Virus record (IMG/VR): IMGVR_UViG_3300042564_000961
Location: 1-32,318 of that record
Strand: one strand, 5' to 3'
Source: a virus
Length of the DNA stretch: 32,318 nt
The notes under the pieces were generated by a model that was not told where the DNA came from, did not search any database, and saw only the letters and a program-made list of their open reading frames with translations. Position 1 is the first letter of the stretch, and the number at the start of each line of letters is the position of its first letter. Shown here piece after piece: positions 1 to 32,318 of the stretch. The position numbers and the translations under genes are program-made.

Positions 1-127
1 TCAGTACACTCCAATTTATGGTCGTGGTAAACTTGTCTTTTATCTATATTCATATCTCACTTGAAAATTTGTTTGATTCCTTTTGTGCTAATCTGCGGGA
101 CCTGAAATACTTAATTTTTTGTTCCCA
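1..127. repeat. Terminal direct repeat (first copy; second at 32192-32318)
   Basis: Bases 1-127 are identical to 32192-32318. Joining the two copies gives a circle of 32,191 bases, and the genes flanking the junction read through it without a break: the zinc-ribbon gene ending at 50 overlaps the start codon at 53, which is the same codon as 32244. A length of exactly 127 equals a k-mer size often used by assemblers, so the repeat is more likely an assembly overlap of a circular or circularly permuted molecule than a biological terminal repeat. That origin is inference. Confidence 0.95.
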
Positions 128-322
128 ATTGTAACGCTTAACCGAATAGAATCCGGTCGATGTTATGTAAACCATAATCGTATTGTCGCAATCGCATTTC
201 AATGAAACTGAATGGACGTTGTTTGATTTCGAAAACATTTTGTCAACCAAATCAAGGCTTTGTTTTTCTCCGCAAATAGGACAAACCAAATTATGATTTT
301 TCAGTTTCGGGTATCGTGCCAT
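50..322 (-). CDS. Small zinc-ribbon protein, paralogue of its downstream neighbour
   Basis: A 90-residue protein with a CPIC knuckle (C14, C17) and a second pair spaced as CDC (C43, C45), followed by a strand-rich stretch ending near Y64. It aligns end to end with the protein encoded at 31963-32244: shared features are CxxCG, a MF-KS step, a KCD/RCD turn and a GFY/GYF motif. The second knuckle lacks the usual two-residue spacer, so metal binding may be weaker. I chose the ATG at 322 because it gives the same N-terminal length as the paralogue; an upstream ATG at 397 would overlap the previous gene by over 100 bases. The stop overlaps the next start (ATGA) across the circular junction. Function is unknown; nucleic-acid binding is a guess. 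Confidence 0.75.
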   Translation of the reverse strand: MARYPKLKNHNLVCPICGEKQSLDLVDKMFSKSNNVHSVSLKCDCDNTIMVYITSTGFYSVKRYNWEQKIKYFRSRRLAQKESNKFSSEI

Positions 323-530
323 ATGTTTCGTTATAATATTGTTCTGCATTTTCATAAGGTGAATTCTCAAAATTAACTCCATGGTAAGCCGCATCAATTA
401 TCTGCTCTTTCTCCATTTGTTTGGCTTGCGCAAATACTTGATTCCATTCTTTTGTGCTTTTACTATGCACAAATACATCTTGTTTAATATGTTCAATTAA
501 AAATTGAACTGCCGTTTGTTTAGTTTCCAT
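291..530 (-). CDS. Hypothetical early protein
   Basis: A 79-residue acidic, soluble, mostly helical protein that I do not recognise. The start METKQTAVQ at 530 was preferred over an ATG at 569 because it sits just after the stop of the upstream gene at 532, while the longer form would overlap it by 38 bases. The C-terminus is rich in Glu, Asn and Tyr. It lies in a chain of small early genes between the replication genes and the zinc-ribbon pair. The 32-base overlap with the next gene is compatible with translational coupling. Confidence 0.65.
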   Translation of the reverse strand: METKQTAVQFLIEHIKQDVFVHSKSTKEWNQVFAQAKQMEKEQIIDAAYHGVNFENSPYENAEQYYNETYGTIPETEKS

Positions 531-531
531 T

Positions 532-792
532 TTATTCTTCAAAATATTTAATTTGATTAAAATTTTCATCCATCAATCCCCTGTTAATTAAGTATTTTGT
601 AGCGTCTTGCATTACAATCTTACCGTATTGGTTTATTCCTCTTTTTGTTTTTGGGTCAAAATAAACATACCAATATTTACTTGTGTTGTATAATATCATT
701 GATTTAGTATCAATTTCAACTTCTTCACATTCCCAATGCGGATTCATAAATGATATGTCCCCCGAATAATTAAATGTTTCTTTATTTTCCAT
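532..792 (-). CDS. Hypothetical early protein
   Basis: An 86-residue protein with an acidic N-terminal half and a Tyr/Trp-rich centre (SKYWYVYFDP) that looks like a small beta sheet. No family is recognised. It overlaps the upstream membrane-protein gene by 11 bases and is followed after one base by the next start, so it belongs to the same leftward early operon. It has no signal peptide, membrane segment or cysteine knuckle. Confidence 0.6.
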   Translation of the reverse strand: MENKETFNYSGDISFMNPHWECEEVEIDTKSMILYNTSKYWYVYFDPKTKRGINQYGKIVMQDATKYLINRGLMDENFNQIKYFEE

Positions 793-1003
793 TTTGTTTG
801 ATTCTTAAAATTCCTGATTTAGTGTACTTCCCTTCTTCCAACTTACCGGTCCATTCATCGTGACCGATTTCCATTGAAAATTTTTTGTACCTCCATGTGA
901 AAATTCGATTGTCTTCTTTTGGTTCTTGATTTTTAGATTGCAACCAAAAAAATAATGCGATGCCCGTGGAGGCTAAAATGATTAAATAATATTTTGTTTT
1001 CAT
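782..1003 (-). CDS. Small protein with an N-terminal membrane anchor
   Basis: A 73-residue protein that begins MKTKYY, followed by a hydrophobic helix at about residues 6-21 (LIILASTGIALFFWL) and a polar, basic/acidic tail of about 50 residues. The layout fits a single-pass inner-membrane protein with one soluble domain. There is no lipobox. Its start overlaps the stop of the upstream gene as ATGA, indicating translational coupling. It could interfere with a host envelope function or with superinfection, but nothing in the sequence shows which. Confidence 0.6.
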   Translation of the reverse strand: MKTKYYLIILASTGIALFFWLQSKNQEPKEDNRIFTWRYKKFSMEIGHDEWTGKLEEGKYTKSGILRIKQNGK

Positions 1004-1749
1004 ATCTGATAAATTTTACCCTCTTGGTCCAATCGTGTTTCAAAATTTACCATGTCATAAATGGCTCGCTTGTAACATTCCGATTTTGATTTTACAATTC
1101 TTAATTCCCGATTTTCAATATTTGCCAAACTATCCCACACCTCTTTTTTTGCCTCCACGCTTGTCGTAATTAAATTAAACTTTTGGGCTATGTCGTACAA
1201 ATGGTCAAGCCCGCCTTGCGTGAATTTGTATTGTGGATTTTTTGAAATCAAATCCGCGTAATCATTTAAAATATCAATTGCCTGCTTTTTTAAAACGTTG
1301 TCTTCGGGGACCGGTAATGGCGGTGTTTCGACGTAAGAATTGTGGACCTTTCCAATCACTTCGCGCTTGTCTTTGTCGCGGTATTTCTTCAACCATTGAC
1401 AAAAGTTTGGCGAATTGAAAAAGACTTGCTTGTCATCGCTTTGATATTCCCCTTGTAATCCGCGTTTTACGGCCTCAATTACCTCGTCTGATGTCAATGT
1501 ACCAAACGACTCTAAATCGTCGCTTATACTAAAGATTTGCGCTTGTTCTTCTGCAACATTTTCGTTTCTTAATCCAAGTTTGATTTTGATTCGGGTCCAA
1601 ATACGAAATGCTAATTCGCTTTTTTCTTTCTTCGTAAGCGTTTTCAACACTTGCCCTTTGCTAAGTTCAATTATTTTCGCTTCGGTTGGGGAAAGATTAG
1701 AGGAAATCGAATGGGTTGTTGTAAGTTCCATCGTCGTGTGATTTATCAA
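1000..1749 (-). CDS. Replication-region protein of unknown function
   Basis: A 249-residue soluble protein encoded directly after the DUF4373-type replication gene. The central segment (about residues 75-125) has a pattern of helices, GEYQ, then FNSPNFCQWLKKYRDKDKRE, which resembles proteins that follow replication initiators in Bacteroidota phages and plasmids; this resemblance is from memory. No Walker A motif is present, so it is not an AAA helicase loader of the DnaC type. The first ATG at 1749 overlaps the upstream gene by 53 bases; an in-frame ATG at 1731 reduces this to 35. A role in assisting initiation or helicase recruitment is inferred from position only. Confidence 0.7.
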   Translation of the reverse strand: MINHTTMELTTTHSISSNLSPTEAKIIELSKGQVLKTLTKKEKSELAFRIWTRIKIKLGLRNENVAEEQAQIFSISDDLESFGTLTSDEVIEAVKRGLQGEYQSDDKQVFFNSPNFCQWLKKYRDKDKREVIGKVHNSYVETPPLPVPEDNVLKKQAIDILNDYADLISKNPQYKFTQGGLDHLYDIAQKFNLITTSVEAKKEVWDSLANIENRELRIVKSKSECYKRAIYDMVNFETRLDQEGKIYQI

Positions 1750-2467
1750 TTGCCGCTTTGGCTTGTTGTAGGTTTATAATATTTTGTTCAAACTTACCAA
1801 TTTTTTTGGTTGTGTCAACACCTATGTTTTTTTTCGGTGCAAATAAACCTTGGTAATTGTTTCCAATCGAATGGTCGATTGCCTCTTTCAATTCGTTGTC
1901 ACTTTTGTCTGACCAATCTTTTATCAATTGCGCTTTCCCGATTTCTGTGTAGGTTGATTTTTTGCTTTTCTTATAATCAAACCATCGTTGAAATAAAAGG
2001 TCGCGTTCCGTAGGAACTGCTACTTGTTCTATTACTATTTTATTTACTTTACTTTCTTTTTCTTTACTTTCCTTTCCTTTCTTTTGTTGAACGGTCGTTG
2101 AACGGTCGTTGGACAATCGTTTATCGGCTGATGCTTTTCCGGCCAATTTACGTTGTTCTTTCATGCGAAAATATGGCTCCAAGTAGACCAACATTTTAGG
2201 GGAAAAAAACTTTTCGTCGTTGTCAATTTCAAACAATTCGTAATTGCATACGGTCACTCGAATCTTTGCCTCTGACACCCCAAACTCGTCGGCTAACAAA
2301 TCCAAGTCTTCCAAAGGATAAACTAAGTCTTGCTGTTCTCTTAATGTCTCTAAAAGCATGAAATAAATGCCGTACCCCTCAACTCCTAATTCTCTGCGTA
2401 ACCGTCTAATTTTACGGTCGTGCCTTGCATTGCAAAAATGCGGGAAATAAAATGCCTCTTTTTCCAT
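1697..2467 (-). CDS. DUF4373-type replication initiation / replisome organiser protein
   Basis: A 256-residue protein. Residues 1-95 match the Lin1244/Lin1753-like N-terminal domain (DUF4373): FPHFCNARHDRKIRRLRREL followed by GVEGYGIYFMLLETLRE, a winged-helix fold seen in phage and plasmid replication initiators. A Lys/Glu/Ser-rich linker (about 120-140) leads to a C-terminal region (about 150-256) with a W-x-x-Y-K-K-S-K-K-S-T-Y motif similar to the C-terminal parts of such proteins. It probably binds the phage origin and recruits host replication enzymes, since no phage polymerase or helicase is encoded. It follows the 61-residue gene by five bases and so lies behind the structured RNA at 2665-2760. 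Confidence 0.8.
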   Translation of the reverse strand: MEKEAFYFPHFCNARHDRKIRRLRRELGVEGYGIYFMLLETLREQQDLVYPLEDLDLLADEFGVSEAKIRVTVCNYELFEIDNDEKFFSPKMLVYLEPYFRMKEQRKLAGKASADKRLSNDRSTTVQQKKGKESKEKESKVNKIVIEQVAVPTERDLLFQRWFDYKKSKKSTYTEIGKAQLIKDWSDKSDNELKEAIDHSIGNNYQGLFAPKKNIGVDTTKKIGKFEQNIINLQQAKAAIDKSHDDGTYNNPFDFL

Positions 2468-2472
2468 TTTTT

Positions 2473-2658
2473 TTAAAATCTAAATTTTAAACTTGGTTCT
2501 TTATTTTCTGGATAATGTCTATATCCTTTTAAATCGTATGTAATATATTGACCCATTTTAAATTCAACTATTATATGGTTTTCTAAATAATCAATTATTC
2601 CATTACCATATCTTTCGTCATAAACTCTGTCACCAATTTTAAATTTTTTCTCTTCCAT
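2473..2658 (-). CDS. Small SH3/Tudor-like basic protein
   Basis: A 61-residue protein starting MEEKKFKIGDRVYDERYG. The pattern GDRVYDERYGNGIIDYLENH followed by IIVEF resembles the small beta-barrel modules of the Tudor/KOW kind (for example the C-terminal domains of UvrD/PcrA-like helicases), where a protein or nucleic acid surface is bound. This is a fold-level resemblance only. It is the first gene after the structured RNA and terminator; the U-rich tract of that terminator ends only a few bases upstream of its ATG, so its expression and that of the replication gene behind it may depend on read-through. Confidence 0.65.
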   Translation of the reverse strand: MEEKKFKIGDRVYDERYGNGIIDYLENHIIVEFKMGQYITYDLKGYRHYPENKEPSLKFRF

Positions 2659-2664
2659 TTTTTT

Positions 2665-2706
2665 AAAATAAAAAAGCCTGAATGCGTAGGAGTGCAGACA
2701 GGCTTT
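2665..2706 (-). terminator. Intrinsic terminator / attenuator upstream of the replication genes
   Basis: In the minus-strand transcript, AAAGCCTG (2706-2699) pairs perfectly with CAGGCTTT (2680-2673), enclosing an 18-nt loop, and is followed by TTTTATTTT. This is a textbook intrinsic terminator. It ends just upstream of the ATG at 2658, so it would prevent expression of the downstream genes unless bypassed. Its large loop contains ACTCCTAC, complementary to the loop of the preceding hairpin. Confidence 0.85.
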
Positions 2707-2760
2707 ATGGTTCTTAAAACCAATTAATCACCGAAAAACTCCTACCCTTTTCGCTGATTA
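2665..2760 (-). ncRNA. Candidate phage small RNA or leader with loop-loop pairing
   Basis: Reading the minus strand, hairpin 1 pairs 2760-2748 with 2737-2725 (13 bp with one mismatch) and closes a 10-nt loop at 2747-2738. A small hairpin follows near 2725-2708 (TGGTT/AACCA), and the terminator hairpin completes it. The loop of hairpin 1 carries GTAGGAGT and the terminator loop carries ACTCCTAC: 8 nt of perfect complementarity that could form a kissing loop. A promoter-like box lies just upstream, placing a start near 2760. No known RNA family is recognised. It may be a free ~95-nt RNA or an attenuating leader for the replication genes. Confidence 0.65.
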
Positions 2761-2765
2761 CGAAA

Positions 2766-2773
2766 CAAATATA
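2766..2773 (-). promoter_or_regulatory. Bacteroidota -7 promoter box TATATTTG
   Basis: TATATTTG on the minus strand is a perfect match to the Bacteroidota -7 consensus TAnnTTTG. It lies directly after the stop of the gene ending at 2778 and about six bases before the base of hairpin 1 of the candidate RNA, a natural spacing for a transcription start. I do not see a clear -33 TTTG at the expected distance, so strength is uncertain. Confidence 0.55.
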
Positions 2774-2777
2774 AAAT

Positions 2778-3047
2778 TTATTCCTGAAATTTCATTAATC
2801 GTTTCATAAAAATTCCCGCGTATTGCGGAAAATCTCTTTCAAATAAACGGGCATAATCTGCCGAATAATTGTTGTTGACTTTGAATTGGTCGTTTCCGCT
2901 TATCATGGTATGATACCGAATGACCTCTAATATTTGCCGCGCTCCAATACGCTTGTAATTTCTACCGATTAGCTGAAACGCTATCTTTCTGAATTCCGTG
3001 TAAATTTGCGGGTTTTCTTCGTTGTATTTTCTGAATGACTTTTTCAT
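2778..3047 (-). CDS. Conserved small phage protein (NNY-YARLF family)
   Basis: An 89-residue protein with the pattern RKYNEENPQIYTEFRKIA, GARQILEVIRYHT and NNNYSADYARLFERDFPQ. I recall the same layout (ENPxxYxxF, IRxHT, NNNYxAxYARLFxxxxPxYxxxF) in small proteins from many unrelated phages, where the function is unknown. It is probably a compact helical DNA- or protein-binding domain acting early. It lies immediately upstream of the promoter box and structured RNA. The start overlaps the end of a short upstream gene by 86 bases. Confidence 0.75.
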   Translation of the reverse strand: MKKSFRKYNEENPQIYTEFRKIAFQLIGRNYKRIGARQILEVIRYHTMISGNDQFKVNNNYSADYARLFERDFPQYAGIFMKRLMKFQE

Positions 3048-3129
3048 TTTTTATAAGTTTTAATTTACGATAGTCTTGTTCTAATTGTTGTGCGATGTGC
3101 TGATGCCATTGCGTAAAGTTTAATTCCAT
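2962..3129 (-). CDS. Short hypothetical protein (55 aa)
   Basis: An open frame of 55 codons starting MELNFTQWHQHIAQQ, basic and Gln-rich, predicted helical. It begins one base after the stop of the short membrane-protein gene at 3131 and fills a gap of about 80 bases that would otherwise be non-coding. Its 3' part overlaps the next gene by 86 bases in another frame, which lowers confidence; only the first 27 or so codons are in unshared sequence. Confidence 0.45.
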   Translation of the reverse strand: MELNFTQWHQHIAQQLEQDYRKLKLIKNEKVIQKIQRRKPANLHGIQKDSVSANR

Positions 3130-3130
3130 T

Positions 3131-3259
3131 TTACTTTTTTATTAACGTTAAAATTATGAATCCCATTACGATAAACATCGTACCGGCGACTCCGATGAAT
3201 GCGATAAATTCTGCCGCATCATTATTTTGTTTTGATTTGCCTTGCCAAATATTTTTCAT
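3131..3259 (-). CDS. Short single-pass membrane protein (42 aa)
   Basis: A 42-codon frame from ATG at 3259. The N-terminus (MKNIWQGKSKQNNDAAE) is polar, followed by a 22-residue hydrophobic helix (FIAFIGVAGTMFIVMGFI to LTLI) and a terminal KK. This is a clear one-helix membrane protein. It overlaps the upstream gene by 38 bases and is followed by the next short gene after a single base. The role is unknown; small toxins or host-envelope modifiers of phages look like this. Confidence 0.6.
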   Translation of the reverse strand: MKNIWQGKSKQNNDAAEFIAFIGVAGTMFIVMGFIILTLIKK

Positions 3260-3443
3260 AGTCTAAACCGTATTTTGTGAAAACAATTTTTATTTCATCC
3301 CATACTTTGGGGCCACCAATGGCCCCGTAAAGTACGGATTTAATATTATGCGCCTTGAACTCTCTTGCGGAAAAAGGTTTGACCTCTGCGTTGTTTAAGT
3401 TGTCGGCAATTTCTTGATAAACTTCAAATTTTTTAGGCTTCAT
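3222..3443 (-). CDS. Hypothetical early protein
   Basis: A 73-residue basic protein starting MKPKKFEVYQEIADNL. It contains a helix-turn-like stretch (PFSAREFKAHNIKSVLYG) with AIGGPKVWDEI after it. I do not recognise a family. An ATG at 3479 would add 12 Lys/Asn-rich residues and a 47-base overlap; the ATG at 3443 overlaps the upstream stop by 11 bases and is preferred. It is part of the early operon between the SSB-like gene and the structured RNA. Confidence 0.6.
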   Translation of the reverse strand: MKPKKFEVYQEIADNLNNAEVKPFSAREFKAHNIKSVLYGAIGGPKVWDEIKIVFTKYGLDYEKYLARQIKTK

Positions 3444-3651
3444 TTTGCTCTTGTTCTTCGTACAATTTTTTTTGCTCATACCATTCTTCGTTTGTCATTT
3501 CTCGGTTGTATTCTTCAACCTGCCCATGGTCCAACGAAATTTTTTTGATTGCTTTTTCGATGTCCTCCATTGTCTCGCAATGTATTCGTTTCCAACATAA
3601 AGCGTGGTCCATGTGTGACCGATATTCAAAAACATAGTTTCCTGCCTTCAT
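3433..3651 (-). CDS. Hypothetical early protein, acidic C-terminus
   Basis: A 72-residue protein: N-terminal strands (GNYVFEYRSHMDHALCWKRI), a helix (MEDIEKAIKKISLDHG) and a long Glu/Tyr/Gln-rich C-terminal helix. It starts two bases after the SSB-like gene and may be co-translated with it. No family is recognised; the layout resembles small phage recombination or replication accessory proteins only in a general sense. Confidence 0.6.
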   Translation of the reverse strand: MKAGNYVFEYRSHMDHALCWKRIHCETMEDIEKAIKKISLDHGQVEEYNREMTNEEWYEQKKLYEEQEQNEA

Positions 3652-3653
3652 GA

Positions 3654-3914
3654 TTAAAACGGTAAGTCATTGTCGTTCTTCGCCGGCTTTGATTGGGAAC
3701 CTTGCGCTTTCTCCCATGTGTCAAGTTCGGTGTAAATTTTTCCGTTTTGCGATTGATTAACGTTTAAGTTAACCCAACCGTTTTTGGTGTTTTTGTTAAG
3801 GAATGCCACAAAATCCTCAACCTTTACGGATATTTTACCAATGACCCAATCGGGTGCATTTTCTGAACGTTTAAAAATTAATCCGTCTGCAAATACTTTG
3901 TCTTTCTTTTCCAT
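3654..3914 (-). CDS. SSB-like protein with acidic C-terminal tip
   Basis: An 86-residue protein. The body has alternating strands (FADGLIFKRSENAP, WVIGKISVKVEDFVAFL, GWVNLNVNQSQ) and a flexible, Ser/Lys/Asn-rich linker leads to the C-terminus DNDLPF. That acidic -DLPF tip is the hallmark by which single-stranded DNA-binding proteins dock partner proteins. At 86 residues it is shorter than a typical SSB and the OB fold is only inferred. The position directly after the ERF annealing gene supports a role in coating single-stranded DNA during recombination and replication. Confidence 0.7.
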   Translation of the reverse strand: MEKKDKVFADGLIFKRSENAPDWVIGKISVKVEDFVAFLNKNTKNGWVNLNVNQSQNGKIYTELDTWEKAQGSQSKPAKNDNDLPF

Positions 3915-3919
3915 GATTT

Positions 3920-4486
3920 TTATTTGTTTAATTGTGATTTACGATTTGAAAAAATTGCGATTTGTTCCTTGGACAATTCGAAATTGTCGTTGGCATATTT
4001 AAAATACTTTTGTAGGTCCTCGATTGTTGCGGACACACTTACACCCAATTCTATGTCGGACGTTTCAATGGTTGGCTTTTTAACCTGCGGGGCCGGCTCA
4101 CTTTTGCCGTGCGTATTTGTCGCGTCTGCGTCTTGCGTATCGTCCAAAGCAAAAAGTCCGTTGAGCGCATATTTTCGTGAGTAACTTGATGACGCGCCGG
4201 TGACCTGCGACCCATCCATTCCTTTCTTGCTTTCTTCTTCACGGGCCAACGCGGTCGTCGTATAGGTTTCTTCTCCGTTTGAAAGCGTTGCGGTTGCCTT
4301 AACATAGTAACGGTCACCGATGTTAATTATCTCGTCGGAAATCGTAACGTAAAACCCCATCGGGTTAATCACTTGTTTGACCGCCTCCAAGATGTCTTCG
4401 GCGGACCGGTATTTGTATTTCCCGAATGAATTAAATTGCCCTTTGGGTGCTTTTACTTTTGCTTGAATTTCTGATAATGATTTCAT
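3920..4486 (-). CDS. erf: ERF-family single-strand annealing protein
   Basis: A 188-residue protein. Residues 11-40 read KAPKGQFNSFGKYKYRSAED then ILEAVKQ, the signature of the ERF superfamily (phage P22 Erf), and the YSRKYALNGLFAL segment at about 105-117 is also typical. ERF proteins form rings that anneal complementary single strands in phage recombination and in circularisation or repair of the genome. The C-terminal part (from about 120) is a linker followed by a small helical domain. The next gene encodes an SSB-like protein, a usual partner. The start is preceded by ACTATCAA, a leader motif seen before other early genes. The first 56 bases overlap the upstream gene. Confidence 0.9.
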   Translation of the reverse strand: MKSLSEIQAKVKAPKGQFNSFGKYKYRSAEDILEAVKQVINPMGFYVTISDEIINIGDRYYVKATATLSNGEETYTTTALAREEESKKGMDGSQVTGASSSYSRKYALNGLFALDDTQDADATNTHGKSEPAPQVKKPTIETSDIELGVSVSATIEDLQKYFKYANDNFELSKEQIAIFSNRKSQLNK

Positions 4487-4631
4487 TTGATAGTATGTTT
4501 AAAAGTTTGGAATTATTGGTTTTACACTCGTTTTGGATTATGTCCCTGACCTGCCACAATTCGGGGTCAAATGACCAAGTCATGGTGTATGTTCCGGCCA
4601 TGTCTTGGAATTCTGCTTTTATGACCCTCAT
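4431..4631 (-). CDS. Hypothetical early protein
   Basis: A 66-residue protein beginning MRVIKAEFQDMAGTYTMTWS. The first half looks like a small beta structure and the second half is helical and Asn/Ser/Lys-rich. It is coupled to the upstream 38-residue gene by an ATGA overlap. Its last 18 codons overlap the start of the ERF gene in another frame. I do not recognise it. Confidence 0.55.
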   Translation of the reverse strand: MRVIKAEFQDMAGTYTMTWSFDPELWQVRDIIQNECKTNNSKLLNILSNEIIIRNSSKSKSTQRAI

Positions 4632-4744
4632 GACAAAAGTGAATAAAATGTGATTGCGCCTAATAAAAACGCGACTTGCTTTAAGAATGGGATGACGTCC
4701 GATTGGTTAAAATCCCCGATTAAAAGTGTGATAATGTTTTTCAT
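4628..4744 (-). CDS. Short hydrophobic protein (38 aa)
   Basis: A 38-codon frame (MKNIITLLIGDFNQSDVIPF onward) with two hydrophobic stretches and a C-terminus FLLGAITFYSLLS. It is the first gene behind one copy of the duplicated promoter/leader element, with the ATG at the same distance from the conserved 20-mer as in the other copy, and it overlaps the next gene as ATGA. Those two facts support it as a real gene despite its size. It is likely membrane-associated; function is unknown. Confidence 0.65.
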   Translation of the reverse strand: MKNIITLLIGDFNQSDVIPFLKQVAFLLGAITFYSLLS

Positions 4745-4812
4745 TTTGATAGTGTTTATGTGTTTGATTTTGTAAATGTACTAAAAAGATTCGGAATAAA
4801 AAAAAGTTTTTT
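4745..4812 (-). promoter_or_regulatory. Duplicated promoter/leader element, copy 1
   Basis: This stretch closely matches 5753-5820. A 20-base block (4793-4812, identical to 5801-5820) lies 49 bases before the ATG in both copies, and the leader ends AAACACTATCAAAATG in both. A TACATTTA sequence on the minus strand is one base from the Bacteroidota -7 box TAnnTTTG. Most likely it is an early promoter with its 5' leader for the 38-residue gene, the 66-residue gene and ERF. Confidence 0.6.
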
Positions 4813-4833
4813 AAAGGGGGGTTTTACTCCCCC
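4811..4833 (-). terminator. Probable intrinsic terminator after the zinc-finger gene
   Basis: On the minus strand GGGGG (4833-4829) pairs with CCCCC across an AGTAAAA loop, and the stem is followed by TTTAAAAAACTTTTTTTT. It lies just after the stop of the 161-residue gene and directly before promoter copy 1. The stem is short and the T tract interrupted, so termination may be partial. Confidence 0.5.
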
Positions 4834-4846
4834 ATGGCTCGGTGAT

Positions 4847-5332
4847 TTAAATATTGACAAATTTGTTTTGATGGTACCCAATTCCGGACCCGCCACATTC
4901 AAAACATATCCCCGAACAAACGTGCTTAAATGCAGGGATTATTTTTTTGCCATTACATTTTTGACACTCTTTGTACTCTTTTAAATTTACATTCAATTTT
5001 TGCAATCGATTATTTTTTACATTTTCATTTGTGAGCAAATTGGCAACTTGTGTCAAAATTTCTTTTGGTGTGATATAATTTGATATATAAAATTTGCGAT
5101 TCCAACCATAAGCCGAAATAACTATGTTATACTTATTAAGTGACTTGTCAGACAAATAATCGCTTGGTCCTAAATTAATATCTTTAAGCCAAACCTTTCC
5201 ATCAATTTGAATTTTAATGCTGATTTCATTTCTTTCAAGCAACAAGTTTAAATTTTTGACATAATAGTTTCTATTATCGTATGTCAAAATTCTATTTGCA
5301 TTTTCAAAAATGTCTTTTAATAAGTTTTTCAT
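4847..5332 (-). CDS. Early protein with a DnaJ-like C-terminal zinc finger
   Basis: A 161-residue protein. Residues 1-110 form an unrecognised mixed alpha/beta domain. The C-terminus carries C123-x-x-C126-N-G, C139, C143-x-x-C... (C143 and C146 in CFECGGSG). The CxxCxG and CxxCGGSG pieces resemble half of a DnaJ-type zinc finger, which binds one or two Zn ions. The leader AACACCTATCGAG before the ATG resembles that of neighbouring early genes. It lies between two small hairpins. Its role is unknown. Confidence 0.65.
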   Translation of the reverse strand: MKNLLKDIFENANRILTYDNRNYYVKNLNLLLERNEISIKIQIDGKVWLKDINLGPSDYLSDKSLNKYNIVISAYGWNRKFYISNYITPKEILTQVANLLTNENVKNNRLQKLNVNLKEYKECQKCNGKKIIPAFKHVCSGICFECGGSGIGYHQNKFVNI

Positions 5333-5352
5333 CTCGATAGGTGTTTAAGATT

Positions 5353-5372
5353 GCCAAGGAATCCGCCTTGGC
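5353..5372 (-). other. Intergenic hairpin
   Basis: GCCAAGG (5353-5359) and CCTTGGC (5366-5372) form a perfect 7-bp stem with a 6-base loop between two early genes. No T tract follows, so it is not a standard terminator. It may be an mRNA processing or stability element. Its flank (CGAGCCAAGG) resembles the sequence at the terminator near 4830 (CGAGCCATGG). Confidence 0.5.
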
Positions 5373-5383
5373 TCGGGGTTGAA

Positions 5384-5752
5384 TTATAATTGAAAATATA
5401 CGGATGCGAAAACCAATTCGTTGTCGCCTTCTGCAAATTGTTGCATTGCCTTATAACCTTCTTTTGTTTTAGGAAAATAAACTTTATCGATTTGAATAAT
5501 TTCAACACCGTCAAAGTAAAAAGCAATCAATCCTGCGTTATTAATTGAATGGCAATACTCAACCTCGTTCATGTATTTTAAGCCGTCAGCCTTATTTACA
5601 TAGATTGAATAAACCTTGCCATCGCATTCGTAAAAATTTGAATTAAAACATTTTTGCATAAGCATGATTTGCTTTTTCCACTCATACGGATTGTACTCGT
5701 TGCGCGCGTGATTAATTGCTTGTTCTGCTGAAATTTGATTAAAAGTCTTCAT
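5384..5752 (-). CDS. First early gene, hypothetical protein
   Basis: A 122-residue protein: an N-terminal helical part (MKTFNQISAEQAINHARNEY) and a beta-rich centre (YECDGKVYSIYVNKADG, AFYFDGVEIIQIDKVYF) ending YFQL. I do not recognise it. It is the first gene behind the main non-coding region and promoter copy 2, so it is likely the earliest expressed phage gene. Phage genes in this place often act on host defence or transcription, but nothing in the sequence tells which. Confidence 0.7.
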   Translation of the reverse strand: MKTFNQISAEQAINHARNEYNPYEWKKQIMLMQKCFNSNFYECDGKVYSIYVNKADGLKYMNEVEYCHSINNAGLIAFYFDGVEIIQIDKVYFPKTKEGYKAMQQFAEGDNELVFASVYFQL

Positions 5753-5820
5753 TTTGATAGTGTTTTGTTGTTTGATGATGCTAAACTACGGAAAAGAATT
5801 GGAATAAAAAAAAGTTTTTT
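5753..5820 (-). promoter_or_regulatory. Duplicated promoter/leader element, copy 2 (first early promoter)
   Basis: This is homologous to 4745-4812: the 20-mer 5801-5820 is identical, spacing to the ATG is the same, and the last 16 bases of the leader match. TAGTTTAG on the minus strand occupies the place of the -7 box. As the first such element after the late terminator at 5898-5931, it is the best candidate for the promoter that starts the phage programme. Confidence 0.6.
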
Positions 5821-5853
5821 TAATTTATTTTCATTCGACCATAAAATTTTTTC

Positions 5854-5894
5854 CAAATAGGTTTTTAATAGGTAACCTATTTTTAACCTATTTG
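5854..5894. promoter_or_regulatory. 41-bp nested dyad, operator- or origin-like
   Basis: Outer arms AAATAGGTT (5855-5863) and AACCTATTT (5885-5893) and inner arms AATAGGT (5867-5873) and ACCTATT (5875-5881) are all centred on base 5874. There are thus four copies of one half-site, two per side about 11 bp (one helical turn) apart. Only the three-base spacers (TTT on both sides) break the symmetry. It may be an operator for a dimer pair, part of the replication origin, or an RNA hairpin supporting termination. Confidence 0.6.
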
Positions 5895-5897
5895 TCT

Positions 5898-5931
5898 AAA
5901 AAAAAGGGGAATCGTAAAACGAAACCCCTTT
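5898..5931 (-). terminator. Strong intrinsic terminator of the late operon
   Basis: On the minus strand AAAGGGG (5931-5925) pairs with CCCCTTT (5909-5903), with inner pairs CG/CG closing a five-base loop, then an uninterrupted run of T. It is about 40 bases after the last late gene and about 145 before the first early gene, so it separates the end of the late transcript from the early promoter. Confidence 0.85.
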
Positions 5932-5972
5932 CCAACCCTAAACCTATCATTATGAAATCAAACTTTGCAAAC

Positions 5973-7112
5973 TTAAAAAATGTGTGACAAGCGCGCAACT
6001 TGTCCATGGTCTTTGTGATGAATGAACCCCTCAATCGCTTTTGTTGCGTGCTGAAATCCATTCCGGTGATGCCATGAATCGGCCCCGCTTGGGGACCGTA
6101 ATGACTCGACCGTTACCCCTATAAAATCCTTTGAAACCTTGTGATGTAAATGATGGGAATAAACGTATTTGTGTTGTGTCCTTGCCCACATTTCTTTTGC
6201 CTCCACGGCCATAAGTAATGGCAAGTCGCTAGGTTTGGCCCCGTCTCCATGTGTAGACCCGATTAAGTTTTTCCCGTATTGAAAATATTTACGATGTGAA
6301 ATTGAACAATCAAACGTGATATTCTTTGAATTACGGAACCATGATTGAATAACATCCGCCAAATAAAATCCGGATTGGTAGTCGTGATTTGATGGATTGA
6401 ATACAAAATGGACGTTTGCCACTTGCATCAAAATTTCAATTACTTCAACATAAAGTTTTTTGGCACATAGGAAATTTTCATAAAACATTCCATCGGTGTC
6501 TTGTGGTGTGCCGCTCGTGGTAGTTCGTTTGGGGCTATCAATGTGTAATATGTCATTGCCTGCTATAAATAAAATTCGGTCAATATTAAATCCTTGTGAT
6601 TTCTGAATGATTCCTTTCACCCCTTCCAATACTCGTTTAAATGCGATGTTTGAATTATATTCGTCACCGGTCTCATAATCTGTTGAAAGTTTTCCAATAT
6701 GGATGTCGGCGGGGTCAACGACTAAAAGATGTCCGTCTTCAATATTTTTTCGTTCGATTTCCGGATAAATCGGCGAATACTTTTGCATTTGGTCAATGAT
6801 TTCATCCCGTAAGTCTTCGTATGTTTTGACCGATTGGTCCATTTTAACCGCAACGGAATATTCCTTTGTTTTATCCCAATACAATTTGACGTCACTTATT
6901 TCAATTCCGCGTTCGTCGCAATGTTTTGCAAGGCCGGCATGGTCCGATTTTAACCGGTCTTTAGATTCGTACCGTCCTAGGTTTTTAGCGATGGCTTTGT
7001 AATTGTCATATTTGTAAATTTCACAAATAATTCGGGCCGCTTCGTTGGACCCTAACCCCTTGGACCTTTTTAATTCAATCGTTTCGTCTATTAATTCCCG
7101 ATATGATTTCAT
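5973..7112 (-). CDS. Calcineurin-like metallophosphoesterase
   Basis: A 379-residue protein with all metal-binding motifs of the calcineurin-like phosphoesterase fold: D136-x-H138 (PADIHIGK), G185-N-D187 with H190, N242-H-D244 (NPSNHD), H288-G-D (STHGDG) and a late His cluster at about 320-324 (YSHHLHHK). Residues 1-125 form a helical extension with a possible N-terminal DNA-binding part (NEAARIICEIYKYDNY). The enzyme likely hydrolyses phosphodiester or phosphomonoester bonds with two metal ions; the substrate (DNA end, RNA or nucleotide) cannot be told. I chose ATG 7112 because it overlaps the upstream stop as ATGA; an upstream ATG at 7172 would add 20 residues. As the last late gene, it is expressed with the lysis cassette. 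Confidence 0.85.
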   Translation of the reverse strand: MKSYRELIDETIELKRSKGLGSNEAARIICEIYKYDNYKAIAKNLGRYESKDRLKSDHAGLAKHCDERGIEISDVKLYWDKTKEYSVAVKMDQSVKTYEDLRDEIIDQMQKYSPIYPEIERKNIEDGHLLVVDPADIHIGKLSTDYETGDEYNSNIAFKRVLEGVKGIIQKSQGFNIDRILFIAGNDILHIDSPKRTTTSGTPQDTDGMFYENFLCAKKLYVEVIEILMQVANVHFVFNPSNHDYQSGFYLADVIQSWFRNSKNITFDCSISHRKYFQYGKNLIGSTHGDGAKPSDLPLLMAVEAKEMWARTQHKYVYSHHLHHKVSKDFIGVTVESLRSPSGADSWHHRNGFQHATKAIEGFIHHKDHGQVARLSHIF

Positions 7113-7474
7113 TTTGTTATGATTAAATATGTAAGAAATCCGGTAATTATTAATAATGAATTTCTTTGCCACCCATTTCGTGACCGTTTCTTTTCGCTTA
7201 TAAGCAATGATTTTTGCAATTCATATACATTCGTTTGTCTTGATGCGCTTTCTCTCTCTAAAATCGAAATGTATGCCTTTTGAATACTATCCTTTCGCGT
7301 TAGTAATTTACGCTCCTTTAAGTCGTGAATAATTGTGTCCGCTAAACCTGCCGACAAAGTTATTGACCTACCGGTTTTTGGTGTAATCTTTAAAGAATTT
7401 TGTGCGCGTACTATCTGCGTAAGCAAAAGGAATGCTAACAATAGCGGAATCGATAAAAATAATTTTCTTTTCAT
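7109..7474 (-). CDS. Probable spanin-like lysis protein with signal peptide
   Basis: A 121-residue protein. It begins MKRKLFLSIPLLLAFLLL, a typical signal peptide or anchor with possible cleavage after VRAQ, then a polar helical region (about 45-98) with charged heptads, and a hydrophobic segment near the C-terminus (SLLIITGFLTYLIITK). Together with the overlapping 82-residue membrane protein it occupies the place of the Rz/Rz1 spanin pair after the endolysin. A role in outer-membrane disruption is inferred from place and layout. The start was moved from 7501 to 7474 to match the signal peptide. Confidence 0.55.
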   Translation of the reverse strand: MKRKLFLSIPLLLAFLLLTQIVRAQNSLKITPKTGRSITLSAGLADTIIHDLKERKLLTRKDSIQKAYISILERESASRQTNVYELQKSLLISEKKRSRNGWQRNSLLIITGFLTYLIITK

Positions 7475-7616
7475 ATGGGTTCGTCGGAATAAGTGCAACA
7501 TTTTCCGGTTTTTTCGTCGGATTAAATGCGCAACGGTTTACAATAATTGCTGAAAGCATAAGAAAGCCAAACATGGTTACGGCTTTAATAAGGTTTGTAT
7601 ATTGGTCGATGTTCAT
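7368..7616 (-). CDS. Small membrane protein in lysis cassette
   Basis: An 82-residue protein with one N-terminal membrane helix (about residues 9-27, LIKAVTMFGFLMLSAIIV), then NRC and a polar tail. The Cys is not in a standard lipobox (VNRC), so lipidation is uncertain. It starts at the ATGA overlap with the endolysin stop and its last 107 bases overlap the next gene in another frame, an arrangement typical of nested spanin genes. It could be a spanin subunit or a holin/antiholin. Confidence 0.6.
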   Translation of the reverse strand: MNIDQYTNLIKAVTMFGFLMLSAIIVNRCAFNPTKKPENVALIPTNPYEKKIIFIDSAIVSIPFAYADSTRTKFFKDYTKNR

Positions 7617-8032
7617 ATTTTAGCCAATTGAAAGTGCATCCCGTCCTTTCGCTTCCACTCCCCACCCCAATCGAATCCGGATGACGTAAAACATTCAACA
7701 AATTTTTTTGATAATTGTGGGATTTGATTCAATCCATTTTCGAACGCATTTACATCGATGGCAATACCCCATGAATGCAATGACATTGACGGTAATCCAC
7801 GCTTGTTGCGAATGTTAAAACATCCGTCCCACGTTTTTAATTCTTTGACGCATCCGGTTTTTATTAGCTTTTCGAATGCTTGCGACAATGGGGCAACTAA
7901 ATCTTTGTTGCAATAGATTCTTTTTGGAATGACCCCAATTTCTAAATGCGTAGGAACATCCCAAACAATTAAATTCGGGTTCCCGTTAATTGCGGGTCCG
8001 TATTTCTTTTGGGCTTGTTGCGATGTTACCAT
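7613..8032 (-). CDS. Endolysin, M15-family peptidase
   Basis: A 139-residue peptidase. SLHSWGIAIDVNA contains the zinc ligands H86 and D93 (HxxxxxxD) and WGGEWKRKDGMHFQ supplies the catalytic Glu/Asp region and third ligand H133, the standard M15 (VanY / L-alanyl-D-glutamate peptidase) layout. It cleaves peptide cross-links or stems of peptidoglycan at the end of infection. No signal peptide is present, so it should need a holin to reach the wall. It begins TAATG-coupled to the upstream holin-like gene and ends ATGA-coupled to the membrane protein, so the three form one lysis cassette. Confidence 0.9.
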   Translation of the reverse strand: MVTSQQAQKKYGPAINGNPNLIVWDVPTHLEIGVIPKRIYCNKDLVAPLSQAFEKLIKTGCVKELKTWDGCFNIRNKRGLPSMSLHSWGIAIDVNAFENGLNQIPQLSKKFVECFTSSGFDWGGEWKRKDGMHFQLAKI

Positions 8033-8346
8033 TATTTTTCGGATGCCGGTGTTTTCTTAACTCGAACTTTTGTGAATTTATCCAAATCAAGTTTTGATTT
8101 TAAATCTGAATTTTCAGCGCGTAGGCTATGAACTTCTTTTGTAAGTAATTCAACCTTTTCACTTAATTCGTCAACTCGTTGGGACATCTTTTCGGCGGTA
8201 TCTTGCCACATTTTTACGGCCTTGTCTACATTGTCCAACGCGTTTCCTTGTACTTCAATGTTTTCCTTTTTTCGCCCTACTAAATAAGTGACAAACGATG
8301 CGATTCCGCCCGTGATTGATGGTACAATAATGTCATCAAAACCCAT
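8032..8346 (-). CDS. Holin-like protein with N-terminal membrane helix and coiled coil
   Basis: A 104-residue protein. Residues 4-23 (DDIIVPSITGGIASFVTYLV) are one hydrophobic segment followed by GRKKE, and residues 40-90 form a heptad-rich coiled coil (AEKMSQRVDELSEKVELL). This layout is common for phage proteins encoded just before an endolysin, and a holin or lysis-accessory role is inferred from position. A single clear membrane helix would make it an unusual holin; it might instead organise the endolysin at the membrane. Confidence 0.6.
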   Translation of the reverse strand: MGFDDIIVPSITGGIASFVTYLVGRKKENIEVQGNALDNVDKAVKMWQDTAEKMSQRVDELSEKVELLTKEVHSLRAENSDLKSKLDLDKFTKVRVKKTPASEK

Positions 8347-8374
8347 TTTACTATTTGTTTAAATTGTTAAAATT

Positions 8375-8959
8375 CTATTTATAACTTCCGCCACCTATCC
8401 ATAAAACTAAACTCTTGCGTGTTCCTTTTACCATAGGGGTAACCTTGTGCAACATAAAAGACGGGAATAACATTACATTTCCAATCCCTTTTGTGGCAAT
8501 TGTTGTGTCATTGCTATTCCACAAAACTAACTCGCCACCATCATAATCGTCGGCTTCCGACAATTGAACCACCATTGAAATCTTTCGGTGATTAATTGTA
8601 TTTGGGCCGATATCCATGTGCCAATCATAATGGCCTCCTTCTTCTTCATATTCGGTAAACTGAATCGAATCAACAACCCCATGTAAATCAAATTTCCATA
8701 ATGCGTCGTTTGCCTCCACGGCCATTCCAATCAATTTTTCATAAAGCCAATGTGATTCAATATTGTGGTGAATCCATTTAACTTTTGATTTACGAACTGA
8801 ATCGTCACTATTTCCAATCGTTTCCGCCTTGCTATATTCGTACAAATTTGCAAGGTTTTGAATCCACTCAATTTCCTCGTCTGAAAATGCTTTTGCGAAT
8901 GTGTAATAATTAGTTTGGTCAATCTTTGAATCGGTTTCGAATAAAAGGGCTTTTATCAT
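8375..8959 (-). CDS. 2-oxoglutarate/Fe(II) dioxygenase, prolyl 4-hydroxylase-like
   Basis: A 194-residue enzyme of the PKHD/prolyl-hydroxylase type. Iron ligands are H114 and D116 (YDWHMDIG) and H171 (FPSFMLHKV); R181 (GTRKS), ten residues after the distal His, is the expected 2-oxoglutarate anchor. The typical core RKISMVVQLSEADDYDGGEL is also present. The family hydroxylates prolyl or other residues or small molecules using O2. It is encoded between the tail-fibre partner gene and the lysis cassette, only two genes from a collagen-like fibre, so hydroxylation of fibre prolines is an attractive inference. The start overlaps the upstream stop as ATGA. Confidence 0.9.
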   Translation of the reverse strand: MIKALLFETDSKIDQTNYYTFAKAFSDEEIEWIQNLANLYEYSKAETIGNSDDSVRKSKVKWIHHNIESHWLYEKLIGMAVEANDALWKFDLHGVVDSIQFTEYEEEGGHYDWHMDIGPNTINHRKISMVVQLSEADDYDGGELVLWNSNDTTIATKGIGNVMLFPSFMLHKVTPMVKGTRKSLVLWIGGGSYK

Positions 8960-9381
8960 TTTTGCAAGGTTTGGTTTAATAAATATTCCAATTGATTATC
9001 AAATTTAGGAACATTTTGTTCAATCGCAATTTCTTGGTCACTCCATGGCGATTTTATTTGATTTTTTTGCAATTTTTTTATCTTTCTTTCTTCTAATTCC
9101 GCTATCATACTGCGCTTCATAAAATCAATATCTGATTCACCACACGCATCAATCACAAAACTTACAAAATCTGCGTGTTTTAATTCTGAAAATGGGGTAA
9201 AATTTTCATCTTTTGGATTAGATAAATAAATATCTTTCATTATAAATGTTGTTTCGTCTCCTTGCGATTCAACATCATAAGCCACAAATGCAAATTTTAT
9301 TCTTTTAACGGTATCGGGAAATAATGAATCGTAATTACTTACTTCCGTTTCTAAAATATCCCATTGAAAAATGTAAGCCAT
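8956..9381 (-). CDS. Tail-fibre neighbour, possible fibre-assembly protein
   Basis: A 141-residue acidic protein starting MAYIFQWDILETEVSNYDSL. An N-terminal beta domain (about 1-55, including RIKFAFVAYDVE) resembles small phage proteins that start with MAYxFxW, and a helical C-terminus (about 95-141) follows. It lies directly between the collagen-like fibre and the hydroxylase, 12 bases after the fibre gene, so a fibre chaperone or a structural subunit are both possible. No firm family assignment. Confidence 0.6.
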   Translation of the reverse strand: MAYIFQWDILETEVSNYDSLFPDTVKRIKFAFVAYDVESQGDETTFIMKDIYLSNPKDENFTPFSELKHADFVSFVIDACGESDIDFMKRSMIAELEERKIKKLQKNQIKSPWSDQEIAIEQNVPKFDNQLEYLLNQTLQK

Positions 9382-9393
9382 AATTTTATTTGT

Positions 9394-12084
9394 TTAAAAT
9401 ATTCTGCGACAAGTAATGTATAATGTTCCCCCTTTGTCCGTCAATTGGTAACCCATCGCTAATCGAATTCCTGACGATGCACCTCCGTTTGATTCCGATG
9501 TAACTTGTAACCAATCAAACGATGTACTTCTATTTGCAAAAAATGGCGCATAAGTCCAACCACTTGTTCCCCAACCATAAGTGTCACCGTATGGGCTAAA
9601 TAAGAAAGCCGTTGAAACACCCCAACTTCCGTTGTTTGTTGCAAAATATACACTACAAACATACGTTCCGCCACCTTGCAAATCACCCTGATAAATAGCC
9701 ACTTGGCCGGGGTTTGCCCAACCCGTATTGATATTGTGTGCGCGTGAAACCGTGTGTGTTGAACTTCCACCCGATGGTCCGGTTGGTCCCGTTGCTCCGG
9801 TTGGACCGGTTGGACCGGGGCCACCTGATGGTCCGGTAGGTCCGGGGCTACCCGTTGGACCGGTTGGACCGGTTGCACCGGTGTTACCTCTTGGAATGGT
9901 AAAGTTAAACACGGCCGCCGAACTTGTTCCGCTATTTGTAACCGATGCGTTTGTGCCTGCGTTTCCCGTCGTTGTCGTGCCTGCCGCAACCGTTGCCGCT
10001 GAACCCGTTGGACCGGTTGGTCCCGTCAAACCCGTCGGACCCGTCGGCCCGGTATTTCCTTGGATTCCCTGAATACCTTGTGGACCCGTTGGTCCGGTTG
10101 GTCCGGTTGGTCCGGTTGCACCTTGTGGGATTGTGAAATTAAATACGGCCGCTGATGTTGTACCGCTATTTGTAACACTTGCGCTTGTTCCTGCCGCTCC
10201 GGTTGTTGTTGGACCTGCTGAAACGGTAGCCGCTAAACCTTGTGGACCCGTTGGACCAATAGGACCAATAGGACCCGTATCACCGGTGTCACCCTTTAAA
10301 CCTTGTGGACCGGTTAAACCCGTTGGACCGGTTGGTCCCGTTTCTCCCGTTAATCCGGTTGGACCTTGTGGTCCGGTCGGACCCGTTGGTCCCGTTAAAC
10401 CCTGCGGACCGGTTGGTCCTATTTCTCCCGTATCTCCCTTTATTCCTTGCGGACCTGCGGGGCCGGTTGGACCGGTTAAGCCAATTGGTCCGGTATCTCC
10501 GGTGTCACCTTTAATTCCCTGCGGACCGATAGGGCCTGCCGGACCGGTTAAGCCGATAGGACCGGTATCACCCGTGTCTCCCTTGATTCCTTGTGGGCCG
10601 ATAGGACCTGCCGGACCCGTCTCACCTTGTGGTCCCGTAGGACCCGTCTCCCCTGCAATACCTTGAATTCCTTGTGGACCAATAGGACCCGCGGGACCGG
10701 TTAAGCCAATTGGACCCGTTGGGCCAATGTCACCCGTATCTCCTTTAATACCTTGAATTCCTTGTGGACCGGTTGGTCCCGTTAAACCTTGTGGACCCGT
10801 TGGACCAATGTCACCGGTGTCTCCTTTAATTCCTTGAATTCCTTGTGGACCCGTTGGACCAATTGGACCCGTCGGACCCGTCGGACCGGTTAAACCCGTT
10901 GGACCGATTGGGCCGGTCGGGCCGGTAGGACCCACGGGACCTTCGGAAATTGTAAATGTTTGATTAGTGGACAAATCTTTCGTCTCACCGTTTATTGTAA
11001 TTGTTGTAGTAGAGTTTGCAGGGGTATAGCCCAACGCATCAACAACGCTTTTATTTTTCCATAATCCCGAAACCGTGTCATAAAATAAACCTTGATTTGC
11101 TTGTTTATTAACAATTAAAACATCGTGTAACTCATCTATTTCAAATCCGTTTTGAACCTTAACAAAGATTTCGCCATTGTTTTGATGAACTCGCGTAACA
11201 ATACCAATAAAAACAAGGTGTGCCGGTGCAACCGGTTTGTTTGTTAGGCCATAAATTAAAGCCCCATCGACACCCAACCAAACGGGGTCACCTTGCGTTG
11301 CTGACGATGTATTTAAACCCGACAAAAGACCCTCGGTAATAACCGTTCCTTGACCATTTACGGCCAAGTTTTGCATAATTAATCCAAGTGTTTTGCTTGA
11401 TGTATTTTCGGCCGCGTTTGATGCCTTTACGACAATCATATTGGTTCCGTCTTGCGTTGGGCTTACATAAACCGCTTGTCCCTTTGTAAGTGCCACACCG
11501 GCCTTTACATTGTGACGCAATACGCTTGTCCAAAGTGCGTAATTATCAATCCACTCCGTATTGAAATCCGTTTCGTCAACCTTTACTAAAATCTGACCGG
11601 CTAAACCACCGTCAGGAATTAAACCGCCTTCGCTTAAACTTCCGTCACCTCTTACGACCTCATTTGCCGTACCGGTAGGGTAAGGGTAATATGTTGTGTT
11701 ATCGTAAGAAATTGTCGTTCCGTTTGCCTTTACAAAACCGGTTCCATTAAGGTCGTCTTGCTTTGCCGCTAATGCGTTTTGTAAATCTGTTTGATTGGCA
11801 ATATTTCCGCCAATGCCTCCCCAAATAACTGCCGCCGATGTTGAAACCTCAACGTATTGCGTTCCCGTCCAACGATACAAAAGACTTGTGTCGTTGGTTA
11901 CATAAAACGTAGTTTCATTTCCAACCGTTGGCAATGCGGAAATCGATGCGACCAAAAGGTAATTCGACCCGATTATGTTTCCCGATGTACTGAAAACATT
12001 AACTTCAATTAAATTCGGGGTCGTATTAATTTGAACGACCTGCGAATTGTCAGTTACTAAAATATCAATCGTTTGGTCCGCCAT
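9394..12084 (-). CDS. Collagen-like tail fibre / receptor-binding protein
   Basis: An 896-residue protein. Residues 1-381 form an N-terminal domain that should attach to the virion. Residues 382-618 are about 79 uninterrupted Gly-X-Y triplets (mainly [12 protein letters not shown]). Two more collagen blocks lie at about 652-693 and 730-770, separated by two copies of a ~33-residue non-collagen module ([16 protein letters not shown]). The C-terminal 125 residues ([18 protein letters not shown] to ITCRRIF) are Trp/Tyr-rich and likely the receptor-binding head. The protein should form a trimeric rod. Most prolines are in X position and most Y positions are Thr, Gln, Ile or Lys. Thr-rich GPT repeats are glycosylated in some bacterial collagens such as BclA, so glycosylation is another option. 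Confidence 0.9.
9772..10941 (-). repeat. Collagen-coding repeat array with two duplicated spacer modules
   Basis: Nine-base units with the theme GGTCCGACC/GGACCGGTT repeat through 9772-9893, about 10003-10125 and 10233-10941, giving a local GC-rich island inside AT-rich DNA. Larger units ([29 protein letters not shown] in protein) recur several times. The two intervening modules (about 9893-10003 and 10125-10233) are near copies of each other. Such arrays change length by recombination. Confidence 0.85.
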
Positions 12085-12422
12085 TATCTCGTAATTTCTT
12101 TTGTAATTGAAAAAATTCCACTTATGTAAGTACGCACATCCCCGTTTGCGAATGTGATTTGAATATCATATTCGTAATCATATACGGGAATGTCAATGAT
12201 TTGTTTATTGATGCAAAATTGACCAAGCGTTGGGGCCGTAATTGTGATGCCTAAACCTGATACCGATGTCAAAGACAAGGCCGGTGTCGCGTCACTTGCG
12301 CATTTACGCAACTGCATTTTAATAACCGCGCCCGTCAAATTTTGAACTACCGAATTAATCTTTAATTCAAAATTCACGATATCGAACGTGTCCCCCTTTA
12401 TGTGTGAAAAATTAAGACTCAT
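12084..12422 (-). CDS. Small virion/baseplate-type beta protein
   Basis: A 112-residue all-beta protein ([20 protein letters not shown], then [28 protein letters not shown]). This looks like the small N-terminal baseplate modules (BppU_N-like) common next to fibre genes: a GDTF strand, a LTGA turn and a final ISGxFxIT strand. It overlaps the fibre gene start by one base (TAATG) and probably links the fibre to the tail tip. The assignment is by pattern and position. Confidence 0.65.
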
Positions 12423-12537
12423 CTTTTATTTTGCTTAAATATGTTTTCAATTTTTTTATATGTTCCGGTTTTGGCTTGTAAGATTTACAAGACCCATCCG
12501 GTAAAACTTGCGTCTTTTTCGGGATAAACGTCGGCAT
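12412..12537 (-). CDS. Short basic protein between connector and baseplate genes (41 aa)
   Basis: A 41-codon frame starting MPTFIPKKTQVLPDGSCKSY and ending YLSKIKDES. It is Lys-rich with a helical C-terminus. It overlaps the end of the connector gene by 53 bases and the start of the next gene by 11, filling a 62-base gap. An extension upstream to 12648 is open but would be fully nested in the connector gene, so I use the internal ATG. Role unknown. Confidence 0.55.
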   Translation of the reverse strand: MPTFIPKKTQVLPDGSCKSYKPKPEHIKKLKTYLSKIKDES

Positions 12538-12985
12538 TACTATTTTGGTTATATTCAGGATAAGTATTTTGATTAAAACACATGTAATCGATAAATCGAC
12601 GCGTGTAACTTTGCGCGACTTGTCGTTCTTTTTCCACAAGATAATCAATTTCGTTCTTTTCTACCGAATTACTATTTTCTGACGTGTGTTTAAATACCCC
12701 TTTATTTGCGATTGTGTACGCGGCGAATGGTAAATATTCAACCATAGTCCAATGAATCAACATGGGTTTAATATAGGTGTTCAAAAGCATTAAATAAGGG
12801 GCCGCCAAATTATCGGCAACAATTCCGTCATTTATTTTATTGAACAACTTGGTCCCAAGGTAATTTTGGATGTGGATATCCTGCGCAATTTTTACAAATT
12901 GAATGAAATTATCCGTGTCCAAATTTCCGTTTAAGGCCGTAAATTTTACGACTTCTTCACGATTTACAAATAATGCTTGTGCCAT
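12485..12985 (-). CDS. Head-tail connector protein (DUF6712-like)
   Basis: A 166-residue protein. The pattern HIQNYLGTKLFNKI, AAPYLMLLNTYIKPMLIHWT, VEYLPFAAY, FKHTSENS and RRFIDYMCFNQNTYPEYNQN matches, from memory, the DUF6712 family of Bacteroidota phages, an all-helical head completion/connector protein of the gp6 type. It should form a ring under the portal. It lies one base after the portal stop, the normal place for a connector. Confidence rests on the long shared pattern rather than on a search. Confidence 0.85.
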   Translation of the reverse strand: MAQALFVNREEVVKFTALNGNLDTDNFIQFVKIAQDIHIQNYLGTKLFNKINDGIVADNLAAPYLMLLNTYIKPMLIHWTMVEYLPFAAYTIANKGVFKHTSENSNSVEKNEIDYLVEKERQVAQSYTRRFIDYMCFNQNTYPEYNQNSNADVYPEKDASFTGWVL

Positions 12986-14752
12986 TTATCTAAAATTTCT
13001 TGTAACAAATCCGCCGTTAGGCATATCAACCGGTTTTTGGTAAACCTTTGGGTTATTCTTTGGTAGTATTTCGCCCGCCTTTCTTGCCTCCGCCGGTGTT
13101 ATTTGCTTGGACCCTTTTTTTCTTGGGTCCGTGAATCTCTTGTATGTTTCGCGCGTCCAAAAATGATGGCATCCGCCGCCTCCTTTATAAAGGAAAATGT
13201 CGTATGTCGATTCACCTTTTTTCGACCACGCTCCGTTTGTCGATGCCTTTGAACTCATTAATTCAATGTCCTCCTTGCGGTATAATTTATTCATGGCCGT
13301 CATTTTTTTGCAAAACTCGCGGCTCTTTGCCGTTGTGTCGCCCGAATAACGATATCTTGACATGAATAATTTTCCGTCCTGCTCACTCTTTAAATTTGGC
13401 TTTGCGACTCCGGTTGTAACGAAATCCCAAGCCTTTGAAAGTAATGATTTTTCAGGGTTGTTTAATGCGTTTAATTCAGCATCCAAACGCGCCTCGTCTT
13501 CTAAACTTTCAACCACTCGTGAATCAATTAATTCCCATTCGTCAAGGTCAATGTCTTCGCCAAATTCTGACAAATCCATTTCGTCGATGTGCGCCGATAA
13601 TTTAACACCGGTTTCTTCCTCTGACGTTTCGGACCCTATTGGCTTACTTAAATCGGTGAATTCTAACGGTTGTAATGTCTTAAAATAAAGGTGTAATGAT
13701 ATTCCATTAAATGCCAATATTTTGTCAACTGCGTCCAAGTATGTGTCTTGGAATGGACGAATTACCATGTTATCAAATAAGATAATCGCGTTCTTTAATT
13801 CGTCAGCGTTTGAACTGAATCCGTTTGAACTTGGAATTCCGAATTGTAAACCACTTACCACCCCGTGACCTAATAAAATTTTGCTTCGTGACTCGTCCGC
13901 TAAATATTCGTAATGTTTTGGCGCATCATTTAAAGGTACCGTGTCAATCGTCGTCTTTTTAGTCTCGTCAGAATTAAACGAAACAACAACCTTCTTGCCA
14001 TGCGACCCCGTTAATTGGCCCTTTACTTTGCTCGCCGTGATTTGTTGTTCTTCTTCGTCAGGAACCCCGTTGTTAAAATTGACAACCGTTGTCGGGCTAA
14101 ATCCGTTTTGAACGTCATTGATTAAATAATCCGCAATTTCTTCTTCTAATTTTGCATAAGGAACCGCCCCGATATAATCAACATTTGAGAAATATTTTTG
14201 ACCGACCGTGTAATTTCCTACCCATAAAATTTCCAAAGGTGCGGACCCACCCATTCCAAATGCCGGATAAAATTTAGGTGTGAATTTCTTTGGGTCTTCC
14301 CAATTGTCCGAATAATAATAACCTTCAATTTCTCCCTTTTCGTTGCATTTCTTCGGTCTCCACAATTGAATTGGGGAATGTTCAACCCTAACAATGCTTT
14401 TCTTTGATTTGTCGTAAATTACCTGAAACACACATTGTCCCAATAATTTTAAATCTAAAACTTGCTTTTTTACAATGTCGTTACGAAACAACATTTTCAT
14501 TTGTGCGTATTCGTTCGGCTTCTTATTTGAATCCGTTGCATCAATACCACGTCCGTAAATTAATTTAGAAATGTTATTAATAACCGAATTGTTCGTTGTT
14601 GAATTATTGAAACGGTCAATTAGGTATTTGAAAAAATTATTGTCTTCACCAAATTGAACCCAATCCTCACGATTTGATTCAACCGTCGTCGGGGCTTTAT
14701 AGGATTCTAACTGAATTAAATGCACGTTTGATTGTGCTTTCTTCTTATTCAT
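12986..14752 (-). CDS. Portal protein with an extra C-terminal Cys/His domain
   Basis: A 588-residue protein. Residues 1-420 have the portal layout: a clip/wing region with GRGIDATDSNK and VLDLKLLGQCVFQVIYDKSK, and a long helical stem (SRSKILLGHGVVSGLQFGIP, NAIILFDNMVIRPFQDTYLD). It forms the dodecameric DNA channel and packaging motor dock. From about 440 onward there is an additional domain with C481 (SREFCKKM), LYRKEDIELMS and a GGGGCHHFW motif (C528), which resembles C-terminal parts of MuF-type head morphogenesis proteins. A portal-MuF fusion is inferred. It is translated after a small gene with an 8-base overlap. Confidence 0.85.
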   Translation of the reverse strand: MNKKKAQSNVHLIQLESYKAPTTVESNREDWVQFGEDNNFFKYLIDRFNNSTTNNSVINNISKLIYGRGIDATDSNKKPNEYAQMKMLFRNDIVKKQVLDLKLLGQCVFQVIYDKSKKSIVRVEHSPIQLWRPKKCNEKGEIEGYYYSDNWEDPKKFTPKFYPAFGMGGSAPLEILWVGNYTVGQKYFSNVDYIGAVPYAKLEEEIADYLINDVQNGFSPTTVVNFNNGVPDEEEQQITASKVKGQLTGSHGKKVVVSFNSDETKKTTIDTVPLNDAPKHYEYLADESRSKILLGHGVVSGLQFGIPSSNGFSSNADELKNAIILFDNMVIRPFQDTYLDAVDKILAFNGISLHLYFKTLQPLEFTDLSKPIGSETSEEETGVKLSAHIDEMDLSEFGEDIDLDEWELIDSRVVESLEDEARLDAELNALNNPEKSLLSKAWDFVTTGVAKPNLKSEQDGKLFMSRYRYSGDTTAKSREFCKKMTAMNKLYRKEDIELMSSKASTNGAWSKKGESTYDIFLYKGGGGCHHFWTRETYKRFTDPRKKGSKQITPAEARKAGEILPKNNPKVYQKPVDMPNGGFVTRNFR

Positions 14753-15095
14753 AGAAAATTATGTTTGTGTCTTTACTAACGTATTCGTCTTTATTAACCG
14801 AATAGTCTTTAATCACTTGGTTTGTGCAAAATGCTTTCATTCTATTTACCAAATGATAGCCTCTTTTATTGTTAATCACTCCGTAAAACTTAATTTCAAT
14901 CGTATAAAAATGACCCTCTTTTAATGCGAATACATTTTTAAACTTTGCAAAAATACCTTCTTTTTTGCAATTAATTTGAAAACTTACTTCTTCGTTTGTT
15001 GTCTCGTTTTTCACAAAACACCAATTGGCTTGGTCCAAACGTGCCGGAACAAATTTAATCTCTTGTAAGGATGTCGATTCTTTGAGAATAATCAT
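14745..15095 (-). CDS. Small structural-operon protein, unknown
   Basis: A 116-residue protein starting MIILKESTSLQEIKFVPARL. It appears to be a beta-sandwich (ANWCFVKNETTNEEVSFQIN, HFYTIEIKFYGVINNK) and ends IIFYE. It lies between the probable tail tube gene and the portal, behind a terminator-like hairpin. I prefer ATG 15095 to the upstream 15173, which would run through that hairpin. It might be a head decoration, head-completion or tail protein. Confidence 0.65.
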   Translation of the reverse strand: MIILKESTSLQEIKFVPARLDQANWCFVKNETTNEEVSFQINCKKEGIFAKFKNVFALKEGHFYTIEIKFYGVINNKRGYHLVNRMKAFCTNQVIKDYSVNKDEYVSKDTNIIFYE

Positions 15096-15132
15096 ATTAC
15101 ATAAACACCAAATGACCGTTTTTGTTGTAAAA

Positions 15133-15161
15133 CGAAAAAGGGGACATCTGCCCCCATTTCG
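15133..15161 (-). terminator. Intrinsic terminator after the probable tail tube gene
   Basis: On the minus strand CGAAATGGGGG (15161-15151) pairs with CCCCTTTTTCG (15143-15133) with small internal mismatches, and a T-rich stretch (TTTTTCGTTTT) follows. It lies between the gene ending at 15182 and the ATG at 15095, and would lower transcription into the portal gene. Confidence 0.65.
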
Positions 15162-15181
15162 TATCAATATCAAACTTTTGA

Positions 15182-15709
15182 TTAAACTCCGGTCACTACC
15201 GTAAATCCGGCCGTTGTCAAAGATGAAATGATAAAGTTTGCCGGTACCGGCTCTTGACCTTTCAACTCTAAAGTGTATCCCGAAAGGTCACCTAATGCCG
15301 CACCCGTTACGATTGTGCCACCTGACACATCCATTCCGTGAACTAAACCGCAATAGAATAAATTTCCATTATTGTCTTCAACGACAACTTGTGGACGGCC
15401 ATAAGACAACAATTTGATTTGCTTGTGGTCCTTAATTGTCAATTTCTTCAACGTTAACGCAAGCGTTTGGTCAAAGAATGTTGTCCCATTTTCGCGGGAC
15501 GATGTGATTGTTTGGGTGAACGATGACGTTCCTTTCAAATCATACTTGTAAGCCGTCGGGGTTCCTGCAACTGCCGTAATTGCGTCCGTATCTGTGACAT
15601 CATAAGTCACTCCGGTCGCATCACCGTTATTTACAAAATAAACTGCTTTTAAACCCCCGTTGCTCGTCTTACATGGTTCTAATCTGCCCAATGAAATATC
15701 GCAAGCCAT
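15182..15709 (-). CDS. Probable major tail (tube) protein
   Basis: A 175-residue protein directly after the capsid gene. It begins MACDISLGRLEPCKTSNGGL and has strands such as FTQTITSSRENGTTFFDQTL, LTLKKLTIKDHKQIKLLSYG and YTLELKGQEPVPANFI. The ExGTTFFDQTLxLTLKK step and the terminal xGYTLELKGxEPxPAxxI are features I link with Bacteroidota phage tail tube proteins. It is flanked on both sides by terminator hairpins, fitting a product needed in a specific high amount. A head decoration protein is the main alternative, given its place next to the capsid gene. Confidence 0.6.
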   Translation of the reverse strand: MACDISLGRLEPCKTSNGGLKAVYFVNNGDATGVTYDVTDTDAITAVAGTPTAYKYDLKGTSSFTQTITSSRENGTTFFDQTLALTLKKLTIKDHKQIKLLSYGRPQVVVEDNNGNLFYCGLVHGMDVSGGTIVTGAALGDLSGYTLELKGQEPVPANFIISSLTTAGFTVVTGV

Positions 15710-15736
15710 AGTGTTATAAATTTAAAATTTTGAAAT

Positions 15737-15764
15737 AAACCCCCACCGATTTGATGGGGGCTTT
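15737..15764 (-). terminator. Intrinsic terminator after the major capsid gene
   Basis: On the minus strand AAAGCCCCCA (15764-15755) pairs with TGGGGGTTT (15745-15737) around a nine-base loop, followed by ATTTC and an AT-rich stretch. It lies six bases after the capsid stop, so it likely gives partial termination, leaving capsid mRNA more abundant than that of later genes. Confidence 0.65.
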
Positions 15765-15769
15765 GAAAA

Positions 15770-16723
15770 TTAGTTTGCTGAATTTGTAATACCGTAAGTC
15801 GCGATATCACCTGCGAAACCGTATTGAACACCTCCGAACATACGCATTACATAACGGAAATTTTGTGAACCGTCGATGTCTGCCAAGTCGATTAATTTAA
15901 CTTCTTGCTTGTCGCTTAATAAAGACGTTCCAAAGAATAAGTTAGATTTTTGTGCCGCGATTGCTTTGTTTGATGCTAAACCGTCAGCAACAAAGATTTT
16001 GATACCGTCAAATGACAATGCGCCGTTTGAATACCATTGTGTTCCTTGTCCCTCTGTACCGTTTGCGCCTAAACCTGATGCACCGAAACCACCTAATGCA
16101 CGAACGTAAGCGCGAGCGATGTTTTGAGAAACATAAAGGTGTAAGTCTTCTTTCGTGTAAAGTGCCGCCGGAATTGCGTCAACCAATTTGCCCAATTCTG
16201 CAATTACGTTTGATGCCGTTACCGTAGTACCTGCAACCTCTTGCGCCGCCGGCAAAGATGCGTCAGCCGCTAACAATGTAGCAAAACCATCGAATTCACC
16301 TGCGTTTGCGTTAACACCTGACCAAATGTTTGTTTCCATTTTAGCCGCAACCTTTGCAGATAAATAACCGATTAAGTAATCAGAAAAAGATTTAGGAACT
16401 GATTTGAATGCAGAATATCCCATTTCGATTGCCTCCCAATCTGATTGGAAATCACGCTTGCACAATTGCAAGTTAACTTGGAATTCTTCCGGTTGTAAAA
16501 CTTTCTCGTCCAAAGTGATTGTAGACGTAGCCGTAAAATCACATGTTCCATTTTTTAAGATGTCATCCGTGTTGATACGCTTCATTACTTGCTTAAATGC
16601 AATGTTAGGGATAATCTCTACACCGCCTTTGTCAAGTGTTGGCGCGGATAATAACGCTGCGGAAATGATTTTTCCTGCATATTCACCCGCGTAAGATGTG
16701 GTAATTGATGTTGTAGTTGGCAT
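15770..16723 (-). CDS. Major capsid protein
   Basis: A 317-residue protein without cysteine clusters or membrane segments. It shows an N-terminal arm, then CDFTATSTITLDEKVLQPEE, a helical spine region (SFSDYLIGYLSAKVAAKMET), a Gly/Ala-rich region (GGFGASGLGANGTEGQ) and a final RYVMRMFGGVQYGFAGDIAT strand. Size and layout fit an HK97-fold capsid protein of a Bacteroidota phage. The neighbours agree: protease and scaffold upstream, probable tail tube and portal downstream. It is followed by a terminator hairpin. No obvious pro-domain is present, so the separate scaffold gene should direct assembly. Confidence 0.85.
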   Translation of the reverse strand: MPTTTSITTSYAGEYAGKIISAALLSAPTLDKGGVEIIPNIAFKQVMKRINTDDILKNGTCDFTATSTITLDEKVLQPEEFQVNLQLCKRDFQSDWEAIEMGYSAFKSVPKSFSDYLIGYLSAKVAAKMETNIWSGVNANAGEFDGFATLLAADASLPAAQEVAGTTVTASNVIAELGKLVDAIPAALYTKEDLHLYVSQNIARAYVRALGGFGASGLGANGTEGQGTQWYSNGALSFDGIKIFVADGLASNKAIAAQKSNLFFGTSLLSDKQEVKLIDLADIDGSQNFRYVMRMFGGVQYGFAGDIATYGITNSAN

Positions 16724-16745
16724 TTTTCTTTAATTTAGTTTTTTT

Positions 16746-17357
16746 TTAATTATTAAACATTCTTTGGAATACTTTGTCTTGAATACTTTCAGGACGATTT
16801 TGTGCAAAGTTCATCATTGCGCTTTTTGATTCCGCTTCCGGATTGTACGCGATTGGCTCTGCCGCCGGCATTTCTTGTAATTCTAATTTTGCCGCTTCTA
16901 ATTCTACTTTCACCGCTTTCAATGCTTCGATTTGAGACGAAAATTCAGCGCGAATCTTTTCGATTTCTTCAAAGAATGTTTCTTTCGATACTGATTCAAC
17001 AATTCTTTTTGCTTGTGGTGTCGGTGCTGACGGTTGTGCGTTCATTTCAGGCTCAACCACTTCTTCCGGTGCAACCTCAACTTCAACTTCAACTTCCGCT
17101 TCCGCCTCTGCCTCCGCTTCTTTTACTTCTTTGATGATACCTTCTACCTCAACGACTAAAATCTTGCCGTCTTCCAAAACGTATTCACCTACCGGCATAG
17201 CCACAAGGCCGTCAGCCGTTACGATTCCAACCGAATATTCCGGCTCGAATTGTTCCGCTTCGATTACGGTAATACCGTCTTCAAGTTTCATTTGTGCCAA
17301 ATTAACTTGGTAACCCAAAAGGGCTTTCACTTGGTTTTTTTTGTTTTTATATTTCAT
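16746..17357 (-). CDS. Scaffold-like protein
   Basis: A 203-residue acidic protein. Residues about 75-105 are almost pure Glu-Ala/Glu-Val repeats (VKEAEAEAEAEVEVEVEV), then a Pro-rich linker and a coiled coil (about 125-165, FFEEIEKIRAEFSSQIEAL onward), and the C-terminus (DKVFQRMFNN) is short and basic/hydrophobic, a typical capsid-binding tail. This is the normal profile of a phage scaffold, and it lies 22 bases before the capsid gene. The N-terminal 70 residues form a small beta domain (YKNKKNQVKALLGYQVNLAQ). Confidence 0.75.
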   Translation of the reverse strand: MKYKNKKNQVKALLGYQVNLAQMKLEDGITVIEAEQFEPEYSVGIVTADGLVAMPVGEYVLEDGKILVVEVEGIIKEVKEAEAEAEAEVEVEVEVAPEEVVEPEMNAQPSAPTPQAKRIVESVSKETFFEEIEKIRAEFSSQIEALKAVKVELEAAKLELQEMPAAEPIAYNPEAESKSAMMNFAQNRPESIQDKVFQRMFNN

Positions 17358-17358
17358 T

Positions 17359-17697
17359 TTAAATTGTTTTTGATAAATAATTAATTAAGGTTTGAGCGGA
17401 TTTTAAGCCATTTTTAGCTTCTAAGTTTTGATTGTTTAACGTTGCAATGAAACCTCCATCAACACCAACATCTTGCAATTTCTTAATCGCGTCTTCCGTA
17501 TCTTTAATTACTGATTGATAAATTGGAATTGCCTTTTTAATCTTATTTTCCAATGCAATAATTTCTGATTGGATTTCAACAAACGAAAAAGCCTTGCTTA
17601 AATCTGCACGAATATCTTCAACTAATCCAAAATCAAATTTTTGTGATGCCAATTCTACCTTGTTCAATTGGTCAAATACTTTACTTTCTACTGACAT
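17359..17697 (-). CDS. Helical head-module protein
   Basis: A 112-residue, almost fully helical protein (VFDQLNKVELASQKFDFGLV, IIALENKIKKAIPIYQSVIK, then TEDAIKKLQDVG). It lies between a Cys-rich small protein and the scaffold, one base before the scaffold ATG's end, suggesting tight co-expression in head assembly. It may be a scaffold partner or an internal head protein. I do not recognise a named family. Confidence 0.65.
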   Translation of the reverse strand: MSVESKVFDQLNKVELASQKFDFGLVEDIRADLSKAFSFVEIQSEIIALENKIKKAIPIYQSVIKDTEDAIKKLQDVGVDGGFIATLNNQNLEAKNGLKSAQTLINYLSKTI

Positions 17698-17698
17698 A

Positions 17699-17887
17699 TT
17701 AATTCGACGTGTTTACGATTGTTCTTGATGTGCTTGTATTTATTACCGTTCTAACCTCTTGGCCCTCTAACGACCCAATTCCTTGATTAATCAATTCGCC
17801 TTGGCAACACTCGGAACTATACGTTCCGTCCTTGCAAAGACACGCGCGCTTTCCACCTACGGGTGAACTATTTTTATTCTTCGCCAT
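17699..17887 (-). CDS. Small Cys-rich head-module protein
   Basis: A 62-residue protein with the core KRACLCKDGTYSSECCQGEL followed by INQGIGSLEG. The CLC...ECCQG spacing recalls small proteins located beside capsid genes in flavobacterial phages and prophages, of unknown role. Four cysteines within 14 residues could bind zinc. It overlaps the protease gene end by 14 bases and is followed by the helical protein after one base. Confidence 0.7.
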   Translation of the reverse strand: MAKNKNSSPVGGKRACLCKDGTYSSECCQGELINQGIGSLEGQEVRTVINTSTSRTIVNTSN

Positions 17888-18455
17888 CTTCTAAAATGTT
17901 TAAAATTTCTTCAACTAATTGTTCGTCGCTAATATCCTGCAATCCCATTTCAATTTTGTCGGTAAAATAGCCTTCAATTGAAAACCCTTTAACTTCGCCC
18001 GAAATGATTTTTGATTTTATGTCGTCATTGTCAACCTTCAAAGAAACCATCCATGTTCCTTCGTTTTCGCTAAATCCGTACTTCACCGACTTGTCCATTT
18101 TAGGGTCGTCAATAATCCAAGATTCAACCAATGTAATGCCGTCAATTTTGTTCTTGTGTTGCAACGTTGCGTTCCCTTGGTTCCCGTTCATCAAGTACAA
18201 TTCGGATGCCTTACGGACCGTTTCCTTTGAGAAATAAACGTAAAACTCGTCTTTGCCAAATTTGCGGTAAATGTTTTTGTTGGGAATTAATGCCGGACCC
18301 ATAAGGATTCCGCGCTTTCCGTCAACCTCTGAAAATTTAATTTCGACTTCTTTTGCCAATGCAATAAAATTGCTTTCAATGGCCGGACGGTCCACAAGAC
18401 TAATCGCCTCGATTCCGTCGTTTTCGTTGTCCAATACTAATTCAACAATTCTCAT
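17874..18455 (-). CDS. XkdF-like prohead serine protease
   Basis: A 193-residue protein. The start MRIVELVLDNENDGIEAISL with VDRPAIESNF is a standard opening of XkdF-like putative serine proteases. The sequence NATLQHKNKIDGITLVESWI supplies the probable catalytic His, and VKGFSIEGYF the nucleophile Ser, as in U35-type prohead proteases. It should process scaffold or capsid during maturation. It is the first head gene after the tail module and has a leader shared with the tail chaperone gene (see 18456-18489). Confidence 0.85.
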   Translation of the reverse strand: MRIVELVLDNENDGIEAISLVDRPAIESNFIALAKEVEIKFSEVDGKRGILMGPALIPNKNIYRKFGKDEFYVYFSKETVRKASELYLMNGNQGNATLQHKNKIDGITLVESWIIDDPKMDKSVKYGFSENEGTWMVSLKVDNDDIKSKIISGEVKGFSIEGYFTDKIEMGLQDISDEQLVEEILNILEDGEE

Positions 18456-18489
18456 ATCCTATAAACGTTATTTTTGTTTTTTGTTGTAA
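18456..18489 (-). promoter_or_regulatory. Leader motif shared by the first head gene and first tail gene
   Basis: The minus-strand leader before the protease ATG shares TACAACAAAAA, then AACG, and GTTTATAGG one or two bases before the ATG with the leader at 28353-28386 before the tail chaperone ATG. The shared spacing to the start codon suggests a promoter with its leader or a translation-enhancing sequence. It occurs at the head of both structural modules. Confidence 0.45.
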
Positions 18490-18494
18490 ATTCA

Positions 18495-20264
18495 TTACCC
18501 TAGTGACGCTGACGAAACCTTATTGCGGTCCAAACTTTGTTGGCTAGTCACTTCGCTTGCCACCACAAATGCCTTAATCGGTTGGTTGTCTTTTGCGTTT
18601 ATCGTTTGCGCAATTTGGTTTATTCCGCTTGTGCCAACAACGTTAAATTGTGGGGCCGCGCCTCCACTCGGTCCGGACATTTCCATTCCGCCACCGCTTG
18701 TCGATGGTTGAACGCTAATGATGTCTTTAACCGCTTTGAAACCCATTGCCGCCGTCACCGCTACGTTTGCCAATTTTAGGCCAAATTCAAACGGTGTGGC
18801 CGTCTTTGTTGCTAATTCTGCCGTAATACCTTGATAGGTATTTATCAACGCTTGTGCGACCGCGAATGCCTTACCCTCGGTTGATGCCGCGTCAAACAAT
18901 GATGAAATATTTCCCATCGTATTTGAAATCATTGCCAATCGTTGGTTTTGTAAAACCCTTTCTTGTTGGAAAGTTTCTAATTGAATTCTACGTTTTTCGT
19001 CTTCGCTTATTTGTGTTGACGCTTGCGCTTCTTCGTTGAATTTTTGCAATGCAAATAATCGCGTCGAAAATGCCTCTAATTCGTTATTTATAACATTTTG
19101 ACGTAATTCTTGGTCTCTTTGATAATTGTAAGTCATCAATTCGTCCTCCTTTGCTTTTAATTGCAATTTGACCTCAATCATTTTTTTTGTAAACGCGTCT
19201 TCCGCGTCTAAACGCGCTTGTGTGTTTGCAAATTCTTGATTTTTAATTTTCTCCAAATACTCGCCTTCGCGGTCTTGAATGTATTCTAAATTTCTAATTT
19301 CTGTCTCAAGCCTTAATTTATCATTTTTAATTAATGCGGCTTGCGCTTGCTCCTCTGCCGCAAAATTTTCATTAATAAATCTTTGTTCTGAATTTAAAAA
19401 AGTAAGTCTTTCACGTTGCAAACCTGCCTCCGCTTGACTTTGCTCCGTGATAAATCCTTGTAATTGGGCTTCAATTCCCAAACGATTCACTTTGGCCTCT
19501 CTTAATTTTAAATCGTCTTCATATTGATTATTACTATTTTTAGCCTCTGCCTCTGCGTATTTAATTTGCAAATCTGCCTGCGCCAACATTTCTGTTTTTT
19601 GCATCGCTAATATACCGGCTAATTTTCTATTGGCTTCGGTTCGTTTTGGTAAACTAACAAATTCATTATCTCGAATTAAACGTTGTTCTTCCGCTTGCTT
19701 GTCGTATTTCTCAAAAATGCCTTGTTGTTCAACTGCCGCAAACATGGCATTATTTTTTAATTTTGTAATCTCGTCACCCTCTTTTGCCGCTTGCTTTATT
19801 GCCACCGTTGCTTTGGCGATTGTTTCACTTGGATTTAAAACTAAATCCTTTATTGCGTTACCGGTAGTTTCCAAAAACTTACCACTAAACAAAACATCGC
19901 CGGCTTGTGCCGCAAATTTCTTTGTTACATTTAATGATTGATTGTAAAAATCAACAACCTTATTTGAACCCGAAATCGCATCTTTAAAATCGTCGAATTG
20001 AGAAATTAACGCACCCAATCCAATACCTTTAATATTTCCGCCAATGTCACTAATTGCGGACCCCATTCTTTTCAATGCACCCGACGCTTTGCCACCTGCA
20101 ACCGAAATGTCATTAACCTCTTTTTCAACCTTGTTAAGCGAATCACCGACCTTATCCGCCGTTTGTTTTACTTCGGTAAGGGATTGAACTACGTTGTCAA
20201 TTTTCTTGTCAACCTTGTCAAGATTCTCTTTAATTTCTACTTCAACTATTTTCTTTTGTGCCAT
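18495..20264 (-). CDS. Tape measure protein
   Basis: A 589-residue protein with an N-terminal coiled coil (residues 1-60, NLDKVDKKIDNVVQSLTEVK), a Gly-rich hydrophobic part (RMGSAISDIGGNIKGIGLGA), a long Glu/Gln/Ala helical region (about 180-430) and a C-terminal hydrophobic segment (LKLANVAVTAAMGFKAVKDI). This is the usual composition of a tape measure protein, which sets tail length and moves into the host envelope. At roughly 1.5 angstrom per residue the tail would be about 90 nm, an estimate. It lies at the downstream end of the tail module, after the tail-tip proteins, which differs from the usual order. Confidence 0.8.
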   Translation of the reverse strand: MAQKKIVEVEIKENLDKVDKKIDNVVQSLTEVKQTADKVGDSLNKVEKEVNDISVAGGKASGALKRMGSAISDIGGNIKGIGLGALISQFDDFKDAISGSNKVVDFYNQSLNVTKKFAAQAGDVLFSGKFLETTGNAIKDLVLNPSETIAKATVAIKQAAKEGDEITKLKNNAMFAAVEQQGIFEKYDKQAEEQRLIRDNEFVSLPKRTEANRKLAGILAMQKTEMLAQADLQIKYAEAEAKNSNNQYEDDLKLREAKVNRLGIEAQLQGFITEQSQAEAGLQRERLTFLNSEQRFINENFAAEEQAQAALIKNDKLRLETEIRNLEYIQDREGEYLEKIKNQEFANTQARLDAEDAFTKKMIEVKLQLKAKEDELMTYNYQRDQELRQNVINNELEAFSTRLFALQKFNEEAQASTQISEDEKRRIQLETFQQERVLQNQRLAMISNTMGNISSLFDAASTEGKAFAVAQALINTYQGITAELATKTATPFEFGLKLANVAVTAAMGFKAVKDIISVQPSTSGGGMEMSGPSGGAAPQFNVVGTSGINQIAQTINAKDNQPIKAFVVASEVTSQQSLDRNKVSSASLG

Positions 20265-20401
20265 TTCGCGCGTCTTTTAATTTGTGTCAATGCCTGATTA
20301 AATGTGGTCGGCAACTCAAACCGACCTTTTGCAATTTCAATATTTTCGCTCTGATTGTAATGGTCACTTGCCATTAATAAATCAAGAATGTTTTTTATCA
20401 T
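20246..20401 (-). CDS. Short protein upstream of tape measure (51 aa)
   Basis: A 51-codon frame starting MIKNILDLLMASDHYNQSEN and ending with a basic tail (KRRAKWHKRK). It starts one base after the stop of the large tail protein and overlaps the tape measure start by 19 bases, exactly filling a gap of 138 bases. These contacts support a real gene. Function is unknown. Confidence 0.65.
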   Translation of the reverse strand: MIKNILDLLMASDHYNQSENIEIAKGRFELPTTFNQALTQIKRRAKWHKRK

Positions 20402-20402
20402 T

Positions 20403-22706
20403 TTATAAATTTGAAAGTCTTAAAACCGTTGTGTAATTACCCCATGTGTCAACGCTAAATTCGTAATTGTTTTTCGCCGGCAATCTCAATGTGTAGGTAT
20501 TCTTTGTGTACCCGTTTGAAAATCCGTTGTAAATCAATACTAATGCCTCGGTCCCTGCCGCGTTTAATTTGTATCGCGCAATTGGTCGTTGTTGGTTGTA
20601 TAAACTCACCGGATAATCTGCGGTCCCCGATGTCCATGAACCACTACCTAATGAAAGATTTGGAACCAACCACGATGTGTTTGCGCTTAAAATATCTTGA
20701 TTCTGCTTTGCGTGAAAATATCCAACATAAGGCCAATCAAGTGTCATTTTTCCGACACCCGTTGTGTCGCCCCATTTGGCGTCAGCGAAATCGTCGTCCA
20801 TTCCGTTAACGTCTTGGTCATATCTGCAATCGGTAACTTCTTCGCCAATTGTAGATTGAAACCACGCAAACAATCCGTCACAATAACACATTCCCCAAAC
20901 GGCAAAATTATACATTTGAGACGGGCATACTTCCAAACGGTTACGGTCTCCAAATTTTAATTGTCCGTTTAATCTTACGGTCTTGCGTTGCATACCAAAA
21001 TCGGACCCTAAAATTGGCTCCTGCTTATTCCAAATGTATGGCAATACACGCTTATCATGCGTTGCGCCTAAAATTTGAAACAACATTTTTCGCGTAATGT
21101 CGGTATTGTGAACTATTGAATAAACCTGAAATTGGTCTTTCATTTTAAATTGGTAATTCGTTACATACATATATTTGTAATGTTGAATCGCCCCCTTAAA
21201 CCAAGGATAATAAAGCCCACATTGTTGATAAGTTTTGGTTCCGTTAATATAATAATCGTGATAATCGGAATATAAGCCGGTTCCGGTTATGCTATTCCCC
21301 GCTTCCATGCTTTCCCATCCAAATCCCGGCGCGCCAACATATCGTGATTGATATATTCCGTTTCCGTAATTTGAAAATTTGGGAACGACCCAATTCATGT
21401 ATAAAGGTGTATTATCATTTTTTAAATTTGTCGCAACCGTTAGTGCTGAATTAAAACATTTTGTCCAAGCAATTGCCGCGTCTTCACGGAATAATGCGTA
21501 TGATAAATGTTCAAAATCATATTCAAAATGTATTGCATTAAATGGTTGATTTTCAACAAAATATCCAAGAAATTGAGACGCTAAACCTTTGTCGGTGTAT
21601 TGCGAACCGGAACCCCATGCCGTCGTCCATTCGTACGGGTTAGCCTCATAATACGAATATGTGTAACCTCCACCGTTGTATTGCCATGTTGACCTTTGTG
21701 ATTCCGGAACGTCGTGCGCAATTAACAATGCAACGGTGCGATGTTGCCAAAAACTAGACATATCAACATCGAAAAAATTTACACCCCATGCCGTAGAAAC
21801 TGAATTCCTAAACGCTCCGTCTCCGTCAAAATGTAATTTTTTTTCTCTTGGAATCACTTGCGTATAATTCCATTGAGTTCCAATAGATTGCGATTCTGTC
21901 ACACCCTTATTCATTCGCTTCATGGTTCTCGGACTATGTGAACCCCTTTCAACAACGTCCATCAATGGGGTCGCCATATCTACCCAAGTTTTTTCATTGC
22001 CTCCCGCATCAATTATTGGTTCAATATTCGGCATTCTGCGGAAATAAGATGGCGCATTAAATGTACGTGATGGAATCCAATAATCGGGACGGAAAAAATA
22101 CCTTTTATTTCCTGCGACATCAACGCGATTTGGGTCCGGTGCTAAATGTATAATTGCCGACGTTGTATTTACACCCGCATCGCCTGCGACAAATTTTCCA
22201 TTTACATATTCACCCGTAATTAATCTAAGGTCGTAACCTCTCATCGCCGAAACATCAATGTTTGTAATTGCCGACCCTGATATTTCACCCGTGTCAATAA
22301 TCCAAGCCTTTGGCCCGTTGTATGGTCTTGATGCCCAAACCGCGTCAGTCAATAATAAATTAGAATCTAATGACAAAGACGTTCCCCCAATTCCTAATTG
22401 ATTCGACACAAGATTCGTGTCGCCATCTTTCAAACGGTCCTCGACCCATGATGTGTCGGTCCCTTGCATCAATTCAGTCGGCGGGCCGGTCATTTTCCCA
22501 TTTGACCCAATCGTAATGTAATAAGTTTTGTAATTAGTTGCGACAACGTAATTATCGGCCGGTGCCAAAACCGTTTTTGCCGAATTAGTGTAAAAAGTAT
22601 TCGATGTGTCTAACGATGAATTTGCTCCATAAAGAATCACCGAATCGTTGTCGATAAGGGGATTCGTGACTTTTGACCTTGCGTCCGCTAATGATGAATA
22701 TGGCAT
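20403..22706 (-). CDS. Large tail protein, glycoside-hydrolase-like
   Basis: A 767-residue protein. The first 190 residues are beta-rich (tail attachment). Residues about 200-650 look like a TIM-barrel hydrolase: strands ALLIAHDVP, NAIHFEYDFEHLSYALFRED (E395, D397, E399 possible acids), LYMNWVVPKF, QVYSIVHNTD, RVLPYIWNKQEP and FAVWGMCYCDGLFAWF, with many Trp/Tyr. The end (IARYKLNAAGTEALVLIYNG and after) looks like the beta-sandwich that closes many glycosidases. It may degrade a capsule or other surface glycan during entry. Family and catalytic residues are inferred. I chose ATG 22706, just after the upstream stop, over 22766. Confidence 0.6.
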   Translation of the reverse strand: MPYSSLADARSKVTNPLIDNDSVILYGANSSLDTSNTFYTNSAKTVLAPADNYVVATNYKTYYITIGSNGKMTGPPTELMQGTDTSWVEDRLKDGDTNLVSNQLGIGGTSLSLDSNLLLTDAVWASRPYNGPKAWIIDTGEISGSAITNIDVSAMRGYDLRLITGEYVNGKFVAGDAGVNTTSAIIHLAPDPNRVDVAGNKRYFFRPDYWIPSRTFNAPSYFRRMPNIEPIIDAGGNEKTWVDMATPLMDVVERGSHSPRTMKRMNKGVTESQSIGTQWNYTQVIPREKKLHFDGDGAFRNSVSTAWGVNFFDVDMSSFWQHRTVALLIAHDVPESQRSTWQYNGGGYTYSYYEANPYEWTTAWGSGSQYTDKGLASQFLGYFVENQPFNAIHFEYDFEHLSYALFREDAAIAWTKCFNSALTVATNLKNDNTPLYMNWVVPKFSNYGNGIYQSRYVGAPGFGWESMEAGNSITGTGLYSDYHDYYINGTKTYQQCGLYYPWFKGAIQHYKYMYVTNYQFKMKDQFQVYSIVHNTDITRKMLFQILGATHDKRVLPYIWNKQEPILGSDFGMQRKTVRLNGQLKFGDRNRLEVCPSQMYNFAVWGMCYCDGLFAWFQSTIGEEVTDCRYDQDVNGMDDDFADAKWGDTTGVGKMTLDWPYVGYFHAKQNQDILSANTSWLVPNLSLGSGSWTSGTADYPVSLYNQQRPIARYKLNAAGTEALVLIYNGFSNGYTKNTYTLRLPAKNNYEFSVDTWGNYTTVLRLSNL

Positions 22707-22711
22707 TTCTT

Positions 22712-25549
22712 TTATTTTAAAGTGTAGAAAATTGAACTTGTGGTTGACGGTGGTGTTGCCGGACATCCCGCTTCACCCGTTACTATTTGAACGTTTAAAT
22801 TAACCATTTGCGTCGTTGTTGTTGACGTATTGTTCCAATAGTATGTGTAAGACGTAACCGAATCAACAAATCTTTGACTTGCAATTGTCGGTTCAATAGT
22901 TGTGTAAGTTGCGGAACCTAATACGCATGGCTCTAATCGGTAATAAGTAGTTTGTGGACAACCGCCTTGACCTGATACAATTTGCAACGTATTGCTAACC
23001 GTCTGCGTCGTTGTTGTTGACGTATTATCCCAAGTGTAATTAATTCCCGATATCGAATCAATGTATCTTTGACTTGCAATTGGTGGTGCCGTCGTTATGT
23101 AAACAGATGGTCCGCCACCGGTACATGGAACAATTCTGTAATAAGTTATAATTGGCGGGCAACCCGTTTGACCCGTAACAATATTTAAATTTGCGCCAAT
23201 TGTTTGTGGCGTTGTTGTTTGTGTATTATCCCATGAGTAATTTATTCCGGTAACTGAATCCAAATATCTTTGGCTTGCAATTGGTGGTTGACTTGTAACA
23301 TAAAGTGATGCGCCGCCACCGGTACATGGATTTAATTTATAATAAATTGTAGAGGCCGGACAACCCGTTTGACCCGTAATTACTGACATGTTGTTCCCAA
23401 TTGGCCCCAAAGTTGTCGTTGTTTGGTTATTCCAATAGTAATAAATACCATTGTTGTTGTTCAAATAACGTTGACTTGCCATTGCCGGTTGGGTCGTAAT
23501 CAATAGGTTTCCGCCTCCGCCACTACATGGAACTAAAATGTAATAAGTTGTATCGCCTCCCGATGAAACAATTGTTCTCAAATCGGTAATTAATTCTAAA
23601 TCAATTTCTCCGGTGCTTAAATCTGATTTTGCCGTGTTTATAATGTATCGTTTATCCCTAATTATAAGCCTATCATTTAGGGCCAAATTAGACAATAAAC
23701 GTGGAGGCAAAATTGCCTTTACGCGGACCAATCTTGATTTAATATCGAACGAATTTGATAAATAATCGTCATAATAATTATTAAACAAACTATTTAATTC
23801 GACCTGATTTGTGAACGACGATTGTTCGGCTCCAAAATTAATTGTGTGAATTATCCCGTCTTTAATCGCATCTTGACCAAATAAATTGTAAGTAGTCAAC
23901 GCGGTTGTCTGTGACCCATCATTAAAAAAGAATGATTGACTATTACTTAACGTTTGAATTTCGTTGTAATGATATAAGACTACCGGCTTTGGAATGTATG
24001 CCGTCAAATCTTTTCTTATTGAATAGCCTAATTGTAAATTCGAATTCGTGAATTTACTGAATGGCATATTTTCAAAAGGTAATTCAACCGAATATTCGTC
24101 GCCGTCATTTATTAGGTCGTATTTTAAATCACCGTAAGGAATATCCGATTGGCCTAAAAATGCGGTCGCCAAAAGGTTTTCACATTCTTGGTATTTAAAA
24201 TTAATTGACTTGTAAGGTTTTACCCTCTCAACCTCAAAGTCGTCAGATTTTACAAATTTGGTAATGTCATAAATATTACCATTCGAATAATATGTTTCTA
24301 ATTGTTCTAAATTGTAACTAATGCCGTCCTCTGAATAACACGTTATGTTAAACATTTTTAAAATACCTGAAAAAAAGTCTTCCGCTTTTATTTCCGGCAT
24401 GTATTCCGCCAAATTTAAACTTGACGATGTTGTTTGTTGTTGAATCTGTGTCGCCGTAACGTCACTTATCAATGTTCCCCTATTTCTTGTTTCAAATAAA
24501 TAAACCGAATTATTATAAGTTATTGGGGTGTTCGATGAAATATAAAAAGAATAAACGCCCGAATTTTCCAAAGGTACTTCAATGTACATTTGGTCCGTTT
24601 CGGTTGCGTAATTCTGCTCACTTAATTTAAATCCGTCTTTGTAAATATAAAATGTAAAAGGTACCCCCGCCGTTGTAAATGATATTAAAATGTGCGATTG
24701 TCTTAAACTTATCGGTGACGTTGGTTTTACATAATTTAATTCACTTGTTTCGGTGTTAAAAATGTTTTGCGTACCTGATACACTCGTGACCGTTTCAAAT
24801 AATATTTTTTGCGGAATTGATTTTGCCAAAAAAGTATCTGTGTTTTTTAACCATAAAAACAAAGACGTAAAACGGGCGTCAGTTAAAAAATCGCCTTCAA
24901 AAGTAATCCCCAATTGCGACGCAATTACATCAAATATTTTACTTATGCGAATTGCAGGAAATAAGTCATTGTAATAAATAGGGGTTGCATTATTTTTTAT
25001 GTCCCAATTTGATTGGGATGAACCATTACCGGTGTATTGCCAAACGTTATTTGATGTAATTAATGGAAATTTTACGTCCCTACTTAAATTTTCGGTAATT
25101 GTATTTTTAACAAATGCGCCACTATAAACAAAATTAAATTCCGAATAGTCGAATTCACGCAAAAAACGACCTGCAAATAAATCTTTAAGTGATACCAATG
25201 CACCAAAAAACGTCACGGTGTAATTGTCGATTTGACCATTCTTAAAATTCGCCTTTTCGATTTGGATTTTGCCCTGACGAAACGGGATTGTGTCAATCTC
25301 GATGTATGCCTTTTTTCGGGTCCGCGCGTCGAATGCGTTGCTAACCGAATTCTCATACCAATGCTTGAAAATTGCGTTGTTTGTTTTGCTTGCCGGAACC
25401 GTAAACGATTGAGAAAAATCCGTATAAATTTTGGAAATGTCGTTTATATTTTGTATTGAACTCGTTATTGAAATCTTTTCGTCTTCGAATAATTCGATTT
25501 CACGCGCAATTCCATCGTCTCCGTAAATAAAAATTGATGTCGTAATCAT
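22712..25549 (-). CDS. Tail hub / baseplate protein with four C-terminal repeats
   Basis: A 945-residue protein. The N-terminal 660 residues (FSQSFTVPASKTNNAIFKHW, IPFRQGKIQIEKANFK, a long series of strands) resemble the large tail-tip protein of Bacteroidota siphophages. Residues about 667-931 are four tandem copies of a 66-residue module: YY-x-L-x-PC, GGG, IASQRYxDSxTGINYxWxNT, TTTT, IVTGQxGCP, each with two conserved Cys. These could be carbohydrate- or receptor-binding Ig-like units. It is translated one base from its upstream neighbour (25549 shared) and precedes the glycosidase-like protein. Confidence 0.75.
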   Translation of the reverse strand: MITTSIFIYGDDGIAREIELFEDEKISITSSIQNINDISKIYTDFSQSFTVPASKTNNAIFKHWYENSVSNAFDARTRKKAYIEIDTIPFRQGKIQIEKANFKNGQIDNYTVTFFGALVSLKDLFAGRFLREFDYSEFNFVYSGAFVKNTITENLSRDVKFPLITSNNVWQYTGNGSSQSNWDIKNNATPIYYNDLFPAIRISKIFDVIASQLGITFEGDFLTDARFTSLFLWLKNTDTFLAKSIPQKILFETVTSVSGTQNIFNTETSELNYVKPTSPISLRQSHILISFTTAGVPFTFYIYKDGFKLSEQNYATETDQMYIEVPLENSGVYSFYISSNTPITYNNSVYLFETRNRGTLISDVTATQIQQQTTSSSLNLAEYMPEIKAEDFFSGILKMFNITCYSEDGISYNLEQLETYYSNGNIYDITKFVKSDDFEVERVKPYKSINFKYQECENLLATAFLGQSDIPYGDLKYDLINDGDEYSVELPFENMPFSKFTNSNLQLGYSIRKDLTAYIPKPVVLYHYNEIQTLSNSQSFFFNDGSQTTALTTYNLFGQDAIKDGIIHTINFGAEQSSFTNQVELNSLFNNYYDDYLSNSFDIKSRLVRVKAILPPRLLSNLALNDRLIIRDKRYIINTAKSDLSTGEIDLELITDLRTIVSSGGDTTYYILVPCSGGGGNLLITTQPAMASQRYLNNNNGIYYYWNNQTTTTLGPIGNNMSVITGQTGCPASTIYYKLNPCTGGGASLYVTSQPPIASQRYLDSVTGINYSWDNTQTTTPQTIGANLNIVTGQTGCPPIITYYRIVPCTGGGPSVYITTAPPIASQRYIDSISGINYTWDNTSTTTTQTVSNTLQIVSGQGGCPQTTYYRLEPCVLGSATYTTIEPTIASQRFVDSVTSYTYYWNNTSTTTTQMVNLNVQIVTGEAGCPATPPSTTSSIFYTLK
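22735..23550 (-). repeat. Four tandem ~199-bp repeats in the tail hub gene
   Basis: Repeat units start near 23549, 23350, 23151 and 22950 and encode the 66-residue Cys-Gly module. The blocks for PCTGGG, IASQRY and TTGTTGTTGACG-type Thr codons are well kept at DNA level; the fourth copy is the most diverged (PCVLGSATY). Confidence 0.8.
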
Positions 25550-26619
25550 TAAATAACGTTATTTATAAGGTTGTACGCGTATTCAAATTCGATTGTGTAG
25601 TTGATATTATTGTCTTTCAATGACGACTTTAAATCCGTCGCTTGTGTCTTAACCGTTGCCGGCTTGTTGTCAAGCAATACCGTTTCGCTTAATAATAAAT
25701 CTTGAATCAAATCCGAATAATTTTCCGGAACAAATCCGGTGTTTAAAATTACCGATTGATTTCCATTGAAATTAAACGCTTTGTTTTGGCCCTTATAAAC
25801 GTTGTAATTGACCGAACTTGGTAGCAATGAATAGTTTGTACTTGTGACATTAATTGCGTTCGTCTGCGCCTTAAAAAACGTCAAAAATTGCCACCCGCCG
25901 AATCGGTTTATGAACGAACAAACAACCGGCGTGTATTTGGGTTCACAAATCGGAATCACTCGGAATGTAGATGAATAAGAAAGCGTTGCGCCAACATAAT
26001 ATTTAAACGTAATTGTGTTCCCGTTCGTGTAATTTGGCGATGTTGTGGTGACGTTTACTTTGTTCATATATTTTTTCGTCGGGGTTGTTGATGGTAAAAC
26101 GTTTACCGTTGTTGCGTTGTTGCCGTTCAAACTTCTATATTCTACGTCCAACCGGTCACCTAATGATATGTCACTAACAACGTCGATAAAATGCGTGTTG
26201 CCATAAAGGTATTGTATTTCCTTTGTGTCGTCCGCTAAAATTGCACACCTGCCAAATACTTCGTCCTGATTGTAGCCACCCATGTAATTCGTGTACCCAT
26301 CAACGCAAGCGTAATCGTCGTAACGAACAAGAGAATAAACACCCGCCGACGTTTCTTTGTATTTATTAACGCGCACATTGCACCAACGATTGTTTGTTGA
26401 ATCTGACGAAACTATGTTGTCAATATACTCACGAACAAATGGCGATATATTATAAATACCGGCCCGTTGTGTCGTGGAGGCCGCCGATTTTGCAATCGTG
26501 TAAGTCGGTGTTGTTGGAACCGAATTGGGTGCGTTGTAAATCAATAATTCAACTTTTGACCCTACTTGTCCTGCCTCATTAATTTCAACGAAATACGGGG
26601 AACGCGCGTAAATAATCAT
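25549..26619 (-). CDS. Tail-tip structural protein
   Basis: A 356-residue, strand-rich protein without membrane segments. It begins MIIYARSPYFVEINEAGQVG and includes GIYNISPFVREYIDNI, YSLVRYDDYACVDGY, SFINRFGGWQFLTFFKAQTN and a terminal INYTIEFEYAYNLIN. I associate the pattern RSPYFVE... with a conserved Bacteroidota phage structural protein placed between the tail completion protein and the large hub, where distal-tail proteins are found. The distal-tail role is inferred from position. Confidence 0.7.
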   Translation of the reverse strand: MIIYARSPYFVEINEAGQVGSKVELLIYNAPNSVPTTPTYTIAKSAASTTQRAGIYNISPFVREYIDNIVSSDSTNNRWCNVRVNKYKETSAGVYSLVRYDDYACVDGYTNYMGGYNQDEVFGRCAILADDTKEIQYLYGNTHFIDVVSDISLGDRLDVEYRSLNGNNATTVNVLPSTTPTKKYMNKVNVTTTSPNYTNGNTITFKYYVGATLSYSSTFRVIPICEPKYTPVVCSFINRFGGWQFLTFFKAQTNAINVTSTNYSLLPSSVNYNVYKGQNKAFNFNGNQSVILNTGFVPENYSDLIQDLLLSETVLLDNKPATVKTQATDLKSSLKDNNINYTIEFEYAYNLINNVI

Positions 26620-27159
26620 TTATACTTTTTTTAAATTAAAATCAATCAATCCTTCAATGTCATCACCGAACGCTTTAAACAAATCGGTTTCGATGTACTT
26701 TTTAAACCCTCTTTCAAATGGCCTTGTAAAAAATAAACTTGGTTTTATTCCTTGCGCGTAAATGCTCCTTTGTAATAAAAAACCAAGCGTATTGTAACCG
26801 CCTTTTTTAAACTTGCCGTCCTTGTCCCTTAATCTAACTCCCTTTTGTTTTGCCCAATCCATTAACGGCTTACGCGGGGGCATTTTATTTGTAAATCTAT
26901 ACGGGCTTTTCGGTGCCTTTTGAACTCCGTTTACCAATGCCGGAAATGCTCCTTTAACACCTTGGTCGACAAACTTTCCGTAATCCATCATTTGGAACCC
27001 AACCAAATAATAATTTTTCTCATGTAATATTGTTCCCTTGATGCTATTGTAAAGAGAATTCGTATTGTTGCGCCCTAACCTCGATAAATTACTTCGTGAT
27101 TGTTGGACCACATAATTGCGAAATTTCTTTACTACTTCACTAGCATTTCTCAACTCCAT
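26620..27159 (-). CDS. Tail completion protein (HK97 gp10-like)
   Basis: A 179-residue basic protein. It has an N-terminal helix (VVKKFRNYVVQQSRSNLSRL), then LYNSIKGTILHEKNYYLVGF, MMDYGKFVDQGVKG and a Lys/Arg-rich C-terminal half. The YGKFVDQGVKG step is characteristic of gp10-like tail completion proteins (pattern Y-x-x-F-V-D-x-G). It should help join the tail to the head. It overlaps the tail terminator gene by 20 bases. Confidence 0.75.
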   Translation of the reverse strand: MELRNASEVVKKFRNYVVQQSRSNLSRLGRNNTNSLYNSIKGTILHEKNYYLVGFQMMDYGKFVDQGVKGAFPALVNGVQKAPKSPYRFTNKMPPRKPLMDWAKQKGVRLRDKDGKFKKGGYNTLGFLLQRSIYAQGIKPSLFFTRPFERGFKKYIETDLFKAFGDDIEGLIDFNLKKV

Positions 27160-27613
27160 CGCATATCGTCATTTCGTTGGGAATAATCAAATCAAATGTC
27201 AACACCCACCCCGCGACCGCGTCTTCAAAACGGTCCGTAAATGGTTCGCAACTAATGTTCCCCTCAACCTGCACCAATTCAGAATATAACGTTCCGCGTC
27301 TTAACTGCTCGGACAATCTTATTGCGTAAGTTAATTGTGTGTCAAGTACGTCCAACTCGTTGTCGTTACCTTCAAACGTGTCGGTCGATTCTTCTTTTGA
27401 TTGGTCGACAATGTCCATAAGAATAACCGAAACGTTAAACGTTGAAACCTGCTCGTCCGGTGAAACGCTATTTACCATTATATGGGCATAAGGATAAATC
27501 CATTGTTTACGGTCAATAATCTTATCCATATTGCCGTTTGTGAATGATTGAATTCCTAAATCTTTGTTAAGGAATTGTCTCAATCTATTAATCACATAAT
27601 AAAAGCCTTTCAT
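27140..27613 (-). CDS. Tail terminator protein
   Basis: A 157-residue protein. It contains FYYVINRLRQFLNKDLGIQS, FNVSVILMDIVDQSKEESTD, FEGNDNELDVLDTQLTYAIR and a final AGWVLTFDLIIPNEMTIC. This matches, from memory, the tail terminator of Bacteroidota siphophages, which caps the growing tail tube. I use ATG 27613; a TTG one codon upstream is also possible. Its ATG overlaps the stop of the -1 frame of the tail chaperone (TGATG), which supports that frame being translated. Confidence 0.8.
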   Translation of the reverse strand: MKGFYYVINRLRQFLNKDLGIQSFTNGNMDKIIDRKQWIYPYAHIMVNSVSPDEQVSTFNVSVILMDIVDQSKEESTDTFEGNDNELDVLDTQLTYAIRLSEQLRRGTLYSELVQVEGNISCEPFTDRFEDAVAGWVLTFDLIIPNEMTICDGVEKC

Positions 27614-28352
27614 CAATTTTTATTTTTAATCATTTGTAATTCCAAGTCATTTTTTTGCTTTTCGAATGTAAGATACATCAAGCATTTATTAATTGGTAAT
27701 TTGGTAACGTCATCAAATCGTAATATGTCTCCTTTTGCAAGCGCGTAAATTGACTGATACCATCCCCATTGTCTGCCGAATTGCGCGTTTGAATCGAATT
27801 CCCCCGAATCGCCTCCGCCAAATAAACCGTCGTACTTTTCAATAACTCGTTCCCTAAATGATAAAAAAAAACCATCGCGGAAATCGCTACGTCAACCGGC
27901 ATTTCTTTCATCGCCTCACACCACTTGTCGGTCCCATCATATTCTTCAATTTGATATAGGTCCCCATATTTTCTAACAATTGGCCGATACAAAACGGACA
28001 TTGCCCGATGTAATAATTGCGGTTCAACAATATACCGGTCCAAATCCATGTATTCCCCCGCGCTCATGTTGTCCAAATTTGGAATAAATCCAAACTTCTT
28101 GCCATTCAATTCAAATTCATTAATAAGGGACGGATGTGACTTAAACAATTTATTAACATCGTTAACTATTTCAATAATGTCACGTTGCCTCATTTTTGAA
28201 ACCATCGCCAAATCGGCCCCACAAAATATTTGAATCAATTTATGATTCACAAAATCCGCTCCGTCCCCTTCGTCTTTAATCTCTAAAAATCTTTGATATT
28301 GACCTAAATTGATTTCGCTCAATTTGGTCGGCACATTAATTTCCAATTTCAT
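27613..28352 (-). CDS. Tail assembly chaperone, long (GT-type) product by -1 frameshift
   Basis: Residues 1-163 are shared with the short product. After GTT TTT TTT a -1 slip leads into 83 open codons: LSFRERVIEKYDGLFGGGDS, then FGRQWGWYQSIYALAKGDIL, RFDDVTKLPINKCLMYLTFE and a Lys/Asn-rich end, stopping at 27613-27615 in TGATG with the tail terminator start. The WGWYQSIYALAxGD and CLxYLxFEK patterns are familiar from Bacteroidota tail genes, and the frame has no usable ATG near its beginning, so frameshift expression is the simplest reading. The tape-measure-binding T part is expected in a few percent of product. Frameshift use is inferred. Confidence 0.7.
27678..28352 (-). CDS. Tail assembly chaperone, short (G-type) product
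   Basis: A 224-residue protein. The core LSEINLGQYQRFLEIKDEGD, GKKFGFIPNLDNMSAGEYMD, LLHRAMSVLYRPIVRKYGDL and the helix MVFFYHLGNELLKSTTVYL are typical of chaperones in Bacteroidota siphophages, and the C-terminus NGDGISQFTRLQKETYYDL also fits the family. Such proteins coat the tape measure before tube assembly. The codons for V161-F162-F163 lie in a run of nine T, a perfect slippery site, from which a -1 shift gives the longer GT-type product. Confidence 0.8.
   Translation of the reverse strand: MKLEINVPTKLSEINLGQYQRFLEIKDEGDGADFVNHKLIQIFCGADLAMVSKMRQRDIIEIVNDVNKLFKSHPSLINEFELNGKKFGFIPNLDNMSAGEYMDLDRYIVEPQLLHRAMSVLYRPIVRKYGDLYQIEEYDGTDKWCEAMKEMPVDVAISAMVFFYHLGNELLKSTTVYLAEAIRGNSIQTRNSADNGDGISQFTRLQKETYYDLMTLPNYQLINA
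27863..27871 (-). other. Programmed -1 frameshift site (nine T)
   Basis: The transcript reads GG followed by nine T then ATC. In the zero frame the heptamer T-TTT-TTT fits the X-XXY-YYZ rule. It lies at the usual junction between G and T parts of a siphovirus tail chaperone. Confidence 0.7.
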
Positions 28353-28386
28353 AACCTATAAACCGTTTTTGATTGTTTTTGTTGTA
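28353..28386 (-). promoter_or_regulatory. Leader motif upstream of the tail module
   Basis: This is the second copy of the leader described at 18456-18489: TACAACAAAAA, a short A-rich spacer, AACGG and TTTATAGG just before the ATG at 28352. It occupies the only gap between the terminase and tail genes. It may be a late promoter/leader or a ribosome-recruiting A-rich leader. Confidence 0.45.
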
Positions 28387-28388
28387 CT

Positions 28389-29600
28389 CTAATAAATCGA
28401 ATACTTCCCTTTATTGGGGTTTGATAAATGGTAAAAAACATTGTAACGAATTGCGTCGATTGCGTGATTATAATTGTCAATCACTAATCCCGATTTTCGG
28501 TCTGAATAAATGTAATTATTAAATTCCTTTGCAATGTTGCCCGAATCGGGGTCCAAAATGATTTGGTAATCTTGCATCAATGCAATCCCCGCCGTAATAC
28601 TTCCGGCTCCCTTTTCCGTTGGTTGTATGTTACACCTTTGAGACTGCAATTCTGAAATCAATCGTGGTTCCGCGCTATCTGCAATAATTAGGTTTTTCCC
28701 GCATACCGTTTTGTTGATGGTCGCTATTTCCGTCGTCGTCAATTTGGGCTTGTACAAATGTTCCTTGACGTAGATTATCCGCTTGCTTTTATCAATTGCA
28801 ACTTCGACCAATGTAGTTGGGTCAATCGAAAATCCAAAGTCTTGCCCGAATGACGTTTGTAATTTATCGGGATTGAATGGTCCAAATTTCCAATTGGTAA
28901 AAACCACACCGTCGGCTTTGTCAAGCCACCCGCCTAAAATCGTGTGTTCGTATTTCTTCGCGTTGTGTTCCTTTAATGCCTCCACTTGATTCAGGAATGA
29001 TTGCGAAAGATATTCGGCATTATCAAGGTACGTCGTATGGATGTACGTCGTGTCACCCTTTGTCGTGGTCTCTCCCGCCTCCACTCCGCGTTGTTCAAAG
29101 AAACGGTTGTAAATAAAATGTTCCTTCGTTGTCGGGTTAAGGATTAAAATAACGCGGTTTTGTTTGGTGTTATTACGAACCGATAAATCGATTTTATCAA
29201 AAACGTCTTCGTCAACCAATTCTTCCGCCTCGTCTAATACAAATGTTGTGACCCCCGAAAGTGATTTTAGATTTGCGGTCTGCGTTCCGCTTGATGTCTT
29301 GATTCCTTTAAATATAATTTTGGAACCGGTTTGCTTATTTACGATTTCGTCTTTTGTAATATAAAAGTCGTCGTGTAATTCAGCCATTTCAATTTTCTCC
29401 ACAAACTCCGGAATGATTGATATGTGGGCCGAAACTAAAGTGTATCGGGTGAATAGAATAACGTGACCCACTTCATACGTCAAAAGCAAAAGAAAGGAGT
29501 TCATGGCGAATGATTTGCCCGAACCCCTTCCCCCCGTAATCACGAAATACCGCGAATCGTTTTTAAAAAGTGGAATGTACTTTTTATTGATTGTTATCAT
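28389..29600 (-). CDS. terL: Terminase large subunit
   Basis: A 403-residue DNA-packaging motor. The ATPase has Walker A GGRGSGKS (23-30) and Walker B TTFVLDEAEE with D123 and E124; ILILNPTT (about 151-158) is the coupling motif. The nuclease domain has D254 (GQDFGFSID), D308 (IADSAEP) and D382 (NHAIDAIRY), the three acidic residues of the RNase H-like fold. It is of the Terminase_3 type. It cuts the concatemer and pumps DNA into the prohead through the portal. Its start overlaps the small subunit stop as ATGA. Confidence 0.95.
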   Translation of the reverse strand: MITINKKYIPLFKNDSRYFVITGGRGSGKSFAMNSFLLLLTYEVGHVILFTRYTLVSAHISIIPEFVEKIEMAELHDDFYITKDEIVNKQTGSKIIFKGIKTSSGTQTANLKSLSGVTTFVLDEAEELVDEDVFDKIDLSVRNNTKQNRVILILNPTTKEHFIYNRFFEQRGVEAGETTTKGDTTYIHTTYLDNAEYLSQSFLNQVEALKEHNAKKYEHTILGGWLDKADGVVFTNWKFGPFNPDKLQTSFGQDFGFSIDPTTLVEVAIDKSKRIIYVKEHLYKPKLTTTEIATINKTVCGKNLIIADSAEPRLISELQSQRCNIQPTEKGAGSITAGIALMQDYQIILDPDSGNIAKEFNNYIYSDRKSGLVIDNYNHAIDAIRYNVFYHLSNPNKGKYSIY

Positions 29601-29860
29601 TTGAAATTCACGATGTCCTTGATATCAAAGTCATTCATTGTGTGTGTGGTATTTTGGTCGATGACCTGCTTTGGCATTCCAAACTTATATTGGAAAAACA
29701 ATTTGACCGCCCAATCTTTGTGGTCCTCAATTGCCGCCGTCAATGCCTCAAATGCTTTTGGCTCCAACGGTGTCAATTTCTCAATCAACGATTGTTCATC
29801 TGCTTTTGGTTTGCGCCCTGCTCCTTCGCGCTTGCCTCCTTTTTTAACTTCCATATTCAT
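29597..29860 (-). CDS. terS: Probable terminase small subunit
   Basis: An 87-residue protein. It begins MNMEVKKGGKREGAGRKPKA, an AT-hook-like basic start found in many small terminases, followed by two helices (EQSLIEKLTPLEPKAFEALT, then DWAVKLFFQYKFGMPKQ) and an acidic end DFDIKDIVNF. It should bind the packaging site and load DNA on the large subunit. Two starts are possible (29860 or 29854); both overlap the upstream gene by only 11-17 bases, whereas the 29884 ATG overlaps it by over 40. Confidence 0.75.
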   Translation of the reverse strand: MNMEVKKGGKREGAGRKPKADEQSLIEKLTPLEPKAFEALTAAIEDHKDWAVKLFFQYKFGMPKQVIDQNTTHTMNDFDIKDIVNFK

Positions 29861-30260
29861 TATAAATTTTCCTAATTTGCCCAATGTAGTCGCGCCAACA
29901 TGACGCGCATGACGTTTGTTCTAAATCGATTTCAAAGATTCGTTTGTAAATTGCCGACAATTCACGTTGAACAATCACCGAAATCTCGCCCCGATTTTCC
30001 GAAAAGAAATTTTTCAAATATCCGTAATCTTGTTCGGACAAACAATTGACCCTTCGATAAGGAAATAATTTGTTTAACGTTTCTTTGCGTTCGTCACATC
30101 CACAATCCAAGCCGGTAACGCTTGAAAACAATTCGACTGCGGCTTTTATTCCGGTTGCCTTTGTAATTTTTTCGATTGTGTCGCCTAATCCGGCGGATTG
30201 AACCGTTTCAATTGGCTCATGCTTTACGGTCGTGCCGTTGCCTTTTCTTGGTCTTGCCAT
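29844..30260 (-). CDS. Cys-containing late-region protein, unknown
   Basis: A 138-residue protein starting MARPRKGNGTT. Central pattern GLGDTIEKITKATGIKAAVE, then LDCGCDERKETLNKLFPYRR, NCLSEQDYGYL and a final TSCASCWRDYIGQIRKIYNE. The CGCDxRKxxLNxLFPYxxxNCL step recurs in flavobacterial phages close to terminase genes as far as I recall. The cysteine pairs (CGC and CASC) could bind zinc. The role is unknown; a packaging or transcription accessory is plausible by position between the sigma-like gene and the small terminase. Confidence 0.65.
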   Translation of the reverse strand: MARPRKGNGTTVKHEPIETVQSAGLGDTIEKITKATGIKAAVELFSSVTGLDCGCDERKETLNKLFPYRRVNCLSEQDYGYLKNFFSENRGEISVIVQRELSAIYKRIFEIDLEQTSCASCWRDYIGQIRKIYNEYGS

Positions 30261-30691
30261 AATTTTATTCGCTTTTTACAATTTGTTATTGTGTGATAAA
30301 CTGAATCAAATGAAATCCCGATTTCGCGGGATAATTTGCGTATTGAAATGTTTTGCCGGACCCAACACAAATACAATAATTTGTCGTATTCCGGCCATGT
30401 ATTAATTAAATCAATGTATGGTTTTATTTTCTCAAATGTAAAGTCTTCGTATTCTTCGTCAACCAATTCGTATTCAATTTCACTTGTGATTTCAACCTTT
30501 ACGACGTTGTGCTTGTGCAATTGCATCGTCAAACTCCGCAATGTGAAATAAAAATATGCCTCATTGATTTCTTTGTTCAATTTCAAAACCTTTATGTATG
30601 CCTCTTGAACAATGTCCTCCGCATAATGACGACCACCGAACTTTTCGACGATTCTAATCCAATGCTTATGGTTGGCAAATATTTGGTCCAT
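30224..30691 (-). CDS. Sigma-70-like transcription factor
   Basis: A 155-residue protein. GGRHYAEDIVQEAYIKVLKL (about 19-38) resembles the region 2 core of ECF sigma factors (EDLVQExFLKxL), and ISIRKLSREIGISFDSVYHT (about 115-134) is a region 4 helix-turn-helix, followed by a basic stretch. A DEEYED-rich linker connects them. It probably redirects host RNA polymerase, or acts as a sigma-like activator, at late promoters; the gene stands at the border between early and packaging genes. It overlaps the next gene by 37 bases. Confidence 0.75.
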   Translation of the reverse strand: MDQIFANHKHWIRIVEKFGGRHYAEDIVQEAYIKVLKLNKEINEAYFYFTLRSLTMQLHKHNVVKVEITSEIEYELVDEEYEDFTFEKIKPYIDLINTWPEYDKLLYLCWVRQNISIRKLSREIGISFDSVYHTITNCKKRIKLWQDQEKATARP

Positions 30692-30692
30692 C

Positions 30693-30869
30693 TTATAATT
30701 TGTAGATTTCTTCGATTACCAATTTCCAATAGTGGGCCTTTTCTTCGCCTCCACGGTCGTTCATTACTATCTCACAAATCAACAAAGCTAATTCCTTGGC
30801 CTTGTCTCGGTCCTTACAAAAAAAGTTTGCGTGGTTGCATAAGAATGCGGCGCGTTCGTCGGGTCTCAT
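30693..30869 (-). CDS. Short hypothetical protein (58 aa)
   Basis: A 58-codon frame: MRPDERAAFLCNHANFFCKD then a helical, acidic part ending YWKLVIEEIYKL. It starts four bases inside the DUF3310 gene (ATGA) and stops one base before the sigma-like gene's ATG, filling a 174-base gap. A compact helical fold with two conserved-looking Cys is likely. I do not recognise the family. Confidence 0.7.
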   Translation of the reverse strand: MRPDERAAFLCNHANFFCKDRDKAKELALLICEIVMNDRGGEEKAHYWKLVIEEIYKL

Positions 30870-31075
30870 AAATCTTGTATTTCCATTTTTAAATATTCAA
30901 TGGCTTTCATTAAATCTTGCTTTTTGTTTTCCTTTTTTCCTGCCCGTAGAACGTACTTTATTACGTTACCCAAACAAAACCCTAGGTTGTAATCTTTTAT
31001 GATGTCTATTGCCTCAAATTGGTTACCCTTGTAATGGTCCGGACGTATCGGATTAAAATTCTTGTTGGATTCCAT
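30866..31075 (-). CDS. DUF3310 protein (SaV-like)
   Basis: A 69-residue protein. IRPDHYKGNQFEAIDIIKDY and LGNVIKYVLRAGKKENKKQD followed by LMKAIEYLKMEI is the complete DUF3310 pattern, found in many phages and annotated in some as a SaV-like or nucleotide kinase-like protein; the true activity is not established. It lies in the early block downstream of RusA. Confidence 0.9.
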   Translation of the reverse strand: MESNKNFNPIRPDHYKGNQFEAIDIIKDYNLGFCLGNVIKYVLRAGKKENKKQDLMKAIEYLKMEIQDL

Positions 31076-31403
31076 ATTTTCTCAATACAAAGTTTAGTTC
31101 GTCATTCATATTTAATTGGCGCGTAACATCCATTTCGGTCATCTCTAATCCAAGTTTAAAGAAATTCAACATAAATTTCCCCGCCTCCACATATTGTTCG
31201 GTGACTTCAAGTTCAACTTCTTCACGTCCCTCGTAAATGCTCGCCTCCATTTTCAACAATTCTTTCAAAAGGTTGTTGGATAAGAATTTTACGTTTTGAC
31301 GGTTGAATTTTGACGGACGAAAATCGACGTCAATGTGGTCAATTAATGCGTTCACAAGCCCGCAATAAATGACAATCGTTTCTTTTTCTGATAATTTACT
31401 CAT
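31053..31403 (-). CDS. Hypothetical early protein
   Basis: A 116-residue acidic protein, largely helical (LSEKETIVIYCGLVNALIDH, VKFLSNNLLKELLKMEASIY, AGKFMLNFFKLGLEMTEMDV). It overlaps both neighbours by 8 and 23 bases. No family is recognised and there are no membrane segments or metal-binding motifs. Confidence 0.65.
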   Translation of the reverse strand: MSKLSEKETIVIYCGLVNALIDHIDVDFRPSKFNRQNVKFLSNNLLKELLKMEASIYEGREEVELEVTEQYVEAGKFMLNFFKLGLEMTEMDVTRQLNMNDELNFVLRKYGIQQEF

Positions 31404-31638
31404 GTGTTAATTTGTCTTTGATAAGTTTCGTTTGTAAAAATACAATTTTTTGATTATAATTTGACATTTCCAAAATTCTTTCTCGTTTGGTTGTCAGACA
31501 CTTATGTAAATCGTTGACGATTACCCCGTTGCCAAGATTAAAATCGTAAATATTTGGCTTGGCTAATTGCTCATCAATCCAATTTATTGCCGCTTGGCAA
31601 TTTGCAGGTAATCCCATCGAAAAAATTTGATTAATCAA
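31396..31638 (-). CDS. Hypothetical early protein
   Basis: An 80-residue protein. NCQAAINWIDEQLAKPNIYD and VIVNDLHKCLTTKRERILEM suggest a helical fold. The first ATG overlaps the RusA stop by 8 bases; an internal ATG (MGLPANCQ) at 31617 is an alternative. No family is recognised. Confidence 0.65.
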   Translation of the reverse strand: MINQIFSMGLPANCQAAINWIDEQLAKPNIYDFNLGNGVIVNDLHKCLTTKRERILEMSNYNQKIVFLQTKLIKDKLTHE

Positions 31639-31975
31639 TTATCATTAATTCGTATTCAATTCTCGGATTTACCTTGTCAATGTACCGGTAAGCCACAATC
31701 CGCATACATTTGTTGTCGTTGCGAATGGCCCCGCATTTTTGCAGGCAATCCAAAATCACTTTCAATGAATTGTCAAGGTCCGAACGTTTGTCTTTGTAAA
31801 ACACCTTTACATGCAATCCAAAATTTGTGTCGATATTTTTGTTTCGATATTTGACACATTGCTTTTGAAAATCCTTTTCGTATTGAACTAAGTGTTCGGC
31901 TTTGTAAACCTTTCCGTTTCCGAATCGATAGCAATTCGATTTGCTTGGGACCTGCCCATAAATTATTTCAAACAT
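31631..31975 (-). CDS. rusA: RusA-type Holliday junction resolvase
   Basis: A 114-residue protein. GQVPSKSN at the start and KRSDLDNSLKVILDCLQKCG with D66, D68, N69 and K72, plus D87 in RNDNKC, give the RusA fold signature (DxDNxxK and a later Asp). RusA is a metal-dependent dimer that cuts Holliday junctions, used by phages to resolve branched replication and recombination intermediates before packaging. It complements the ERF annealing protein elsewhere in the early block. It overlaps the zinc-ribbon gene by 13 bases. Confidence 0.9.
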   Translation of the reverse strand: MFEIIYGQVPSKSNCYRFGNGKVYKAEHLVQYEKDFQKQCVKYRNKNIDTNFGLHVKVFYKDKRSDLDNSLKVILDCLQKCGAIRNDNKCMRIVAYRYIDKVNPRIEYELMIID

Positions 31976-32244
31976 GGCGAATTTTTATAAAAACGTTTTT
32001 GAACCCATCCGTTCCGAATCATTCTGTTTCTCTTAAAATCAATGTAAGGTCGGAAATAAAAATATCCGTAACCGCTTAAAAATACCACTTGCCTTTCGTC
32101 ACAATGGTCGCATCGATATGACATCGTATATCGGTTCCCGCTCTTGTGAAACATTCTCAAAATCACTTGCGCGTCGTTAGTCTTTCCGCATTCAGTACAC
32201 TCCAATTTATGGTCGTGGTAAACTTGTCTTTTATCTATATTCAT
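31963..32244 (-). CDS. Small zinc-ribbon protein, paralogue of its upstream neighbour
   Basis: A 93-residue protein with two complete CxxC knuckles, C16-TE-C19 and C45-DH-C48, followed by strands VVFLSGYGYFYF and a basic C-terminus. It shares its layout with the protein at 50-322, so the pair arose by tandem duplication. Its ATG at 32244 is the same base as 53 in the repeat copy and overlaps the stop of the paralogue as ATGA once the circle is closed. It probably binds nucleic acid or another phage protein; the role is not known. Confidence 0.8.
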   Translation of the reverse strand: MNIDKRQVYHDHKLECTECGKTNDAQVILRMFHKSGNRYTMSYRCDHCDERQVVFLSGYGYFYFRPYIDFKRNRMIRNGWVQKRFYKNSPCLK

Positions 32245-32318
32245 ATCTCACTTGAAAATTTGTTTGATTCCTTTTGTGCTAATCTGCGGGACCTGAAATA
32301 CTTAATTTTTTGTTCCCA

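Follow-up and report, generated by a model that had tools for sequence, protein, structure and literature searches.

We asked what lies between the stop codon of one ORF, at 2778, and the ATG of the next, at 2658, on the minus strand of an IMG/VR virus record of 32,318 bases, the whole of which was analysed and is called the window here. An initial annotation had proposed that this gap holds an RNA of about 95 nt, running from its own promoter to a terminator, in which the loop of the first hairpin is perfectly complementary to the terminator loop. Both the layout in the window and its relatives bear out such a unit, with ends predicted from the sequence, and the structure, that is the layout, the stems and the loop complementarity, is near certain as a sequence-based prediction (Table 1). 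The first hairpin, described as 13 bp with one mismatch, consists of 12 bp and a G.G mismatch (2760-2748 paired with 2737-2725; G2754 opposite G2731), and GTAGGAGT in L1 (2745-2738) and ACTCCTAC in L3 (2693-2686) are indeed exact reverse complements. The G.G mismatch in P1 (window 2754 and 2731, minus strand) is common to most type-A relatives, defined below.

Table 1. Predicted RNA and neighbouring genes in the window
Feature	Position	Strand	Basis or remark
Box TATATTTG, Bacteroidota-type -7 element	2766..2773	-	sequence
Whole RNA, ~91-95 nt (P1, P2, P3 terminator, U-tract)	2670..2760	-	fold, covariance model, 74 relatives; both ends predicted
P1 5' arm	2748..2760	-	covariation across relatives
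L1, 10-nt loop GGGTAGGAGT, pairing part 2745-2738 (GTAGGAGT)	2738..2747	-	complement of L3, covariation
P1 3' arm	2725..2737	-	covariation, as for P1 5' arm
P2, small hairpin TGGTT/AACCA	2708..2722	-	other stems at the same place in relatives
P3, intrinsic terminator hairpin AAAGCCTG..CAGGCTTT, apical TGC/GCA	2673..2706	-	-15.0 kcal/mol, U-tract 2675-2670
L3, 8-nt terminator loop ACTCCTAC	2686..2693	-	exact complement of 2745-2738; covaries with L1
Upstream ORF, phrog_13625	2778..3047	-	PHROG match; homologue usually ends <50 nt from the RNA region
61-aa ORF between terminator and rep	2473..2658	-	without PHROG or Pfam match
Replication initiator, Lin1244_N domain, phrog_2562	1697..2467	-	a homologue follows the RNA in most loci

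The window RNA folds at -32.8 kcal/mol (z = -4.7), a value equalled by 0 of 200 shuffles. A kissing helix lies beyond nearest-neighbour folding, so that this score says nothing on the loop contact, and the case for the contact rests on comparative evidence instead. A descriptor that demanded two stems, loop complementarity of at least 8 nt and a T-run had this site as its sole strong match in the window, with none in 150 dinucleotide shuffles of the 32-kb strand. The covariance model scored the window RNA at 101.9 bits, the window sequence itself being part of its training set. No family in Rfam 15 matched the window at its gathering score; the best sub-threshold match reached 30 bits against a cut-off of 48.

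We then turned to relatives. In the first scan of IMG/VR with a loop-loop pattern, spacings clustered at the window's value among the matches listed, and a stricter pattern gave 82 IMG/VR loci. A set of loci chosen by the downstream initiator protein alone and without reference to the RNA, showed that the loops change jointly, as matched pairs that we call codes: GTCAGAGT with ACTCTGAC, GTGAGAG with CTCTCAC, GTGGTAG with CTACCAC, and GTCGGAGT with ACTCCGAC. Polarity varies as well: in a second type, B, L1 carries the pyrimidine strand and the terminator loop the purine one, opposite to type A. Among 74 distinct type-A RNAs aligned with MAFFT, both sides change in 21 of 30 pairs, a number reached by 0 of 500 shuffles, and every measure of covariation falls sharply when the partner columns are slid by 1-3. 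This holds for P1, where 10 of the 11 counted pairs change on both sides, and for the apical stem of P3, which also covaries. In the loop helix, seven pairs are Watson-Crick in all 74 RNAs, and three of them carry compensatory changes (AU/GC/CG, GC/AU and GC/UA). Compensatory changes, to which the initial annotation had looked as a check, are thus present in stems and loops alike, and the loop-loop contact that it proposed is conserved. P2 is less constant: its place is taken in relatives by GGTT/AACC, GGTA/TACC or other stems, and it was not evident in type B. Exact TAnnTTTG boxes stand mostly 4-6 nt upstream of P1 in the family; in about 40% of type-A members the box departs from this form, as in TATATTGC.

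The descriptor demanded loop complementarity, so a circular result had to be guarded against, and a covariance model with unpaired loops was built for this reason. The loci that it searched had been chosen mostly through their flanking proteins; its matches in protein-chosen loci kept at least 7 nt of loop complementarity in 53 of 53 cases, spread over five codes, a result that retains some bias because the model was trained on descriptor hits. Together with direct reading of the sequence upstream of Rep, this answers in part the concern that circularity is the source of the signal. Type-A RNAs occur as one copy in records of about 30 kb. Record IMGVR_UViG_3300027969_000114 (L020, L220; 59 kb) has two copies 31 kb apart and is probably two phage genomes joined in assembly. 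Five other loci (L011, L012, L030, L031 and L036) contain clustered copies of GTAGGAGT/ACTCCTAC that form a repeat outside this RNA class.

The RNAs mostly lie 20-60 nt ahead of replication initiators and other early genes, and the placement just upstream of replication genes noted at the outset holds, in that a replication initiator follows. Its kind varies: Lin1244_N, DnaD-like and DUF6291 initiators all follow the RNA, which rules out a simple tie to one Rep family. In the GTGAGAG set, loose clustering of the proteins puts replication initiators downstream at 143 of 185 loci. Other downstream genes encode helicases, primase, HNH endonucleases, an antirepressor and a methyltransferase-like protein. 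Because the class precedes non-replication genes too, the earlier suggestion of copy control is too narrow as the sole function. Where a contig has a second RNA, it mostly lies ahead of a homing-endonuclease-like gene. Five contigs, L078 (RNA near 9338, minus strand), L162 (RNA at 372), L407, L408 and L455, have RNAs of the same layout with other codes about 20-40 nt before HNH/NUMOD4-like homing endonuclease genes, and most of them carry the usual RNA too. In L310, an HNH endonuclease-like ORF lies directly ahead of rep (2200-2500); no such RNA was found in that interval, nor any type-A match in the whole record. Between RNA and rep, other phages have different small ORFs or none.

The design extends to isolated phages of Flavobacterium, Olleya, Tenacibaculum and Cellulophaga, in which the same layout, in unrelated sequence, lies upstream of replication genes. 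The descriptor found GTGAGACG/CGTCTCAC in Flavobacterium phage tooticki6-1 and relatives, CGGGCAGG/CCTGCCCG in Flavobacterium phage 11b, GTGGTGG/CCACCAC in Olleya phage Harreka_1 and AGCATCCTAC/GTAGGATGCT in Tenacibaculum phage JQ; TGAGAGC/GCTCTCA in elemoA and CTCTCACAA/TTGTGAGAG in Cellulophaga phage phi19:3 were recognised by eye. The Flavobacterium phages tooticki, lillamy, hattifnatt and hemulen (L332, L336, L343, L346), of several genera and with the related hosts LMO6/LMO9, have an identical RNA region. No such RNA was seen in four gammaproteobacterial phages with a related initiator, or in Riemerella phage RAP44 and one gut phage.

In IMG/VR, the pattern TATATTTG - GTGAGAG - CTCTCAC matched 74 loci, the same code with its polarity reversed matched at least 120, and a scrambled code matched 1; most of the breadth comes from patterns with fixed codes, in contigs whose hosts are predicted. 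The GTGAGAG set (n = 194) falls into 18 sequence clusters and has a T-run in 192 of 194 and an ORF start within 80 nt in 188 of 194. Across 4.39 Mb of fetched sequence, the full layout gave 202 distinct matches versus 0 in the reversed sequence, a number that is no estimate of density because much of this sequence was fetched by loop patterns. Shuffles, the scrambled-code scan and the reversed sequence together rule out chance complementarity of the loops. Bacterial chromosomes (genome_contigs) gave a single match to the strict GTAGGAG pattern, in an actinobacterial MAG, and hence no prophage relative; the Rep alignment yielded none either. Taken together, hundreds of related phages share the design with differing matched loop pairs, pointing to a widespread RNA switch or self-recognition tag for early genes. 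The class is shown by comparison to be one of layout, namely promoter box, P1/L1, linker, P3/L3 terminator and early-gene start codon, with L1 and L3 exact complements of 7-10 nt.

Changes of code were seen in individual pairs of loci. The 83-nt RNAs of L125 and L143 differ at only four positions, two in L1 and two in L3, and these are compensatory. L123 and L154 are 86-87% identical in their flanks on both sides and 10% identical in their RNAs, with complementary loops in both, which shows at the level of sequence that type A was exchanged for type B between the promoter box and the start codon. These comparisons show a constant layout in which the two loops are replaced together, as a matched code. 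A tree built from 53 Rep N-termini has 25 changes of code, close to the shuffled mean of 26.9, and identical Rep N-termini accompany up to four codes; by this measure the loop code is nearly uncoupled from Rep phylogeny. Within each locus that has at least two such RNAs the codes differ, where random pairs would share one with probability 0.37 (six loci, one with a doubtful second match, so few pairs). The code is not free, because few codes (GTAGGAG and GTGAGAG) dominate. The purine strand almost always begins 5'-GT, and GTGAGAG recurs in unrelated RNAs in either polarity, so that codes seem to be drawn from a restricted set. In L1 of type B (e.g. L122, L154), ATTATA directly after the pairing strand is constant while the pairing strand varies.

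This variation also bears on the initial annotation's remark that AGGAG in L1 resembles a Shine-Dalgarno sequence. A ribosome-binding sequence or decoy would suit the prevalence of GTAGGAGT, more frequent in the type-A set than any other code; relatives, however, have GTGAGAG, GTCAGAG, GTGGTAG or a pyrimidine strand in this loop, and type B places its purine strand in the terminator loop. Other codes lack AGGAG, and the idea is thereby refuted as a general explanation, leaving it scarcely credible.

What, then, might the RNA do? A terminator hairpin with its U-tract just upstream of a start codon is the general mark of an intrinsic-terminator leader, and since the terminator stands directly before the start codon we argue for control of read-through. 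Changes restricted to the loops argue for selection on the loop sequence itself to diverge, something that a structural contact within one molecule would not require, and a self-specific contact between RNA copies is favoured for that reason. Together with the prefix folds given below, the position of the terminator and the loop-only changes suggest a negative feedback in which the terminated RNA acts on its own leader; the outcome would resemble that of P4 CI RNA (PMC4825925) or pIP501 RNAIII (PMC4981023), with both partners here in one strand.

We give close to an even chance to a leader RNA in which L1:L3 pairing tunes termination at P3, while the terminated RNA reports genome number and brings about a code-specific shut-off. 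Transcription starting at the box would yield an RNA of about 95 nt ending at P3, and L1:L3 pairing would set whether P3 halts the polymerase or allows it to run into the replication initiator. In the nascent RNA, L1 would be able to bind L3 while the 3' arm of P3 is still to be made, which would hold back the terminator; if the L3 of a second copy of this RNA has occupied L1, P3 would form and transcription would stop. The terminated RNA would act as a gauge of phage genome number, silencing the gene only in genomes with the same loop code, and it would probably have a self-specific action in trans as well. Among nested folds of growing prefixes, L1:L3 is the best structure at 76-80 nt, before the P3 3' arm, and P1 with P3 wins from 84 nt; L1:L3 could consequently serve as a transient block to P3. 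We count in favour of loop-tuned termination the exceptionless loop covariation, the matched code switches, the cassette swap, the near independence of code and Rep phylogeny, the recurrence of the layout in unrelated sequence of isolates, the pattern counts set against scrambled and reversed controls, the differing codes within a locus, the prefix folds and the single copy per genome of about 30 kb. Counted against it is that L3 is the loop of the terminator and not an arm, so that L1:L3 and P3 do not compete for the same bases, and modelling suggests that any exclusion of P3 by L1:L3 would be steric at most. The RNA common to tooticki, lillamy, hattifnatt and hemulen also speaks against strict diversification, as does the dominance of a few codes against a free code.

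In a rod (rough helix) model, type A with P2 formed is beyond the reach of its linker, and isolates with long linkers are within reach. Geometry as proof of a dimer was abandoned: the conflict holds in type A and some type B, not in the long-linker isolates. The linkers of 11b, Harreka and tooticki are indeed long enough for an intramolecular kiss, and a 5' end near the base of P1 with a 3' end at the terminator would make a discrete molecule, as expected of a stand-alone structured noncoding RNA in which the kiss shapes a compact RNA for a host or phage protein and the next gene is a mere neighbour. We consider this rather doubtful, since it leaves unexplained both the nearness to the next start codon and the loop changes amid otherwise identical RNA, and since unrelated clusters share no sequence outside the loops although a protein partner would be expected to need some.

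The short linkers of type A, in turn, suit a two-fold dimer better than a monomer. If two copies pair by reciprocal L1:L3 kisses, the RNA might act chiefly in trans to distinguish self from non-self, giving superinfection immunity or incompatibility of phages with the same code and making attenuation secondary. Rapid matched code switching and the different codes inside one contig would fit, and conserved intermolecular contacts in ROOL, GOLLD and OLE provide a precedent (PMC12286853). Against this stand the dominance of two codes and the sharing of one code by phages of several genera on related hosts, and we regard a primary role of this kind as unlikely.

A broader reading, which we put forward tentatively and expect to be wrong more often than right, takes the loops as a widespread code by which Bacteroidota phages recognise themselves. 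Every early transcription unit would bear an RNA tag that pairs through its two loops with nothing but further copies of that RNA; a phage, or a homing endonuclease gene inside it, could in this way sense and limit its own dosage while ignoring or excluding others; the code would be switched by matched double substitutions or by swapping a cassette of about 95 nt.

The window encodes Terminase_3 and Terminase_3C, and the nearest terminases are those of Nonlabens phages (60% identity); its TerL, together with the Bacteroidota-type box, suggests that the host is a flavobacterium. The window also encodes an 896-aa protein with collagen-like repeats (9394-12084, minus strand), probably a tail fibre. 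The RNA occurs ahead of early genes in phages of Flavobacteria and probably other Bacteroidota, where phage gene control is little known. Being defined by layout and not by sequence, such a class is missed by libraries of sequence-profile families, and a search of the open-access literature found no description of such an RNA. Matched, fast-changing loops make the function of a phage noncoding RNA directly testable by loop swaps, which are feasible because isolates on cultured hosts (11b, tooticki, lillamy, Harreka_1, JQ and phi19:3) carry the RNA.

Several known RNAs invite comparison. The pRNA of phi29 has two mutually complementary loops that covary between phages, as here, and serves the packaging ATPase motor. 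A phi29-type pRNA is ruled out by the terminase encoded in the window (Terminase_3, Terminase_3C); unlike pRNA, this RNA sits in the replication module. Plasmid antisense copy control of the ColE1, R1 or pIP501 kind relies on an inhibitor RNA from the strand opposite its target; here L1 and L3 are on one strand in one promoter-terminator unit, which does not match that arrangement. In the Inc18 plasmid pIP501, the antisense transcript RNAIII attenuates repR (PMC4981023), and by analogy RNA pairing here would sense copy number by tuning how often transcription ends in the leader ahead of a replication initiator; in contrast to pIP501, the two loops share one strand, and no antisense promoter was found.

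HK022 putL, an RNA of about 70 nt with two stem-loops (PMC9378689), resembles this RNA in position and layout, the only features compared: both are structured nascent RNAs by early phage promoters, ahead of early genes. That place, right after the promoter, would suit put-like processive antitermination, in which the nascent RNA alters the polymerase so that neither the terminator of this RNA nor later ones in the early operon would stop it. Yet put, as portrayed there, is antiterminating, with two stem-loops and no terminator described as part of it; this RNA has a built-in one with a U-tract (192 of 194) besides its complementary loops, and it lacks conserved sequence while its code changes. 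We therefore hold put-like action to be very improbable.

GOLLD, ROOL and OLE have conserved intermolecular contacts including kissing loops, and GOLLD and ROOL are, similarly, phage-borne noncoding RNAs with covarying kissing loops (PMC12286853); those two, however, are hundreds of nt long, near tRNA islands and in Rfam, whereas this RNA is of about 95 nt, before early genes and without an Rfam match. A further likeness is with the CI RNA of satellite phage P4 in seqA-seqC immunity, a short RNA from the leader of replication genes that pairs with leader segments and controls premature termination (PMC4825925). Both would be short leader RNAs of replication genes with complementary segments, and the terminator and its position fit this analogy. 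The P4 CI RNA is cut out of a longer transcript, and its pairing partners are flanking sites (PMC4825925); here, by contrast, the promoter, both loops and the terminator form one unit of about 95 nt, and the partners are the terminator loop and the loop of the 5' hairpin. What is new is the RNA class; should the attenuation model hold, the RNA would work by a variant of a known principle, the control of termination by RNA.
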